64,000 nt of DNA from an uncultured Flavobacteriaceae bacterium (lineage in GTDB: Bacteria > Bacteroidota > Bacteroidia > Flavobacteriales > Flavobacteriaceae). Location: the NCBI GenBank assembly GCA_947494565.1, contig CANLVG010000007.1, forward strand, positions 1 to 64,000, given 5' to 3'. Below the pieces are notes generated by a model. The model had not been told where the DNA came from and made no database searches. It saw only the letters and a list, made by a program, of their open reading frames with translations. A program made the translations under genes and the position numbers. Shown here piece after piece: positions 1-64,000 of the stretch; positions within the stretch are counted from its first letter, which is position 1; each line of letters starts with the position of its first letter.

Positions 1-88
1 ATAACAACACTATGTATACGTAATGGCCGCTAAATGCCGGCGCTCCGCCAAAGCCACTGCGCATACACTTACCGTTGGCAATAATTTG
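1..88 (+). repeat. attC-like palindromic cassette element A (5' end cut by window)
   Basis: Imperfect inverted repeat. The inner box at about 11-27 (GTATACGTAATGGC) pairs with the right arm at 53-68 (GCCACTGCGCATAC). The outer right box is GTTGGC at 73-78, followed by AATAATTT. The left outer box would be CAAC at 5-8. The first gene starts about 25 bases after the right GTT. It belongs to the same family as the elements at 527, 2102, 2770, 4250, 5057, 51178 and 54798. Confidence 0.6.
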
Positions 89-99
89 AGAAAACGAAT

Positions 100-546
100 A
101 TGAAATTAATTTGGACATTCATTTTACTATTGACTTTCAATATCGGATTTTCGTGTACTTGTGAAAGTTCGGGTAAAATTGACAAAGAACAATTCAATCA
201 GTATGACTTAATTGCAACTGGAAAAATCTTGAGTGTTGACTTCGGAGAATTTACGCAAAAAATTGAAGTCGGAATCCATAGTGTATTTAAAGGACGAATA
301 AAGAAAATGACGATAGTTTTATCTACAAGCAGTCAATCAGGAATGTGTGGAATTTTCCCAAAAGTAGGAGAAAAATGGCTGATTTATGCAAATGGAAACG
401 GATATGAATTTTCGACTGACTTATGCACACGAACTCAAAATATGACAAGAGCAAGCGAAAAAAACACAGGAATAATAAAACGGGATTTGTATTTCTTGAA
501 AAAGAATTCGAATCGAAATAAAAACTATTGCCAACAATGGCTATAA
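100..546 (+). CDS. secreted NTR/TIMP-like hypothetical protein
   Basis: The 148-residue protein has an N-terminal signal peptide (residues 1-18) ending at FSC, so it may be a lipoprotein or start the mature chain with the CTCE motif. The pattern CxC, then an (I/V)ATGKI strand, VFKG, SxxSGxCG, a glycine-rich strand and a late LCTRT resembles bacterial netrin/TIMP-like OB-fold proteins; this is a family-level guess. The exact function is unknown. The last codons and the stop lie inside the left arm of the downstream repeat, so the C-terminal residues QQWL are encoded by the repeat. It is the first full unit of the cassette-like array. Confidence 0.7.
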   Translation: MKLIWTFILLLTFNIGFSCTCESSGKIDKEQFNQYDLIATGKILSVDFGEFTQKIEVGIHSVFKGRIKKMTIVLSTSSQSGMCGIFPKVGEKWLIYANGNGYEFSTDLCTRTQNMTRASEKNTGIIKRDLYFLKKNSNRNKNYCQQWL

Positions 547-664
547 GTAATTGCTTGTTCTCGCTTACTTCTGAAAATCCTCGCGGATTTTCAGTTTGGT
601 GTGTACTTGCAAAGTTAGTCCTTAACCACGCAACTACTCATAGCCGAGACCGTTGGCGGTAATT
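527..664 (+). repeat. attC-like palindromic cassette element B
   Basis: The left arm has GCCAAC (530-535), a short unpaired spacer, then GGCTATAAGTAATTGC. The right arm has GCAACTACTCATAGCC, a longer spacer and GTTGGC (652-657). Outer and inner boxes pair well; the spacers differ in length (about 3 versus 6 bases), giving an asymmetric internal loop as in attC hairpins. A small perfect hairpin (CTGAAAATCC / GGATTTTCAG, 571-594) lies in the loop. The next start codon is 19 bases after the right box. Confidence 0.75.
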
Positions 665-675
665 AACAAAACGAA

Positions 676-1239
676 ATGAGCAAAGAGCAAATTTGGATAG
701 AAGCAGGATACAAGACTTTTGCTTTTGAAGGTCCGCAAGCATTACGAATTGAAAAGTTGGCGAAAACAGTTCAAAAGAACAAATCTTCCTTTTACCATTT
801 CTTTTCCGACTTGGAGGTATTTACTGAACGCTTATTGGACTTTCATCTAATACAAGCGAAAGTAATGAGTGACAAAGAATCAAATGCTCAGAATGAAACG
901 GTATTAACTCAAATAATCCTTGAACATAAACTTGACCTGCTCTTTAATCGCCAGTTAAGAATTCATAGAGATAATTCAGATTTCCAGACCTGCTTTATCA
1001 AAACCAATGAGATTTCTTTACCAGGGTTTATGCCAATATGGAAAAAAGTAATTGATTTAAATGAAAATAACCATTTGGCTCAATTGGTATTGATGCTCAG
1101 TATAGAAAACTTTTTTCTTCAAATTACGGATGACACATTGAATTCAAGTTGGATTGCTGCTTATTTTGACAAAATAAGAGAAATGGTCAAGCTATTTAAA
1201 AGAACTAATTCTATTCCTGTAATGGACGGAGGCGTCTAA
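676..1239 (+). CDS. TetR/AcrR family transcriptional regulator
   Basis: This 187-residue protein has an N-terminal TetR-type helix-turn-helix (about residues 5-52; ALRIEKLAKTVQKNKSSFYHFF) and a divergent all-helical ligand domain. A palindrome (TGACCTA-N6-TAGGTCA) in the 49-base gap before the next gene is a plausible operator. The regulator would then control the two membrane-protein genes behind it. There is no repeat between these three genes, so they form one transferable unit. The ATG lies 19 bases after the cassette boundary. Confidence 0.85.
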   Translation: MSKEQIWIEAGYKTFAFEGPQALRIEKLAKTVQKNKSSFYHFFSDLEVFTERLLDFHLIQAKVMSDKESNAQNETVLTQIILEHKLDLLFNRQLRIHRDNSDFQTCFIKTNEISLPGFMPIWKKVIDLNENNHLAQLVLMLSIENFFLQITDDTLNSSWIAAYFDKIREMVKLFKRTNSIPVMDGGV

Positions 1240-1265
1240 AATAACTGATGATTCAACCTTAAATT

Positions 1266-1285
1266 TGACCTAATCAAATAGGTCA
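1266..1285. promoter_or_regulatory. putative TetR operator palindrome
   Basis: A perfect 7-base inverted repeat, TGACCTA - ATCAAA - TAGGTCA, sits between the TetR gene and the GTG start at 1289. Size and position fit a TetR-family operator overlapping the promoter of the following membrane genes. Binding by the neighbouring regulator is inferred. Confidence 0.5.
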
Positions 1286-1288
1286 GAT

Positions 1289-1735
1289 GTGAAAATTCCA
1301 TTTTACAGAACACAAAAATTCCATAAAAAGTATTTAAAGGTAACCGCATTTGTTGTTGGGGCATTTGGACCTATATTTTTCCTAGGCACTATGCTTAATA
1401 GTTCAGAGGCTGCACGTTGGACATTGGACTTTTTAAGTTGGCCAATTGATGGTGTTCAAGTTTATACTGAACCTACAACAAGGTTTTTATCTGCACTGAC
1501 AGGAGGCTTTTTATTTGGATGGGGAGTAATGATATGGTGCTTATCGATTTGGGTTTATGATAAAGCCCCTGAATTTGTAAGGCGCAGTGTCCTTATTGGT
1601 TTACTCTCTTGGTTTGTTTTGGATAGTGCGGGATCAATAGCCTCAGGAAATGATTCAAACGCAATTTTCAATATAATGGTACTTCTATTGGCAATTGGAC
1701 CAATGTGGGTGCCAATTAAAGAAAATGATAAATAA
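1289..1735 (+). CDS. small integral membrane protein, unknown function
   Basis: The 148-residue protein has about four predicted membrane segments (near residues 19-37, 66-88, 98-113 and 124-141). The start is GTG at 1289: the overlapping ATG at 1287 is followed directly by TGA, so it cannot be used. The motif TRFLSALTGGFLFGWGVMIW is distinctive, but I do not recognise a named family. It lies directly behind a TetR gene and a palindromic operator, and 7 bases ahead of another membrane gene, so the three are probably co-regulated. Confidence 0.65.
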   Translation: MKIPFYRTQKFHKKYLKVTAFVVGAFGPIFFLGTMLNSSEAARWTLDFLSWPIDGVQVYTEPTTRFLSALTGGFLFGWGVMIWCLSIWVYDKAPEFVRRSVLIGLLSWFVLDSAGSIASGNDSNAIFNIMVLLLAIGPMWVPIKENDK

Positions 1736-1742
1736 AATAAAT

Positions 1743-2096
1743 ATGAAACGAGAAAACAATCATTACTTTCTAAAAGGCCTCTTAATAATCCAGACACTTG
1801 GTTTATTAATCTATACAGTTATCGCAATTCAAAATGATGGATTCAGTTTTCTCGAAAGAGCAATAGAGTTCGCAATGTCTATGACGTGGATGGGCCAATT
1901 TGCATTGGATTTTCAATGTTACTTAATGCTTTCTGCCATATGGGTTGCTTGGCGAAATAAGTTCTCTATTAAATCGATTCTATTCGCAGTAATTGCACTG
2001 ATTCTAGGAATAATTGTTTTTGCACCTTATTTACTTTATCTCTTAACGAAAGAAAAAGGTGACTTGAAAAGAGTTCTAATTGGGGATAGGGAATAA
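1743..2096 (+). CDS. small membrane protein, possibly DUF2834-like
   Basis: The 117-residue protein has three predicted membrane helices (about 11-28, 47-66, 75-98). The middle region MSMTWMGQFALDFQCYLMLS recalls small DUF2834-type membrane proteins, a weak resemblance only. I chose the ATG at 1743, 7 bases after the previous stop; an upstream in-frame ATG at 1695 would overlap the previous gene by 41 bases. It is the last gene of a TetR-membrane-membrane unit and ends just before the next palindromic repeat. Confidence 0.6.
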   Translation: MKRENNHYFLKGLLIIQTLGLLIYTVIAIQNDGFSFLERAIEFAMSMTWMGQFALDFQCYLMLSAIWVAWRNKFSIKSILFAVIALILGIIVFAPYLLYLLTKEKGDLKRVLIGDRE

Positions 2097-2101
2097 AAAC
2101 T

Positions 2102-2240
2102 ATCGCCAACACGGTATAGAAGCAATAGCGGTTCGGGTGCAAACTCGAACCGTTTTTGTGTTTATTTAGGTATATTGATAATCGAAAAGAAGGAGCGTTT
2201 TAAGCCACTACTGCTCTTATACTAAACGTTAGCAACTATT
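2102..2240 (+). repeat. attC-like palindromic cassette element C
   Basis: The left arm has GCCAAC (2105-2110), then TATAGAAGCAATAGCGG. The right arm has CCACTACTGCTCTTATA, then GTTAGC (2228-2233). The inner boxes pair over about 17 positions with few mismatches. The loop carries a hairpin (CGGTTCG / CGAACCG, 2129-2152) followed by TTTTT, which could act as a terminator for the upstream unit. The right arm is nearly identical to that of the element at 54798-54938. Confidence 0.75.
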
Positions 2241-2257
2241 AGAAAAAACAACCAATT

Positions 2258-2767
2258 ATGAATAAACCAATCTTTAAAATTCTTGTATCTGCTGTCTTAC
2301 TTATCATAGGATTTGTATGTGGAAATTTTTACAACAAATCTAATGATGAGCCGAAAAAAGAAATAGTAACAAGTGGCTCTGATTTTGAAATGATTCAAGA
2401 AGTTACTAATGAATTCGTAACTGCCTGGATAAATGGAGATGCTGAAGGATGTGCAAATACATATTCAGAAAATGCTGTGTTTATGGTTCCAGACCAACCA
2501 TCTTATCACGGAAGAAAAGCAATTAAAGACCGTTACGCAGAAATGTTTAACAAACGGAATGACTCAACTCTCATTGAGATGACTGAAACAGTAAAGGAAG
2601 TAATTATGCTTGATGATTGGGCTGTAATTAGAGGTTCTGGATTTGAAACGAGAGATTCAGAAGGAGCAAGCGGAACATACAAATGGATAATATTGAGTAA
2701 AAAACAACCAAATGGGAAATGGGAATCTGTTTGGGATATTTTTAATGACGTAGAAGACGTAAAATAA
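2258..2767 (+). CDS. membrane-anchored NTF2-fold protein (DUF4440/SnoaL-like)
   Basis: Residues 1-25 form a signal anchor. Residues 45-165 match the NTF2-like fold of the DUF4440/SgcJ type: an EFVTAWINGDAEGCANTYSE helix pair, a PSYHGRKAIKDRYAEMF motif, and closing WxxxWDIFN strands. Such domains often bind small hydrophobic ligands or act as isomerases; no substrate can be named. It is the only gene between two palindromic elements. The ATG is about 28 bases after the right GTT, and the stop is 5 bases before the next left arm. Confidence 0.75.
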   Translation: MNKPIFKILVSAVLLIIGFVCGNFYNKSNDEPKKEIVTSGSDFEMIQEVTNEFVTAWINGDAEGCANTYSENAVFMVPDQPSYHGRKAIKDRYAEMFNKRNDSTLIEMTETVKEVIMLDDWAVIRGSGFETRDSEGASGTYKWIILSKKQPNGKWESVWDIFNDVEDVK

Positions 2768-2769
2768 CA

Positions 2770-3030
2770 GTTGCTAACAATGCCTATAACAAATAGGGCA
2801 TAAAGTGCTAAATTTAAAGGCTTGGGGGTGTTTACAAAGTCCGCCAAATCTTTTAGATTTACTCATGTGATTTCTATTTTCAATAAGGAATTCGTGATAA
2901 CGCTGCGCTAAGTTGGCAATTAAAATGAAAAAAATAATTACAAAACAAAAAGCTCTTGCTAGCAGACCAGACGGAAAAGAAAACTTTCCTTGCCCCCGTA
3001 CTAAGCTTAGCCCAACCGTTAGAGTTCATT
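2770..3030 (+). repeat. attC-like palindromic cassette element D (long subtype)
   Basis: The left arm has GCTAAC (2773-2778), then AATGCCTATAACAAATAGGGC. The right arm is GCCCCCGTACTAAGCTTAG, then GTTAG (3018-3022). The interior is long and shares two blocks with the element at 5057-5288: 2803-2850 (CTAAATTT...GGCTTGGG...AGTCCGC) and 2943-3010 (GACGGAAA..GAAAA..TTTC..TTGC). These two therefore form a subtype. No gene is evident in the interior. Confidence 0.65.
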
Positions 3031-3042
3031 ATAAATTAAACA

Positions 3043-3612
3043 ATGTTCGACAAGATTAGCCCTATTATCCATTCTGTTTCACCTGTTTCAAGTAATTCAA
3101 TTGAAAAAATAAAGAATTTAGTCGAATACACTAACATAAAAAAAGGAGAGCCAATAACCACCGTTGGACAAAAGAATAATCTAGAGTATTTTATGATTGA
3201 TGGTATCTGCAAAAGTTTTCTAAACACACCCGAAGGAGAAAGTGTGACGATTTCTATTTTCATGGCTAATTCGATAATATCACCAAGTACTACAAGAAAT
3301 CAAAATGGTAAATCCGTAATTAATATACAAGCTTTAACAGATGTTGAGATCGCAGCTTTCAATGCTTCAGAGTTTGAAAAATTAATGATTGAAGATCTAG
3401 AAATTCGAGATTTTGGAAATTCTGTCTTAAGAATTGAACTTATGGCGAAGGTCCAGAAAGAAATAGCTTTAGCTTCACTTAAAGGAAAAGAACGGTTACT
3501 TATATTAAGAAAGAATTACCCGAATATCGAAAACCTCATACCACATTCCGATATTGCTTCATATTTAGGAATAACTACTATTTCTTTAAGTAGATTAAGA
3601 ACACAATCTTAA
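3043..3612 (+). CDS. Crp/Fnr family transcriptional regulator
   Basis: A 189-residue protein with an N-terminal cyclic-nucleotide-binding-type beta barrel (about residues 15-120; GEPITTVGQKNNLEYFMIDG) and a short C-terminal helix-turn-helix (HSDIASYLGITTISLSRLR). It is slightly shorter than classical Crp, as is common for Bacteroidota members, and no phosphate-binding cassette for cAMP is clear. It is paired with a membrane-protein gene 69 bases downstream, with a TTGTTTT-N6-AAAACAA palindrome (3657-3676) between them. The same regulator-plus-target layout recurs at 55 kb and 57.7 kb. Confidence 0.8.
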   Translation: MFDKISPIIHSVSPVSSNSIEKIKNLVEYTNIKKGEPITTVGQKNNLEYFMIDGICKSFLNTPEGESVTISIFMANSIISPSTTRNQNGKSVINIQALTDVEIAAFNASEFEKLMIEDLEIRDFGNSVLRIELMAKVQKEIALASLKGKERLLILRKNYPNIENLIPHSDIASYLGITTISLSRLRTQS

Positions 3613-3656
3613 CGCTTATCATTTGTTAATGGAATCGCCATATGAATTGGCAACCT

Positions 3657-3676
3657 TTGTTTTCTAATCAAAACAA
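3657..3676. promoter_or_regulatory. palindrome upstream of membrane gene
   Basis: TTGTTTT - CTAATC - AAAACAA is a perfect 7-base inverted repeat directly upstream of the ATG at 3682 and just downstream of a Crp/Fnr-type regulator gene. It is a candidate operator, but the spacing is longer than the usual FNR geometry (TTG-N8-CAA), so chance in A+T-rich DNA remains possible. Confidence 0.3.
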
Positions 3677-3681
3677 TAATT

Positions 3682-4275
3682 ATGTCAATTCTAAATTCAT
3701 TCCTTCTAAAAACTTCCTCAGTAATGACATTATGTATCTCATTTGTAGCAAGTCACTTTGTCTTGCTGATTATGATGATATATACTTTTCCGGTAATCAA
3801 TAATCAAATTGGGGCTAAGGCATTTGACCTCCTACCTTTTGGGTATTCGGTTTCTGAAGCAAAATCAATTGTGAGCAACTTGAATAATCCAAGTGCTGAC
3901 CTTTACCTTTTTCCACAATTAACTTTGTTAGATCTACTCTACCCTTTTCTACTGGCTTTGTTCTTAAGTAGTCTATTATTTCGGCTTATTAAAATAACGG
4001 AGTCAAAAAGGAAATTCGCATCGATATTCTTGATTATTCCATTTCTGGCGATGATATCCGATTATTCAGAAAACATATGTATTATATTAATGATCTCAAA
4101 ATCAATTGAGATATCTGAAACGATCGTGATTTTATCGAGTACATTTACCGTTTTAAAAGGAGTCCTAACTTCAATTTCATGGGTAACCATCTTGGTATAT
4201 GCTACGAAATGGTTTAGGTTGAAAATTCTATACAGAAATAAAAAACAAACTCTAACAAAACCTAAACCGCATTAA
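3682..4275 (+). CDS. integral membrane protein, unknown function
   Basis: The 197-residue protein has about four predicted membrane segments (near 12-36, 82-102, 111-132 and 150-178) and a basic C-terminus (YRNKKQTLTKPKPH). I do not recognise a family. Its last codons overlap the left arm of a very short palindromic element, so the repeat encodes the C-terminal lysine- and proline-rich tail. It is probably controlled by the Crp/Fnr-type gene 69 bases upstream. Confidence 0.6.
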   Translation: MSILNSFLLKTSSVMTLCISFVASHFVLLIMMIYTFPVINNQIGAKAFDLLPFGYSVSEAKSIVSNLNNPSADLYLFPQLTLLDLLYPFLLALFLSSLLFRLIKITESKRKFASIFLIIPFLAMISDYSENICIILMISKSIEISETIVILSSTFTVLKGVLTSISWVTILVYATKWFRLKILYRNKKQTLTKPKPH

Positions 4276-4308
4276 AACGCAGTTTAGCCAAACCTTTGGC
4301 AGCAATCT
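4250..4308 (+). repeat. attC-like palindromic element E (minimal form)
   Basis: A compact version of the repeat: CTAAC (4252-4256), CCTAAACCGC (4261-4270), an 8-base loop, GCAGTTTAGCC (4279-4289) and TTTGGC (4295-4300) followed by AGCAAT. It keeps the outer box, spacer and inner box but has almost no loop, at about 60 bases in all. The outer G of GTT is replaced by T. The left part is coding for the upstream gene. Confidence 0.5.
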
Positions 4309-4359
4309 CGTCTTTACCAAAAAGGTTATATTTATATCATTATCAGTCCTTAGCAAATC

Positions 4360-5082
4360 ATGGCAATTAATACTCCATATGACAAATTCTTAGTAGTAGC
4401 AATTGTATGTTGCTTTCTATCCGTTCTAACGACCCTTGGGATTCACTCCAATCTATTTGATTTAGGAGAGTTGAGTTTCGATGATCGGATAAGACTCTTT
4501 GAAAATTCAAAATACATTGCGAATAGATTCTGGATAATTATACACTGCTTATTTGTATTAATAGCCATGTTGGGTTTCTTATTGATACAGTTTAAAAAGA
4601 GTCGAGGATTTACAATTTTAGGTTTTGTGTTCTTCGCTGTATTTGCATTTACTGAAATCTTTCGGCAGATGTTCGTTTTCTTCTACATGAACAATCTACG
4701 TAGATCCTACCTCGAAACTGATAGTGAAGCGATGCGCGAGATAATACAAGTTAGTATGGATCATGCAGGCTTAATTGGTTATGCTCTTTTTGGCTTGTTC
4801 ATTGTGGCATTTGCATTGGGAAACATATGTTATGGAATCAGTCTACTTGGCAACAATAAGATTGATCGTATACTCGCTTACCTCTTGTTAATTTGGGGAT
4901 TTGGTAACTTACTTGCCTTTGGAAACGAATTTTGGACATCTGAATCAATAGGGCATTTTGTCGAATACTTTAGTATCATTTATCAACCGATAATGAGAGT
5001 ATTAGTAGGTTTATGGATGTTGCATAAATTTAAGCGAATTACTGTCAGTGAGGGAGCAGGCAACAATACGTATAGCGCATAG
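4360..5082 (+). CDS. integral membrane protein, possibly DUF4386-like
   Basis: The 240-residue protein has six predicted membrane helices (about 10-28, 55-75, 81-102, 133-160, 168-186, 203-224). Length and helix layout fit the DUF4386 type of membrane proteins, but this is only a resemblance and no function is known. It is the only gene of its unit. The final codons GNNTYSA and the stop come from the left arm of the following palindromic element. Confidence 0.6.
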   Translation: MAINTPYDKFLVVAIVCCFLSVLTTLGIHSNLFDLGELSFDDRIRLFENSKYIANRFWIIIHCLFVLIAMLGFLLIQFKKSRGFTILGFVFFAVFAFTEIFRQMFVFFYMNNLRRSYLETDSEAMREIIQVSMDHAGLIGYALFGLFIVAFALGNICYGISLLGNNKIDRILAYLLLIWGFGNLLAFGNEFWTSESIGHFVEYFSIIYQPIMRVLVGLWMLHKFKRITVSEGAGNNTYSA

Positions 5083-5288
5083 TTCTAAATTTCATGGCTT
5101 GGGCAAGTTTGCTGAGTCCGCAATCCGGATAGCTATTAGGATAGGGTTTTGCTCTGGACAAGAAAAAATAAATCAAGATCTGCCTCTCCGGCAGGCCGGC
5201 AATAAGCTTTAGCTTCATGCGCGGACGGAAACGAAAAGTTTCTTTGCTTCCGCACAACGCTTAGCTCAGCTGTTGTAGCGAATTTACC
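5057..5288 (+). repeat. attC-like palindromic cassette element F (long subtype)
   Basis: The left arm has GGCAAC (5059-5064), then AATACGTATAGCGCATAG. The right arm is CCGCACAACGCTTAGCTC, then GTTGTAGC (5272-5279). Inner boxes pair around TAGCG/CGCTTA. Its interior shares two blocks with element D, including CTAAATTT..GGCTTGGG (5084-5105) and GGACGGAAACGAAAAG (5223-5238). The next ATG is 29 bases after the right GTT. Confidence 0.65.
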
Positions 5289-5300
5289 AAAGCCAATTAA

Positions 5301-5768
5301 ATGCTTGAATTAATTCTTTCGACTTTAGCAGAATTTGGACTAATTCGTGAGGATTATAAACATCGAAAACGAATAAGTAAAAAGGAAAAAGAAGACGGTA
5401 CGAAAAGACCTATTCAAAAATACTTTCTACAACCCAGTTCAATAATGATTATTTCGCTTTTAATAGTTATAAGTATAAGCTCATTTCTATTTTTTGGTTA
5501 TCAAAGAAAATCTATCTACCCTGATAAAACTAAAAAAGAAATAGCTGAAATGAGCGATAGAATGGAGAATTGGTATGAAAAGCTCGGAAAATATCCTACG
5601 GACTTGAATGAATTAATCGGAAATAGTCCTTTAAGACAAGATTGGAAAAAAGACGCTTGGAATCGAGAATATGAATTTAAGATTACGGAAAATGGGCAAG
5701 GGTTTTTAATCACTTCTGCCGGTTCGGATGGAAAATTTAAAACGGAAGATGACATCAAATCGGAATAA
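5301..5768 (+). CDS. membrane protein with GspG-like pseudopilin C-terminal domain
   Basis: The 155-residue protein has one membrane helix (about 48-67) after a charged cytoplasmic N-terminus (KHRKRISKKEKEDG). The C-terminal domain (about 85-155) looks like the globular part of type II secretion major pseudopilins: YEKLGKYPTDLNEL, DAWNREYEF, and the calcium-site-like SAGSDGKFKTEDDI. There is no prepilin peptidase motif at the N-terminus and no secretion system nearby. It is therefore an orphan, membrane-tethered GspG-like domain. It overlaps the following small membrane gene by 20 bases. Confidence 0.7.
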   Translation: MLELILSTLAEFGLIREDYKHRKRISKKEKEDGTKRPIQKYFLQPSSIMIISLLIVISISSFLFFGYQRKSIYPDKTKKEIAEMSDRMENWYEKLGKYPTDLNELIGNSPLRQDWKKDAWNREYEFKITENGQGFLITSAGSDGKFKTEDDIKSE

Positions 5769-6009
5769 AAGAAATTTAAAAATTGTTGGACTTTATATTA
5801 TTAGCCTAGTCTGCATATTTTGCTATTTATTGATGGAGCACTATAACGTCATCTTCGTAGTCCTTAAAAAATGGCCTCAAAATCCCGATGGCGAATTTGT
5901 CACACTTGTTTTTACTGGATTACTCCAATATGGGTTATTGGTAGTTGGAATATGCATTTTCTTAATGCTGAGTTTTATACTAATCAGAGAGACAATTAAA
6001 AACGATTGA
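5749..6009 (+). CDS. small two-helix membrane protein, unknown function
   Basis: Reading from the ATG at 5749 gives 86 residues with two predicted membrane helices (about 11-28 and 50-75) and a basic start (TSNRNKRNLK). An in-frame ATG at 5728 would add seven residues. The gene overlaps the end of the GspG-like gene in another frame, which suggests translational coupling. It is the last gene before a lone left arm of the palindromic repeat. I do not recognise a family. Confidence 0.55.
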   Translation: MTSNRNKRNLKIVGLYIISLVCIFCYLLMEHYNVIFVVLKKWPQNPDGEFVTLVFTGLLQYGLLVVGICIFLMLSFILIRETIKND

Positions 6010-6023
6010 ATAAGATAAAAACG

Positions 6024-6056
6024 TGCTCCAACAACACCTCCTATGAAAAGCGCTAG
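6024..6056 (+). repeat. half element G (left arm only) at the end of the cassette array
   Basis: CTCCAAC (6026-6032), then a short spacer and CTATGAAAAGCGCTAG, looks like the left arm of the repeat family, but no matching right arm with GTTRGC follows before the groEL terminator. It may mark the fixed border of the array or a deletion scar. The call rests on one arm only. Confidence 0.4.
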
Positions 6057-6130
6057 TCCAGTTTCCTAAGGATCATACATCGGTGCTTTTTAAGATAGTA
6101 CTTACACCAAATTCATATAGAAAAAAGAAA

Positions 6131-6166
6131 AACCCATTTTTGAATACCTTCAAAAATGGGTTTTTT
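6131..6166. terminator. bidirectional rho-independent terminator after groEL
   Basis: A perfect 14-base inverted repeat AACCCATTTTTGAA (6131-6144) / TTCAAAAATGGGTT (6149-6162) has a TACC loop. It is followed by T residues on the + strand and by T-rich sequence (complement of AAAAAAG) on the minus strand. It ends the groES-groEL transcript and could also stop readthrough from the cassette region. Confidence 0.8.
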
Positions 6167-6214
6167 ATGAGAATCGATATACAAACAGGTAACATACCTG
6201 TGCATATGGTCAAC

Positions 6215-7861
<1,647 letters not shown>

Positions 7862-7963
7862 TTAAAATTTTAAATCCCAACCGATTCAGCTTGTCTTTCA
7901 AGAAATCAAAACAAGAGCAGTGAATTTTTGGAATATTGATTTTGGTTTTTGGAATCTTATTTA

Positions 7964-8242
7964 TTAGATAATCGCAAGGATATCACTTTCACGCATCATC
8001 AAATAGTCGGTACCCTCTAGTTTTAATTCGGTGCCCGCATATTTTCCATAAAGGACCGTGTTACCCACTTTTACGGTAACGGCGTCATCTTTGGTTCCGG
8101 GGCCGACGGCAACAACTTTACCTTTTTGTGGTTTCTCCTTTGCAGTGTCTGGAATGTATATACCAGATGCGGTTTTAGTCTCAGCGGCCATGGGCTCGAT
8201 AAGAACTCTATCTGCCAATGGTTTAATGCTAACTTTAGCCAT
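7964..8242 (-). CDS. groES: co-chaperonin GroES (10 kDa)
   Basis: The 92-residue protein is the standard GroES length. It has the [20 protein letters not shown] start with the mobile loop, and a [15 protein letters not shown] strand. It caps the GroEL ring. It is the first gene of the groES-groEL operon; a terminator for secG separates it from the upstream genes, so it has its own promoter in 8243-8332. I do not see a CIRCE element there. Confidence 0.97.
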
Positions 8243-8332
8243 AGTATTCAGTTTTAAATTGATTTAAATGTTTTCGACTCTTCTCAAGACAGAAATTATG
8301 CCATTATAGGCAAACTGACATTTTGTGAAAAT

Positions 8333-8367
8333 AAAAATGCCAGCTTGTCATTTAAGCTGGCATTTTT
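8333..8367 (-). terminator. rho-independent terminator after secG
   Basis: AAAAATGCCAGCTT (8333-8346) and AAGCTGGCATTTTT (8354-8367) form a perfect 14-base stem with a 7-base loop, with T-runs on both strands. It lies between the secG stop and the groES promoter region. Confidence 0.8.
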
Positions 8368-8387
8368 AATATCATATTTACTTTTTC

Positions 8388-8756
8388 TTAAAGCGTATCG
8401 TTAGTAGCGCCATCATTTGCAGGCTCCGGTACTATTTCAGGGGTGGTTTCCGGAATGGCCTCAGGTACTACTTCCTCAACACCATCACTATCTAAAAGTT
8501 TCGAATCAGTGCCATTGAAATTGCCTTTTAACGCAATATTTGAAGCAAGGATCAGTACGACGAGCATGATTCCTAAGGTCCATGTGCTCTTATCCAAAAA
8601 GTCACCGGTCTTTTTAACGCCTCCTACTACTTGGCTTCCGCCACCTCCAAAGGAAGAAGAAAGTCCACCGCCTTTTGGATTTTGTACCATGATGACCAAC
8701 ATCAGTAAAAAACAGACGATGATAATCAAAATCAAGAATATCGTAAATGTGCTCAT
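8388..8756 (-). CDS. secG: preprotein translocase subunit SecG
   Basis: The 122-residue protein has two membrane helices (about 5-23 and 57-75) joined by the SecG loop MVQNPKGGGLSSSFGGGG, which is diagnostic. The acidic, proline-rich C-terminal tail (EAIPETTPEIVPEP) is typical of Bacteroidota SecG. It is part of the SecYEG channel. It follows the TPR gene by 6 bases and ends a minus-strand operon. Confidence 0.95.
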   Translation of the reverse strand: MSTFTIFLILIIIVCFLLMLVIMVQNPKGGGLSSSFGGGGSQVVGGVKKTGDFLDKSTWTLGIMLVVLILASNIALKGNFNGTDSKLLDSDGVEEVVPEAIPETTPEIVPEPANDGATNDTL

Positions 8757-8762
8757 TGCTTT

Positions 8763-9701
8763 CTAGCTATTTTCCTGTTGTATTTTCTGTACCGCTTTAA
8801 TTCGGTCTGCAAAGAAACCACTTTTTTCCGGATATTTCAAACTTAAAATCTTGTATGCCTGTATGGCCTTTTTGTACTTTTTCTGTTCTAAATAAACCTT
8901 TGCCAAAGTTTCCGTCATCAGCTCCTTTTTATCGATTTTGGCGGACTCCTGTATGCTTTTGGAAGTCTGGACCTTTTCACTGGGAACTATTTTAGGGTTG
9001 TTGGCAATGAATCTATCGATGAGGTCGAATTTCTTCTTTTTCAACACGTCTTTTTCAAACTCGAACTCTTGGTCTTCCGGCGCTACTTCTTGCTTTGGGA
9101 TTTTGGAAGTCTTTTTTTCATGTTCTCCTCTATCGATTGTTTTTTTCGCTGTCAATTGAAGCCATTCACCAAAGGAAAATTTTTCATTTTTTGTAAAGGT
9201 GAGCGGTTCTCCCAATTCTAAGGTCGCCCGTTCTTTTTCGGCTTCAATGTCTTGATCGATCTTTGGGTCTTTTGAAGTGAACAATTTCGGATTTAGTATG
9301 GCATCCGCATCCGTCACATTCTGTGGCAACGGTTTGTCTTCCGAAGTTTGAATAATCGTTTTATCCGTTTTAGGCGCAGTCACGATTTCTTCCGACATTA
9401 CCTCGGTTTCCGTCACTGCGATTGATTTACCTGAAATGGTATCGGCAATCGAGTTTTGCAAAAAGTCTTCCGACGTAATGAACTCAAAAAGAATATCGCG
9501 GTCCGTAGTATAGGCAGCGGTAATTTTGAGGGCGTTATTGTACTTGAAACTGTTCAGATTCTTTAACCCTTTTAAATGAATCGCTCTGGCCGCCTGAAAA
9601 TAGGGGTATTCCGTCAAGACTTCTTCTAGCTGTTGTGTCTGCTGCGCAGAAACCACTTTCTTGGGTTCTTGTAAAAGATGTGTAAAATCTTGAACGTTCA
9701 T
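8763..9701 (-). CDS. TPR-like hypothetical protein upstream of secG
   Basis: The protein has about 312 residues from the ATG at 9701 (MNVQDFTHLLQEPKKV). An in-frame extension to 9776 is rejected because it would translate an intergenic palindrome (NSEFKIQNSE). The C-terminus has one clear tetratricopeptide-type repeat (TETLAKVYLEQKKYKKAIQAYKILSLKYPEK); the middle is charged and low complexity. There is no signal peptide. In Flavobacteriaceae this gene commonly sits between lptE and secG; its role is unknown, with a protein-interaction scaffold likely. Confidence 0.8.
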   Translation of the reverse strand: MNVQDFTHLLQEPKKVVSAQQTQQLEEVLTEYPYFQAARAIHLKGLKNLNSFKYNNALKITAAYTTDRDILFEFITSEDFLQNSIADTISGKSIAVTETEVMSEEIVTAPKTDKTIIQTSEDKPLPQNVTDADAILNPKLFTSKDPKIDQDIEAEKERATLELGEPLTFTKNEKFSFGEWLQLTAKKTIDRGEHEKKTSKIPKQEVAPEDQEFEFEKDVLKKKKFDLIDRFIANNPKIVPSEKVQTSKSIQESAKIDKKELMTETLAKVYLEQKKYKKAIQAYKILSLKYPEKSGFFADRIKAVQKIQQENS

Positions 9702-9716
9702 ATGCTTTTTCAGTAA

Positions 9717-9744
9717 TTCTGAATTCTGAATTTTGAATTCAGAA
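9717..9744. repeat. intergenic hairpin between lptE and the TPR gene
   Basis: TTCTGAATTC (9717-9726) and GAATTCAGAA (9735-9744) form a perfect 10-base stem with an 8-base loop. It sits in the 68-base gap between lptE and the TPR gene of one operon, and there is no T-run to make it a strong terminator. It could modulate readthrough or RNA stability. Confidence 0.5.
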
Positions 9745-9769
9745 TTTATAGATTGTTTTTCACTTTGTT

Positions 9770-10294
9770 TTACCAATCCGCCAGTGAGGCATTAAAAATA
9801 TCTTGGGTGATACGTTCAAAGATAATCTCGTGGGCCTCGGACTTGACGGCCGACAATTGTGAATTGGCCGGGTAATCAAAAAAGAACGAGAAACGCTGAT
9901 CGAAATCCTTTGAACCATCTTCAATGGTGTTGTTGGTAAATCGGACTTTCACCGCGATGGAAAGCCTGTTTTGCGCGGCAGTTTGTTGTGCCGTCGCCGT
10001 CATCGGTGAAATACGATACTCTACTATTTCGCCTTCATATACTAGGTCGCCACTGTTACTGATCAGATCAAGACTGCTCTGGTTCAATATTCTGTCTTGC
10101 AGTGCAAGGGTAAAATCACGGTCCATGCCCGGTTCAAATATAGAGCCTGGACTTTGAGACGCGTAGTTCTGAAAGTAATTCACTTGAAAGGTCGTAGCCG
10201 TTCCCGGATTTCCACCAGTAAAGTTGTATACCCCACACCCCTGAAATGTCAGTATGAATATAACACACAGAAAACTCTTAATTATAAATCTCAT
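9770..10294 (-). CDS. lptE: LptE-family LPS-assembly lipoprotein
   Basis: The 174-residue lipoprotein has a lipobox at LTFQGCGVYNFTGG (Cys about 20). The body matches the Bacteroidota LptE type: GSIFEPGMDRDFTLALQDRIL, LVYEGEIVEYRISPM, and SAVKSEAHEIIFERITQDIFN. LptE plugs the LptD barrel that inserts lipopolysaccharide in the outer membrane. It sits between the sigma-54-type regulator and the TPR gene. Confidence 0.85.
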   Translation of the reverse strand: MRFIIKSFLCVIFILTFQGCGVYNFTGGNPGTATTFQVNYFQNYASQSPGSIFEPGMDRDFTLALQDRILNQSSLDLISNSGDLVYEGEIVEYRISPMTATAQQTAAQNRLSIAVKVRFTNNTIEDGSKDFDQRFSFFFDYPANSQLSAVKSEAHEIIFERITQDIFNASLADW

Positions 10295-10304
10295 TTTTTA
10301 GTTT

Positions 10305-10332
10305 CTAACATCTAACATCTAACATCTAACAT
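10305..10332. repeat. four tandem copies of CTAACAT
   Basis: Four perfect 7-base units lie between the end of the sigma-54-type regulator gene and the start of lptE (minus strand), just upstream of the lptE start region. Seven-base tandem repeats can change number by slippage and could alter the spacing to the lptE ribosome site. Confidence 0.7.
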
Positions 10333-10335
10333 CTA

Positions 10336-11604
10336 CTATAAATCGTACTGTTTGATTTTTCGATACAGCGTTCGCTCGGAGATGCCCAATTCACTAGCTG
10401 CCGCTTTTCGTTTCCCTCTGTTGCGTTCCAGTGATTTCTTGATCAATTCGATCTCCTTCTCCTGTAAAGATAGGGTTTCTTCCTCTTCGATTTCTTCGGC
10501 AAAATGATATTTGTCTTCTTGAAAAGACTGGGTCACAGGCTGTTCTGCATGAGGTTCGGGAAGGTGCAATACCTCTACAGGTGCCGCATTATCTTCCGTG
10601 ATGTCCTGATTCTCATTACCGTATATTTTTTGGATAAGGTTCTGGTTCTCCTCTTGAACCTTTTCGGTGTCGTTGTTTTTCAACAGTTCAAGAGTGAGTT
10701 TTTTCAGGTCGTGTAAATCCCCTTTCATATCAAACAAGACCTTGTACAAGATTTCCCGTTCCGTACTGAAATCCCCTTCTTTTTTAGGGGAACCGACCAC
10801 TGCCGGTAAATTGGTATTGCCCGCATTGGGCAAATAGCCATGCAAGGTGGTCGCTGAAATCGTACGCCCTTCTTCGAGTACCGAAACCTGCTCGGCAATA
10901 TTCCTCAATTGGCGTATGTTACCCGGCCATCGATATTTCAGAAGCATTTGAATGGCATCATCCATCAAGCGTATGGTGGGCATTTTATACTTCCGACCAA
11001 AATCGGAGGCGAATTTTCGGAAAAGCAGGTGAATGTCGTCTTTTCGTTCCCGCAAGGGAGGGATATTGATTTCCACGGTGCTCAGTCGATAATAAAGATC
11101 TTCGCGAAACTTCTCTTTTTTAATGGCTTCGAACATATTCACATTGGTTGCGGCAACAATGCGAACATCCGTCTTTTGTACTTGGGAAGACCCAACTTTC
11201 AAAAATTCCCCATTTTCAAGTACCCTAAGCAAACGTACCTGGGTGGTTAACGGAAGCTCTCCTACTTCATCCAAAAAAATGGTGCCGCCATCGGCAACCT
11301 CAAAATAACCGCTCCTTGTTTGGGTAGCTCCGGTAAACGCACCTTTTTCATGACCGAAAAGCTCACTATCAATGGTGCCTTCAGGAATAGCCCCACAGTT
11401 TACCGCGATGTATTTGGCATGTTTTCTATGCGAAAGGGAGTGAATGATTTTTGGAATGGATTCTTTACCGACACCACTTTCACCGGTTACCAAAACCGAA
11501 ATATCGGTGGGGGCCACTTGAATCGCTTTTTCAATGGCCCTGTTGAGTTTCACATCGTTGCCGATGATTTCAAAGCGCTGTTTTATAGATTGTATATTCT
11601 CCAT
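10336..11604 (-). CDS. sigma-54 interaction domain protein with Fis-type HTH
   Basis: The 422-residue protein has an AAA+ sigma-54 activator domain right from the N-terminus (about 5-245): Walker A GESGVGKE, the GAFTGA loop that contacts sigma-54, Walker B GGTIFLDEVGELP, and an R-finger region. A less conserved linker (about 255-375) and a C-terminal Fis-type helix-turn-helix (KAAASELGISERTLYRKIKQ) follow. There is no receiver or GAF input domain, so the signal is unknown. It lies between miaB and lptE, an order I know from Flavobacteriaceae. Confidence 0.9.
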   Translation of the reverse strand: MENIQSIKQRFEIIGNDVKLNRAIEKAIQVAPTDISVLVTGESGVGKESIPKIIHSLSHRKHAKYIAVNCGAIPEGTIDSELFGHEKGAFTGATQTRSGYFEVADGGTIFLDEVGELPLTTQVRLLRVLENGEFLKVGSSQVQKTDVRIVAATNVNMFEAIKKEKFREDLYYRLSTVEINIPPLRERKDDIHLLFRKFASDFGRKYKMPTIRLMDDAIQMLLKYRWPGNIRQLRNIAEQVSVLEEGRTISATTLHGYLPNAGNTNLPAVVGSPKKEGDFSTEREILYKVLFDMKGDLHDLKKLTLELLKNNDTEKVQEENQNLIQKIYGNENQDITEDNAAPVEVLHLPEPHAEQPVTQSFQEDKYHFAEEIEEEETLSLQEKEIELIKKSLERNRGKRKAAASELGISERTLYRKIKQYDL

Positions 11605-11663
11605 TTGATATCATTTTCTTCAATGACGGGTCAAATCACCCATCATATTGTCGTAGGGTGATC

Positions 11664-13106
11664 TTAGTTTTCGCTATACCCTACGGCTTCGCCAATAAGT
11701 GTGGCCGAGGTACAACTGTTCATTCGTACCATAACGAAATCGCCCACTTCATAATCTTCCTTTGGAAAAACGGCCACGGTGTTCTGTGAATTACGTCCCA
11801 TGAAATGGGCGTCCGATTTTTTGGAAAGTCCCTCGATCAAGACTTCCTGCACCTGCCCTAGGTGTTGTTCCGTTTTTTCTTGACAGTGTTGCCGTTGTAG
11901 AGCGATGATTTCCGAGAGGCGCCTTTTTTTCGTTTCCTGAGGTACGTCGTCTTCCAATTTTCTTGCGGCCATAGTGCCTGGTCGTTCCGAATAGGCGAAC
12001 ATAAAACCATAATCGTACTTGACGTATGTCATTAAGGACAAAGTGTCTTGGTGGTCTTCTTCGGTCTCGGTCGGAAAGCCGGTAATCATATCTTGACTGA
12101 TGGCAATATCTGGAATGATTCTTTTGATATTGTCGATCAGTTCAAAGTATTCTTCACGGGTATGCAGACGATTCATTTCCTTAAGAATTCGATTGCTCCC
12201 ACTTTGAACCGGAAGATGCACGTAGTTGCATATGTTGGTATACTTGGCCATGGTGTGAATGACATCGAGGGTCATGTCTTGCGGATTGGACGTAGAAAAC
12301 CGTATACGCATCTTTGGCTGTGCCAACGCAACTTGCTCTAGTAAATTCGCAAAATTTACCGCCGTCGCTTTTTGCATGTCCGAGGCTTTGGTATAGTCTT
12401 TCTTCAATCCCCCGCCATACCACAGATAGCTATCCACGTTCTGTCCGAGCAGGGTAATCTCTCGGTAGCCTTTGGTCCATAGATCATTGACCTCTTCGAT
12501 TATCGATTGTGGATCTCTACTTCGTTCACGGCCCCTGGTAAAAGGTACCACACAGAAGGTGCACATATTGTCGCAGCCACGGGTAATCGAAACAAAGGCA
12601 GTAACCCCGTTTGAATTCAACCGCACCGGGGCAATATCACCGTAGGTTTCTTCCTTGGATAAGATCACGTTTACGGCGTTCTTTCCCTCATCGATTTCCT
12701 GAACGAGATTGGGGAGGTCTTTATAGGCATCGGGTCCGACGACCATATCCACGATTTTTTCCTCTTCGAGCAATTTGCTTTTAAGCCGTTCGGCCATGCA
12801 GCCCAATACGCCGACTTTCATATGGGGGCGATTTTGTTTCACGGCATTGAATTTCTCGAGTCGTTTCCGTACCGTTAGCTCCGCTTTTTCGCGTATGGAA
12901 CAGGTATTCACTAAAACCAAATCCGCTTCCTCAAGGTGTTGTGTCGTGTTAAAACCTTCCTTGGCCAATATGGAAGCGACGATTTCACTATCCGAAAAGT
13001 TCATCTGGCAACCATAACTCTCGATGTAGAGGTTACGCGTGTTCGTCTCTTTCTTTGCGACATGCACTGCGGTGCCTTGAAGTGTTTCATCAATTATTTT
13101 TTCCAT
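11664..13106 (-). CDS. miaB: tRNA-2-methylthio-N6-dimethylallyladenosine synthase MiaB
   Basis: The radical-SAM methylthiotransferase adds a methylthio group to i6A37 of tRNAs. It carries the UPF0004 domain ([17 protein letters not shown], first cluster cysteines), the radical SAM motif ([18 protein letters not shown]), and a C-terminal TRAM domain. I place the start at 13106 (MEKIIDET, 480 residues); the longer reading to 13142 would run into the predicted promoter at 13140-13172. It is the first gene of the minus-strand operon running to secG. Confidence 0.95.
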
Positions 13107-13139
13107 AGAAAGGCCATCTTTATACCCCAAAAGGGTTTG

Positions 13140-13172
13140 CAAAGATAGGGCAAATTCCTATTTTATGACAAA
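13140..13172 (-). promoter_or_regulatory. Bacteroidota-type promoter of the miaB operon
   Basis: On the minus strand, TTTG, 21 bases, then TATCTTTG matches the -33/-7 consensus (TTTG / TAnnTTTG). The -7 box is the complement of 13140-13147. The distance to the ATG at 13106 leaves a short leader. Confidence 0.6.
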
Positions 13173-13248
13173 TTGACAGTAAAATTTAATACTATTTTAT
13201 AGGTCGGTATCCCCCTGAAATGGGGTATTTTTGAGCTAAATTTAGTCT

Positions 13249-13995
13249 ATGGAATTCAAAGAAGTAGAAGAGAAGATAGCAGAGCGCCCAGTTCTCGATT
13301 TCGGAAGCATTTTTAGCAACTCCCTTGAGCTTTTCAAAAAAGTTTGGGTACAGGGTTTTGTAATTCTCTTGTTGACCTTTGTTTGTATCATTCCTTTATA
13401 TATACTCGTATATCTTCCTTTTGTGGCCATGGGTATTTGGAATCCGGAAATGTTCCAAGAGCAAGAGCCCAATGCCGTTATGGTGTTGACGTTTCTTTGC
13501 GTACTACCTGTTTTGCTAATCGGTATGGCGACCTTGACCCTAGGTTTAATGGCCGCTTTTTTACGCATTTGTAGGTCAAAGGATTTGAATTTGGAAGAGA
13601 GCGATGACTATTTCTACTTCTTCAAAAATGGAAGACTGCGCAAGTTAGTGGTGTTGGGCGCAATGTACTTGGGAATTTCGTTATTGGGCTTGCTCGTCTG
13701 TGGGGTTGGGATCCTATATCTCGTAGTGCCACTTTCGTTGGTGCCGGCTTTTGTAGCCTTCGATGAGGAATGTTCGCCAAAGGAGATCATGAAAGCCAGC
13801 TTTCAGTTGGGCAATAAGAATTGGTTGGTGATTTTCGGGTTGATTATTATCATGGGATTGTTGGCCGAACTTGGCTTTATTCTATGTTTTGTAGGCGTTT
13901 TTTTTACTGCGATGTTGGCGAAAATACCAATCTATTATAGCTATAAGGACGGGGTCGGTTTTGAAAACGATGACAAACGATACCTTGAAAATTGA
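13249..13995 (+). CDS. multi-pass membrane protein, unknown function
   Basis: The 248-residue protein has about six hydrophobic segments (near 36-62, 78-104, 130-150, 155-172, 195-225). The N-terminal soluble stretch FGSIFSNSLELFKKVWVQG, followed by helices, resembles the general layout of DUF4013/YciC-like glycerophosphodiesterase-type membrane domains. No function can be assigned. A -7-type box TATTTTTG lies at 13226-13233, 16 bases before the ATG. Confidence 0.7.
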   Translation: MEFKEVEEKIAERPVLDFGSIFSNSLELFKKVWVQGFVILLLTFVCIIPLYILVYLPFVAMGIWNPEMFQEQEPNAVMVLTFLCVLPVLLIGMATLTLGLMAAFLRICRSKDLNLEESDDYFYFFKNGRLRKLVVLGAMYLGISLLGLLVCGVGILYLVVPLSLVPAFVAFDEECSPKEIMKASFQLGNKNWLVIFGLIIIMGLLAELGFILCFVGVFFTAMLAKIPIYYSYKDGVGFENDDKRYLEN

Positions 13996-14073
13996 TAGGA
14001 CTTTAACGTATGATCACGCAACGTTTTGAGCATACTACTATCTGTTGTACACAACCCAATTAATAAATAACAG

Positions 14074-15327
14074 ATGAAAAAGCTAGTGCTACTGCTGATG
14101 GTCATCTCATTGGCCTCAGTCTCCTGCGAGAAAAACGATGAAAGCGAGTACGCCGACTATCTGGTGGCTACACCGGTTATGATGAACCTCACGGAATTCA
14201 GAAATAGCGTGGATGTTTTACCTCCCCGACCTATTGATGAATCAGGAAAGATTTATGCCTACAAGGATTACATTTTTGTAAACGACAAGTATCGGGGCGT
14301 ACATGTTATAGATAATTCGGATCCCGAAAACCCGCAAAAAATTTCATTCATAGAAATCGCCGGTAATGTTGACATCTCCATTAAGGATGATATTCTATAT
14401 GCGGATAGTATTATGGACCTGATGATTTTCGACATCTCTGACATCTCCAATATTACGATAGTAAAGCGCCTCGAAAATGTCTTACAGCAATACTTGAACT
14501 GGCCGGTCGAAGCTGATATTTTTGATTGGCAGGCAAGTAGTACAGGTGTTGATATGATTCAAGTAGGTTGGGATACGCGTACCGAACGCATGTTGATTTC
14601 CGAGTACGAGGAGAGGTTCGGAAACCCTATGATCGATGTAGCTTTTGATATGGTGGCCACAGCGGAATCTGGAAATACAGGACAGGGAGGCTCATTAGCG
14701 CGATTCAAGATTGTCGGTGATTTTCTCTATGCGGTCGACAGCCATAATATCAACGTTTTTGAAATTTCCGATTTGCAAAATCCCTTGGATTTGGAAGACG
14801 TGTATGCCGGATTCGACATCGAAACGATTTTCAGTCGAGGTGAACACCTTTTTCTTGGCAGTATGCGGGGGATGTACATTTATGATATTTCCTCACCCGA
14901 CAAGCCTCAGTTTGTCTCCGAATTTCAACATGGTACGGCCTGTGATCCGGTTGTGGTCGATGGAGATTATGCCTATGTCACACTTCGGGGCGGCAATGGT
15001 TGCGGAGCAACGGAAAGCGGTCTGTTCATCGTTGATATCTCTAATATTTCAAGCCCTGAATTAAAGATCTCCTATCCCATGGATGGACCTTATGGTTTGG
15101 GAATCAAAGGTGAAAAATTGTTCGTTTGCGATGGCACATCAGGATTAAAGGTATACGACAAAACCGATGTGGAAAATCTGGTTGCCTTGGATCATTTCAA
15201 GGACATTACTACTTTTGATGTCATTCCTTTGGAAGAAACCCTTTTAATGGTCGGTGATGAGACGCTATATCAATATGAATACCTTTCTGAGAATATTCGG
15301 TTGTTGAGTACGTTACAGTTGAATTGA
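14074..15327 (+). CDS. LVIVD repeat lipoprotein
   Basis: The 417-residue lipoprotein (lipobox SLASVSCEK, Cys about 19) has several LVIVD-type repeats, seen as GVHVIDNSDPENPQ, LMIFDISDISN, INVFEISDLQNP, MYIYDISSPDKPQF and LFIVDISNISSPE. These form a beta-propeller-like surface domain. It is expected at the cell surface or in the periplasm; the ligand is unknown. The next gene follows 21 bases after, so the two are probably co-transcribed. Confidence 0.85.
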   Translation: MKKLVLLLMVISLASVSCEKNDESEYADYLVATPVMMNLTEFRNSVDVLPPRPIDESGKIYAYKDYIFVNDKYRGVHVIDNSDPENPQKISFIEIAGNVDISIKDDILYADSIMDLMIFDISDISNITIVKRLENVLQQYLNWPVEADIFDWQASSTGVDMIQVGWDTRTERMLISEYEERFGNPMIDVAFDMVATAESGNTGQGGSLARFKIVGDFLYAVDSHNINVFEISDLQNPLDLEDVYAGFDIETIFSRGEHLFLGSMRGMYIYDISSPDKPQFVSEFQHGTACDPVVVDGDYAYVTLRGGNGCGATESGLFIVDISNISSPELKISYPMDGPYGLGIKGEKLFVCDGTSGLKVYDKTDVENLVALDHFKDITTFDVIPLEETLLMVGDETLYQYEYLSENIRLLSTLQLN

Positions 15328-15348
15328 GATACTAAAAATGCCAATGCT

Positions 15349-15897
15349 ATGAAAAAGAATTCAGGGGTATTCAGTAGGTTGATTTTATGTCTTGTTCTAA
15401 TTTCAACAGGATGTGATAGTGACATGGACTCTGCATTGAATCAAAGCGATCTTGACGGGATGCTCAATGAGATTGTTGCCTTATCCGTGAGTTTAAATTG
15501 TGAAAATGCCAGTGAATGGCATTTTACGGAAATAGGGGATAAGCCTTGCGGAGGTCCGGCCGGATATATTGCTTATTCAACGCAGATTGACACCGCGGCT
15601 TTTTTAGACAAGGTAGAAACCTATACCACGGCTCACGAGAAATACAATCGGGAAAATGGAATAATATCTGACTGCGCTATCGACCCAGGGGCTCTCGGAG
15701 TGAAATGTCAAGAAGGGAAACCGGTTCTAATTTATAATGTATGCGAATTGATTCCTGATTCGGGGCCCTGTGAGGCCGCCATGCCCAGATACTATTTTGA
15801 CCAGGAGGAACAAAAATGCAAAGAGTTTCTTTGGGGTGGCTGTGAGGGCACAGTACCCTTTGATACGCTTGAGGCCTGTCAAGTGTGTGAACAATAA
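15349..15897 (+). CDS. lipoprotein with C-terminal Kunitz/BPTI-like domain
   Basis: The 182-residue protein has a lipobox (LISTGCDS, Cys22). Residues 51-128 form a cysteine-containing domain (NCENASEWHFT, PCGGPAGYIAYS, SDCAIDPG, GVKCQEGKPVLIY) that I know only as a Bacteroidota hypothetical. Residues 132-180 read like a Kunitz serine-protease-inhibitor domain: SGPCEAAMPRYYFD, QKCKEFLWGGCEG, LEACQVC. Cysteines are C132, C141, C157, C165, C177 and C180. The last two spacings are one residue shorter than in BPTI, and the P1 position is Glu142, unlike Lys/Arg of trypsin inhibitors. It is downstream of the LVIVD gene. Confidence 0.8.
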   Translation: MKKNSGVFSRLILCLVLISTGCDSDMDSALNQSDLDGMLNEIVALSVSLNCENASEWHFTEIGDKPCGGPAGYIAYSTQIDTAAFLDKVETYTTAHEKYNRENGIISDCAIDPGALGVKCQEGKPVLIYNVCELIPDSGPCEAAMPRYYFDQEEQKCKEFLWGGCEGTVPFDTLEACQVCEQ

Positions 15898-15923
15898 ATC
15901 TGATTTTTGGACTAGAAACAAAA

Positions 15924-15957
15924 AACACCCTTGACCATGAACAAGGGTGTTTTTTTA
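15924..15957. terminator. bidirectional terminator between convergent genes
   Basis: AACACCCTTG (15924-15933) and CAAGGGTGTT (15942-15951) form a 10-base stem with an 8-base loop and T-runs on both strands. It serves the Kunitz-type gene (+) and the BNR-repeat gene (minus). Confidence 0.8.
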
Positions 15958-15975
15958 GTTTCTTTTTTAAGGGTA

Positions 15976-18900
15976 CTATTCCGTTGAAATCATCTTGATC
16001 TTATTTTCGGTAACCTCCCCATTTATTTTGGAAATGTATTCCTTCATTAAACTGTTCAGAGCGTTCATTTCAACATCCAGCTCTTTTTTGATTTGTACAA
16101 AGAACTCCTTTGACTGATTCGTAGGGGGGTAGTCGCCGCGTTGCGAGTCTGCCAACAAAAAGGCCAATCGGTTATTGATCCGTATACCATAGTTCAATGG
16201 GTCTTGCCTGCTTTGGTTTTTGGTCATGTGAACGTTGTTCTCGATGACTTCCAATTTGGTTCTGAATTCGGTAATCAATTCTTGTAAGGAGCCGTTTTCC
16301 CCAGACTTTCCGCTGACATACTCCAAATCCTTTTTTACTGTTCTGATATCGGAGATGGCCTGATTGGCCCTGCTTACCTGGTCTCTTACCTCAATTAGAA
16401 AATCGAATTGGTTTTTGAAATCACCTTGGCTATTCGGTAATCTAGGGTCTTTCACCACGGTGAACTCCTGTTCTTGTGATGTGCCGTTATAGGTCAGGCG
16501 TACCTTGTACGCTCCGGGTACTGCTTTTGGTCCCATATTGGGAGAAGAATACAAGACCATACCATCGAAGGACGTGAACCCGGGGTAGCGCATATTCCAA
16601 ACGAACCGATTGCCACCCGATTTCACTTGTAACTTTTTCGCTGTGCTAGGGTCGTTTTTACTTTTTTTGGCTGCAGTGGAATAGCGTTGTATAAGTGTAC
16701 CGTCCGACTCCAAGATATCAAGGTGCACCGTATCGGTTTCCTTTTGCTGCGCAATGAAGTAATTGATGATCGCCCCATCCGGGTGATTGGTTCCCTCCAA
16801 ATCAGGGTTGGCCTTGCCCCAGCCCGATTGTTGCATTCGATAAGCCTTGTCCGGTTTGTAGAGAAAGGCGTTCTTGGTTTTCAATTCCGATGACAACTGA
16901 TGCAAGGGGGTAAGGTCATCGATGATCCAGAAACTTCTTCCGTGGGTCGCTGCGATGAGGTCATTGTCGCGAACTTCCAAATCGCGTATCGCCGTAATGG
17001 GCAGGTTCAGCTGAAAAGGTTGCCAATGGGCACCATCATCGAAGGAAACATACATGCCCCATTCGGTTCCGGCATACAAAAGACCTTCGCGTACCTTATC
17101 TGTTCGTACCACCCTGGTGTAGTGATTGCCCTTGATGCCTGTTGTGATCAAGGTCCATGTTTTACCATAATCGGTAGTCTTATATAAATAAGGAGTATAA
17201 TCGCCGAACTTGTACGACGTTGCGGCTACGTAAGCCGTTCCCTTTTTGAAAGGGCTGGGATCGATGCTGTTGATCATATTCAACTTTGGTGACATGCTCG
17301 ACGGAGGTGTGATGTTTTCCCAATTGGCGCCATTGTCCTTGCTGATCTGTATCAGTCCGTCATCGGTACCAATCCAAATCACACCTTTTTCCTGAGGGGA
17401 TTCATTGATAACAAAAATGTTGGAATAGAATTCCGCCCCCGTATTGTCTTGGGTAATCGGTCCACCAGAAGACCTGATGGTTTCCGGTAGGGCTCGGGTC
17501 AAGTCGGGTGAAATGGTTTTCCAGCTTTGACCTTCGTTCGTGGTGACATGAAGAAAGTTTGACCCCGCATATAAGGTATTGGGGTCATGAATACTGAACT
17601 TCACCGGAAAGTTCCAGTTAAATCGATACTTCATAACTTCAACTCCTGATCCGGCGGGATTATCGGGCCAAACGTTTACCGATCGGGTTTGACCAACGGC
17701 ATGGTCTTTTCGCATCATATATCCCTTGAAGGTTCCTCCGTAGACAACGTCATTATTTTTGGGGTCTGGTGCCAAATGCGCACTTTCGCCACCTGACGTA
17801 TCTTCCCAATCACTTTCCGTAATCGATCTGCCAGAAGTTCGGTGATAGATACGCACGGTACTGTTGTCTTGTTGCGCTCCATAAATACGATAGGGAAATT
17901 CATTATCGGTTGAAACACGATAAAATTGTGCCGTGGGTTGATTGTGGTACGTCGTCCAATTATTTCCTCCGTCATTCGATACTTGAGCTCCTCCGTCATC
18001 TGCGATAACCATTCGGTTGTTGTTCTTCGGGTCGATCCAAAGATCATGATGGTCGCCATGGGGTGCGTTTTTTAAAGTGAAGGTTTTACCTCCATCAGTA
18101 GAAACCCCATAGCTCACGTTCATAACGTACACCTTATCCACATTTTGGGGGTCTGCGGTAATGCGACTGTAGTACCATGCCCTTTGACGAAGTGCCCGGT
18201 TCTCATTTATTTTCTCCCAGGTTTTCCCGGAATCATCCGAGCGATATACACCCCCCTCTTCCGCTTCTATAATCGTCCATATGCGGTTTGAGTTCATCGG
18301 TGATATCGCAATTCCGACGATGCCCCATGGACCATCGGGAAGCCCGGGTAAATCCGAGATATCCGTCCAGGTGTCCCCTCCGTCGGTACTTTTAAAAAGT
18401 TTACTATCAGGTCCACCGCTATCCATTCGATACCCATTTCGTTTCATTTGCCAGGTCGCGGCATAAAGTATTCTGGGGTTATTGGGGTCTAAAATCAAAT
18501 CACCTGCCCCGGCTTTATCGCTTTCGTATAGAATTTTTTCCCAAGTGCTGCCTCCATCCTTCGAACGGAATACCCCGCGAGTCTCATTGGGCTTCCATAA
18601 ATTTCCGATCGCAGCGACATAAACAAGGTTGGGGTCTTTTGGATGTATTCTGATTCTAGAAATATGTTCTGAACCCTGCAGTCCGATGAACTTCCAAGTC
18701 TCACCGGCATCCGTGCTTTTCCAAACACCGTTGCCTGATGAAACATTACCGCGTAGGGTCTGTTCGCCCTCTCCCACGTAAATGACGTTGGGGTCTGATT
18801 CGGAAACCGCTACGGCCCCTATAGAACCACCAAAGTAACCATCCGAAATACATTTCCATGTTCCTCCGGCATCTTCGGTTTTCCAAACACCTCCTCCTGC

Positions 18901-19116
18901 GGTGCCAATATAATATAGGTTGGGGTCGTCAATGACCCCGGTAGCCGTTCCGGCACGACCACCCCTGAAAGGGCCGACCAATCGCCATTCCATTCCATCA
19001 TAAAGCGATTCGTCAAAAGTCAAGCCTTGTGCTTTCTTGTTTTTTCGCTGTGATTGAACGTGCTGAAGGGGGTATATGAACAATAGTATAAAGGGAAGTA
19101 GCCATTTCGTTTTCAT
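15976..19116 (-). CDS. secreted BNR/sortilin-type beta-propeller protein
   Basis: The protein has about 1046 residues from the ATG at 19116 (MKTKWLLPFILLFIYPLQHVQS, signal peptide). An upstream in-frame ATG gives 16 more residues but breaks the signal peptide. It carries many Asp-box/BNR repeats (SxDGGxTW: STDAGETWKF, SKDGGSTWEK, STDGGDTWTD, TTDYGKTWTL), forming one or two propellers of the VPS10/sortilin N-terminal type (about 40-740). A beta-sandwich and helical tail follow. No sialidase active-site RIP arginine motif is evident, so an enzymatic role is not claimed. It is expected in the periplasm or outside the cell. Confidence 0.85.
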   Translation of the reverse strand: MKTKWLLPFILLFIYPLQHVQSQRKNKKAQGLTFDESLYDGMEWRLVGPFRGGRAGTATGVIDDPNLYYIGTAGGGVWKTEDAGGTWKCISDGYFGGSIGAVAVSESDPNVIYVGEGEQTLRGNVSSGNGVWKSTDAGETWKFIGLQGSEHISRIRIHPKDPNLVYVAAIGNLWKPNETRGVFRSKDGGSTWEKILYESDKAGAGDLILDPNNPRILYAATWQMKRNGYRMDSGGPDSKLFKSTDGGDTWTDISDLPGLPDGPWGIVGIAISPMNSNRIWTIIEAEEGGVYRSDDSGKTWEKINENRALRQRAWYYSRITADPQNVDKVYVMNVSYGVSTDGGKTFTLKNAPHGDHHDLWIDPKNNNRMVIADDGGAQVSNDGGNNWTTYHNQPTAQFYRVSTDNEFPYRIYGAQQDNSTVRIYHRTSGRSITESDWEDTSGGESAHLAPDPKNNDVVYGGTFKGYMMRKDHAVGQTRSVNVWPDNPAGSGVEVMKYRFNWNFPVKFSIHDPNTLYAGSNFLHVTTNEGQSWKTISPDLTRALPETIRSSGGPITQDNTGAEFYSNIFVINESPQEKGVIWIGTDDGLIQISKDNGANWENITPPSSMSPKLNMINSIDPSPFKKGTAYVAATSYKFGDYTPYLYKTTDYGKTWTLITTGIKGNHYTRVVRTDKVREGLLYAGTEWGMYVSFDDGAHWQPFQLNLPITAIRDLEVRDNDLIAATHGRSFWIIDDLTPLHQLSSELKTKNAFLYKPDKAYRMQQSGWGKANPDLEGTNHPDGAIINYFIAQQKETDTVHLDILESDGTLIQRYSTAAKKSKNDPSTAKKLQVKSGGNRFVWNMRYPGFTSFDGMVLYSSPNMGPKAVPGAYKVRLTYNGTSQEQEFTVVKDPRLPNSQGDFKNQFDFLIEVRDQVSRANQAISDIRTVKKDLEYVSGKSGENGSLQELITEFRTKLEVIENNVHMTKNQSRQDPLNYGIRINNRLAFLLADSQRGDYPPTNQSKEFFVQIKKELDVEMNALNSLMKEYISKINGEVTENKIKMISTE

Positions 19117-19317
19117 GTAGAATCGTTTGTGTCTGGTTAAGAAAAAGGTAGGGTCGTTTATCAAACATACCTTCTGAGATGTACCTAAAAATAAGTAAAA
19201 AAAATAGAGAACGATGAAGAAGTAACGGCAATCTATTTTGGGTCGTTCGCTTTTGGTTTGTGACGTGTTCTAAGCGTACTATATAATAAGGTGTACTAGA
19301 AAATTAAAAAAATCGAC

Positions 19318-19325
19318 TACTTTTG
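19318..19325 (+). promoter_or_regulatory. -7 promoter box of topA
   Basis: TACTTTTG matches the Bacteroidota -7 consensus TAnnTTTG and lies 19 bases before the topA start codon. No clear -33 TTTG is visible at the usual spacing. Confidence 0.45.
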
Positions 19326-19344
19326 TTTCTTCAAAAACCAATTG

Positions 19345-21843
19345 ATGGCTAAGAACCTAGTAATAGTAGAGTCGCCCGCAAAGGCTAAGACGATAGAGAA
19401 ATTTTTAGGAAAGGATTACAAGGTGGAGTCTAGTTTTGGGCACATCGCGGATCTTCCCTCAAAGGAGTTAGGTGTCGATGTAGACAATGACTTCGCCCCC
19501 AAATATATTGTAGACGGTGATAAGAAAGCTTTGGTCAAGAAATTGAAAGACCTTGCCAAAAAGGCTGAAATGATATGGTTGGCCAGTGATGAAGACCGAG
19601 AGGGAGAAGCGATATCTTGGCACTTGGCCGAAACGCTCGGGTTGGAAAAAGATAAGACCAAGCGCATCGTTTTCAACTCCATTACAAAATCTGCCATTCA
19701 GAAGGCTATTGAAAACCCAAGGGAGATCAACTATAATCTAGTCAATGCACAACAGGCTAGAAGGGTATTAGATCGACTGGTCGGATATCAATTATCACCT
19801 GTACTTTGGAAAAAGATCAAACCCGGACTTTCGGCCGGACGTGTGCAATCGGTCGCCGTGCGATTGATTGTTGAGCGCGAACGCGATATTGAAGCCTTCA
19901 CACCACAGGCCTCCTTTAAGGTTTCGGCACAGTTCAAGACCGCAGAGGGAAGTGTGTTTACCGCTAAATTGAACAAGACCTTTCCGTCGAAGTCGGCGGC
20001 CCAAACCTTTTTGGACCAAAATATCGGGGCTGACTTTTCAGTAGGAAGTTTAGACAAGAAGCCAGCAAAAAAGTCTCCTTCAGCACCTTTTACGACCTCT
20101 ACCTTACAACAAGAGGCATCGCGTAAATTGTACTTCTCTGTTGGGAGAACCATGCAAGTAGCCCAACGCTTATATGAGGCAGGTTTGATTACTTATATGA
20201 GAACCGATAGCGTTAACTTGTCTTCCGAGGCAATAAATGCGGCAAAGGATGCAATTGTTTCGAACTATGGTGAGGCCTACAGCAACGTTCGAAATTTCAA
20301 GGGCAAATCAAAAGGAGCCCAAGAGGCGCACGAAGCGATACGCCCGACCGACATGACAAGACAATCGCCATCTTTGGAACGGGATCAGGCCAAGCTGTAC
20401 GAGTTGATCTGGAAACGTACCATTGCTTCACAAATGAGTGATGCCCAATTGGAAAGGACCAACGTGAAGATCAATAGCAGTGGCCATGGGGAAGAGTTCA
20501 GCGCTAACGGAGAGGTCATCAAATTCGATGGTTTTCTAAAGGTGTATATGGAAGGATTGGATGATGAGGATAAGGGGGAAGAGCAAGAAGGTGTGCTGCC
20601 CGCAATGAAGGTCGGTGATACTTTGCTGAACAATTTTATTACGGCTACAGAGCGATTCTCTCGACCACCCTATCGTTTTACGGAAGCCTCATTGGTGAAG
20701 AAATTAGAGGAGCTTGGTATTGGAAGGCCATCTACCTACGCCCCTACAATATCGACCATATTAAATAGGGGGTATGTTGAAAAAGGAACCATTGAGGGTA
20801 CTGAACGCAAGTATACCCAATTGGTTTTAGAAGGTGGTGCGGTAACGGTAAAAGACCTTTCCGAGATGGTAGGTTCGGATAAGGGAAAAATGGTGCCCAC
20901 TGATATTGGCATGATTGTCAATGACTTTTTGGTAAGTAATTTCGAGAACATACTCGACTATAATTTTACGGCCAAGGTCGAAGAGGATTTTGACGAAATC
21001 GCCGACGGCAACGAAGATTGGCAAAAGGTGATGAAAGACTTTTATAACGATTTTCATCCCACTGTTCTCGATGTGGAAGAGAATGCGGATCGTGCCAGTG
21101 GCGAACGAATTTTAGGCGAAGATCCAAAGACCGGAAAACGGGTATCCGTTCGATTGGGCAGATTTGGTCCAATGGTGCAAATCGGAACGGTCGATGATGA
21201 GGAAAAGCCGGTTTTTGCTAGCTTGTTGCCTGACCAATCATTGAATACCATTACGTTCGAAGAGGCGATGGACCTATTTAAACTTCCCCGAAAATTGGGT
21301 GTTTACAAAGGTGAGGAAGTGTTGGCCAATGTCGGTAGATTTGGCCCGTACGTCAAGTTCGGAGCGAAATTCGTTTCAATGGATAAGGGAGAAAGCGCTA
21401 TGGAAATCGAGATGGAGCGTGCCATTGAATTGATCGATGCAAAAGAAAAGGCCGATGCACCTATAGCTCAGTACGAGGGTAAAGATGTGACCAAAGGAAA
21501 GGGTCGTTTTGGGCCCTTTATCAAATGGGACGGCATGTTCATCAACATTAATAAAAAGTACGATTTCGATAACCTGTCCAAATCCGATATTGAAGAATTA
21601 ATCGAGACAAAAAAGCAAAAGGAAATCGACAAATTGATTCAGGAATGGCCCGAAGAAGGCATACGAATCGAGAAAGCGCGATGGGGAAGGCATAACATTC
21701 TAAAGGGTAAAATAAAGGTGGAATTGGCCAAAACGGTCGATGCTACCAAGATTTCCCTGGAAGAAGCAAAATCCTTGATTGAAAAGAAGGCCCCAAAGAA
21801 AAAAGCAAAAGCGAAGGCAAAACCCAAAGCAAAAAAGAAGTAA
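19345..21843 (+). CDS. topA: DNA topoisomerase I
   Basis: The 832-residue type IA topoisomerase relaxes negative supercoils. The Toprim domain is N-terminal (IVESPAKAKTIEKFLG, SDEDREGEAISWHL). The catalytic tyrosine lies in LITYMRTDSVNLS. The C-terminus has repeated GRFGPxV/I modules (GRFGPMVQ, GRFGPYVKFG, GRFGPFIKW) in place of zinc fingers, and a long lysine/alanine tail. ATG at 19345 is preferred to the TTG one codon upstream. Confidence 0.96.
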   Translation: MAKNLVIVESPAKAKTIEKFLGKDYKVESSFGHIADLPSKELGVDVDNDFAPKYIVDGDKKALVKKLKDLAKKAEMIWLASDEDREGEAISWHLAETLGLEKDKTKRIVFNSITKSAIQKAIENPREINYNLVNAQQARRVLDRLVGYQLSPVLWKKIKPGLSAGRVQSVAVRLIVERERDIEAFTPQASFKVSAQFKTAEGSVFTAKLNKTFPSKSAAQTFLDQNIGADFSVGSLDKKPAKKSPSAPFTTSTLQQEASRKLYFSVGRTMQVAQRLYEAGLITYMRTDSVNLSSEAINAAKDAIVSNYGEAYSNVRNFKGKSKGAQEAHEAIRPTDMTRQSPSLERDQAKLYELIWKRTIASQMSDAQLERTNVKINSSGHGEEFSANGEVIKFDGFLKVYMEGLDDEDKGEEQEGVLPAMKVGDTLLNNFITATERFSRPPYRFTEASLVKKLEELGIGRPSTYAPTISTILNRGYVEKGTIEGTERKYTQLVLEGGAVTVKDLSEMVGSDKGKMVPTDIGMIVNDFLVSNFENILDYNFTAKVEEDFDEIADGNEDWQKVMKDFYNDFHPTVLDVEENADRASGERILGEDPKTGKRVSVRLGRFGPMVQIGTVDDEEKPVFASLLPDQSLNTITFEEAMDLFKLPRKLGVYKGEEVLANVGRFGPYVKFGAKFVSMDKGESAMEIEMERAIELIDAKEKADAPIAQYEGKDVTKGKGRFGPFIKWDGMFININKKYDFDNLSKSDIEELIETKKQKEIDKLIQEWPEEGIRIEKARWGRHNILKGKIKVELAKTVDATKISLEEAKSLIEKKAPKKKAKAKAKPKAKKK

Positions 21844-21913
21844 TCGGTACGATCTGAAAGCGGTAAATTACCCAGCACCGAATACGAACCCCTGAATAAA
21901 ACGTACCGACCCA

Positions 21914-23071
21914 ATGGCATTTGATTTTTTGGTCCCTGTGGAAGATAAAGTATTGGCGCATTGCGAATTGCTTCCCAATCAATCTTTAGGAAAAAATATC
22001 CATAAGCATACGGTAAGAGACGGGCTGCCGGTATTGGCCATCGCCTCCATAGCGATCATCGGGGTAAAGGAATCCAGAAACGCTTATGAGAAGAAGATGG
22101 AAAAACTCGATGTTTCGGGTATTCGTCTTCAACTGTATAAACTCTTGATGGGTAACTGGAACTCCACTATCGTTGATATGGGAGATATTGAAGAAGGTGA
22201 TACCGTAGAAGATACCTACTTTATAGTCAAGGAGATTGTTGCAGGGCTCCTCGAAGAAAACATTATCCCTATTATATTGGGGGCGACCCAAGATATCACC
22301 TATCCGGCGTATCGCGCCTTTGATGGCATCAAAGATATGATCAATCTCGTGGCCATTGATAGTCGTTTTGACTTCGGTATGGATGACGAATTGATTTCTT
22401 CCAATTCGTATATGAGCAAGATCATAACCGACAAGCCGAATAATCTTTTTAATTTCTCCAATATCGGGTATCAGAGCTATTTCAATGCCCAAGAGGAAAT
22501 CGATTTAATGGAGCGTCTCTTCTTCGATGCTTACAGACTTGGAGACCTGATAGGCGATATCAAGCTCGCCGAACCGGTTTTGCGAAATGCCCATATGGTC
22601 AGTCTTGACGCTCGATCGATCAAAGCCAGTGAGGTGGGGTATTCTGAAAGTTTTTCCCCAAACGGCTTCAGCGGTCGGGAAATCTGCGCGATAGCCCGCT
22701 ATGCGGGTATAAGTGAGAATGTGCAAGTATTCGGACTCTATGAAATGGAGAATTCGGCACAAGCCAATCAACTTATGGCCCATATTGTATGGTACTTCAT
22801 AGAAGGTACGAACTTTAGGACCAAAGAGTCTCCCTATCGCAATAGTGACGACTTTACCAAGTATACCGTTCCCTCGGAAACCGAACAATTGACCTTCTAT
22901 AAAAGCCACTTCACTCATCGATGGTGGGTAGAGGTGCCATCTATTCTACATTCAAATACTAAATCGGAATCAACTTCGTTATTACCGTGCACTGAAAAGG
23001 ACTATTTGGACGCATGCGATCAGAACATTCCCGAACGGTGGTTTAAAGCTTATAAAAAAGGCTTTAATTAA
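21914..23071 (+). CDS. arginase/formimidoylglutamase-fold protein, metal ligands degenerate
   Basis: The 385-residue ureohydrolase-fold protein is usually annotated formimidoylglutamase in Bacteroidota. Motif positions are recognisable but altered. The GGDHS motif is LGATQDIT (about 117), DAHxD is IDSRFDFG (about 146), and the SxDxD motif is SLDARSIKASE (about 231). The histidines that bind the two Mn ions are missing, so arginase-type hydrolysis is doubtful. It lies between topA and gldK, on the same strand, and may be linked to the gliding/T9SS genes. No histidine-degradation genes are in the window. Confidence 0.8.
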   Translation: MAFDFLVPVEDKVLAHCELLPNQSLGKNIHKHTVRDGLPVLAIASIAIIGVKESRNAYEKKMEKLDVSGIRLQLYKLLMGNWNSTIVDMGDIEEGDTVEDTYFIVKEIVAGLLEENIIPIILGATQDITYPAYRAFDGIKDMINLVAIDSRFDFGMDDELISSNSYMSKIITDKPNNLFNFSNIGYQSYFNAQEEIDLMERLFFDAYRLGDLIGDIKLAEPVLRNAHMVSLDARSIKASEVGYSESFSPNGFSGREICAIARYAGISENVQVFGLYEMENSAQANQLMAHIVWYFIEGTNFRTKESPYRNSDDFTKYTVPSETEQLTFYKSHFTHRWWVEVPSILHSNTKSESTSLLPCTEKDYLDACDQNIPERWFKAYKKGFN

Positions 23072-23194
23072 TCAAAAGTATTTTTAAAGTATAATTGCTC
23101 TCGATACAATAATTTGCTCAAAACATAGTTTTAGAGTGTAGAATAAACAATTGAGTTTGCAGTTTATAACCATAATCGAAATTTAACCTAAAGT

Positions 23195-24550
23195 ATGAAG
23201 AAGCTATTGTTATCATCTATAGCATTTGTTTTTTTGCTCACAAGTTGTGGATCGAAAACAAAAGGAGAGCTAGTCGGGGCCCAAGGAAAAAAGTGGTACC
23301 CTGAAAAGCCTTACGGTATGGAACTAATTCCCAGAGGTTCCTTTATCATGGGTAAGGCCGAAGAAGACCAGGCTAAAGTTCTCAACGCCCCTACAAAGAC
23401 AGTTACCGTACGTTCCTTCTACATGGATGACACGGAAATTACCAATAGTGAATACCGTCAATTTGTCGAATGGGTACAAGATTCCATTGTAAGAACGCGT
23501 TTAGCAATTCTTGCGGATGAATTGGGATTAGGACCTGAAGATGGAGGAATTGGTGACTTCGCATTCCAAGATGCCGATACCACCAAAGCGTCGGTCTATG
23601 ACAAATACATGTTGGATAATTATGCAGGGATGGGTGAGACCGGTTTCGAAGGTCGTGCACTGAACAAAGACGAAGACTTGGTTTGGGATACTTCAGAATA
23701 TCCAGATGAGTACTATACGGAGGTTATGGATTCATTGTACATTCCTGAAGAGGAATCATACAACGGCCAACGTACCGTTGATGTAACAAAATTGAAATAC
23801 AAGTATAGCTGGATGGATATCGAAGCTGCTGCCCGATCTAGAAACGGTAGAAGAAAAGATTTTATCCGTCAGGAAGAATTGGAAATCTATCCGGATACCA
23901 CGGTTTGGATCCGAGATTTCGAATACTCGTACAACGAGCCTATGCACAACGATTATTTCTGGCATGATGCGTATAGCGATTACCCGGTTGTCGGAATCTC
24001 TTGGAAGCAAGCGCAGGCGTTTTGTAACTGGAGAACGAAATTTAAGAACGATGACCAAAAGAGTCGCGGAAGACAATTCGTAAATAAATTCAGATTGCCA
24101 ACGGAAGCGGAATGGGAATATGCTGCGAGAGGTGGCATCGAAGGAGGAACTTACCCTTGGGGTGGCCCTTATGTGATCAGTGACACAGGATGTTTCATGG
24201 CCAACTTCAAACCGCAACGTGGAGACTATGCTGCCGATGCAGCCTTGTATACAGTGGAAGCGAAGTCTTATGAGCCGAACGATTTCAACTTGTACAACAT
24301 GGCAGGTAATGTTTCGGAATGGACAAACTCAAGTTACGATCCAAGTTCATACGATTATGTATCTACCATGAACCCGAACGGGGGCGATGGTGCGAATTCC
24401 AGAAAAGTGATCCGAGGAGGGTCTTGGAAAGATGTCGCCTACTTCCTTCAAGTTAGTACACGAGACTATGAATACGCTGATTCGGCACGTAGTTATGTAG
24501 GTTTTAGAACCGTACAGGACTATATGGGCGAAGAAGATTCAACACAATAA
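23195..24550 (+). CDS. gldK: gliding motility lipoprotein GldK
   Basis: The 451-residue lipoprotein (lipobox FLLTSCGSK) has a formylglycine-generating-enzyme (SUMF1)-like fold: YGMELIPRGSFIMGKAEED, DDTEITNSEYRQFV, RLPTEAEWEYAARGG, NMAGNVSEWTNSSYDP, VIRGGSWKD. With GldN it forms the periplasmic ring of the type IX secretion system under the outer membrane. It is the first gene of gldKLMN; a 190-base gap with a small hairpin (CCCGAA / TTCGGGG near 24631) separates it from gldL. Confidence 0.95.
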   Translation: MKKLLLSSIAFVFLLTSCGSKTKGELVGAQGKKWYPEKPYGMELIPRGSFIMGKAEEDQAKVLNAPTKTVTVRSFYMDDTEITNSEYRQFVEWVQDSIVRTRLAILADELGLGPEDGGIGDFAFQDADTTKASVYDKYMLDNYAGMGETGFEGRALNKDEDLVWDTSEYPDEYYTEVMDSLYIPEEESYNGQRTVDVTKLKYKYSWMDIEAAARSRNGRRKDFIRQEELEIYPDTTVWIRDFEYSYNEPMHNDYFWHDAYSDYPVVGISWKQAQAFCNWRTKFKNDDQKSRGRQFVNKFRLPTEAEWEYAARGGIEGGTYPWGGPYVISDTGCFMANFKPQRGDYAADAALYTVEAKSYEPNDFNLYNMAGNVSEWTNSSYDPSSYDYVSTMNPNGGDGANSRKVIRGGSWKDVAYFLQVSTRDYEYADSARSYVGFRTVQDYMGEEDSTQ

Positions 24551-24739
24551 AAAAACAAAATAAAATACACCGAATTGGGTATTGCATTTCGTAGATGTTC
24601 TATCTAATTTTAGAAAGCTTAAATACATTCCCGAACATTCGGGGTCCAAATACAAAATCCAAATACATCCGAGTAACGACGGATCAAACGTTAAACCAAA
24701 TACTTATTATTAACATTAAATTTTAAATTAACTTTTATT

Positions 24740-25390
24740 ATGGCACAGTCAAAATCAACAAAGAAACTATTCAACATGGCCTACGGCCTTGGAGCATCGG
24801 TAGTAATTATTGGTGCATTATTTAAAATCCTTCACTGGGAGTTCGGACCACTAAATGGTGGTATCCTTCTTGCGATAGGTCTTATTACGGAAGCGCTTAT
24901 TTTCGCTATTAGTGCATTTGAACCGGTAGATGACGAATACGATTGGTCTTTGGTATACCCAGAGCTTTCCGGAGGTGCATCTCAAGGTAGAAGCAATGAA
25001 CTTGCGGAAATCAAAGAAACTGAAGCTTCCTTATCTGCTAAATTAGACGACCTACTTAAAGAAGCCGGTGTTGACGCAAGTCTTATGGAAAGCTTGGGTG
25101 ACAGTATCAGAAACTTTGAAGGTGCTGCTAAAGGTATCGCCCCTACAGTTGATGCTATGGAGTCTACTAAGAAGTATTCTGATGAAATGGTTCAGGCTGC
25201 CGCTCAAATGGAGTCTTTGAACAGCTTATATAAAGTACAGTTAGAGAGTGCTAGCAAACAAGCTTCTGTCAATGAAGAAGTTGTTCAGAATGCAAGTGCT
25301 TTGAAAGACCAAATGGAGTCTTTGGCTACCAACCTTTCTTCATTGAACGGTGTATACGGTGGTATGTTAACTGCAATGAATAGAAACTAA
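24740..25390 (+). CDS. gldL: gliding motility protein GldL (T9SS motor)
   Basis: A 216-residue inner-membrane protein with two adjacent helices (about 11-33 and 38-60) containing the conserved glutamate-bearing segment LLAIGLITEALIFAISAFEP, then a long coiled-coil cytoplasmic part. With GldM it forms the proton-driven rotary motor that powers type IX secretion and gliding. Confidence 0.95.
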   Translation: MAQSKSTKKLFNMAYGLGASVVIIGALFKILHWEFGPLNGGILLAIGLITEALIFAISAFEPVDDEYDWSLVYPELSGGASQGRSNELAEIKETEASLSAKLDDLLKEAGVDASLMESLGDSIRNFEGAAKGIAPTVDAMESTKKYSDEMVQAAAQMESLNSLYKVQLESASKQASVNEEVVQNASALKDQMESLATNLSSLNGVYGGMLTAMNRN

Positions 25391-25448
25391 TTAGAACTTT
25401 AGTTAAATAACCCCAAATCAAATATTAATTAAAATCTAATTAGAAAAC

Positions 25449-27017
25449 ATGGCAGGAGGAAAAGCAACACCACGTCAGAAGATGATCAACCTTATGTATT
25501 TGATCTTCATCGCGATGTTGGCCTTAAATATGAGTAAAGAAGTTCTAGCTGCATTCGGTTTGATGAATGTTAAGATGGAAACTTCTAACGCAAAGACTAC
25601 CGCAAGCAACGATTTGTTTTTGGAAAGTCTTGGAACCAAAGCTTCTGAAGATGCAGCCAAGTACGATAAACTGTACAAAGATGCACAGCAGATAAAAGCA
25701 ATGTCTCAAGAGTACTATGACTACCTACAGTCACTTAAAGATGGTATGCTTGAAGGCGTTGAAGACCCTACGGATTATACAGTAATGGATAAATCGGATT
25801 TTTTGGATGGAAAGTTCTTCCAAGGAGACAATTTGACTCCTGAAGGTGAGGATTTCTTGAAGAGAATCAACGATTACCGTGACGGTGTAATCGCAATTTT
25901 ACCAGCTTCCATGAAGGAAGTAAAAGAGAATGTGCAAGCACGTTTTCAAACGGGAGATGAGAACGGTAAGGAAACAAACCGTAGCGGTGAAAAAGTTGAT
26001 TGGATCAACTATCACTATGAGCGTTTTCCATTAGTAGCTTCTTTGACAAAATTGACCGCCTTACAGGCCGATATCAAGTCTACTGAAGAAGATGCTTTGA
26101 AATCGATGTTGGCCGGTGAATTGACCGAGCAGGTTTCTTTGAAGAACTTTGCGACATCACTTTCAGCTTCTAAATCCGCTTTCTATAGTGGAGAGAAGTA
26201 TGATGGAAAGATCATCATCAGTAAAACCGATAACTCTTCTACTCCTGTAAGAGCTGAATTGACTCTTGATGGTAGAAAGATGACCGCAGGTAAAGATTAT
26301 AAACTTGAAGCCGGTGGTATCAAGTTATTGATCGGTGCAGGTGCACCTGGTGACCATGAAGTTGCTGGTAACATGTACTTCAAGCAAGACGGTGAGGAAA
26401 TCGAAGTTCCTGTGAAGAATTCCTTCGCGACAATTTCGAAGCCGAATGCCGCTTTGATCGCTGCTGATAAAATGAATGTAGTGTATCGTGGTGTTTCTAA
26501 CCCGATGTCTATTTCTATCCCTGGTATTCCTAATAACAAGGTTAGCGCTTCAGCTACTGGTTTGAAGAAAAGACAGGGTAGTAACTATATTATGAACCCA
26601 GGTAAAGGTAGAACGGTTACGATTACCGCTTCAGGTACTTTGCCAGATGGTCAGCGTGTATCTTCTAAATCTGAATTCAGAATTAAGGATATTCCAAGAC
26701 CTTCAGGTTCTATCAGTAAGCAAACAGGTAGTTTGAAATTACCTCGTAAAAATGTTGAGATCGCCACAGTTGGCGCTATGTTGGAAGACTTTGATTTTGA
26801 CTTGAATCTGAAAGTTGGTGGATTCAAATTTAAAGTGCCAGGTCAACCTACAGTTAGCGTTAACGGCAATAAATTGAACGGTCAAGCAAAATCAGCTTTG
26901 AAAAGAGCGAAGCGCGGTGATGCTGTTCAGATCTTCGATATCAATGCGTATATCACGAATAACAAAAGCTACAAATTGAAAAAGGTATCTCCGGTTGTTG
27001 TGGAGATAACAAATTAA
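25449..27017 (+). CDS. gldM: gliding motility protein GldM (T9SS motor)
   Basis: A 522-residue protein with one N-terminal membrane helix (QKMINLMYLIFIAMLALNM, about 10-30) and a large periplasmic part. This part has a helical bundle followed by three Ig/beta-type domains that reach up to the GldK/GldN ring. It lies 58 bases behind gldL. Confidence 0.96.
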   Translation: MAGGKATPRQKMINLMYLIFIAMLALNMSKEVLAAFGLMNVKMETSNAKTTASNDLFLESLGTKASEDAAKYDKLYKDAQQIKAMSQEYYDYLQSLKDGMLEGVEDPTDYTVMDKSDFLDGKFFQGDNLTPEGEDFLKRINDYRDGVIAILPASMKEVKENVQARFQTGDENGKETNRSGEKVDWINYHYERFPLVASLTKLTALQADIKSTEEDALKSMLAGELTEQVSLKNFATSLSASKSAFYSGEKYDGKIIISKTDNSSTPVRAELTLDGRKMTAGKDYKLEAGGIKLLIGAGAPGDHEVAGNMYFKQDGEEIEVPVKNSFATISKPNAALIAADKMNVVYRGVSNPMSISIPGIPNNKVSASATGLKKRQGSNYIMNPGKGRTVTITASGTLPDGQRVSSKSEFRIKDIPRPSGSISKQTGSLKLPRKNVEIATVGAMLEDFDFDLNLKVGGFKFKVPGQPTVSVNGNKLNGQAKSALKRAKRGDAVQIFDINAYITNNKSYKLKKVSPVVVEITN

Positions 27018-27080
27018 TAACTATAAAATTTCCGGGTTGGCTTACAAAGTCGGCCCGGTTACTTTTAAATGATTGGAAAA

Positions 27081-27983
27081 ATGAATTGGAAGAATGTTTT
27101 AATAATCGGAGCGGTTAGTTTACTACCTGCTTCTATGTTGGCTCAAGCGAACATTTTAAATGCCAAAAAGCCAGAAGAGATCGGTGTGAAGACCGAAGCT
27201 CAGAAGGCGTTGGATAACGATGCTCCCCTAGAGTATGGTTATGTCGATGATCGTGATATCTTATGGTCAAAGACCGTTTGGGAAGTGGTTGACCTTGATG
27301 AACGTGTAAACTTTCCATTGTACTATCCTACCGATACTATTGATATAGGTTCTGATAGAAGATCATTGTACGATGTTTTGATTAAGAACATCAGAAATGG
27401 CAAGCTAGAAGACGTTTATGTTGATTCGTACTTTACGGAAAAGAGAAAGTTTGCAGACTTAAGTTCGACACTGCGCAAAGTGGATACCTTGGAATATGGG
27501 TATGAACAAATCAATGCGGGTGAAGCATTGTCTCCTGAATATGTGATGGAGCGAGAGCTTTCCGCAGCGGATATCGAGGAGTACCGCATCAAAGGTATCT
27601 GGTACTTTGACAAGCGCCAGGGTGAGCTGAAGTACAGACTTCTGGGTATTGCACCTGTCGCCCCTGATGTGAACTTCATCGATGATGAGTCAATGGACCC
27701 GGCTGATGCCAAAGTTGAGCTTTTCTGGGTTTGGTACCCTAGTGCGCGACAGATGTTGCACGACGCGAAGGTATTTAATCAACGCAATTCCGCTCAACCG
27801 ATCTCTTTTGACATGCTGTTGAACGCGAGACGTTTTAATGGTGTTATCTACAGAGAAGACAATGTTCACGGTGACCGAAAGGTAAACGATTACATTGCCG
27901 ATAATGCCTTGTTTCAATTATTGGAGGCCAAGAGAATAAAAGAGGTTATCCGAGATAGGGAACAAGATATGTGGGCCTATTAA
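27081..27983 (+). CDS. gldN: gliding motility protein GldN
   Basis: A T9SS periplasmic ring protein of about 300 residues. The start at 27081 gives a clean signal peptide (MNWKNVLIIGAVSLLPASML-AQ) with GGA just ahead; an in-frame ATG at 27069 adds four residues. The typical GldN stretch VDDRDILWSKTVWEVVDLDERVN and the C-terminal VNDYIADNALFQLLEAKRIKE are present. A terminator follows at 28017-28045, closing the gldKLMN operon. Confidence 0.94.
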   Translation: MNWKNVLIIGAVSLLPASMLAQANILNAKKPEEIGVKTEAQKALDNDAPLEYGYVDDRDILWSKTVWEVVDLDERVNFPLYYPTDTIDIGSDRRSLYDVLIKNIRNGKLEDVYVDSYFTEKRKFADLSSTLRKVDTLEYGYEQINAGEALSPEYVMERELSAADIEEYRIKGIWYFDKRQGELKYRLLGIAPVAPDVNFIDDESMDPADAKVELFWVWYPSARQMLHDAKVFNQRNSAQPISFDMLLNARRFNGVIYREDNVHGDRKVNDYIADNALFQLLEAKRIKEVIRDREQDMWAY

Positions 27984-28016
27984 GCCTTAACGATTAACAT
28001 TCCAATTCAAGATATT

Positions 28017-28045
28017 GAGCCGCATCATAAGATGCGGCTCTTTCT
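28017..28045 (+). terminator. terminator of the gldKLMN operon
   Basis: GAGCCGCATC / GATGCGGCTC is a perfect 10-base G+C-rich stem with an ATAA loop, followed by TTTCT. It lies 33 bases after the gldN stop. Confidence 0.8.
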
Positions 28046-28142
28046 ATTATACGTGGTTTTATGAACCGTAGGTCCTCTATCAAAAAGGGCGCTGTATTGA
28101 ATATTACCCTAGTGTTCATCTCAAGTCGTACGAACGAAGTAG

Positions 28143-28150
28143 TACCTTTG
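28143..28150 (+). promoter_or_regulatory. -7 promoter box close to the FAD oxidoreductase start
   Basis: TACCTTTG matches TAnnTTTG exactly and ends only 4 bases before the ATG at 28155. Transcription would start at or next to the start codon, so the message may be leaderless. Confidence 0.45.
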
Positions 28151-28154
28151 TGCT

Positions 28155-29210
28155 ATGGTAGACTACCTCGTAATCGGTCTTGGCCTTGCCGGAATATCCT
28201 TTTGTGAACAACTCGAAGATCACGGCAAGACCTTTCACGTGATCTCGGATGATTCGCAAACTTCCTCTTCGGTCGCTGGTGGATTATACAATCCTGTTAT
28301 TCTTAAGAGGTTCACCTTGGCGTGGAAAGCAAATGAACAACTTGAACTGGCGTTGCCATTTTACGCAAAGCTAGAAAGGAAACTTGGAATCTCGCTGGAT
28401 CATCGTCTTGAAGTAGTTCGGAGATTCGGTTCTGCCGAAGAACAGAACCTGTGGTTCGAGGCAATGGATAAACCCTTTTTGGGCACGTTCTTATCGCCCG
28501 AGGTCCATTCGAATACAAATGTTCATATTGAGGCGCCCCACGGCTTCGGTACCGTGTTTAAGACCGGTAGAATAGCAACGGACCAATTGCTTCTAAGTTA
28601 TTCGCAGTACCTAAAGGAAAAAGAAAAATTGACCTCCGAGTCGTTCAACTACGATCTTTTGCAGATCAAGAACGAGTCGATTTCCTATAAATCGATAACA
28701 GCGCGAAATATCGTTTTTGCCGAAGGTTTTGGTTTAAAAGGAAACCCCTATTTCAACTACCTGCCGTTACACGGAAATAAGGGCGAGTATGTCATTATCA
28801 AGGCGCCCGAATTGAAGGAGCGAAAGGCGATTAAATCGAGTATTTTCTGTATTCCGTTGGGAAATGACTTGTATAAGGTCGGCGCGAATTATGATCGCAA
28901 TGATCTTACCAACAGCCCCACTGAACAAACCAAAGAAGCGCTTTTGAAAAAGCTGGAGCGATTCATTACCTGTGACTACAAAGTAATAGATCAAGTCGCG
29001 GGGGTGCGGCCTACCGTAGTAGATAGAAGACCCCTTGTAGGAAGACACCCCACTGAGTCTAATCTGTACGTGCTGAATGGTTTTGGTTCACGGGGCATAT
29101 TGATTGCCCCATACGTAGCACCGCAATTGTATCGAAATATCGAACATCAAATTCCCTTGGAAGCCGAAATCGATTGTGCTCGCTTTGAAAGAAAATGGTT
29201 TAAGAGGTAG
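28155..29210 (+). CDS. FAD-dependent oxidoreductase (DAO family)
   Basis: The 351-residue protein has an N-terminal Rossmann FAD motif (YLVIGLGLAGISFCEQL) and DAO-type features: GGLYNPVILKRF, the central NIVFAEGFG, and the C-terminal RPTVVDRRPLVGRHP...NGFGSRGILIAPY. The family includes glycine and D-amino-acid oxidases; the substrate is not known. Its 3' end overlaps the convergent DUF983 gene by 11 bases. Confidence 0.85.
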   Translation: MVDYLVIGLGLAGISFCEQLEDHGKTFHVISDDSQTSSSVAGGLYNPVILKRFTLAWKANEQLELALPFYAKLERKLGISLDHRLEVVRRFGSAEEQNLWFEAMDKPFLGTFLSPEVHSNTNVHIEAPHGFGTVFKTGRIATDQLLLSYSQYLKEKEKLTSESFNYDLLQIKNESISYKSITARNIVFAEGFGLKGNPYFNYLPLHGNKGEYVIIKAPELKERKAIKSSIFCIPLGNDLYKVGANYDRNDLTNSPTEQTKEALLKKLERFITCDYKVIDQVAGVRPTVVDRRPLVGRHPTESNLYVLNGFGSRGILIAPYVAPQLYRNIEHQIPLEAEIDCARFERKWFKR

Positions 29211-29589
29211 TTCCGGCCGCTTCCTTATCGTAACTGAAAAAGAAGTTGATCCAGATATTTCGCGATAGACGAATGATGACCGGCATGAATACGATCATAG
29301 TGGTGACAATGGCTATAAAGGTCGTAATCAAACTAGAACCTAGTAAAAGTCTTGCAATGACAAAGGCAGCTACCGCAAACGCAATTCCAACCGCATAGCT
29401 GACATACATCGCACCGTAGAAAAAAGAAGGTTCTATTTTATATTTGGTGTCACAGTTCGAGCAACGTTCGTTCATTTTGAAAAGATGGCCTGGCTTATAT
29501 GGGTTGTTGGCCACATACATAGACTCTTGATGGCATTTGGGGCAACTTCCTGTTAAAATACTGTAGAGTTTGTTTCCTTTTTTTAACAT
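29200..29589 (-). CDS. DUF983 membrane protein
   Basis: The 129-residue protein has a zinc-ribbon-like N-terminus (GSCPKCHQESMY and RCSNCDTKY) and two membrane helices (about 57-85 and 87-106). The start at 29589 (MLKKGNKLYSIL) is preferred; the frame continues upstream but only as a shadow of the ABC-F gene. A -7 box TACTTTTG (complement of 29605-29612) supports this start. Function is unknown. Confidence 0.85.
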   Translation of the reverse strand: MLKKGNKLYSILTGSCPKCHQESMYVANNPYKPGHLFKMNERCSNCDTKYKIEPSFFYGAMYVSYAVGIAFAVAAFVIARLLLGSSLITTFIAIVTTMIVFMPVIIRLSRNIWINFFFSYDKEAAGTTS

Positions 29590-29604
29590 TTGCAAAGCTT
29601 TGTT

Positions 29605-29612
29605 CAAAAGTA
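29605..29612 (-). promoter_or_regulatory. -7 promoter box of the DUF983 gene
   Basis: The complement reads TACTTTTG, an exact match to TAnnTTTG, 15 bases ahead of the start at 29589. It lies in the 64-base gap between the divergent DUF983 and ABC-F genes. Confidence 0.5.
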
Positions 29613-29653
29613 CTGATTCAAGCCGTTTTTTAATGTAACAATCGTCACAAAGA

Positions 29654-31567
29654 ATGCTAAATATCCATAATCTTTCCGTCTCATTTGGTGGGGAATATCT
29701 GTTTGAGGAAATATCGTTTCGATTGAACGGTGGAGACCGTGTGGGTCTCATTGGAAAAAATGGAGCGGGCAAATCGACCCTCCTAAAATTGCTTTCAAAA
29801 GATATGCCACTGGATTCGGGAACCATTGCCATAGAGAAGGATGTGAAAATCGGCTTTCTTCGTCAAGATATTGATTTTGAACAGGGGAGAACGGTCTTGG
29901 AAGAAGCATACCAAGCCTTTGTGGAAATCAAGGCACTTGAATTGCAACTTGATGAAATCAACACCCAATTGGCCGAACGTACCGATTACGAAAGTGAAGG
30001 GTATAATCAATTGATGATAGACCTCAGTGATGTGACGCACCACTATGAAATTTTGGGTGGATATAATTATCAGGGGGAGACCGAAAAGATTCTTCAGGGC
30101 CTTGGATTTAGGAGAAACGACTTTGACAAAAAGACCGATACTTTTTCCGGTGGTTGGAGAATGCGTATTGAATTGGCGAAGCTACTGTTGCAAAATAACG
30201 ATGTACTGCTGTTGGATGAACCGACCAATCACTTGGATATTGAATCGATTATTTGGCTTGAGCAATTTCTTCGTAATTATTCCGGGGCGGTGGTCATTGT
30301 TTCGCATGATAAAATGTTCTTGGACAATGTGACCAATCGTACCATTGAAATATCCCTAGGGCGTATTTATGATTACAACAAGCCGTATTCGAAATATTTG
30401 GTTTTGCGAAACGAGATTAAGCAGCAACAATTGAACGCCCAAAAGAATCAAGAAAAAGAAATACAACAAGCGGAACGGTTGATCGAGAAGTTCAGGGCAA
30501 AGTCGACCAAGGCATCTATGGCGCAGTCACTCATCAAGAAGTTGGATCGAATCGAGCGCATTGAAGTCGATCAAGACGATACGAGCGTGATGAGTGTTCG
30601 GTTTCCTATTTCCGTTACGCCGGGTAAGGTCATCGCGGAAATCGAAGGACTATCAAAGAATTATGGGGATAATCATGTTTTGAACAACATCCACCTCCTG
30701 ATTGAACGGGATAGCAAAACAGCCTTTGTGGGGCAAAATGGACAAGGCAAATCCACACTGGCCAAGATTTTAGTAAAAGAGCTGGATTATGAAGGGCATT
30801 TTAAATTGGGGCATAATGTACAACTGGGGTATTTCGCTCAGAATCAAGCGGAATATCTAGATGGTTCAAAAACGGTATTGGATACGATGATCGATGCGGC
30901 CAACGAAAAGAACAGAAGCAAGGTTCGGGATATTTTGGGTTCTTTTCTATTTCGGGGAGATGAAGTAGATAAGTACGTCAAAGTACTTTCAGGGGGTGAA
31001 CGTAACCGCTTGGCACTGGCGAAGATGTTGTTGCAACCCTTTAACGTGTTGGTTATGGATGAACCTACGAACCACTTGGATATAAAATCAAAGCACGTTT
31101 TGAAACAGGCCCTTCAAAATTTTGAGGGAACCTTGATTCTTGTTTCCCATGATAGGGACTTTCTTCAAGGCCTTACCAACAAGGTATATGAATTCAAGGA
31201 CCGAAAGATAAAAGAATATCTTGGTGATATTGATTTCTACCTGGATCAGCGAAAGGCTGAAGACTTTAGGGGAATTGAAAAAAAGACCGAATCCAAGGCC
31301 GTCAAAGAAAAGGCTGAAAAGAAACCCAATAGTTTTGAGGAGCAGAAGAAACAGAAGTCTTTGAAAAACAAATTGGGAACAATTGAAGGCGATATCGCAT
31401 CCTTGGAAAAGGAAATCGCTGAAATTGACCACCAGCTTCTCATGGATTACGATGCGACTATTGCAGCGCCAGACTTTTTCGATACGTATCAGAAAAAGAA
31501 AAAGAAATTGGAGGAACAAATGAAAAAATGGGAGCAATTGAGTATTGAACTGGATAATATTCAATAA
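29654..31567 (+). CDS. ABC-F family ATPase
   Basis: A 637-residue soluble protein with two ABC domains and no membrane part. Domain 1 has Walker A GKNGAGKS, signature FSGGWRMR and LLLDEPTNHLD. Domain 2 has GQNGQGKS, LSGGERNR and LVMDEPTNHLD. The linker between the domains is charged, and a lysine-rich coiled-coil tail (about 530-637) is present, as in Uup/YheS-like members. Members bind the ribosome E site and rescue or tune translation; resistance is possible but not shown. Confidence 0.92.
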   Translation: MLNIHNLSVSFGGEYLFEEISFRLNGGDRVGLIGKNGAGKSTLLKLLSKDMPLDSGTIAIEKDVKIGFLRQDIDFEQGRTVLEEAYQAFVEIKALELQLDEINTQLAERTDYESEGYNQLMIDLSDVTHHYEILGGYNYQGETEKILQGLGFRRNDFDKKTDTFSGGWRMRIELAKLLLQNNDVLLLDEPTNHLDIESIIWLEQFLRNYSGAVVIVSHDKMFLDNVTNRTIEISLGRIYDYNKPYSKYLVLRNEIKQQQLNAQKNQEKEIQQAERLIEKFRAKSTKASMAQSLIKKLDRIERIEVDQDDTSVMSVRFPISVTPGKVIAEIEGLSKNYGDNHVLNNIHLLIERDSKTAFVGQNGQGKSTLAKILVKELDYEGHFKLGHNVQLGYFAQNQAEYLDGSKTVLDTMIDAANEKNRSKVRDILGSFLFRGDEVDKYVKVLSGGERNRLALAKMLLQPFNVLVMDEPTNHLDIKSKHVLKQALQNFEGTLILVSHDRDFLQGLTNKVYEFKDRKIKEYLGDIDFYLDQRKAEDFRGIEKKTESKAVKEKAEKKPNSFEEQKKQKSLKNKLGTIEGDIASLEKEIAEIDHQLLMDYDATIAAPDFFDTYQKKKKKLEEQMKKWEQLSIELDNIQ

Positions 31568-31730
31568 TAATCGCCACGATGTAGATTATTTTTTACAACA
31601 CTTTTCCTGTATTTCACAACAAATCAAGCCCAATTTGGCATAATTCATCGATACTATTTGCAATATATACTAAAAAACTCGTTTATTTGTAAGGTAATTC
31701 TTATAAAATAATGAATTAGTACGTAAATAG

Positions 31731-32618
31731 ATGAACAAACTGGTGTACATAGGCATAGTGTTGACAGCGTTGAATATTGTCTCTGGAAAAGTACCGGCAA
31801 TAGAAAAGCAGGCGCTCATCGACTTATATCACAATACGCAGGGCGAATACTGGAAGACTACCTGGGATTTATCGAAAAACGTTTCCGACTGGAGTGGTAT
31901 TGAATTGGAAAACGAGAGGGTAGTCACTATAAGGTTAATGAACAATAACCTCTCTGGTGAAATCCCTAGTTCGATAGGAAATTTGAAAAATCTGAGAGTT
32001 CTCAATCTCGCTTTCAATGCTATTGGTGGAACTTTACCAGAAGCCATTGTCGAATTGAAAGGCTTGATGGTATTGCGACTTGCTAAGAATAGGTTGGTCG
32101 GCAGCATTCCCGAAAACATAGGACTTTTACAAAACCTCGTCGTCTTTGACCTTTTTAGCAATGGCATTAGCGGCGAAATTCCAGAAGAGATAAGCGATTT
32201 ACGGAAATTAAAAGTGATATCCCTTTCGAACAATAAAATTACAGGAGTGATACCTGATGCTTTAGGTACCCTTAAATCCCTTGAACGCATAGAATTGGGA
32301 GATAATAGGATTACCGGAGCTGTACCTAAAGCACTGGGTAAACTATCGAAACTGAACATGCTCGTATTGTCGCACAATGAGTTAACGGGCAGGTTTCCCA
32401 TGGAAGTATTCACAATAGCGAGCTTACGAGTGGTACAGCTGCAGAACAATAACTTTGATAAAAACCATTTAAGAAAGAATATCCCGGCTAAAATGGATCT
32501 CGCACTGTTCGAATTTGACGATATCCGTGACGGAATCGATAAAAAAGGGCTGTACGGACCCTATTCGGATCGAAAGGTTCGTATGGCCGATACTAAATTC
32601 GCTGAAGACCATAATTAA
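31731..32618 (+). CDS. secreted leucine-rich repeat protein (paralogue 1)
   Basis: The 295-residue protein has a signal peptide (about 1-19) and a cap domain (EKQALIDLYHNTQGEYWKTTWD). About eight plant-type LRRs follow (LxxLxVLxLxxNxIxGxIPxxIGxL), then a conserved tail SDRKVRMADTKFAEDHN. A second gene 470 bases downstream has the same plan. No T9SS C-terminal sorting domain is recognised. It probably binds ligands or takes part in surface contacts. Confidence 0.85.
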   Translation: MNKLVYIGIVLTALNIVSGKVPAIEKQALIDLYHNTQGEYWKTTWDLSKNVSDWSGIELENERVVTIRLMNNNLSGEIPSSIGNLKNLRVLNLAFNAIGGTLPEAIVELKGLMVLRLAKNRLVGSIPENIGLLQNLVVFDLFSNGISGEIPEEISDLRKLKVISLSNNKITGVIPDALGTLKSLERIELGDNRITGAVPKALGKLSKLNMLVLSHNELTGRFPMEVFTIASLRVVQLQNNNFDKNHLRKNIPAKMDLALFEFDDIRDGIDKKGLYGPYSDRKVRMADTKFAEDHN

Positions 32619-32663
32619 TAGTAGGGATATGAAAGTTGAAGAAATGAAAAAATAAAACTGGTG

Positions 32664-32711
32664 TTGGCCAAAGATTAGCCAAATGGGGCATTTAAGGCTG
32701 AGTTTGGCCAA
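32664..32711. repeat. inverted repeat between the two LRR genes
   Basis: TTGGCCAAAGATTAGCC (32664-32680) pairs with GGCTGAGTTTGGCCAA (32696-32711) around a 15-base loop. The gap 32619-33090 has no gene. It also holds a short G+C hairpin at about 32901-32918 (GGGGTGC / GCGCCCC). The inverted repeat may be the terminator or attenuator of the first LRR gene, though it has no T-run. Confidence 0.5.
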
Positions 32712-33090
32712 TTAACCAGATTTTGAAAAGATCCTAAACTTAAGGTGTCGCTTTTCATTTGTTTTGATCAGCTTCAACAAGTAAGGTGAACGACCCTTGG
32801 TCTCATCGAAAGCAATACCAAGAAATGTTGATGATTAATTCAGAAAGTGTTTAACGTAAAGGAAGTAGTAATTCTTTTTTCTAGTTAGTAGTTTGGTTTT
32901 GGGGGGTGCGAGAGCGCCCCTCATTGGGTTTTAGGAAGTTGAAGTAAATTTCTTCAAAATTTTATCAGAAAAGGGGAAATTGTTCGTTAGAAGAATACAA
33001 TTTCTATGAGAAGAACCCAAACCAAGGGGCAAAAGTTGAGATTTTATAATGATTAAAAACCGACCGATCTTATAGACAAATGCCATTAGC

Positions 33091-33972
33091 ATGAATCGTA
33101 TATCCCGTAATCTCGCGATTTCTATTGCCTTTCTCCTTGCTATGAAGGTTGAAGCCCAAATCAGTAAAAAAGAAAGATCGGCCCTAGTAGATCTATTTGA
33201 GGCTACCAATGGAGCGGAATGGACCAATTCTTGGAATCTAGATGCGCCAGTTAAGGAATGGTACGGCGTGTATGTCGAAAATAACCAAGTAGTTCACCTT
33301 AAACTTTCTAAAAATAATTTACAGGGAGATTTGCCCTTCACATTAAAAAAATTAGAACATTTAGAAGTGCTCGATCTTTCGTTTAATAAAATTACGGGCT
33401 TGTTGCCAAGAACGCTTGCCGAATTAGGGGACTTGCGGATCTTAAAATTGGAAATGAATACGATTAAAGGTGACCTCTCTTGGGACTTTTCGAACTGGTC
33501 GAAACTCGAGGAATTGAATCTTTTCAATAATTTTCTAGATGGATCGATACCCCAAACCGTTGGCTTGGCAAAAAATCTTCGCATTTTGAACCTTTCAAGT
33601 AATAATTTGAGCGGTACATTACCCAAATCAATTGAAAAGCTTACCCAGCTTGAAATCTTAGGCCTTATGGGAAATCGGTTCGAAGGGGAAATTAATATCG
33701 ATTTTTCGAACATGGACGGCTTGTTTGAGTTGGTACTTTCGCATAACGCATTCGAGGGTCCATTGCCCAATAGTATCCAAGGGTTGTTGAAACTGAAATT
33801 TGTTCAACTACAGGGTAATAAATTTGAAACCTTCAGGGGGCTCGAAAACATCCGTAGCAAAGAATTAATTGCCTTTGATAGCGACAATGATCTTTTGGAT
33901 CGTAAATATTCGAATACGTCGTTGAGCAGATCTCGAATGGCGGACACCAAATTCGAAGAAGAGAAGCACTGA
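33091..33972 (+). CDS. secreted leucine-rich repeat protein (paralogue 2)
   Basis: A 293-residue protein with a signal peptide (AFLLAMKVEA-Q), the same cap (KKERSALVDLFEATNGAEWTNSWN), LRRs, and a tail (SLSRSRMADTKFEEEKH) shared with the gene at 31731. Length and layout are nearly equal, so it is a tandem duplicate that has diverged. The tail motif RMADTKFxE(E/D) is the most conserved part. Confidence 0.85.
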   Translation: MNRISRNLAISIAFLLAMKVEAQISKKERSALVDLFEATNGAEWTNSWNLDAPVKEWYGVYVENNQVVHLKLSKNNLQGDLPFTLKKLEHLEVLDLSFNKITGLLPRTLAELGDLRILKLEMNTIKGDLSWDFSNWSKLEELNLFNNFLDGSIPQTVGLAKNLRILNLSSNNLSGTLPKSIEKLTQLEILGLMGNRFEGEINIDFSNMDGLFELVLSHNAFEGPLPNSIQGLLKLKFVQLQGNKFETFRGLENIRSKELIAFDSDNDLLDRKYSNTSLSRSRMADTKFEEEKH

Positions 33973-34014
33973 TGGCTTTTTGATTTTACCGTGAAAAAAG
34001 AAGTCTCCCCAGGC

Positions 34015-34695
34015 TTAGTCCATCACCTTTATTTTCCCGCCAAAGATTTTGTCTCGTTTTAAGTCTTTCGGATTGCCATAAACATAAATCGAGCCACCCG
34101 CCCTTACCTTGGCTTCCATTTTGTCAGTAGCATGAACTCTTGCGGTTCCTCCGGCATTTACCGTAACCTTCGTTTCCGTCGTACTTAAGTCCTCATTCCA
34201 CACTTTTCCTCCGGCATTGGCCACTACTTCTTGTTTTCTCACTTTTCCGGTCAGCGTGATTGCCGCTCCCGAGGTTGATTTTACATAGAGGTCCTCTATG
34301 TCTACTTTGAGCGTTATTTTGCCCCCTTCCTGCGCTGCCAACTTGACCTCTGTTCCTAAAATCGTATCGTCTGAGGTGATTTCCGCATTTTCGTTGGCAT
34401 CGATAAGTGTGAATGGTTCGGTATGATACACTGTAGCGGTTACGTCACCTCCGTCCATCTGGTTTTCAAAATCCATCTTGATTTTTAGAAGCCCACTTTT
34501 GACCGAAACGTTGACATCATCTTGGTCATCTCCGGTAATGACCACTTTATTTTCATTGCTCTTGATCAAAACGGTACGAATGCGATCAAAGGCCTTGATT
34601 TCCGTAAAAGATTTCAATTCCACCACAATTTCTCGCTGCGCGTGGCCGACGTAGTTCATTAGGATTAAAGCGAATAAGGAAAAATAGATTTTCAT
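34015..34695 (-). CDS. GIN-domain (DUF2807) secreted protein
   Basis: The 226-residue protein from the ATG at 34695 has a signal peptide (MKIYFSLFALILMNYVGHA). The frame extends upstream without a signal peptide, so the longer start is rejected. The head-GIN/DUF2807 domain forms a right-handed beta-helix with repeated short strands (ITLKVDIEDLYVKSTSGAAI, TKVTVNAGGTARVHAT). It ends YVYGNPKDLKRDKIFGG. Function is unknown; surface adhesin-like proteins share this fold. Confidence 0.85.
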   Translation of the reverse strand: MKIYFSLFALILMNYVGHAQREIVVELKSFTEIKAFDRIRTVLIKSNENKVVITGDDQDDVNVSVKSGLLKIKMDFENQMDGGDVTATVYHTEPFTLIDANENAEITSDDTILGTEVKLAAQEGGKITLKVDIEDLYVKSTSGAAITLTGKVRKQEVVANAGGKVWNEDLSTTETKVTVNAGGTARVHATDKMEAKVRAGGSIYVYGNPKDLKRDKIFGGKIKVMD

Positions 34696-34846
34696 GACGT
34701 TCTCCAATTTTGGTTTTCTGCGATTTACAATGAAGTATTTCAAATTTAGGATAATTTGTGATAAGTTTCTACTGTAACGAATTCCTTTGAATATCAAGGG
34801 ACATCGTTGATGAATTATTTAATACATTTAAGGAAAATCTACTCCG

Positions 34847-35902
34847 ATGTACATCGATTACGCAAAAATATTTCGGTCAACGTTTCTTTTAATGGCCCCA
34901 TTGTTTTTTTTTCAGAGCTGTAAATCGACAGTCAAAGTTTCTGAAAAAAAGGAGATGAGTAAAGATGGGGAGGTCGATGCGCAAGTCTCTTCGGATGCCG
35001 GAAAAAGTGAAGTGTATGTTCAAACCGTTCCGGGAACGGAATTGACCTTTGAAATGATATCCTTACCAGAGGGTACTTTTCTAATGGGCAGCCCAACTTC
35101 GGAATCGAACAGAAAGGAAGATGAAGGCCCACAACGTGAAGTTGAACTAGACGCTTTCTATATGGCCAAATACGAACTTACCTGGGAGTTGTTCGAATTA
35201 TTTTTTAAACAGAACAAGGAGCTCTTCGTAAAATTGGACGATGAAAAGGTGGTGAAGATAGATGCAATTACAAGGCCTAGTCCTCCATACGAAGACCCTT
35301 CCTATGGTATGGGGAAAGACGGTTACCCTGCTGTGAGTATGTCAACCTATTCGGCCCTTGTTTTCTGTAAGTGGCTCAGTACGGTTACCGGAAAATTCTA
35401 TCGACTGCCAACGGAAGCGGAATGGGAATATGCGGCAAGAGCCGGAAGTACGGCAAGTTATAGTTTTGGTGAAGACGCAAGCCTGTTGGACGACTATGCG
35501 GTCTATCGTAAAAACTCCAACAATGCCTATGCCCAGGTCGGTACTAAAAAACCGAATGCCTGGGGATTATACGACATGCACGGTAATGCAGCGGAATGGA
35601 CTATGGATGAATATAAAGAAGACGCCTACGAAACCCTGGGGAGCGAAAATCCGTGGGCTACACCCATGGTCATCCATCCTAGAGTTTATAGAGGAGGTTC
35701 TTGGGATGATGAAGCCGATAAACTACGTTCTGCCGCAAGAACCGGTTCGACCACGAAGCTCCAAAAAAGAGATCCACAGATACCGAAGAGTTTTTGGTGG
35801 TTTACCGATTCCAACTACGTAGGTTTTCGTTTGGTGAGTCCTGCAGAGCAACCGTCACCCGAAGCACAAAAAAAATTCTGGCAAACCGTGTTGGATGAAT
35901 AG
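34847..35902 (+). CDS. SUMF1/FGE-like lipoprotein
   Basis: The 351-residue lipoprotein (FFFQSCKST lipobox) has a formylglycine-generating-enzyme-type domain: LTFEMISLPEGTFLMGSP, FYRLPTEAEWEYAARAG, YDMHGNAAEWTMDEY, VYRGGSWDD, NYVGFRLV. The only cysteine late in the domain is in VFCKWL; the paired catalytic cysteines of true FGE are not seen, and no sulfatase is nearby. A structural or binding role is more likely. It is the first gene of an eight-gene operon, 24 bases before the next. Confidence 0.85.
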   Translation: MYIDYAKIFRSTFLLMAPLFFFQSCKSTVKVSEKKEMSKDGEVDAQVSSDAGKSEVYVQTVPGTELTFEMISLPEGTFLMGSPTSESNRKEDEGPQREVELDAFYMAKYELTWELFELFFKQNKELFVKLDDEKVVKIDAITRPSPPYEDPSYGMGKDGYPAVSMSTYSALVFCKWLSTVTGKFYRLPTEAEWEYAARAGSTASYSFGEDASLLDDYAVYRKNSNNAYAQVGTKKPNAWGLYDMHGNAAEWTMDEYKEDAYETLGSENPWATPMVIHPRVYRGGSWDDEADKLRSAARTGSTTKLQKRDPQIPKSFWWFTDSNYVGFRLVSPAEQPSPEAQKKFWQTVLDE

Positions 35903-35926
35903 GATAGCTACCGTAAATGTCTATAG

Positions 35927-37225
35927 ATGAAAGAGAATAAGAGAAGGACTTTTATTAAAAACTCTTCAAAGACTTTGGCGGCAAGCGTGGTCTTTGGTCA
36001 CCTGCCTTCTTTGTCAAGTACCGATAATCTAGGTCAAAGAAGCCTTAAATTGGGTCTGGTGGGCTGTGGAGGACGTGGCTCGGGTGCGGCTTTTCAGGCG
36101 TTGACAGCATCAAAGGCTGTTCAATTAGTGGCTATGGGTGATGTTTTCAAGCATGAGCTGGATAAGAGCTTGCAGCTGATCTCAAAAGAGTTTTCGAACC
36201 AAGTAGATGTTCCGGGGAATCGGCAATTTCTAGGATTGGAAGCGTACAAGAATGTGATCGATGCTTGTGATGCCGTAATTCTTGCAACGCCACCAGGGTT
36301 TCGACCCGAACATTTCGAGTATGCCATTGCCGCAGGAACACATGTCTTTATGGAAAAGCCTCTGGCAGTTGATGTGCCAGGGTATAGAAAGGTGATTAAA
36401 GTTGGCAAAAATGCTACGGAGAAAAAGTTGAATGTGGTCGTGGGTCTTCAGTCCCGATTTGAAATCGGACTTAATGAGATGGTCAATAAGATCCATGCAG
36501 GTGAAATCGGGGATATTCTTTCTATGGATGTATATTATAATGTTGGGAAGGCGACCGTTCACCCAAGACGACCCGATCAAACTGAACTGGAATATCAGAT
36601 CAGTAACTGGCATTATTTCAATTGGTTGTGGGGCGGTCAATTGGCAGGTCAGGCGATACATCAGATCGATGTGATAAATTGGATAAAAGAAGACTTCCCC
36701 ATCAGTGCAAGTGGAATGGGGGGAAGAGCAATGCTTAATGGACCCGATAATGGTGAGATTTTTGACCATCATTATGTCGAATATAGGTATGCAGATGGCA
36801 CAAAGTTACATGTGCAATGCCGTCAAATGGACAACTGTGACAATCGGTTGGGTTTTAATGTTCAAGGGAGTAAGGCCATGGCCGACGAGCGACTTCAGAT
36901 TATCGACAATAATGGCGAGGTTCTATGGCGCTACCGCGATGAGGACGACCCCTCATCATCGCAAATTGAACAAGATGTTTTTTTAGGCGCAATTTTAGGA
37001 AAAAGACCATACGTCAATAATACGGAGTACGGAGCGGAAAGCACCATGACGACCATACTCGGTAGAATGGCCATTGAATCTGGACAAGTCATCGATTTGA
37101 AAAAGGCGAAAGCCTCTAATCTTCGAATAGTGCCCAAGGAATTCGCTTGGAACATGAAAATGCCAAACGCGCCCCTTGAAGATGGCAATTATCGAATTCC
37201 AAGGCCCGGAATACCGGTTTTATAA
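35927..37225 (+). CDS. Gfo/Idh/MocA family oxidoreductase with Tat signal
   Basis: The 432-residue protein has a twin-arginine signal (KRRTFIKNSSKTLAASVVF), then an NAD(P)-binding Rossmann domain (LGLVGCGGRGSGAA). EKPLAVDVPGYRKV is the family EKP motif. The C-terminal alpha/beta domain has AGQAIHQIDVINW. It is expected to oxidise or epimerise a sugar or inositol-like substrate in the periplasm with bound cofactor. It lies 20 bases ahead of YceI. Confidence 0.88.
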   Translation: MKENKRRTFIKNSSKTLAASVVFGHLPSLSSTDNLGQRSLKLGLVGCGGRGSGAAFQALTASKAVQLVAMGDVFKHELDKSLQLISKEFSNQVDVPGNRQFLGLEAYKNVIDACDAVILATPPGFRPEHFEYAIAAGTHVFMEKPLAVDVPGYRKVIKVGKNATEKKLNVVVGLQSRFEIGLNEMVNKIHAGEIGDILSMDVYYNVGKATVHPRRPDQTELEYQISNWHYFNWLWGGQLAGQAIHQIDVINWIKEDFPISASGMGGRAMLNGPDNGEIFDHHYVEYRYADGTKLHVQCRQMDNCDNRLGFNVQGSKAMADERLQIIDNNGEVLWRYRDEDDPSSSQIEQDVFLGAILGKRPYVNNTEYGAESTMTTILGRMAIESGQVIDLKKAKASNLRIVPKEFAWNMKMPNAPLEDGNYRIPRPGIPVL

Positions 37226-37245
37226 AACCTATCAAATCTATTGAA

Positions 37246-37779
37246 ATGATAAAAATACTAGTCACCTTATTAATGACCTTCTCAGTGGTCACTGGGTTCA
37301 CCCAAGATACTTACGTACTGAGCGAGAAGAGCAAACTTACTATAAATGGTACCTCGACAGTTCATGATTGGACGGTCACTGCCCATACGATGTCGGGAAT
37401 GGTTGCGGTGGAGGAAAACGCTCCAAGAGAACTTACCTTAGAAGTTGCCGTGGGCGCTATCAAAAGTGAACGCGGCGCTACCATGGATAAGAAGATGCAT
37501 GCGGCTTTACAGAAAGACGCACACCCGAAAGTCGGTTTTAGTTTAAAAGAGGCCAAAGAGGAAGGCTTGCTATCGGGTACGTTAGCTATCGCTGGTCATG
37601 AGCAAGATGTGGAAATCGCCACGACAACTGATTTTTCTGATGATTCCGTTACGATGATTGGCGAACATCGTATCGCTCTCAAGGACTTTCAAATTGAACC
37701 GCCAACAGCGATGTTCGGTCAGGTAGTCGTGGGTAATGAGGTAACGGTCAAGTTCGATCTGGTTTTTGAAAAAGAGTAG
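37246..37779 (+). CDS. YceI family periplasmic protein
   Basis: A 177-residue protein with a signal peptide (1-19) and a lipocalin-like YceI barrel: YVLSEKSKLTINGTSTVHDWTV, then MDKKMHAALQKDAHPKVGF, and the closing GNEVTVKFDLVFEKE. The family binds isoprenoids such as polyprenyl quinone-like lipids, which would suit an electron-transfer operon. It sits between the Gfo-type oxidoreductase and the DUF1553 cytochrome gene. Confidence 0.88.
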   Translation: MIKILVTLLMTFSVVTGFTQDTYVLSEKSKLTINGTSTVHDWTVTAHTMSGMVAVEENAPRELTLEVAVGAIKSERGATMDKKMHAALQKDAHPKVGFSLKEAKEEGLLSGTLAIAGHEQDVEIATTTDFSDDSVTMIGEHRIALKDFQIEPPTAMFGQVVVGNEVTVKFDLVFEKE

Positions 37780-37880
37780 TTCTTTCACCTTCCTTTGGTC
37801 TTCTCTAATCAATGCACCTGATAGCTGTGAAAAAAGAAGTAAATTTAGGAGATAAGCGAGTTCCCACACATATAGGATCA

Positions 37881-40223
37881 ATGAAACAAACAATTTATAT
37901 CGTAATCATACTTGCCGCCTTGACAGGCTTGCTTTACGCATCAACATCCGGTTTGTTTAACCGTAGCACGGATGCCTATACCAGTATGTCTCTGCCCGAG
38001 ACCGTAGATTACAATTTTCATATCAAACCGATCCTGTCCGATAATTGCTATACCTGTCACGGACCGGATGCCAATAAACGAAAAGGAAACTTGCGTCTCG
38101 ATATCGCAGAAACGGCTTTGGAGGAATTGAAGGAAAGTCCGGGTCAATATGCTTTCGTTGCGGGAAATCCCAAAAAGAGCAAGGCGTATACGCACATGAT
38201 TACGGACGACCCGAATGAATTGATGCCCCCAATCGATTCTAAGCTAAGCTTGAACTCCTATGAAAAGCGATTGATCAAAAAGTGGATCGAGCAAGGAGCG
38301 AAATTTGAAAAGCACTGGGCCTATCTTTCCCCAAAGAAAAAGGAAGTCGCTAAAATCGAAGGATCGGACTGGGGTCAAAACCAAATCGATGGTTTTATAC
38401 TTCGCAAACTAAGGGAAAACGCGATGGAGCCTTCCGAAAAAGCATCCAAGGAAACCTTGATTCGCAGAATTAGCCTTGACCTTACCGGTCTTCCGCCTCA
38501 AATTGACCAGACGAAGGAGCTAATGGCCCTTCCTGCCGAAGAAATCATTCCAAAGGCCATAGATCGATTTCTTTCTACCCCGGCCTACGGTGAGCGTATG
38601 ACGCAATCTTGGCTCGATGTAGCCCGATATGCCGATTCCCACGGATATCAAGATGATAGCTACCGAACCATGTGGCCCTGGCGCGATTGGGTCATACATG
38701 CATTCAATAAGAACTTGCCTTATGATGAGTTTTTGACTTGGCAATTGGCTGGAGATCTGCTACCTAACACCACCAAAGAGCAGCTTTTGGCAACGGCCTT
38801 TAATCGCAATCATCCCATTACCCAAGAGGGTGGGGTGATACAAGAAGAATATCGCATTAATTACGTGTTGGATCGCACCAATACTTTAGGGAAGGGAATA
38901 TTAGGATTGACCTTGGAATGTGCACGTTGTCACGACCATAAGTACGATGCTATTTCCCAAAAAAACTATTTTGAACTGTTCGCATTTTTCAATCAAGTAG
39001 ACGAGAAAGGGTTGCAAATGGATGCCGTTCAGGCCAAGAACGAAAAATTCTTTGCAGACCCACCTTATATTACCCTGACATCGGAGGAGACTGAAGGAGT
39101 ACTCGATTTCGTGAATATGGATTCTGATCAGCGTATCAATGTTATGATCATGAACGACTCGGCGCCCAAAACAACCTTCATTTTGAACCGTGGAGAGTAC
39201 GATCAGCCAACCGATTCGGTGTTCGCCGACGCTCCGGACATTATTTTTCCATTTGGTGATGAACTACCAAGAAATCGCTTAGGGCTCGCAAAATGGCTGT
39301 TCGATAAAAACAATCCGTTGACCGCCCGCGTTTTCGTGAACCGTATTTGGGCCATGCTTTTCGGCCGGGGATTGGTAGAAACTGTTGAGGATTTTGGCGT
39401 ACAGGGAAGTTTACCCACGCATCCTGAACTTTTGGATTGGTTGGCGGTCGATTTCATGGAACACGATTGGGATATACAATACCTCCTGAAAAAAATCATG
39501 TTATCCGCTACCTACCAACAAAAATCGGAATTGCGGCCAGAACTCAAAAAAGCGGATCCCGAGAACAGACTTCTTGCACGAGCGCCGCGGTTTAGAATGA
39601 GCGGTGAGATGATCCGAGATTACATATTGGCATCGAGCGGCCTCTTGAATGCCGAGGTAGGCGGCCCTAGCGTGAGGCCATACCAGCCTAAGGGCCTATG
39701 GGCGGAAACCAACGCCGGGGAGAATAGGGGGGTACTCACAAAATATGTACAAGATAGTGGTGAAGACCTATATAGACGTTCGTTGTATACCTTATGGAAG
39801 CGTACCCTACCCCCGCCGACAATGACCATATTCGATGCGCCAACAAGGGATTTCTGTGAAGTTAGAAGACAAAAAACGAATACTCCTTTGCAGGCCTTGG
39901 CCCTTCAGAATGACGTTCAGGTTTTAGAAGCGGCCAGGGTCTTGGCCCAGCGGCTCGTAGCAGCGGAAAATGACAGTGCCGAGATAGTGCAAGAACTATT
40001 TCAACGTATTTTGGTGCGATCGCCAAAAAAAGAAGAGTTCTTGACTTTGAACAATTACTATCATGATGCCGTAGCCCTATATCAAGACGATATGGAAGAT
40101 GCCAAAAAACTGATTGCCGTCGGAGAATACGAACAGTTGAATGTCGACCCCGCAAAAACGGCAGCTTTGATGTTAACTGCACAGGTAATCTATAACCTTG
40201 ACGAAACCATTACAAAAGAATAG
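37881..40223 (+). CDS. DUF1549/DUF1553 protein with planctomycete-type cytochrome c domain
   Basis: The 780-residue protein from the ATG at 37881 has an N-terminal signal anchor (MKQTIYIVIILAALTGLLYA). Next come a cytochrome-c-like PSCyt1 domain with the heme motif CYTCH (DNCYTCHGPDANKRKG), DUF1549 (DLTGLPPQIDQTKEL... with CARCHDHKYDAI), and DUF1553 (LAKWLFDKNNPLTARVFVNR, RRSLYTLWKRTLPPPTMTIFD). The biochemical role is unknown. It is always paired with DUF1501, here 4 bases downstream. It is probably periplasmic and redox-active. Confidence 0.88.
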   Translation: MKQTIYIVIILAALTGLLYASTSGLFNRSTDAYTSMSLPETVDYNFHIKPILSDNCYTCHGPDANKRKGNLRLDIAETALEELKESPGQYAFVAGNPKKSKAYTHMITDDPNELMPPIDSKLSLNSYEKRLIKKWIEQGAKFEKHWAYLSPKKKEVAKIEGSDWGQNQIDGFILRKLRENAMEPSEKASKETLIRRISLDLTGLPPQIDQTKELMALPAEEIIPKAIDRFLSTPAYGERMTQSWLDVARYADSHGYQDDSYRTMWPWRDWVIHAFNKNLPYDEFLTWQLAGDLLPNTTKEQLLATAFNRNHPITQEGGVIQEEYRINYVLDRTNTLGKGILGLTLECARCHDHKYDAISQKNYFELFAFFNQVDEKGLQMDAVQAKNEKFFADPPYITLTSEETEGVLDFVNMDSDQRINVMIMNDSAPKTTFILNRGEYDQPTDSVFADAPDIIFPFGDELPRNRLGLAKWLFDKNNPLTARVFVNRIWAMLFGRGLVETVEDFGVQGSLPTHPELLDWLAVDFMEHDWDIQYLLKKIMLSATYQQKSELRPELKKADPENRLLARAPRFRMSGEMIRDYILASSGLLNAEVGGPSVRPYQPKGLWAETNAGENRGVLTKYVQDSGEDLYRRSLYTLWKRTLPPPTMTIFDAPTRDFCEVRRQKTNTPLQALALQNDVQVLEAARVLAQRLVAAENDSAEIVQELFQRILVRSPKKEEFLTLNNYYHDAVALYQDDMEDAKKLIAVGEYEQLNVDPAKTAALMLTAQVIYNLDETITKE

Positions 40224-40227
40224 GCAC

Positions 40228-41691
40228 ATGGACGAAGAAAAAAAGGCATCGGAAAATCCACTTAAAGTCAATCGTAGGCATTTCTTTTCACAACTTAGTG
40301 TAGGTATCGGTTCGTTGGCACTCGGATCATTATTGATTCCTGATCTGTTTAAGAAAGGTGCGCAACAATTGGCATTGGAACAACCCTTGGGCGTTGCGCA
40401 TTTTGCGCCAAAAGCGAAGCGCATCATCTATTTGTTTCAGGCCGGAGCGCCCTCGCAATTGGAAACCTTTGATTACAAACCCATCCTACGAAAACGAATG
40501 GGGGAAGATTTGCCGGAGAGCATTCGCAAGGGGCAGCGGTTGACAAATATGACGGCCAATCAAGATAAGTTTCCGTTGATGCCCCCTAAAATAGGGTTTC
40601 AGCAACACGGGGAAAGTAGAACTTGGGTCAGCGATTTTTTCCCTCATATTGCAAAAATAGCCGATGAGATTACGGTAGTGCGAAGCATGCATACCGAGGC
40701 GATCAATCACGATCCCGCCATCACCTTTTTTCAAACAGGGAGCCAAATTTCGGGGAGGCCTAGCATGGGTTCTTGGTTGAGTTATGGGCTCGGCAGCGAA
40801 AACAAAAACCTTCCTTCTTTTGTGGTCTTGACCTCACGAGGCAAAGGAAACAGTCAAGGCCTCTACTCTAAATTATGGTCTAGTGGGTTTTTAGACTCCA
40901 AACATCAAGGCGTATTGCTGCGTTCGGGAAAAGACCCGGTACTCTATCTCAATGACCCCGAAGGAATTTCAAGAGCGGACAAACGTCATCTTTTGGATCA
41001 CGTTTCATCCTTGAACAAATTACACCATGTCGAAACAGGTGATGATGAAATCGAATCGCGCATCGCCCAATATGAAATGGCATACCGTATGCAAATGTCG
41101 GTACCTGATGTGATGGATATTTCCAAGGAACCACAATCGATTATCGACCTTTACGGAGAAGACTGCCAGGTTCCGGGTACTTATGCCGCCAATGCCTTGC
41201 AGGCCCGAAGATTGGCCGAAAACGGGGTGCGTTTCATACAATTGTACCATCAAGGTTGGGACCAACATGGAAATCTACACAATGAAATGGCCGGTCAGGC
41301 CAAGGACGTCGACCAGGCCTCTGCAGCACTCGTGCTTGATTTAAAACAACGAGGAATGTTAGACGATACCTTAGTCGTCTGGGGAGGAGAGTTCGGAAGG
41401 GGAAACTACGCCCAAGGCAAGTTCGACCCTGAGAACTATGGTCGCGACCATCACCCCAAAGCTTTTAGCATTTGGATGGCTGGGGGTGGAATCAAACCCG
41501 GTCTCAATTATGGCAAGACCGATGAATTCGGATATAATGTCATCGAGAACCCGGTTCATATCAATGATTTTCATGCAACCTTGATGCATGCGATGGGTCT
41601 GGACCATGAACAACTCACCTATAAATACCAAGGCCGTCGTTTTCGCCTGACCGATGTAGCAGGTAATGTCATTAAAGACCTTTTGGCATAG
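40228..41691 (+). CDS. DUF1501 protein with Tat signal
   Basis: The 487-residue protein from the ATG at 40228, 4 bases after the previous stop, starts with a twin-arginine signal (NRRHFFSQLSVGIGSLALGS). The body is of alkaline-phosphatase-superfamily type (AKRIIYLFQAGAPSQLETFDYKP, VVRSMHTEAINHDPA, WGGEFGRGNYAQGKFDPENYGRDHHP). The family is exported with DUF1553 proteins; no reaction is known. The stop is 1 base before the next ATG. Confidence 0.88.
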   Translation: MDEEKKASENPLKVNRRHFFSQLSVGIGSLALGSLLIPDLFKKGAQQLALEQPLGVAHFAPKAKRIIYLFQAGAPSQLETFDYKPILRKRMGEDLPESIRKGQRLTNMTANQDKFPLMPPKIGFQQHGESRTWVSDFFPHIAKIADEITVVRSMHTEAINHDPAITFFQTGSQISGRPSMGSWLSYGLGSENKNLPSFVVLTSRGKGNSQGLYSKLWSSGFLDSKHQGVLLRSGKDPVLYLNDPEGISRADKRHLLDHVSSLNKLHHVETGDDEIESRIAQYEMAYRMQMSVPDVMDISKEPQSIIDLYGEDCQVPGTYAANALQARRLAENGVRFIQLYHQGWDQHGNLHNEMAGQAKDVDQASAALVLDLKQRGMLDDTLVVWGGEFGRGNYAQGKFDPENYGRDHHPKAFSIWMAGGGIKPGLNYGKTDEFGYNVIENPVHINDFHATLMHAMGLDHEQLTYKYQGRRFRLTDVAGNVIKDLLA

Positions 41692-41692
41692 T

Positions 41693-43123
41693 ATGACCAA
41701 CACCTCGCAATACAAATGGGTTGATTACGTCGTCTTTGGACTTTCGTTGTTTCTTGTGTTTTGCTTTATTTTCGAGTCCTTCATCGAGCTGCCGATATGG
41801 GTAGCGTGGATCGGGCGATGGCATCCTTTGATACTCCACTTTCCGATTGTGCTTTTACTGATCTGTGCATTTCTAGGGCTTACCGGACGAATGATTCCCA
41901 AAGTATTGCTCTCCTCTGCCGTTGTATTGACCCTGGTAACGACCATTTCAGGTTTTTTTCTCGGGAAGGAGATGGGGGAGAAGGGCGACCTCTTATTTTG
42001 GCATCAATGGTTAGGTGGCGCTTTAGGAATTTTGGCCGCACTTTGGTACGGTATGCAACGGACGAATTTGAACGGATCTATGGTATTCAAAGTACTTCAG
42101 GCAGTAGTGGTCGGCCTTGTTTTTGCTACGGGCCATTATGGGGGGATGGTAACGCACGGAGAGGATTTCCTAGCCCTTCCGGTGAAGAAAAGAGCGGAGA
42201 AGATTCCTGAGAATCCCTTTATTTATAAGGATGTCGTAGGTCGCATTCTAGATGACAAATGTGTCTCATGTCATAATCCGAATAAAAAGAAAGGAGAATT
42301 GCTGATGACCTCCCTAGAAGGCTTGCTAGCAGGTGGTGAGGTGGGTAATACCCTAATTCCGGGGCATCCTGAGGAAAGTGAATTGATACGCAGAATACAT
42401 TTGCCGCTCGAGGATGAAGAGCACATGCCTCCGGAAGGGAAACGTGCCCTGGATACCGATGAAATCCAGATTCTTGAACGATGGATTGCCCTGGGAGCAT
42501 CCGACACCTTGCGTTTAGAACACCTTCAACCTTCAGAGCCCCTAGCGGAATACATAGAACAACTGATACAACCAGACCCCATGGAGCGCTGGACAGCACT
42601 ACCCGTGGTGGCCGATAGTACCTTGCTTGGATTGAGCTCCGATTATGTGACTATCCGTCGTATTGCCGGGGGAATCAATGCCTTAAGTATCAACGTGTAC
42701 AAGTCTCCGATTTATGATACAAAACAATTGACAGATCTGGGCCCGATAGCCAAGAACATAATTCAAATGGATGTCAGTGGTTTGCCCCTCGCCCAAGAGG
42801 AGGTAAATCTGATTGCCTCCTGTTCTAATTTAGAATGGCTTGAGATCGACCAGACGCCGTTAACGGATGTTGAGGTGGATACCCTAAAGGTACTTTCAAG
42901 GCTACGTACACTTAAAATTTACAGCACGGCAATTAGTGATGAGAGCATTCCCGTTTTTGAGCGAATGGGCGAACTTCAGAAATTGTACCTATGGCATACG
43001 GAGGTGTCGTCTGAAAAACTCCTCGATTTTCAAAAGAGAAACCCGAAACTTCAAATTGAAACAGGGATTGATCCTGAAGTGCAAGCTTCATTTCAAACAT
43101 CCGATTCCATTCCAAAAAACTGA
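41693..43123 (+). CDS. DUF2231 membrane protein with cytochrome c and LRR-like tail
   Basis: The 476-residue protein has four membrane helices of DUF2231 type (about 14-150; GRWHPLILHFPIVLLL, HQWLGGALGILAAL). A periplasmic cytochrome domain with heme motif CVSCH (DDKCVSCHNPNKKKGELL) follows, then an LRR-like segment (about 330-460; LGPIAKNIIQMDVSGLPL...LEWLEIDQTPLTDVEVDTL). It may tie the exported DUF1553/DUF1501 pair to membrane electron transfer. Confidence 0.85.
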   Translation: MTNTSQYKWVDYVVFGLSLFLVFCFIFESFIELPIWVAWIGRWHPLILHFPIVLLLICAFLGLTGRMIPKVLLSSAVVLTLVTTISGFFLGKEMGEKGDLLFWHQWLGGALGILAALWYGMQRTNLNGSMVFKVLQAVVVGLVFATGHYGGMVTHGEDFLALPVKKRAEKIPENPFIYKDVVGRILDDKCVSCHNPNKKKGELLMTSLEGLLAGGEVGNTLIPGHPEESELIRRIHLPLEDEEHMPPEGKRALDTDEIQILERWIALGASDTLRLEHLQPSEPLAEYIEQLIQPDPMERWTALPVVADSTLLGLSSDYVTIRRIAGGINALSINVYKSPIYDTKQLTDLGPIAKNIIQMDVSGLPLAQEEVNLIASCSNLEWLEIDQTPLTDVEVDTLKVLSRLRTLKIYSTAISDESIPVFERMGELQKLYLWHTEVSSEKLLDFQKRNPKLQIETGIDPEVQASFQTSDSIPKN

Positions 43124-43154
43124 ACTATATTTAGATACCAAATAAGAGAACCCA

Positions 43155-43931
43155 ATGAAATTCGATTTAACAGGCAAGACAGCTATTGTCACCGGGGGTG
43201 GCAGTGGAATAGGAAAGGCGATAGCCAAGGCGCTGGCCGGCAATGGTGCCGTAGTCCATATTTTTGATCTAAAGGAAGAAGAGGCCCAGGAGGTGGTCAC
43301 TGAGATAAAGGAGGTGGGAGACGATGCCCATGCCCATGCCTGCAATGTGGCTAATGAAGATCAGGTAATGGAAACGGTCAATTCGATTGGACAAAAAAGT
43401 GCGATCGATATTTTGGTGAACAATGCTGGAATAGCCCATATCGGAAATGTGGAAAACACCTCGGGAGCCGATATGGATAAGGTCTATCAGGTCAATGTGA
43501 AAGGGGTGTACCACTGTATCAAAGCAGTTATTCCCTATATGAAAGAAAAAGGAGGGTCGATTGTCAATATGGCTTCCATCGGAGCGACCGTCGGTATACG
43601 GGATCGATTTGCTTATTGTATGTCAAAAGGAGCTGTCTTGACCATGACCTATTCGGTCGCAAAAGATTATTTGGGAGATAACATTCGCTGCAATAGCATT
43701 TCACCCGGAAGGGTACATACCCCTTTTGTAGATGGCTACTTGAAGAACAACTTTCCCGGAGAGGAAGAAAAAATGTTTGAAAAGCTCTCTAAGACGCAGC
43801 CTATTGGGCGTATGGGTACCCCTGGGGAAATTGCCGATCTGGCCTTATATCTTTGTTCCGACGAGGCGTCTTTCGCGACGGGAACGGATTATCCCATTGA
43901 TGGCGGCTTCATCAAACTAAATGGAAATTAA
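43155..43931 (+). CDS. short-chain dehydrogenase (SDR), probably sugar-acid 4-dehydrogenase type
   Basis: The 258-residue classical SDR has a TGGGSGIG cofactor motif, NNAG, the Ser-Tyr-x-x-x-Lys triad (NMASIGATVGIRDRFAYCMSK), and an RCNSISPG PG motif. Paired with an FAH-family hydrolase 24 bases downstream, it resembles the pair that oxidises and cleaves 2-keto-3-deoxy-L-fuconate or -rhamnonate (established for LRA5/LRA6-type pathways). Assignment to this substrate is inference from context. It is cytoplasmic. Confidence 0.85.
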   Translation: MKFDLTGKTAIVTGGGSGIGKAIAKALAGNGAVVHIFDLKEEEAQEVVTEIKEVGDDAHAHACNVANEDQVMETVNSIGQKSAIDILVNNAGIAHIGNVENTSGADMDKVYQVNVKGVYHCIKAVIPYMKEKGGSIVNMASIGATVGIRDRFAYCMSKGAVLTMTYSVAKDYLGDNIRCNSISPGRVHTPFVDGYLKNNFPGEEEKMFEKLSKTQPIGRMGTPGEIADLALYLCSDEASFATGTDYPIDGGFIKLNGN

Positions 43932-43955
43932 CAGGCATAACGATAAACGAAGGAT

Positions 43956-44810
43956 ATGAAACTAATACGATTTGGAACAAAAGGAAATGAACGACCTGGG
44001 GTGCAATTGGCAGACGGTACACGATTGGATGTATCCGCTTTCGATCAGGATTATGATGAAGCTTTTTTTGGTGGTGATGGCCTTTCAAGGTTGACCACTT
44101 GGCTGGCTGCAAATGGGGACAACTGCCCAAAGGTCTCTGCGGATACCCGTTTGGGCGCGCCGCTGTGCCGACCTTCAAAGATTGTCTGTATCGGACTGAA
44201 CTATGCAAAACACGCCCAAGAGGCGGGAATGCAAATTCCGAAAGAGCCAGTGCTTTTTTTTAAGGCAACCTCGGCCATAGTAGGTCCGAATGACGATGTG
44301 ATCATTCCCAAAGGAAGTGAAAAAACCGATTGGGAAGTAGAACTTGCTGTGGTGATTGGCAAAAAGGCATCCTATGTGTCGGAAGAGGAAGCTATGGGTC
44401 ATGTTGCGGGGTACGTACTCCATAATGATTATAGTGAACGAGCTTGGCAAATTGAGCGCGAAGGACAGTGGTGTAAAGGAAAAGGCTGTGATACGTATGC
44501 ACCCTTAGGTCCTTTTATCGCAACGGCCGACGAAATCGAGGATCCACATGATCTAAATCTTTGGTTAAACGTCAACGGTGAGCAGTTGCAAAACAGCAAT
44601 ACCTCCGATTTTGTATTCAATATTCCCGAATCGATCAGCTATATCAGTCAATTCATGACACTTTTACCCGGGGACGTTATTTCGACCGGAACACCATTCG
44701 GTGTCGGTTTGGGCTTCGATCCACCACGGTATTTAAAGGCCGGGGACGTGGTTGAATTAGGAATTGACGGTTTGGGTAGTTCGCGTCAAGTAGCGAAGGC
44801 CTACCGATGA
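43956..44810 (+). CDS. fumarylacetoacetate hydrolase family protein
   Basis: The 284-residue protein has a C-terminal FAH fold: IVCIGLNYAKHAQEAGM, PVLFFKATSAIVGPNDD, the acidic metal-ligand stretch WEVELAVVIG, LHNDYSERAWQ, and GDVISTGTPFGVGLG. Relatives hydrolyse 2,4-diketo-3-deoxy-sugar acids (to pyruvate and lactate in the L-fucose/L-rhamnose non-phosphorylative route) or related acylpyruvates. The upstream SDR supports that reading. It is the last gene of the operon. Confidence 0.85.
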   Translation: MKLIRFGTKGNERPGVQLADGTRLDVSAFDQDYDEAFFGGDGLSRLTTWLAANGDNCPKVSADTRLGAPLCRPSKIVCIGLNYAKHAQEAGMQIPKEPVLFFKATSAIVGPNDDVIIPKGSEKTDWEVELAVVIGKKASYVSEEEAMGHVAGYVLHNDYSERAWQIEREGQWCKGKGCDTYAPLGPFIATADEIEDPHDLNLWLNVNGEQLQNSNTSDFVFNIPESISYISQFMTLLPGDVISTGTPFGVGLGFDPPRYLKAGDVVELGIDGLGSSRQVAKAYR

Positions 44811-44867
44811 GATGTGAGGGCAAGCTATTTTTGAACGATTTTACACAGACAAAATCTATATTTTTAG

Positions 44868-44875
44868 TAACTTCG
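44868..44875 (+). promoter_or_regulatory. -7 promoter box of tRNA-Arg
   Basis: TAACTTCG fits TAnnTTYG and lies 30 bases before the tRNA 5' end. No good -33 box is visible. Confidence 0.35.
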
Positions 44876-44905
44876 CCGCTCATTTGAAACAAAATGTTTT
44901 GAATT

Positions 44906-44979
44906 GGTCGCGTAGCTCAGCTGGATAGAGCATCTGCCTTCTAAGCAGACGGTCACAGGTTCGAATCCTGTCGCGATCA
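44906..44979 (+). tRNA. tRNA-Arg (anticodon UCU)
   Basis: The full cloverleaf can be drawn: acceptor GGTCGCG / CGCGATC with one G-U pair, D-arm GCTC...GAGC, anticodon arm TCTGC-CTTCTAA-GCAGA with anticodon TCT, and T-arm ACAGG-TTCGAAT-CCTGT. The discriminator is A and CCA is not encoded. A terminator follows directly. Confidence 0.97.
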
Positions 44980-44993
44980 CAAGTATATATAAG

Positions 44994-45026
44994 GTCTCAG
45001 AGGTTTTAGCACTTCTGAGACTTTTT
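44994..45026 (+). terminator. terminator after tRNA-Arg
   Basis: GTCTCAGA (44994-45001) and TCTGAGAC (45014-45021) form a perfect 8-base stem, followed by TTTTT. Confidence 0.8.
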
Positions 45027-45565
45027 GATTTGCAAACACCTTAAAATTTACCAAATTTTAACATTTATTGATTCAATTAAAGTCAATACCTATAGATTCT
45101 TCATTTTCAATTAATCTTCTCCCATCTTAGGATAGGTTCGACCGGTATTTGTCCCAAAGCCTTACCCTAACTTTTGCGCATGGATCCTGATGGGTTTTTG
45201 TAGCGTCCCGACAGGTAAGCGTAAAACAAAAATCCATTAGGGCGCAACCTACTTTTTTCTAGTGGAGTACCTTTTGAGCGTATTCAAAGTTTAGTAGCGA
45301 AGCGGATAAAGTTTGAATAGCAAGAGGGCAACGCGCTAAAGCGACGTTGCTAGTTTATTTGATTAACGTATCTACCTGATAATAAACTATTTAACCTATT
45401 TTTTGGAGAATTATGTAAAAAAGGTATCTGAAAAGTTTACTGTAAAAACGCTCGAAACCCCAGTAAACATTGAAAAATTTTGCTGGTTTACAGCGACACT
45501 AACTCGATAAACCACTTAATTGGCAACTTTATTCCAAAAGTGTCTTAGTGCGTTTCGTTATCTGC
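45027..45565. other. gene-free structured region downstream of tRNA-Arg
   Basis: I see no gene here. Inverted repeats are dense: GGGTTTTTGT / ACAAAAATCC near 45193-45236, TATTCAAA / TTTGAATA near 45280-45319, and a strong hairpin GCAACGCGCT-AA-AGCGACGTTGC at 45328-45350 with one bulge. The position next to a tRNA gene and at the border of an accessory region suggests a worn end of an integrated element or a noncoding RNA. No integrase or repeated tRNA 3' end is found. Confidence 0.35.
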
Positions 45566-46891
45566 CTAATCTATGTGTTGAATGGTCTTTACGCTTTCAG
45601 AGTAATCTTCGTCCAAATAGACCTTTTTTGAATTCGACAACTTTAAGTCCCTTATACTGCCCGTACCTTCAAAGCTAAAGACAAATCCATAAAACTTATT
45701 GATTTTACCGCCCAACGGAAGGTTGATTGCCTCCTCTCCGTTTACAAGTACGGACATATTATTATTTTTGGAAGTAAAGTTAACGGTTACCCAATCGTTA
45801 AAGTCTACCCCGAATTTTGACATATCCCTGTTTTTTCCGCTTATCGTTCTGCCGAAGAACCACAGCTCCAATTCGGACATGCATCCTAATTTTGATAATG
45901 GAATCGAAATAGCCTCACCCTCCAATAAAAGAGTGATAGAAGTATTCTGGCAGACATTTTGTCCGCCGATTACATCATTTTTAACAGTTACGGACAAATT
46001 TAAATCGTCAAGTCGCAGGCCATCGAAATCTTGTACCAAACGATAATCAACCTTTACCCCGGATAAACTTGCATCGATTCCGTTCTTTGACAACAACTCG
46101 TTACTTGCCGAAATTGCGGAGTCCCCTAAAATGTCTGATTTTTCAAATAACAAAGGGCTGCCATCCTTTTCGGTGCTTGCACTCCAACCATTGGAAGGTA
46201 TTAAAATATCATGTTCCTTTACTATTTGACCCCCGACCACCAGCTTTGATTTAAAAAATCCCGGATGATAATAAATCGAAGTGGCCAATGAGTCCGATAT
46301 AGAAACTACTTGACGTTTGCTAGCGTCCCAACTTTGTTGAATTTCTACCTTTGCTCCTGCAGGCGCATTGTCGGCACGATATTCGAAAATAACCGAGTTT
46401 GGCAATCCTTTGGTTACATTTCTACTGGTCAGATAGAAATTGTTCGGGTCAACTTTTTCACTACTAAATTTATAGGACATTGCAATAGTGGCAATAAGCA
46501 TAAATATAGCTCCTGACATAAAAATCACCGACGGCTTGGCGCCAAAAGGTGGCCAGAACGAGCGTCCTCTACCTTCGCGCTCTTTTTCGACTTTAACAGG
46601 AACAGGTTCTTCTTTGGTAGTAGCTAAAAACCCTCTAAAATCTTCGTGCCCCAAGAACTGCGAAAGGGTATTCAAAGTCACATCACTAGGCGTTGAACTA
46701 TACGCTATTCGACCCCATACCCGCTTAAGGGTGTTACTGCTGATAGAGGTCTTTGTATTCTCCAAAATCAGTTCAGAGAGTTTATCAAAATCATAGGACG
46801 ACCAATCGGAGCTGTTGCCCCAATTAAGGTTGCGCTCAATATCCGCTATTAGCTTTTGTACGTCTTTATTTTTTACCTGCATTTTCCTCAT
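45566..46891 (-). CDS. membrane-tethered HTH-like protein with periplasmic domain
   Basis: The 441-residue protein has a cytoplasmic N-terminal domain (about 8-92; LSELILENTKTSISSNTLKRVWGRIAYSSTPSDVTLNTLSQFLGHEDFRGF, split here as one conserved block). This block is typical of Bacteroidota proteins with an HTH-like start. A single membrane helix (about 110-133; SVIFMSGAIFMLIATIAMSY) follows, then about 300 extracytoplasmic residues with a C-terminal ConA/LamG-like sandwich. It is divergent from the TonB receptor gene (210-base gap) and looks like a one-component transmembrane sensor. A -7 box TATCTTTG is the complement of 47017-47024. Confidence 0.65.
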   Translation of the reverse strand: MRKMQVKNKDVQKLIADIERNLNWGNSSDWSSYDFDKLSELILENTKTSISSNTLKRVWGRIAYSSTPSDVTLNTLSQFLGHEDFRGFLATTKEEPVPVKVEKEREGRGRSFWPPFGAKPSVIFMSGAIFMLIATIAMSYKFSSEKVDPNNFYLTSRNVTKGLPNSVIFEYRADNAPAGAKVEIQQSWDASKRQVVSISDSLATSIYYHPGFFKSKLVVGGQIVKEHDILIPSNGWSASTEKDGSPLLFEKSDILGDSAISASNELLSKNGIDASLSGVKVDYRLVQDFDGLRLDDLNLSVTVKNDVIGGQNVCQNTSITLLLEGEAISIPLSKLGCMSELELWFFGRTISGKNRDMSKFGVDFNDWVTVNFTSKNNNMSVLVNGEEAINLPLGGKINKFYGFVFSFEGTGSIRDLKLSNSKKVYLDEDYSESVKTIQHID

Positions 46892-47101
46892 AAATTACTT
46901 ATGTACGGTATTGTACGCACTTGTCACGCCTTTGTATACCCCTTCGCCAAGCTATAAAATAGTTTTGTCCCTGCTAGCAATTAATACAAATATTCTTGGA
47001 TAATAAAATAGCCAAACAAAGATACTCATTCCAATACTGTGAAATTCCCGCAACTAATTTCAAACAGAAATCATGCCATTAAACTGTAAACTCAATTCAT
47101 T

Positions 47102-49513
47102 ATGAACACTAAAAAGAAACTATTATTTTATTTTTTCATAGGTATTGCACAATTGGGATATTCCCAATATAGGGTTTCGGGTACAGCTACAGATACTAGT
47201 GAATTACCCCTCGCATTTGCCAATATCCTTTTATTACAAGCGAACGACAGTACATTCGTATCAGGTGCCACTTCAGATGATAATGGTTCCTTCGAGCTCA
47301 ACGCTAAAACCCCTGGAGATTATATTGTCACAGTATCGGTCTTGGGCTTCAATACCTATACATCGTCTACTTTTATTTTATCGGATTCCCAATCGGAAAA
47401 AGAATTGGGCATTGTTCAGTTAACAGAGGGCGCTCTTGCACTCAATGAAGTTCAGGTTGTTGGCAGTCTCCCACTTATCGAAAGAAAAATCGACCGTTTG
47501 GTGGTCAACGTTGCCAACAAAGTAAATACGGCCGGAAGTTCAGCCCTAGAAATATTGGAAAGGTCTCCGGGTGTTGTCGTGAACCGACAAGGGAATTCCA
47601 TTGCCATGTTGGGCAAGGAGGGCGTAAACGTTATGGTCAATGGAAAACTTCAATATATGCCTAGGGATGCCCTCTTCAGTTACCTACAAGGTATGGATGC
47701 CGATAATATCCAATCCTTGGAATTGATTACCACACCTCCAGCGAATCTCGATGCACAGGGAAATGCAGGATATATCAATTTGGTACTTAAGAAAAACCCA
47801 GATGAAGGATTCAATGGCGGCTATTCTTTATCCGCTGGATATGGCCGTGGCGAAACAGGAAATGTTAGTTCCAACTTTAATTTTCGTAAAAACAAAATCA
47901 ACCTCTTTGGAAGTTATAGCTATCTGCATAACCGCCAAGAACAGTTCACATCGTTGGATAGAAGAACCGGAACAGGTATGAACTTCACGGAAACATTATT
48001 AACAAGCGACCGAAACCCGACGCGGAACAACCATAATTACAGGCTAGGATTAGATATTCAGATAAGCGAGCAAACCACCATAGGTGTGCTTTTCTCTGGA
48101 TATGGAAATAATTGGGATATGCACGCTACCAATAGGACCAATATTCGCCCTGCATCTGCACCTGATACACTTGCCATTTCGCAGAACGTCGAAGTGAACG
48201 ACTGGCAACATCTACAATCTAACCTTAACCTTACCCATAATTTTGAAAACGGGGCTACTTTAAATGCTGATTTTGATTATTTGGTATACGATAATCAGAA
48301 TCCGATAATCTATGACCTAAGATTTCAAGATGAAACAGGAAACGCTCTTTCAAATCAGAACCTGTTGAGCGAAAAAGATACACCTTTCAATATTCTGGTT
48401 GGTAAATTGGATTATGCCGTTCCTGTTGGCGAAAAGACAAAGTTGAGTGTGGGAGTAAAATACGTAACATCGGATTTTGAAAATAATGTTGCGTTATCGG
48501 ATAAGGGTGTCACGCTCCCAAATTTCACTTCCATAAGTGATTTGACCGAGAATATTTTCGCCCTCTATTCGCAACTGGACTATCAACTTTCCGAAAAAAC
48601 GACTTTGAAGGGAGGACTTCGTTACGAGAAATCCGATACGGAACTTAACTCTACCAATGGTGGTAACGTCGTCGACCGTAATCTCAACAACTTTTTCCCC
48701 AGCGTTTATTGGAATCAAAAAATAGGGGAATTGAGCAGTTTCAATCTATCGTACAGCAGACGAATCAACCGACCATCATTTAGCGACATGGCACCATTTG
48801 TCATCTTTTTAGACCCAAGGACATCATTCGGAGGGAACGCAGCATTACGACCTGCATTGGCCAATACGTTTCAAGCGGACTATACCAGAAAAAGCGTCAG
48901 TCTTTCCGCACAGTATACCGAAGAAGACTTTACCATTGTCGGTTTTCAGAACAGGTTTGACACTACTACCAATACACAACTTATTGTACCAGACAATTTG
49001 GGAGGTCAGAAAACTGCATCCTTGACCTTATCGTTTCCTATCAAAGTAAATGATTGGTGGAAAATGCGCTATTTCTCAACGGTGCTATGGCAAGAATCGA
49101 CTACTGTTGAAGATTTGGGCACTTTCACTTTTGACCAGACCAATTTCAGGGTAAATGGAAATCAGACCTTTACTCTTGGAAATGACTATACCGCTGAACT
49201 ATCGGGGTTCTATCAGACCCGTTCTTTGGTCGGTAACGTAAAATTTGAACCACTTGGTATCCTGAATTTTGGAATACAGAAAAAATTCAAGGGTGGAAGT
49301 AGATTAGCGTTTAATGTCTCCGATATTTTCAATTCGTTGGAAAGGATTGGAATTACTGATCTTCCAGAAGAAAATATTTATATCGAACGTGCTTTTGATT
49401 TTAGCCAACGAACTTTCAAACTTACCTATTCCGCAACATTCGGGAACAAAGGCGTCAAAAAAGAACGAAATAGAAAGACAGGTGCTGATGAAGAAAAAGG
49501 CAGGGTAAACTAA
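47102..49513 (+). CDS. TonB-dependent outer-membrane receptor (carboxypeptidase-regulatory type)
   Basis: The 803-residue protein has a signal peptide (1-21), an N-terminal carboxypeptidase-regulatory-like domain (about 24-105; YRVSGTATDTSELPLAFANI), a plug domain (about 115-225; LNEVQVVGSLPLIERKIDRL, AGYINLVLKKN) and an outer-membrane barrel to the end (SYSRRINRPSFSDMAPF, GGLRYEKSDTE). No SusD partner follows, so it belongs to the outer-membrane beta-barrel family rather than a classic SusCD pair. The secreted ConA-like gene follows 29 bases later. Confidence 0.88.
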   Translation: MNTKKKLLFYFFIGIAQLGYSQYRVSGTATDTSELPLAFANILLLQANDSTFVSGATSDDNGSFELNAKTPGDYIVTVSVLGFNTYTSSTFILSDSQSEKELGIVQLTEGALALNEVQVVGSLPLIERKIDRLVVNVANKVNTAGSSALEILERSPGVVVNRQGNSIAMLGKEGVNVMVNGKLQYMPRDALFSYLQGMDADNIQSLELITTPPANLDAQGNAGYINLVLKKNPDEGFNGGYSLSAGYGRGETGNVSSNFNFRKNKINLFGSYSYLHNRQEQFTSLDRRTGTGMNFTETLLTSDRNPTRNNHNYRLGLDIQISEQTTIGVLFSGYGNNWDMHATNRTNIRPASAPDTLAISQNVEVNDWQHLQSNLNLTHNFENGATLNADFDYLVYDNQNPIIYDLRFQDETGNALSNQNLLSEKDTPFNILVGKLDYAVPVGEKTKLSVGVKYVTSDFENNVALSDKGVTLPNFTSISDLTENIFALYSQLDYQLSEKTTLKGGLRYEKSDTELNSTNGGNVVDRNLNNFFPSVYWNQKIGELSSFNLSYSRRINRPSFSDMAPFVIFLDPRTSFGGNAALRPALANTFQADYTRKSVSLSAQYTEEDFTIVGFQNRFDTTTNTQLIVPDNLGGQKTASLTLSFPIKVNDWWKMRYFSTVLWQESTTVEDLGTFTFDQTNFRVNGNQTFTLGNDYTAELSGFYQTRSLVGNVKFEPLGILNFGIQKKFKGGSRLAFNVSDIFNSLERIGITDLPEENIYIERAFDFSQRTFKLTYSATFGNKGVKKERNRKTGADEEKGRVN

Positions 49514-49542
49514 ATTTAATCTAACGTTATATTTATACTATC

Positions 49543-50646
49543 ATGAAATTAAAACACATTATTTTATTCGGCTCGATGTTAGTCATCGGGTCACTGAACG
49601 CGCAGAACAAAAAAATAGCTGACTTTAGCGCGGATGCCTGGCATATAGATGCGAAAAATCACTCATTAACCGAATATAAGGGAAAACAAGCCCTGTTTCT
49701 TGACCAAGGAAAAGCGCGGCTGAAAAATTCAAGTTTTAAAAATGGGATTATCGAGTACGACATCAATTTTGGGCAAGAACGAAACTTTGCAGGCGTACAT
49801 TTTCATATTCAAGATGAGCTAAATTATGAGGAATACTATCTAAGGCCACACCAGTCTGGGAATCCCGATGCCATGCAATACACTCCAGTAGTAAATGGTA
49901 ATGCAGCTTGGCAACTCTATTCGGGCGAAGGCTTTTGGTCTTCAATAGCACATAGATTTGGAGAATGGATGCACATAAAACTTATCGTATCGCGTAATAA
50001 AATGGATGTGTTCATCGACGATATGGAAAAACCTATTCTTCATGTGAGCGAACTCAAATTAGGCAGTATATCGGGCGGACTGGGTTTCGGAACTTTTCTA
50101 GGCTCGGCCTATTACGCCAATCTTACCTACGAAGAAATACAAGAACCTAAGCTTGTTACCAAAGCTACCGAAACGATACAATTAGCTCTCGGAACGATTT
50201 TAGATTGGAAAGTGTCCGAAGCATTTCCCGATACCAAGTTAACTGGCATAGTTTCTTTGACAACGTTAAATATTCCAATCGAAAAAAGCTTAAAAGTGGA
50301 TGCTAGCGGAATACTAAACCTTTCTCATGTTTCCAAGGTAAGTGATGAAACGAACACGATACTGGCAAAGCTCGAAATTGATTCCGCTATAGACCAATTG
50401 AAAAAAATCGACTTTGGTTATAGCGACAAGGTAACCCTATTCGTTAACGGAAAACCGATATACCATGGCGACAATAGTTTTAGAAGTAGGGACTATAGGT
50501 ATCTGGGAAGTATAGGCTATTTTGATACCGTATATCTAGACCTAAAGAAAGGCAAAAATGAAATTGTTTTTGCGGCAACCGAAAAAATGGGCGGTTGGGG
50601 CGTCATGGCACGGCTACCTGATGTTGATGAATTAAACATAGATTAA
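49543..50646 (+). CDS. secreted ConA/LamG-like protein
   Basis: The 367-residue protein has a signal peptide (MKLKHIILFGSMLVIGSLNA-Q). Residues 25-195 look like a concanavalin-type sandwich of the DUF1080/LamG kind (GIIEYDINFGQERNFAGVHFHIQ, YYLRPHQSGNPDAMQY, WMHIKLIVSRNKMDVFIDD). Residues 210-365 form a second beta domain (VTLFVNGKPIYHGDNSFRSRD). It probably binds glycans. It is co-transcribed with the TonB-dependent receptor. Confidence 0.75.
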   Translation: MKLKHIILFGSMLVIGSLNAQNKKIADFSADAWHIDAKNHSLTEYKGKQALFLDQGKARLKNSSFKNGIIEYDINFGQERNFAGVHFHIQDELNYEEYYLRPHQSGNPDAMQYTPVVNGNAAWQLYSGEGFWSSIAHRFGEWMHIKLIVSRNKMDVFIDDMEKPILHVSELKLGSISGGLGFGTFLGSAYYANLTYEEIQEPKLVTKATETIQLALGTILDWKVSEAFPDTKLTGIVSLTTLNIPIEKSLKVDASGILNLSHVSKVSDETNTILAKLEIDSAIDQLKKIDFGYSDKVTLFVNGKPIYHGDNSFRSRDYRYLGSIGYFDTVYLDLKKGKNEIVFAATEKMGGWGVMARLPDVDELNID

Positions 50647-50725
50647 TGGCGATGTCCGTTCAAGATGGAAAGACGGTCAAATCATCCGTGAAAAATTTTA
50701 CTATAACTCTTAAAATTAAAAAATT

Positions 50726-51171
50726 ATGAAAATCAAATTATTTAAAAGAAATGATTCTTACATAGGACTTATATTAAGAGCTACACTTGCAATTGTCTTT
50801 TTCCACACGGAGCTCAAAAGCTTTTTGATTGGTTTGGAGGTTATGGCTTTTCCGGTACAATGGGATTTTTTACCGAAACGGTCGGATTACCTTGGAATGT
50901 CGAATTCTTGGTAATCATATTTTAAACTATTGGAGCAATGGCATTATTAGTGAGTTTTGCAAAAAGAATTGTTGCATTCTGTTATATTCTACTTGCACTT
51001 GGAATTACATTTACCTCTCACTTTGAAAACGGGTTCTTTATGAACTGGTTTGATAATCAAGCTGGAGAAGGCTATGAATACTTCATCTTTTGGATTGGAA
51101 TTGCAATAGCATTAACAATTACTGGAGGTGGAAAATATTCAAGCGACATGAGTATGAAAGTGAACTTATAA
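50726..51171 (+). pseudogene. DoxX family membrane protein, broken by a frameshift and a stop
   Basis: The reading [20 protein letters not shown] starts normally. One base is lost near 50803 (expected [20 protein letters not shown], seen only after shifting frame). After the shift the DoxX sequence continues until an in-frame TAA at 50923-50925, where a glutamate is expected. It resumes as GAMALLVSFAKRIVAFCYI to the stop at 51171, including the FENGFFMNWFDNQAGEGYEYFI motif. Both lesions are clear. The end lies 6 bases before an attC-like element. Confidence 0.8.
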
Positions 51172-51177
51172 AGCCTG

Positions 51178-51279
51178 TGCGCCTAACGTATAAAAAAATA
51201 GGGCAGATAGTGCTTAAACAAACGCTTGTTCGTGTCCGCGTGGTCGCCCTGCTTTCACTAGACGTTAGCAATAATTTGT
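51178..51279 (+). repeat. attC-like palindromic cassette element H
   Basis: The left arm has GCCTAAC (51181-51187), a spacer, then AATAGGGC. The right arm has GCCCTGCTTTC, then GTTAGC (51264-51269) followed by AATAATTT, the same tail as element A. Here the left box fits the integron R'' consensus RYYYAAC. It follows the DoxX pseudogene. Confidence 0.65.
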
Positions 51280-51331
51280 TAGCTTTTTTGATTTCAGACG
51301 ACGTACTATTCTTAATCGCTTAATTAAAAAA

Positions 51332-51725
51332 ATGAAAACAAAAATAGTAATGACCTCAAGTTCCATGCTCTTAGCTGGTATTGGAATCCTTTTTTCTTTT
51401 TTTACCAAATGAGATAATAGAATACCTAAATGTTGAATCGAACATCATTACAATACTATTTTTGAATTTATTGAGTGCATTATATTTGGGTTTTGGAATT
51501 TTAAATTGGATGGCAAAAGGAACGCTAATTGGAGGAATATATAATAAGCCAATCGCCATCGGAAATTTAATGCATTTTGGAGTTGGTGCGATTGCATTGA
51601 TTAAAGTTCTTTCCAATATCCAAACACATCCAGAAATTATTATTTCACTCACAGTAGCATACCTTATTTTTGCGATGCTCTTTACCTATGTCTTTTTAAC
51701 TAACCCGACAAAAACAGAAAGTTGA
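51332..51725 (+). pseudogene. small membrane protein gene with a frameshift in a T7 run
   Basis: From the ATG at 51332 the frame reads MKTKIVMTSSSMLLAGIGIL and stops at 51410. Removing one T from the run of seven at 51397-51403 joins this to LPNEIIEYLNVESNIITILF, continuing to 51725. The whole would be about 130 residues with four membrane helices. It could be a true pseudogene, a slippage (phase-variable) gene, or a sequencing error. The family is unknown. Confidence 0.65.
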
Positions 51726-51820
51726 AAAACTAATGCTGATATGTGTGAGTTAATGTTTTATACCCATCTAGTGCACGAATAGTCTGCTGTTGATAAGATT
51801 CAATATGACCTTTGCATTAT

Positions 51821-52032
51821 TCATATAATATCGTAACGAATGAAATAATTCTAAAATTCACTTGGCGAGAAAACAATGTAACTGTAGATTGGCCTTTCGT
51901 TGTTTTTTAAAAGTACGTCTATCTGATGGTAAGATCATTCGTTATAATGAATATTGGGGTACTGAAGATACTTTAAAAAAAATAGGAATTAAGACCTGGG
52001 GACCTTTGCCAGAATATGCAAAGTCTAAATAA
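51821..52032 (+). pseudogene. remnant of an NTF2/SnoaL-like gene
   Basis: The frame at 51821 reads SYNIVTNEIILKFTWRENN and then DWPFVVF. After a one-base shift near 51908 it reads LKVRLSDGKIIRYNEYWGTE to a double stop at 52030. The motif VRLSDGKIxRYNEYWD is typical of the C-terminus of SnoaL-type NTF2 proteins. The N-terminal half is gone. The rest of the gap 51726-52187 shows nothing recognisable. Confidence 0.55.
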
Positions 52033-52187
52033 TAAGGTTCAAACAATTTAAAGTTTAGATGAATTTTCTCCCTATTCCAATCGTATACAATTAGTTTTTA
52101 TCGATTTATCAAAATAGGGTAGTTGATTAATACACAATAGGAAGTTTATATCCTACATGGCATACATCTCATGAAAAACCAGAAGAA

Positions 52188-52589
52188 ATGAATCCAAAAA
52201 CCACAATTAAAACTATGCTCTATCTATTGGTAGCGGTAATACTTTTTCATTTATGTATTCTGCTAAAAATAGTTCCCTATGAAATTACTTGGGGAGGAAG
52301 ATTAAAAAACGATTTCCAGATGTATATTTTTGAAACCATTTCAATACTAATCAATCTATTTCTATTTTCAATCCTATTGATAAAAGGAACGTATTTAAAA
52401 GAGTTTATACCAATGAAAATTGTGAATATTATTTTATGGATTTTCTTTATACTATTTGGATTGAATACTCTTGGAAATATTTTAGCTGAAACCAATTTTG
52501 AGAAATTTTTTACGCTATTGACATTAGCTTTTTCAATTTTAATATGGATAATTCTCAGTAAAAAAAACGAGCGCACCACAAAGAACTGA
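52188..52589 (+). CDS. small four-helix membrane protein, unknown function
   Basis: The 133-residue protein has predicted helices at about 9-27, 44-66, 77-97 and 105-123, and a charged C-terminus (SKKNERTTKN). No family is recognised. It stands alone, 218 bases ahead of the TetR gene, in a very A+T-rich stretch. Small four-helix proteins of this kind are common in the cassette array at the left end. Confidence 0.6.
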   Translation: MNPKTTIKTMLYLLVAVILFHLCILLKIVPYEITWGGRLKNDFQMYIFETISILINLFLFSILLIKGTYLKEFIPMKIVNIILWIFFILFGLNTLGNILAETNFEKFFTLLTLAFSILIWIILSKKNERTTKN

Positions 52590-52761
52590 GCAAAAAAATG
52601 AACAATTAAAGGATTGTTTAAAGTGGTTAATTCGATTTTTTTACCATTTATTAATTTAGACATATAAGTAGGATTTCATCAATGATGCTATCCAATTGTT
52701 ATGCAACATTATCTAGAACTCAATGTAGCTATTACAAGTATTATATTTTGATAATAATTTT

Positions 52762-52779
52762 TTACCGAACGTTTGGTAA
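52762..52779. promoter_or_regulatory. TetR operator upstream of the TetR gene
   Basis: TTACCGAACGTTTGGTAA is an 18-base palindrome with a single mismatched pair, 28 bases before the TetR start. The same core recurs at 53393-53406 in front of the DsrE gene. This strongly suggests the regulator at 52808 binds both sites. Confidence 0.75.
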
Positions 52780-52807
52780 AAAAAATATTAATTTATACAT
52801 TCGTAGT

Positions 52808-53371
52808 ATGAGACCACAAAAAGTGAATGATACTAATTTGATTGAAGGACTAATGGAAGTACTTCAAGCCAAGGGGTATGATGGCGCTAGCCTTAATGAG
52901 TTTGCCCAAGTATCCAACTTAAAAAAAGCAAGTTTATATCATCGTTTTCCTAATGGAAAAAAGGAAATTGCCATGGCCGTTTTAAATTTTATTGGAGAAT
53001 GGACACAGAAAAATTTTCTTGACTTTCTAAGTGATAATTCTATAAACCAAGAAGAGAGACTTGACCACGCCATTAGCAATATTGATTCTATGTATGAAGG
53101 AGGAGAAAAGATTTGCATCTTAAGAGCACTATCAATGGAATCCAACTTTGAGTTATTTGGAGCTAAAATCAATGAAATAATGACATTATGGATTGATGGT
53201 TTTTATAATCTAGGATTAGCTTTTGGTCTTAACCAGAAGGATGCAAGGGACAAAGCAGAGCAAACCTTAATATTAGTGCAAGGTAGTTTAGTGGTTTCAA
53301 AAGGAATGTCAACCGTATCTCCATTTCAACAGGCTCTTAAGTCAATTCGTCAAATGTATATCAAGGCGTAA
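52808..53371 (+). CDS. TetR/AcrR family transcriptional regulator
   Basis: The 187-residue protein has an N-terminal HTH (about 8-55; GYDGASLNEFAQVSNLKKASLYHRFPNG, a TetR signature) and a TetR_C-type ligand domain. I chose the ATG at 52808, not an upstream in-frame ATG, because the operator lies at 52762-52779. It is followed by a second operator and the DsrE and flavin-barrel genes, so the three form a self-contained regulated unit. Confidence 0.88.
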   Translation: MRPQKVNDTNLIEGLMEVLQAKGYDGASLNEFAQVSNLKKASLYHRFPNGKKEIAMAVLNFIGEWTQKNFLDFLSDNSINQEERLDHAISNIDSMYEGGEKICILRALSMESNFELFGAKINEIMTLWIDGFYNLGLAFGLNQKDARDKAEQTLILVQGSLVVSKGMSTVSPFQQALKSIRQMYIKA

Positions 53372-53390
53372 AAAAATTTATACAATGAAA

Positions 53391-53410
53391 TTACCGAACG
53401 TTCGGTCTAA
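53391..53410. promoter_or_regulatory. TetR operator upstream of the DsrE gene
   Basis: It contains the perfect 14-base palindrome ACCGAACGTTCGGT (53393-53406), flanked as TTACCGAACGTTCGGTCTAA. It matches the palindrome at 52762 and lies 18 bases before the DsrE start codon. Confidence 0.78.
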
Positions 53411-53428
53411 TTAATTGAATTCAAACAA

Positions 53429-53794
53429 ATGAAAAAAACAGCAATTGTGATCCTGTCGGATCCAAAATCTGGCTCTGAAGAAGCCATGGGACGAGTATTT
53501 AATGCATTAGGTGTTGCATTGGATTGTAAAACACAAGAAGAGGAAGTTGTAGTACTTTTCCAAGGAACTGGCACAAGATGGCCTAAAGAACTACAGGATA
53601 AGAATCATCCTGTTCATGGTCTTTATGAAGCGGTAAAAGATAAAGTAAAAGGTGTGTCATCTGGTTGTGCTGATGTATTTGGTGCAGATTCTGCTGGACA
53701 CGAACTCATAAAAGAGAATCCAGTACCAGGAACTACCGGTCTACCAAGTTTTGTCAACATGCAAAATAATGGTTATACCGTTTTAACTTTTTAA
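53429..53794 (+). CDS. DsrE family protein
   Basis: The 121-residue protein has a DsrE/DsrF-like fold: KTAIVILSDPKSGSEEAMGRVFNAL, an EEVVVLFQGTGTRW strand, and a conserved cysteine in GVSSGCADVFGA. The family handles persulfide or sulfur transfer. It sits under a TetR operator and ends in a strong terminator. Neighbouring flavin-barrel and tautomerase genes point to redox or xenobiotic response (inference). Confidence 0.82.
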   Translation: MKKTAIVILSDPKSGSEEAMGRVFNALGVALDCKTQEEEVVVLFQGTGTRWPKELQDKNHPVHGLYEAVKDKVKGVSSGCADVFGADSAGHELIKENPVPGTTGLPSFVNMQNNGYTVLTF

Positions 53795-53802
53795 ACTCTT
53801 CT

Positions 53803-53838
53803 ACCTGTCAAGTTGAAATGACTTGACAGGTTTTTTTT
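53803..53838 (+). terminator. rho-independent terminator after the DsrE gene
   Basis: ACCTGTCAAGT (53803-53813) and ACTTGACAGGT (53821-53831) form an 11-base perfect stem with a 7-base loop, followed by eight T. Confidence 0.85.
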
Positions 53839-53850
53839 GAATATTATCTT

Positions 53851-54774
53851 ATGAAAAGTCCATTCCATAAAGGAGAACTAACAATACAAAAAGAGCTTGG
53901 CACAGAAAAAATAGCGGAATCCGTTGGAAGGCTCATTTTAGACAAAATACAAGATAGGGTAATACCATTTCTCAAAACACAATCTTCTGTTTTTATAAGT
54001 AGCATTGACGAGCACAATCAAGTTTGGGTTTCCGTTCTTTTGGGAGAGAAAAATATGATAGAGATATTAGATGAAAGAAAGCTCTCAATTCATACAAAAT
54101 CTACCAACAAAGAGGATCATGATATTTTATTTTCAAATTTAATTTCAAACAAAGAAGTGGGGTTATTGTTTATTGACCTGGCAACAAGAGTTCGGTATCG
54201 TATTAACGGTGTAGCTGACCCAATCAAAGAATCAATTGATATTTCAGTTGAGCAGGCATATCCCAATTGTCCAAAATATATTCAGCGTAGAAGGATTCCC
54301 ATTTTAGATAGCCGCCCATTCAAAAAATCAAGAAAAGAATTTGGAACTACGTTAAATAAAAAAATAACAGATTGGATTCTAAATGCAGATACCTTCTTTG
54401 TTGGTAGTATGAATTCAAATAATCGACTTGATGTATCCCATAGAGGTGGAAATCCCGGATTTATTGAAATTATTTATGGTCATACGTTAAAAATACCTGA
54501 TTATAAAGGGAATAATTTATTTAATACTTTAGGGAATTTCGTAGAAAACCCTGCAACGGGGCTATTATTTATTGACTTTAATACAGGTTCTATTTTACAG
54601 CTTACTGGAGAATCTAAACTCCTTTTTGACCAGAATCTACCAGACGACTTGATAAAAACCGACAAAACTGGTCGATATTGGACATTCGAGTATCATCAAT
54701 GGATGATAACAATAAATGACCATCCAAATGAATGGGAATTCATCGACAACTCCCCTTTTAACCCTACCTTTTGA
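53851..54774 (+). CDS. pyridoxamine 5'-phosphate oxidase-family (flavin split-barrel) protein
   Basis: The 307-residue protein has two FMN-binding split-barrel-like halves: SSVFISSIDEHNQVWVSVLLG and VGLLFIDLATRVRYRINGVA, then ADTFFVGSMNSNNRLDVSHRGG and TGLLFIDFNTGSILQLTGES. CPKYIQRR is a family motif. Such proteins reduce or bind flavin, F420 or heme; no substrate can be named. The terminator after the DsrE gene partly separates the two, so readthrough or its own promoter is needed. Confidence 0.82.
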   Translation: MKSPFHKGELTIQKELGTEKIAESVGRLILDKIQDRVIPFLKTQSSVFISSIDEHNQVWVSVLLGEKNMIEILDERKLSIHTKSTNKEDHDILFSNLISNKEVGLLFIDLATRVRYRINGVADPIKESIDISVEQAYPNCPKYIQRRRIPILDSRPFKKSRKEFGTTLNKKITDWILNADTFFVGSMNSNNRLDVSHRGGNPGFIEIIYGHTLKIPDYKGNNLFNTLGNFVENPATGLLFIDFNTGSILQLTGESKLLFDQNLPDDLIKTDKTGRYWTFEYHQWMITINDHPNEWEFIDNSPFNPTF

Positions 54775-54797
54775 CACTCTTTTTCTGGTTAAAACGA

Positions 54798-54938
54798 TTG
54801 CATGACAACGTATAAAATCAATAGCTATATAAGGTGTAAATTCAAAGTTCTATAATTTTCAATTTAGTATATTGCTTTATCCTATGTAATTCCACTTTAT
54901 ACGCTACTGTTCTTATACTAAACGCTTAGTGTACTTTT
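54798..54938 (+). repeat. attC-like palindromic cassette element I
   Basis: The left arm is GACAAC (54804-54809), then TATAAAATCAATAGC. The right arm is GCTACTGTTCTTATA, then AAACGCTTAG (54921-54930). The inner boxes pair over about 12 of 15 positions. The right arm GCTACTGTTCTTATACTAAA is almost the same as that of element C (2207-2226). The outer right box is worn (GCTTAG for GTTAGC). Confidence 0.6.
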
Positions 54939-55003
54939 GCGTAAGCCACTCGCAGATGAATTCTACTTTTTGTTCCATAGTCGTTGTTACTTTCCAAGGC
55001 ATG

Positions 55004-55029
55004 ATAAATTGTTTTATCAAACAATTTAT
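55004..55029. promoter_or_regulatory. 26-base palindrome upstream of a Crp/Fnr-type gene
   Basis: ATAAATTGTTT - TATC - AAACAATTTAT is a perfect 11-base inverted repeat, 74 bases before the start at 55103. It may be an operator for the Crp/Fnr-type regulator or a hairpin. The rest of 54939-55102 shows no gene. Confidence 0.45.
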
Positions 55030-55102
55030 AAATCTCAAAAGTGTAAACTATGTCCCTTTAACTCTGTAAACTATCTGCCAATGAACATTAAAAAAGGTAC
55101 AC

Positions 55103-55663
55103 TTGAAAAAACTTCTATCAGAAATATATAAAGTAAATAATAAAATTCTAGATGAATATATATCATATTGGACTGAATACTCAATACCAAAAAAAACTAT
55201 TATTACTGAATCTGGGAAAACTGAACGCTACATATATTTTGTAGAAGAAGGAATTCAAAAATCATACTATTTAAATGAAGGAAAAGAACATATAATGTTT
55301 TTCGCTTATAATCCCTCATTTAGTGGCGTCATGGAGTCTTTTCTAACTCAAACACCTTCAAGATATTACCTGGAAACAATTACTGATAGTAAATTAAGAC
55401 GGTTATCTTATAAAAAACATAGTGAACTAATACAAGAAAATAGAGAACTCGAAACTCTTTTTAGAAAAATTACAGAACAATTTTTATTAGGTATTATAGA
55501 GAGACATCATCACTTAATGGCTTTCAATACTGAAACTCGTTTCAAAGAATTTACAAAGAGAAGTCCACACTTACTAAATATGATTCCTCATAAAGATATT
55601 GCTTCATATTTACGAATCGACCCAACTAATTTCAGCAAGTTAATTAACACTATCAAATTTTGA
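55103..55663 (+). CDS. Crp/Fnr family transcriptional regulator
   Basis: The 186-residue protein has a TTG start with AAAAAGG 5 bases upstream; no usable ATG is in frame. It has an N-terminal cNMP-binding-type barrel (about 20-120; TIITESGKTERYIYFVEEGIQ) and a C-terminal HTH (HKDIASYLRIDPTNFSKLINTIKF). It lacks clear cAMP-contact residues. An FNR-like palindrome TTGGT-N4-ACCAA follows just after the stop, ahead of the NTF2-fold gene, suggesting local control. Confidence 0.8.
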   Translation: MKKLLSEIYKVNNKILDEYISYWTEYSIPKKTIITESGKTERYIYFVEEGIQKSYYLNEGKEHIMFFAYNPSFSGVMESFLTQTPSRYYLETITDSKLRRLSYKKHSELIQENRELETLFRKITEQFLLGIIERHHHLMAFNTETRFKEFTKRSPHLLNMIPHKDIASYLRIDPTNFSKLINTIKF

Positions 55664-55687
55664 AATTCTTGGTTTTTACCAAGAATT
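55664..55687. promoter_or_regulatory. palindrome with FNR-like geometry (or hairpin)
   Basis: AATTCTTGGT - TTTT - ACCAAGAATT is a perfect 10-base inverted repeat. Its core TTGGT-N4-ACCAA (55670-55683) has the TTG-N8-CAA geometry of Crp/Fnr sites. A -7-like GAATTTCG lies 35 bases from the core start, similar to the sites at 57647 and 59182. It could also end transcription of the regulator, though it lacks a + strand T-run. Confidence 0.45.
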
Positions 55688-55738
55688 AAAACATCTATAA
55701 TTCTGAATTTCGTCTCATCATCGATTTAAAAGAAAATT

Positions 55739-56191
55739 ATGAGATTAATTAAACACGCGTTTATAATAGGAATCACAATATTCTCTATTAACACCTATGC
55801 GCAACAAAATGAAAGAAATAATATGACAAATCAAGAAATTGTAACAAAGTTTTTAAACGGGTTTAATGACCCAACACAAATTCAAAAATCTTTGGATTTA
55901 TTAGCTGACGATTACAAATTTAAGAACCCTATGGTTGCGTTAAATTCTAAAGCAGAATTTATAAAATTGGCTCAAGAAATTGGAGCTGTAATTACTGGAA
56001 TAAATATTATTAATATATCTGAAAATGGTAATTGGGTGGCTACATTTTATGATTTCAAATCATCTATCCCTGGATTAGAATCAAACATAGCTTCTGAGTG
56101 GTTTAAAGTTGAAGATGGAATTATCAAAGAATCTCATTTGATTTATGATACTTCTGAATGGAGAAATTTTTATGCACAAATTAAAAAGTAA
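55739..56191 (+). CDS. secreted NTF2/SnoaL-like protein
   Basis: The 150-residue protein has a signal peptide (MRLIKHAFIIGITIFSINTYA-Q). The mature part is an NTF2-like domain (MTNQEIVTKFLNGFNDPTQIQKSLDLLADDYKFKNPM, GIIKESHLIYDTSEW). The ligand is unknown. It lies behind a Crp/Fnr-type regulator and its candidate site. The next gene starts 36 bases after. Confidence 0.75.
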   Translation: MRLIKHAFIIGITIFSINTYAQQNERNNMTNQEIVTKFLNGFNDPTQIQKSLDLLADDYKFKNPMVALNSKAEFIKLAQEIGAVITGINIINISENGNWVATFYDFKSSIPGLESNIASEWFKVEDGIIKESHLIYDTSEWRNFYAQIKK

Positions 56192-56227
56192 ACAACAACG
56201 TTACCAAACATTTTAAAAACTCAAACA

Positions 56228-57136
56228 ATGAGAAATAACAACTTTATATTTTTAATAGTTGTATTCACTCTATTTTTAAATGCCTGTAATACTAAAAAAC
56301 AAGAATCAAAAAACAATGATTCACCAACTATAGTAAGCCCGTATTTTGGGCAACAGCCGCCAGGTTTGATTCCTGAAGTTTTTGCACCCGGTATTGTTTC
56401 AATCAATGGAAGGAATGCATCGACTATTTCGTTTTCTCCAGATTTAGATGAAATGTATTTTTCAGCTCATGAAAAAGATGAAGAAGCATCATCTATCTAT
56501 TTCTCAAAACTTAAAGGTAATAAATGGACTCCCGTTAAAAAAGCAAATTTTACCAATGGGGGGAAAAATGAGGAATTATATCCATCCGTTAGTCTTAATA
56601 ACAAAAGGATTTATTTCACAGCTTTTGATTCAATTTTTTCGGATGAGAAAATTTGGTACGTAAACCGTTTAGAGGATTCCTGGAGTGATGCCATAAAACT
56701 TGATTCACCTATTAACGATGACATAGTTTTTTATATTAATCAAGCTAAAAACGGAGATCTTTTTTACACAAGTATTTCAAAAGGGAAAATGTATTATGCA
56801 CCCAACAAAAACGGTGAATTTCCCGAAGTACAGGAAGTTGAACTTGAATTTGGTCATCACGGGTTTATTTCCCCATCTCAAGAGTATTTGCTGGTATATA
56901 CTCGAAACAAAGAAAATAAGGACCACGACATTTATGTCTGTTTTAGGGAAAAAGACGGGACATGGACAAAACCAATTAGCTTTGGAAATGAGGTAAATTC
57001 TAATTTTAACGAATCGTGCCCGAGTATTACGCCAGATGGCAAATATTTGTTTTTTAATAGATCCAACGAAGATGAGTCATCAAATGTGTATTGGGTGAGC
57101 ACAGAGATTATAGAAAAACTTAGACCAAAACAATAA
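56228..57136 (+). CDS. PD40-repeat beta-propeller lipoprotein
   Basis: The 302-residue lipoprotein (lipobox FLNACNTK) has WD40-like/PD40 repeats ([60 protein letters not shown]). It forms a periplasmic or surface propeller resembling TolB-like domains. Short imperfect inverted repeats (GTTACCAAACATTT at 56200-56213 and AAACATTTGGTAAC at 57172-57185) flank the gene. Confidence 0.8.
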
Positions 57137-57226
57137 ATACAACCGTCGAGAGGTTTGATAGGTTTGTTTCGAAACATTTGGTAACAACAGTTACATTAGT
57201 TATGTGTAATCTAAGAATAAATAGTA

Positions 57227-57655
57227 ATGATAAAAAAAATAGCAATAACATTTAGTGTAATTCTATATGCAATTGTCGTCCCTTTTTTGGACATCAATGA
57301 AACGCATGTTTGGAATCCAGATTGGACTCCTCATGCTCGAATACATGAAGTTTGGCAATTGATTACCAACTCAAGTATTGGAGTATTATGCTTGTGGTTG
57401 GTTTGGTATAAAAAAGAAGTCCTATTAAGCACTATATTAAGTCTTCTAGTCATGGGAGGGTTTCTATTAGCATTCTTCTTAAAAGATGGATACGGTGGTT
57501 CTATGAAATATTTGGATGGAAGTGAAAAGACTGTATTAGGAATTAATATTGGAATTTTAGGCTTTGGAATAGCGTTCTTGTTTTTAATACTATCACATAT
57601 GTTGACAAAACTAAAGCCAAATAAAAAGAATAAGCAATTTAAAAGGTTGTCATAA
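57227..57655 (+). CDS. integral membrane protein, unknown function
   Basis: The 142-residue protein has about four predicted helices (5-20, 44-59, 66-84, 101-125). The loop FLDINETHVWNPDWTPHARIHEVWQ, rich in His and Trp between the first helices, is distinctive; I know similar sequences only as hypothetical proteins. The stop codon lies inside the palindrome TTGTCATAAGACAA (57647-57660). Confidence 0.65.
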   Translation: MIKKIAITFSVILYAIVVPFLDINETHVWNPDWTPHARIHEVWQLITNSSIGVLCLWLVWYKKEVLLSTILSLLVMGGFLLAFFLKDGYGGSMKYLDGSEKTVLGINIGILGFGIAFLFLILSHMLTKLKPNKKNKQFKRLS

Positions 57656-57690
57656 GACAATGGTAAGGCGAGTCCCACTTCTTACCTTCG
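57647..57690 (+). promoter_or_regulatory. Crp/Fnr-type site plus -7 box, copy 1
   Basis: TTGTCATAAGACAA (57647-57660) has the FNR geometry TTGxx-N4-xxCAA. The -7 box TACCTTCG starts exactly 36 bases from the palindrome start (57683-57690). This places the site near -42, the position of class II activators. It precedes the Crp/Fnr-type gene at 57723, implying self-control. The identical palindrome recurs at 59182. Confidence 0.65.
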
Positions 57691-57722
57691 CAACATATAT
57701 GTATTAAATTCACAAATCAAAA

Positions 57723-58292
57723 GTGTACCAAGAACTAGAACAATATATTAAAAGTCACGGGAAAATAGGGCAAAAAGAACTACAGCAAATAACCGCCTGT
57801 TTTAAGCCTATAAAAACCTCGCGAAATGAAATGTTATGTAATATTGGCCAAGTATGCAAACATTTTTATTTTATCAAAAAAGGTTGTTTAAGACTCTATG
57901 AAATAGATGCTAAAGGCAATGAAGTTACGGGTTACTTCGCTTTAGAGCATTTCATTATGTCTGCAATTACGAGTTTTATTCTTCAAAAACCATCAAGAGA
58001 CTCCTTGGTTTCTTTAGAGCCTTGCGAATTGTTGATCATTAACAGAGATGATTTTTACAAATTAGTTGATACCGTACCACAATTTGCCAATGTATACCAC
58101 CAATTTATCGAATTTGCTTTTATTCATTCGCAAATGCGAATTTATAGTTTTTTAGGTATGGAAGGGATTGATAAACTCAAATGGGTTATAGAGCATGAAC
58201 CTAAGTTATTGTCTCGAATATCAAGTAAAGCTGTTGCGTCGTATTTGGGAATGACTAATTCTACCTTGAGTAAATTACGCGCAAAGTTATAA
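57723..58292 (+). CDS. Crp/Fnr family transcriptional regulator
   Basis: The 189-residue protein starts at a GTG. It has a cNMP-binding-like barrel (about 25-125; MLCNIGQVCKHFYFIKKGCLRLYEID) and a C-terminal HTH (ISSKAVASYLGMTNSTLSKLRAKL). The four to five cysteines include C-type positions in the barrel, but no FNR iron-sulfur motif is clear. It lies 10 bases ahead of an EamA transporter gene. Palindromes in front of this gene and the next unit are its likely targets. Confidence 0.82.
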   Translation: MYQELEQYIKSHGKIGQKELQQITACFKPIKTSRNEMLCNIGQVCKHFYFIKKGCLRLYEIDAKGNEVTGYFALEHFIMSAITSFILQKPSRDSLVSLEPCELLIINRDDFYKLVDTVPQFANVYHQFIEFAFIHSQMRIYSFLGMEGIDKLKWVIEHEPKLLSRISSKAVASYLGMTNSTLSKLRAKL

Positions 58293-58302
58293 TCCTTAGT
58301 TT

Positions 58303-59190
58303 ATGAAAGCGATATTCTATTTAATTATTGCTACTATATTTTTAGGATTAAACTTCCATTTAGCCAAAGTAATTTTAAAGGAAGTTAATTTTATTGAAGC
58401 TGGGTTTTGGCGCTTCTTATTGGGAGTTGTGACCTTGACAGTTTTGGGAATCAAAAAACTCCCCACATTGAAGATAATTCGAAAGAATCTAAAAGGGATT
58501 TCGCTTACAGGGCTTATTGGTCTTTTCGGATTTAATTTGTTTTTCTTTTTAGGGTTATTCCATACTTCAGCTGTAAATGCAGCGCTTATTGTCAGTTTAA
58601 ACCCCGCATTAACACTACTTTTCTCGTATAAAATACTAACAACGTCAATCGATAAAATTCAGGTAATAGGCATTTTCATAGCTTTCTTTGGAGTTACCTA
58701 TTTAATCTTAAAAGGAAATATCACCAACCTAAGGAACATCCAATTTAATTACGGAGATATTCTCATTTTAATAGCAAACGTATTTTTTGCACTACATCAT
58801 GTTTGGGTAAAAAAATATGCATCTACTATTTCAAATTTGAATTTTACATTTTTAACTAGTCTATGTTGTTTGATAGGCTTTCTAATCTTACTACCGATTA
58901 ATGGAATGGAAAATTTAATAACTCATACCCTCAATTTTTGGATGGCTGTATTTGGAATTGGATGTTTAGGTACAGCACTAGCCTATTTTTTATGGCAAAA
59001 AGGAGTTCAACTTGCCGGAGCAGATAAAGCAGGAATTTATATGAATGTTGTTCCACTATCTGCAGCACTATTTGCCATTCTTTTCAAGGAAAACTTATAT
59101 ACCTATCACCTTATAGGAGGTGTTTGCATTGTTGTAGGTCTGCTCATTAGTAAAAGTAGTGCTTCAAAATCTTCCAAACCATTGTCATAA
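58303..59190 (+). CDS. EamA/DMT family transporter
   Basis: The 295-residue protein has ten predicted helices in two EamA repeats (first repeat about 1-135, second about 150-290; YLIIATIFLGLNFHLAKV..., GAGKAGIYMNVVPL-like ADKAGIYMNVVPLSAALFAILF). Such proteins export metabolites, amino acids or drugs. It is co-transcribed with the upstream Crp/Fnr-type gene (10-base gap). Its stop lies within the second copy of the TTGTCATAAGACAA palindrome. Confidence 0.88.
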   Translation: MKAIFYLIIATIFLGLNFHLAKVILKEVNFIEAGFWRFLLGVVTLTVLGIKKLPTLKIIRKNLKGISLTGLIGLFGFNLFFFLGLFHTSAVNAALIVSLNPALTLLFSYKILTTSIDKIQVIGIFIAFFGVTYLILKGNITNLRNIQFNYGDILILIANVFFALHHVWVKKYASTISNLNFTFLTSLCCLIGFLILLPINGMENLITHTLNFWMAVFGIGCLGTALAYFLWQKGVQLAGADKAGIYMNVVPLSAALFAILFKENLYTYHLIGGVCIVVGLLISKSSASKSSKPLS

Positions 59191-59225
59191 GACAACTTTT
59201 AAACTTTCCAATCGTAAGATATTTG
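59182..59225 (+). promoter_or_regulatory. Crp/Fnr-type site plus -7 box, copy 2
   Basis: TTGTCATAAGACAA (59182-59195) is identical to the site at 57647. A -7-like GATATTTG starts again 36 bases from the palindrome start (59218-59225). It precedes the tautomerase gene at 59271. Confidence 0.65.
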
Positions 59226-59270
59226 TACAGTTGACGAACAACAAAGTTCGCAATTTAAAACAAATATAAC

Positions 59271-59687
59271 ATGCCATTAACATTAACATTAAGCGAGGGT
59301 GTAATTCCGGCTGGAATGGAAAAAGAAGCGGTTAAACAAATTACAGCTTCCTTATTAGAAACACATGGTTTAACCGGTAATACAGTAATGACTCCTAACA
59401 TCACAGCAAACGTTCATATCGTTCCAAAAGGAGCATCGTTTTCTGGAGGAGAGGAATTTGCAGGAGCTTGGGCAGAATGGAAAGTCCCATCATTCGCATT
59501 AACTGACAAAGCAGTTATTAAAAAGCATTTTGAGCAGGTTACAGAAATAATTCACCAATTATCTGGAGGAAAGCAACCTAAAGATAATATTTACGTGAAT
59601 GTGTTACATGCCGTAGATGGTGGTTGGAATCTAGACGGAACCGCAATGAGCAATGAAGAATTAGGAGAAGCTATTTCAAAAGGTTAA
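59271..59687 (+). CDS. tautomerase-superfamily protein
   Basis: The 138-residue protein starts Met-Pro-Leu, so processing would expose the N-terminal proline that is the catalytic base of 4-oxalocrotonate tautomerases. The N-terminal strand PLTLTLSEGVIPAGMEKEAVKQITASLLE and the strand NIYVNVLHAVDGGWNLDGTAM fit a long-chain tautomerase. Such enzymes act on keto-enol acids. It is under a predicted Crp/Fnr-type site, with the alpha/beta hydrolase gene 145 bases downstream. Confidence 0.75.
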   Translation: MPLTLTLSEGVIPAGMEKEAVKQITASLLETHGLTGNTVMTPNITANVHIVPKGASFSGGEEFAGAWAEWKVPSFALTDKAVIKKHFEQVTEIIHQLSGGKQPKDNIYVNVLHAVDGGWNLDGTAMSNEELGEAISKG

Positions 59688-59832
59688 ATAAAATAACACT
59701 TGCTCAAGTAAAATATATTTGGGCTTGTGTTTAATTGGTTTAAGCAATGTGAACTAACAGCTTAAATGCTTTGTTACTTATTTGTCATTGCGTCAAAATA
59801 GAATTACAGTATTAATATTAAATAGTAAACAA

Positions 59833-60564
59833 ATGAAAAATTCAAATAAAACAATCCTATTAGTTCATGGTGCATGGGAAGGCGCATGGTCTTGGGGAGA
59901 AACAATCCCTTTTTTGCAAAAAGAAGGGCATAAAGTAGTCGCTTTTGATCTTCCTGGTCATGGTGATAATAAAACGCCTATCTCAGAAATTTCACTACAA
60001 CTTTATGCAGACTTCGTAAGAAAGGAACTTGATAAAATAGCAGGGCCAGTAATTTTAGTTGGCCATAGTTTTGCTGGATATATCATATCCCAAGTAGCAG
60101 AAGACTCGAAGGAGTTCATTGAGAAACTTGTATTTGTAGCTTCAGCGATACCATACGATAACAAACCAGCAGTTGAAATTTTCAAGGAAGATGAAGGAAG
60201 TGAACTATTGGCAAACATGATTTTTTCAGAGGATGAGAGTTATGCCACTTTAGGTAGACAGGCCATCAAGGATGTAATTATGACCGGAGCTACTGATGAG
60301 CAAGTGGATTATGCATTGCCAAAATTTGTAAAACAAGCAACAAAACCATTTTTTGAGGTTGTTGAAACAGGTAATAACTTTAATGATGTCCCTAAAGCAT
60401 ATGTGGAAACTTCTAAGGATAAGGTCATCTCATTAAAAGTTCAAAGACATGCACAAACAGCTACTGGGATTAATGAAGTAGTTACCCTAGAAGACGGTCA
60501 TGTTCCATTAGTTACTGGTCCTGAAAATTTAAGCAAAGCCCTAAATCAAATAGCAATAAGTTAA
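59833..60564 (+). CDS. alpha/beta hydrolase
   Basis: The 243-residue protein from the ATG at 59833 (MKNSNKTILLVHGAWEGAW) has the oxyanion motif LLVHGAWEGAW, the nucleophile elbow GHSFAG (Ser about 80) and a late DGHVPL catalytic His. It resembles the EstC/MenH-like esterases, and the substrate is unknown. An upstream in-frame start at 59782 is less likely, as the family starts near KTILLVHG. Confidence 0.85.
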   Translation: MKNSNKTILLVHGAWEGAWSWGETIPFLQKEGHKVVAFDLPGHGDNKTPISEISLQLYADFVRKELDKIAGPVILVGHSFAGYIISQVAEDSKEFIEKLVFVASAIPYDNKPAVEIFKEDEGSELLANMIFSEDESYATLGRQAIKDVIMTGATDEQVDYALPKFVKQATKPFFEVVETGNNFNDVPKAYVETSKDKVISLKVQRHAQTATGINEVVTLEDGHVPLVTGPENLSKALNQIAIS

Positions 60565-60583
60565 AATAAGAGAATAAATAACT

Positions 60584-60636
60584 ACATGTGAAACATGAGA
60601 AACAATCCGCTAGATTGAAATGCATGTTTCGCATGT
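60584..60636. repeat. inverted pair of ACATGYGAAACATG motifs
   Basis: ACATGTGAAACATG (60584-60597) and the complement of CATGTTTCGCATGT (60623-60636) differ at one position, and each is nearly self-palindromic. They lie between the hydrolase and the first DJ-1 gene. They may be paired operators for the DJ-1 genes or a terminator stem. Confidence 0.45.
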
Positions 60637-60651
60637 TTATTGAAGATAATT

Positions 60652-61326
60652 ATGAAGCATATACTTTTTGTTGTTACCAGTACTAGTATGACAGGTGCCG
60701 GAAAACACCCAGCAGGATACGAATTTTCAGAGATAGCGGATCCTTATTTTGAATTTATAAATAAAGGTTTTACGATAGATTTTGCGAGCATACTTGGCGG
60801 TACCCCTCCTTATGTTGGATATAATTCATCTGAAAATACCAGTAAGAATTTTATGGAAAGCAATGGATTTAAAAGACTCAAATTCAGCTATGAATTAAGT
60901 AATGTTGATACGTCCGCTTATGATGCGATTTTTTTTCCTGGAGGCTTAGGATTAATGGCAGATATGGTCCATAATCCATTGGTGAAAAAAATCATTAAAG
61001 AAGCCTATGAAAATGAAAAAGTTATTGGCGCAGTATGCCACGGACCAAGTGCTTTGCTCAATGTTATTCTGTCGGATGGTACTAACTTACTAAAGGGGAA
61101 AAAAATTAATTCATTTACAAAAGCAGAAGAAGATATTGACAACCATTTTTTAGGAGATGTAATCCCATTTATGCTTGATGAAGAGTTAATAAATCAAGGT
61201 GCATTATTTTCACATACCAAACCTTTTGAATCGTATGTTGTAAATGATGGAAATATAGTCACTGGTCAAAACCCTGCCTCTGCATCGGGTGTTGCGCTTA
61301 ATATGATTGATTTATTGGAGCATTAA
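60652..61326 (+). CDS. DJ-1/PfpI (type 1 glutamine amidotransferase-like) protein
   Basis: The 224-residue protein has the nucleophile elbow GAVCHGPSALL (Cys about 124), an upstream acid in YEFSEIADPYF, and the closing GQNPASASG motif. It belongs to the Hsp31/YDR533C-like group, which includes glyoxalase III or deglycase-type activities. The ATG at 60652 is chosen over a TTG 12 bases upstream. A second copy lies 173 bases downstream. Confidence 0.85.
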   Translation: MKHILFVVTSTSMTGAGKHPAGYEFSEIADPYFEFINKGFTIDFASILGGTPPYVGYNSSENTSKNFMESNGFKRLKFSYELSNVDTSAYDAIFFPGGLGLMADMVHNPLVKKIIKEAYENEKVIGAVCHGPSALLNVILSDGTNLLKGKKINSFTKAEEDIDNHFLGDVIPFMLDEELINQGALFSHTKPFESYVVNDGNIVTGQNPASASGVALNMIDLLEH

Positions 61327-61499
61327 ATTCGTAACAAACAATTAACCCTAAAGAAGTTTTATTAGAGGAGAGTAAATTCTTTTTCGACTTAAGATTCAAG
61401 AAGGGAACAAATCAATGGAATAGGATCTAGAAAAAAGATATAGGTTGAAAATTACATTTGTTTTGGTCTATATGCAAACTATAAAATTATAAAAAAAGC

Positions 61500-62183
61500 A
61501 TGAAAAGAGTACTTTTTATTACGACATCACATAATAATCTAGGTGAATCCGGGCTGAAAACTGGGGTTTGGCTAGAAGAGGTTGCGACACCCTATTTTAG
61601 ACTAATAGAAGAAAGCATACATGTTGAAATTGCTTCTGTCGAAGGTGGAAATATTCCGATAGATCCTATCAGCGAATCAGAGGATTGGATGACGGAAGAC
61701 ACTATTAGATTTAAAGGTGATAAAACCGCCATGTTTCTTATGAATACTAGTTTAAGGTTAGACGAAGTGAATCCATCAGCGTATGATTTGGTATATTTTC
61801 CAGGAGGTCACGGGCCAATGTGGGATTTTGTAAATAATCCATTATTAAACAATACACTACAACATTTTATACAAGAAGAGAAGGGAATTGCAGCAATGTG
61901 TCATGGAGTCTCGGTTCTTGTGGACGCTGTTGCTCCAAATGGTAATGTATTTGTAAAGGGAAGAAAAATTACATCCTTTGCAGATTCGGAAGAAATAGGT
62001 GTTGGAGCCGAGAAAGTGGTGCCATTTCTATTGGAATCCAAATTAACAGCGCTAGGGGGAATATATAGTAAGGGAAAAGATTTTTCTTCTTATACTGTTG
62101 TGGATAAAAATCTCATAACTGGTCAAAATCCAGCATCTGCGTCAAGCGTTGCCATTAAAATGATAGATTTATTAAATGCTTAA
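61500..62183 (+). CDS. DJ-1/PfpI protein, second copy
   Basis: The 227-residue protein has the elbow AAMCHGVSVLV (Cys about 137), the acid in GVWLEEVATPYF, and GQNPASASS near the end. It resembles the Hsp31-like glyoxalase III group more closely than its neighbour (GVWLEE start). It probably handles dicarbonyl or glycation damage (family knowledge). The next gene overlaps closely, starting 3 bases after the stop. Confidence 0.85.
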   Translation: MKRVLFITTSHNNLGESGLKTGVWLEEVATPYFRLIEESIHVEIASVEGGNIPIDPISESEDWMTEDTIRFKGDKTAMFLMNTSLRLDEVNPSAYDLVYFPGGHGPMWDFVNNPLLNNTLQHFIQEEKGIAAMCHGVSVLVDAVAPNGNVFVKGRKITSFADSEEIGVGAEKVVPFLLESKLTALGGIYSKGKDFSSYTVVDKNLITGQNPASASSVAIKMIDLLNA

Positions 62184-62186
62184 ACT

Positions 62187-62597
62187 ATGAAACAAAAATC
62201 TCCGCTGCCACCATTTACATTGGAAACTGCAAAACAAAAAATTCAAATGGCGGAAGATGCCTGGAATTCTCAAAATCCAGAAAAAGTAAGTTTCGCATAT
62301 ACTGTTGATAGTGAATGGCGAAATCGAAGCACATTCATTAAGGGTCGCCACGAAATTGTAACTTTTTTGTCGGAAAAATGGAAAAACGAGTTAGACTATA
62401 AATTAAAAAAAGAATATTGGGCACATACCGATAACCGTATTGCTGTAAGGTTTGAATATGAATACCAAAATATTGATGGAAAATGGTTTAGGGCATATGG
62501 GAATGAGAACTGGGAGTTTGACAAAAATGGTCAAATGGATAAAAGATACGCCAGCATTAATGACCTTGAAATACAAGAAAAGGATAGACGATTGTAA
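62187..62597 (+). CDS. DUF1348 NTF2-like protein
   Basis: The 136-residue protein is a full-length DUF1348 ([72 protein letters not shown]). The motif W-R-N-R and the YGNENWEF strand are diagnostic. The function is unknown. It starts 3 bases after the DJ-1 gene and is probably translated with it. Confidence 0.88.
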
Positions 62598-62897
62598 AAA
62601 ATACTACATAGGGCACCATGTTTAAAACATAGCTAATTCAGGATTTTCAAGAGGTTTTTGCTTATTTCAAAGACCTACAAATTTAAAAATTTGGCTCTGC
62701 TAAACTGAAAATTTATTAACTTTAAAACACTACGTTCTATACACCTGACCGTTATGAAAGTTCCTAAAAACGAACCTTTTTTAAGACACCTTCATTTTTC
62801 AAAAGTTGGGAGACCAAGACAGTATGCACTTTTTGTTCAATTATAGTTTTGATAAAACCGGACACTTGACTATTGGATGTTCAGATAATATATGAAG
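62598..62897. other. gene-free stretch between DUF1348 and the TetR gene
   Basis: Three hundred bases with no convincing gene or strong hairpin. A 30-codon frame from the ATG at 62754 (MKVPKNEPFLRHLHFSKVGR) ends at 62846 and matches nothing I know. Confidence 0.4.
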
Positions 62898-63500
62898 TCA
62901 TAAAATCTCCTCCCATGTTCTCATTTCATCATCCTTTAAGTAAGGAAGCCAAATCCTAAACGTAAACCGAGCGTAGTATTCTGAAACATCAGGTTCTTCG
63001 TTCAAATACTCTTTGGCGCCCAACCAAGATGTAATGGAAAAAATGAATTGTTCCGCTAAAAATAAAATTTGATTTTCACTGATCTGTTCCCTGAAAATTC
63101 CTTGCTCCTTATAGAGCATAATAATTTGTAAAATCTGGGTTTTCTTTAAATTGAACAAATCCAAAGTAGTTTTTTTGATTTCCGGAAGCCTGCGCCAAAC
63201 TACTTCATTATCCTTGAAGAAGAAACGGTATTTGAACATGATCTTGAAATTGTCTTTCATCGAACCTATTACGTCTTCCTTGTCTAAGCCTTTGTCCGTA
63301 AGTCTTTCGGCACCTTGAACCTCGAAAAGGAATTGAGCGAACAAAGCTTTAATAAGTGCATCTTTTGTAGGATAATGATAGTGCAGATTACCCTGGCTCA
63401 TGTCAATGGATTTGGCTATATGTCTAGTAGTAACCTTCTCTACCCCATCCGTGTTAAATAGATGCAATGTCTTATCTAAGATTTTTTGTTTCGTAGCCAT
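62898..63500 (-). CDS. TetR/AcrR family transcriptional regulator
   Basis: The 200-residue protein has an N-terminal HTH (about 8-55; VTTRHIAKSIDMSQGNLHYHYPTKDALIKALF) and a TetR C-terminal domain. It is divergent from the lipoprotein amidohydrolase gene (60-base gap). The gap is full of TTAG..CTAA palindromes, so it probably represses that gene and itself. Confidence 0.88.
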   Translation of the reverse strand: MATKQKILDKTLHLFNTDGVEKVTTRHIAKSIDMSQGNLHYHYPTKDALIKALFAQFLFEVQGAERLTDKGLDKEDVIGSMKDNFKIMFKYRFFFKDNEVVWRRLPEIKKTTLDLFNLKKTQILQIIMLYKEQGIFREQISENQILFLAEQFIFSITSWLGAKEYLNEEPDVSEYYARFTFRIWLPYLKDDEMRTWEEIL

Positions 63501-63559
63501 TAGTTCATTTGAGCTAATTAGTTATATTTGCTATATAAAATTAGACCAAATGAACTAAT
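63499..63559. promoter_or_regulatory. paired TetR operators in the divergent promoter
   Basis: TTAGTTCA-TT-TGAGCTAA (63500-63517) and TTAGACCA-AA-TGAACTAA (63541-63558) are two 18-base palindromes. Together they include the exact 13-base inverted repeat ATTAGTTCATTTG / CAAATGAACTAAT (63499-63511, 63547-63559). Each touches one start codon. A -7-type box TATATTTG lies at 63523-63530 for the rightward gene. Confidence 0.65.
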
Positions 63560-63560
63560 T

Positions 63561-64000
63561 ATGAAAATTTCCACATACATTCTGTCCATAGTTTTTTTAA
63601 TTTTCATAACGGGTTGTAGTAATTATTACACTAAGCAACTCGTAGAAGAAAATAAAAATGCGCTCCCGATTCTGTTTAAAAATGTTCACATATTCAATGG
63701 AAAGGATAGCTCCCTAGTTCTTAACCAAGATGTTCTGGTTGAAAACGGGTTCATAAAAAGTATTACTGAACATTCCGAAACCAAAAATGATCAGGCTTAC
63801 CATATTATTGATGGAAAGGAAAAAACATTGATACCCGGGTTAATTGACGCCCACGTGCATTTATCAGGAAGCGGCTCCGTGCCTTGGGAGAACCTGAGTG
63901 CCGACGAGACCTATAATCTAAAAGCCTATCTCCACTCGGGAATTACGACGGTCTATGATTTGGGAGGTATGGCCTCGGATATAGAGAAACTATCACAAGA
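63561..64000 (+). CDS. lipoprotein amidohydrolase (3' end beyond window)
   Basis: The partial gene encodes a lipoprotein signal (MKISTYILSIVFLIFITGCSN). The amidohydrolase start follows: NVHIFNGKDSSLVLNQDVLVENGFIKSI, then PGLIDAHVHLSGSG with the HxH metal site. The imidazolonepropionase-like amidohydrolase group fits best. It is controlled by the divergent TetR gene (inferred). The frame is open to the window end. Confidence 0.85.
   Translation, partial: MKISTYILSIVFLIFITGCSNYYTKQLVEENKNALPILFKNVHIFNGKDSSLVLNQDVLVENGFIKSITEHSETKNDQAYHIIDGKEKTLIPGLIDAHVHLSGSGSVPWENLSADETYNLKAYLHSGITTVYDLGGMASDIEKLSQ

Follow-up and report, generated by a model that had tools for sequence, protein, structure and literature searches.

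An integron-like cassette array in a Flavobacteriaceae bacterium and its probable link to a Xer-type tyrosine recombinase

The cassette array and its parts

The window in this study is the whole stretch of 64,000 nucleotides at positions 1 to 64,000 (forward strand) of contig CANLVG010000007.1, assembly GCA_947494565.1, from an uncultured Flavobacteriaceae bacterium. Judged from its sequence, positions 1-6060 are the distal, partly decayed end of an integron-like cassette array, in which units of small genes, all on the forward strand, are separated by attC-like palindromic elements. Further stretches of the array lie on several other contigs of the same genome.

The array opens with element E0 (71 nt, 6..76; 40.7 bits by covariance model), whose AAC end abuts the contig start. 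Cassette 1 (75..652) begins with GTTGGCAAT (74) and ends with ATTGCCAAC (527-535), complementary at 9/9 positions; its single ORF (148 aa, 100-546) is without a Pfam match and has its stop codon inside the next site, E1 (122 nt, 533..654; 115.5 bits, E 1.4e-22). Cassette 2 (653..2228) runs from GTTGGCGGT (652) to ATCGCCAAC (2110), complementary at 8/9 positions, and carries an ORF with a weak TetR_N match (676-1239) and two small ones, probably for membrane proteins (1289-1735 and 1743-2096), ahead of E2 (123 nt, 2108..2230; 80.9 bits). Cassette 3 (2229..3018), between GTTAGCAAC (2228) and GTTGCTAAC (2778) with 9/9 complementarity, has a SnoaL/DUF4440-like ORF (2258-2767). Its element E3 (2776..3020), one of a long class whose loop holds an extra piece, scores weakly (16.1 bits) and was compared with copies of the same class on contig C3. 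The sequence-only reading had placed an element at 2770, which is indeed present; its right end, however, is not the GTTGGC at 2913, which the C3 copies assign to the piece inserted in the loop, but the GTT at 3018-3020 within the right arm TTAGCCC-AACC-GTT (3008-3020).

Cassette 4 (3019..4295) has fully complementary ends, GTTAGAGTT (3018) and AACTCTAAC (4256), matching at 9/9 positions, and holds a cNMP-binding, Crp/Fnr-like ORF (3043-3612) and a second ORF (3682-4275). It closes with a short degenerate element, E4 (4254..4297), which by sequence has TTT at 4295-4297 where GTT is expected. Cassette 5 (4296..5272; ORF 4360-5082, 240 aa, probably a membrane protein) and cassette 6 (5273..6045; ORFs 5301-5768, T2SSG-like, and 5770-6009) have decayed ends, matching at 6/9 and 7/9 positions respectively. 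Between them lies the degenerate E5 (5062..5274), recognised by sequence from a left arm with one mismatch, and the array ends in a degenerate lone left arm, also recognised by sequence, with AAC at 6030-6032. It stops before groEL (6215-7849, reverse strand). A solitary decayed element, far from the array, lies at 54804..54926 on the forward strand (54.2 bits, E 3.7e-9) and has GCT rather than GTT as its right core. A search of the window against Rfam found only one tRNA.

The covariance model was built from 46 elements, two of them from the window, and a left-arm pattern gave 18 matches in the genome against none with the reversed control. With the scores of E1, E2 and E0 given above, the window's palindromic elements are thus confirmed as real and far above chance. 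Of the six palindromes and lone arm of the sequence-only reading, the sites at 4250, 5062-5274 and 6030 are degenerate.

Complementary cassette ends and site folding

A unit opens with GTT and a box and closes with the exact reverse complement, at 6/6 positions in 144 of the 183 units. This compares with only 8/249 for the two ends of one palindrome and about 1% for random pairing; of random GTT/AAC pairs, 0.036% are complementary at 9/9 positions. On this sequence evidence the paired ends are a property of the cassette and not of the palindrome, which is the attC rule. The boxes GCYAAC and GTTRGC had been proposed as a fixed pair within each palindrome. Since the conserved outer pairing runs between the start and the end of a unit, they are no fixed consensus: 89 different boxes occur among 249. 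The proposed departure of the right core from GTTRRRY holds, as only 4.8% of the boxes fit that consensus, the R box reading GTTRN.. instead.

At its end a cassette carries the reverse complement of the box and AAC, then, after 3 nt of spacer, a 16-bp stem with its loop; a further spacer of 5-6 nt leads to GTT. The attC plan suggested earlier is present: the sites have AAC and GTT bounds, cassette-specific complementarity, unequal spacers, a stem and a variable loop. Pairing reaches 93% or more at thirteen stem positions, where compensatory changes are seen, and an A.C mismatch stands at position 7 (91%) and position 12 (99%), in one polarity only. The counts come from elements picked for their pairing, which biases them towards paired positions; the two mismatches are unaffected. 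In predicted folding the bottom strand is the more stable in 151/170 elements (p 4e-24), without data on activity.

Movement of whole cassettes

Contigs C3, C19 and C21 each carry at an end the 71 nt of E0, letter for letter, and the four identical sites in this genome are followed by four different cassettes. Conversely, the cassette starting GTTGTAATCAATTTACAG stands after the attI-like hairpin on contig C11 and after an ordinary attC-like site on contig C22, joined at GTT in both places. Among 155 cassettes there are 62 near-identical full-length pairs, nearly all of them in one complete relative (G027), where two copies of a 1677-bp cassette, about 550 kb from each other and unrelated in their flanks, are 100% identical. 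Two genomes of one genus have the same ~1.05-kb cassette, each at the attI of a different integrase, and to the left of GTT no bases are shared. Sequence comparison thus shows that cassettes are duplicated and exchanged as whole units with exact GTT boundaries, in this genome, in the complete relative and between species. Recombination itself is inferred, none having been observed.

The recombinase and the attI-like site

The array had been read as lacking an integrase. This holds for the window but not for the genome: contig C11 carries a 375-aa tyrosine recombinase (P0001), then an attI-like hairpin, then the first cassette. The window array and C11 are not joined in the assembly; therefore, the link between them is one of kind and not of contiguity. 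The conserved attI-like site ends at GTT, 40-130 nt past the recombinase stop codon, and is followed by cassettes with ends complementing it; its activity as attI is inferred.

The recombinase has an N-terminal domain of about 95 aa, with strands and helices over about residues 1-75 in P0001, ahead of the core-binding and catalytic domains. Its best family model is NF040815 (XerA_Arch), and its best structural neighbours are XerA (5hxy) and VchIntIA (2a3v). The TIGR02249 scores, 197 and 208 bits, are below the cut-off of 265, and a canonical IntI was excluded in this genome. The additional domain specific to IntI, near patch III, is missing: P0001 is short by about 43 residues relative to VchIntIA (2A3V), and the spacing from KxR to HxLRH is 60-66 residues in 91 array recombinases versus 103 in 15 canonical IntI. 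The array recombinases are not nested in IntI, which forms a separate clade in the tree; a single clade for all array recombinases is only weakly supported there (66/15). The IntI domain is regarded as essential for action on folded attC (PMC8138268), so that a single-strand route for a recombinase without it remains uncertain.

Distribution in Bacteroidota

Elements are present in 106/120 genomes of the family, and they occur in 82/84 genomes with the integrase versus 24/36 without it (Fisher p 7e-6). In these 24 the integrase may have been lost, may fall in draft gaps, or may act in trans. The recombinase lies directly 5' of the array and in the same direction in all 20 group-B loci examined and in most of group A. 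Seventeen of the former have elements inside the stretch; the other three stop 160-170 nt past the gene, yet the attI hairpin and GTT box are visible. A division of groups A and B into array and non-array enzymes was dropped, both being array enzymes. The sequence-only reading had suggested looking for recurrence with a covariance model and for a co-occurring tyrosine recombinase, both of which are found here, as well as for single-strand folding and clean gain or loss of units at GTT, which the predicted strand asymmetry and the exchanges within and between genomes described above support.

Loci in which a relative of the recombinase precedes attI and cassettes are found throughout Bacteroidota, plasmids included. 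Most of the sampled Flavobacteriaceae genomes have the system, and the number of cassettes per genome reaches dozens. Relatives of ~300 aa from other phyla, which lack the N-terminal domain, showed no arrays.

Comparison with integrons and alternative explanations

Integrons, including sedentary chromosomal ones, likewise have a tyrosine recombinase, an adjoining attI, co-directional cassettes of small genes and decay towards the distal end, and exchange of whole units bounded at GTT is common to both. When compared with published attC features (PMC2727003), the array sites share the AAC and GTT bounds, self-complementary ends of about 9 nt, central spacers of unequal length and a terminal loop that varies. 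However, the canonical core is GTTRRRY, and attC has extrahelical bases (a G in L'' and a T 6-8 nt further) in place of the two A.C mismatches. The canonical recombinase has the IntI-specific domain, whereas the array enzyme lacks it and has the extra N-terminal domain. The latter, together with linkage to cassette arrays, also separates it from XerA/XerH and simple Xer-type recombinases, which it resembles in its best family and structural matches. Orientation was rejected as a distinguishing trait, since canonical IntI, too, is co-directional with its cassettes at several loci of the phylum.

The array could in principle be a canonical one that was formerly built by IntI and lost it (CALIN), with attC outside the usual consensus. 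Its attC-like plan (R box, unequal spacers, stem, variable loop) and the absence of an integrase from the window would agree with this, and canonical IntI exceeds the cut-off in 105/395 genomes of the phylum. None of these 105, however, is in the order or family of the window and only one is in its class; the canonical IntI loci of the phylum have GTTAGGC/GTTAGAC units, against the rare fit to GTTRRRY here; the mismatches are not extrahelical bases; and arrays checked at their 5' end carry the other recombinase. Such an origin is therefore very improbable.

It is somewhat less improbable, though still unlikely, that the sites serve XerC/D or the linked recombinase as ordinary double-stranded dif/pdif-like modules, with the palindrome having another role as a terminator or mRNA end. 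The enzyme is indeed nearest to XerA/Xer enzymes (NF040815) and without the IntI domain. However, within an integrated palindrome the AAC and GTT half-sites mismatch, and pairing returns only in the circle, as in attC; the stem pairs covary, and mismatches of a single polarity would be meaningless to a duplex. Transposition or gene conversion that spread repetitive palindromes between genes (REP/BIME-like or terminators), without cassette mobility, would account for near-identical copies many times per genome, but hardly for identical cassettes that move whole between different neighbours with GTT boundaries, or for self-complementary ends unique to each unit, and this explanation can be almost dismissed.

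Proposed mechanism and evolution

The window very probably holds the distal end of an integron-like platform on the chromosome, run by a Xer-type tyrosine recombinase. In the proposed scheme, this recombinase would act on the attI-like site after its own stop codon and on the attC-like palindrome closing each cassette, a cassette being one to three small genes from GTT and a variable box to the reverse complement of that box. We infer that the cassette is excised as a circle by a cut between G and TT, which would bring the two half-boxes together as a matched site. Once extruded, a single strand may then be recombined into attI or another site; this is probably the bottom strand, the more stable one in most elements, which shows G.T where the top strand shows A.C. 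New cassettes would thus enter beside the integrase and the oldest, such as those of the window, would decay at the far end.

Since the system appears to work like an integron and yet fails membership of IntI, a second integron lineage can be inferred, for which there are no activity data. The broader proposal, which we favour with some reservation, is that this lineage, separate from IntI, is the common gene-capture platform of Bacteroidota that recognises folded single-stranded sites by the two A.C (bottom G.T) mismatches without the IntI domain, and that rAID immunity arrays are one specialised branch. It would be a natural test of the need for the IntI domain in recombining folded single-stranded DNA, and a large pool of small mobile genes, so far unexplored, would become accessible. 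Integron surveys rely on the IntI domain and attC models. Because neither the IntI criterion nor the GTTRRRY consensus is fulfilled here, such surveys probably miss this system. Integrons are reported to be rare in Bacteroidetes, with only In0 at first and a single complete integron later, from Salinibacter ruber (PMC9024848).

Relationship to rAID immunity arrays

The sequence-only reading had suggested a cassette system of Bacteroidota not yet described. No description of this system other than rAID emerged from the literature searched (a possible comparison with integrons in the 2019 rAID paper lay outside the search), and the system is not wholly unknown, as rAID arrays appear to be members. 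These recombinase-associated acquired interbacterial defence clusters were reportedly described by Ross et al. in 2019 in Nature, from gut Bacteroidales. In the part of PMC12247911 available, they consist of a predicted tyrosine recombinase and then short co-directional genes that have conserved motifs between them, and that part contains no description of rAID as integron-like. The likeness thus extends to a homologous recombinase upstream of such genes and motifs, with the window array on a separate contig. In contrast, rAID cargo consists of orphan T6SS immunity genes, in units starting with ATTA, whereas the system of the window has diverse small genes and units starting with GTTR; a Pfam scan found no orphan immunity genes in the window's cassettes.

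The recombinase of a Bacteroides ovatus plasmid (L257) is 42% identical to P0001 across 98% of its length. The rAID-like array on this plasmid escaped the scan for GTT units; the intergenic sequences show ATT at the unit start, and the ends are complementary at 8/8 positions in 9 of the 11 units tested. The immunity arrays of gut Bacteroidales thus appear to belong to this system, which would account for their gathering of immunity genes.

Cassette arrays in the window and its genome

The array in the window belongs to a system that very probably works like an integron, but that is not a canonical integron. What the sequences show directly is pattern, exchange, and linkage. In the first 6 kb of the window, small genes run in one direction with palindromes between them, and are followed by groEL on the opposite strand. 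These separating elements, proposed by the sequence-only reading, are real: a left-arm pattern gave 18 matches in the window's own genome (5.39 Mb in 45 contigs, the window being the beginning of contig C7) versus none with a reversed control. A covariance model trained on 46 elements found many more than these 18, mostly on contig C3 (about 438 to 491.7 kb, all on the same strand), and also on the small contigs C18, C19, C21, and C22. In the window it scored 115.5 bits at 533-654 and 80.9 bits at 2108-2230, both in the training set, and 40.7 bits at 6-76. One 71-nt site terminates four contigs (C7:1, C3:491702, C19:5794, and C21:3350). Therefore, the assembly was broken at repeated recombination sites, and cassette counts in this genome are lower bounds.

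A lone, decayed element lies far from the array at 54804-54926 (+ strand, 54.2 bits, right core GCT), adjoining a Crp/Fnr-like gene; it may be what is left of an old cassette. Another element, at 2776-3020, has about 50 nt extra in its loop (at about 2858-2912) compared with C3 copies of its class.

Unit boundaries and exchange

Read in the cassette direction, each unit of the C3 array opens with GTT and a variable box directly behind one palindrome, and just before the next palindrome it closes with the reverse complement of its own start box, e.g. GTTGTGCGC...GCGCACAAC, GTTAGGCAC...GTGCCTAAC, and GTTAGCAAC...GTTGCTAAC. When elements were detected by the inner stem alone (252 places) and the six bases after GTT were compared with the six before the next AAC, complementarity within a unit was 6/6 for 144 of the 183 units; the same comparison across one palindrome gave it in only 8 of 249 cases, with about 1% for random pairing. 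On the sequence evidence, the end pairing is a property of the mobile unit and not of the palindrome, as in attC, where the half-boxes are united in the excised circle; excision and circles are inferred only. Units 1-4 of the window match at their ends in 9/9, 8/9, 9/9, and 9/9 positions, and the last two, closest to groEL, in 6/9 and 7/9, and thus the distal end of the array has decayed.

Exchange of whole units with boundaries at GTT, which the earlier reading had called for, is observed at three levels. Within the own genome, four copies of the 71-nt site are each followed by a different cassette, and one cassette start is found, with a GTT junction, both after the attI hairpin of contig C11 and after an ordinary C22 site. 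In the complete genome G027, which belongs to the same family, near-identical cassettes occur at several places with unrelated neighbours; two copies of a 1677-bp cassette, about 550 kb apart, are 100% identical, and a 558-bp cassette has at least 10 copies. Two genomes of one genus share a cassette of about 1.05 kb, in each case at the attI of a different integrase, with zero common bases left of the GTT and unrelated cassettes following.

The recombinase and its attI-like site

The array had been described as lacking an integrase, which does not hold for the genome: a 375-aa tyrosine recombinase (P0001) is encoded at C11:162-1289, with an attI-like hairpin behind it. Structure prediction for this protein is fairly confident (pLDDT 84, pTM 0.55) and places it closest to XerA and VchIntIA; the role of its N-terminal domain is inferred only. 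The catalytic residues R235, K260, H324, R327, H350, and Y359 are invariant across 32 array recombinases. In G027, the gene of a 390-aa tyrosine recombinase reads in the same direction as the cassettes, and the array starts 115 nt past its stop codon. Two groups of recombinases are distinguished: behind group A members lies TATATTTG-N5-ATATAACNA|GTT or a similar site, and behind those of group B, which includes P0001, a hairpin of the type AATAAACACACTAGTGTGTTTATACACAT|GTT. The group B site is present at all 20 loci fetched, with arrays behind it in all 17 that extend far enough. The co-occurring tyrosine recombinase that had been anticipated was thus found, with homologues in 84 of 120 family genomes; elements occur in 82 of these 84 versus 24 of the 36 without the integrase.

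The system is spread over the phylum. The recombinase-site-array layout is also found in other families and classes, and it occurs in named species such as Winogradskyella ursingii, Seonamhaeicola aphaedonensis, Algibacter onchidii, and Rufibacter sp., as well as on plasmids of Rufibacter and Chryseobacterium. Arrays were absent beside the relatives of about 300 aa examined from Proteobacteria, Firmicutes, and other phyla.

In canonical integrons, attC is a known target of both IS110-family transposases and group II introns; one of each lies inside the array of a Chryseobacterium sp. SNU WT5 plasmid (L259). At C11:1-104 and the end of C22, the first C11 cassette contains a transposase C-terminus, read towards the integrase, and the contig breaks there.

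Comparison with canonical integrons

Known attC sites are bounded by AAC and GTT and have 9-11 complementary bases at their ends, central spacers of unequal length, an extrahelical G and T, and a loop that varies (PMC2727003), and the present sites have every one of these features except the extrahelical bases. In a set of 171 distinct elements, a left spacer of 3 nt is found in 161, and a right spacer of 6 nt in 124 and of 5 nt in 40; the inner stem is 16 bp and, except at the two positions given below, paired with many compensatory pair types. The earlier reading of an attC plan is supported, and only 4.8% of boxes fit GTTRRRY. A.C mismatches occur at stem positions 7 (91%) and 12 (99%), always with A in the left arm and C in the right, which on the bottom strand become T.G; the bottom strand is predicted to be more stable in 151 of 170 elements. 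It is inferred, without proof, that these mismatches take the strand-marking role, and strand use itself remains an inference.

The array recombinase scores under the cut-off of the IntI model TIGR02249, and compared with VchIntIA (2A3V), P0001 is about 43 residues short at the position of the IntI-specific domain. Between KxR and HxLRH, 91 array recombinases have a spacing of 60-66, and 15 canonical IntI of the same phylum one of 103. In trees, IntI is well supported as a clade of its own and groups with non-integron recombinases, not with the array enzymes; the latter are not established as one clade. In other classes of the phylum, canonical IntI is frequent (105 of 395 genomes); none was found in the window's order or family within this sample. 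Since tests of its defining features (the IntI domain, GTTRRRY, and extrahelical bases) failed, the system is not a canonical integron. In genomes G155, G158, G159, G160, G169, G250, G307, and G433, a canonical IntI above the cut-off coexists with a strong array-recombinase profile match.

In other Bacteroidota (loci L192, L198, L202, L187, and L189) the inner arm differs (AACAGCGGTTTGGC.., AACAGCACC..), and from these differences site families seem to be lineage-specific.

Relation to rAID clusters

The system also seems to account for the recombinase-associated acquired interbacterial defence (rAID) clusters of gut Bacteroidales, in which a recombinase lies ahead of immunity genes (PMC12247911). 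A tblastn search of plasmids found this layout in Bacteroides ovatus, with the array recombinase ahead of SMI1/KNR4, Imm26, PoNi, and Tdi1-type immunity genes. On the plasmid of strain BFG-107, from blood (L257), the T6SS immunity-gene array follows the cassette rule with ATT instead of GTT; its intergenic sequences have the same site plan, and the unit ends, read by hand at this single locus, are complementary at 8/8 positions in 9 of 11 units.
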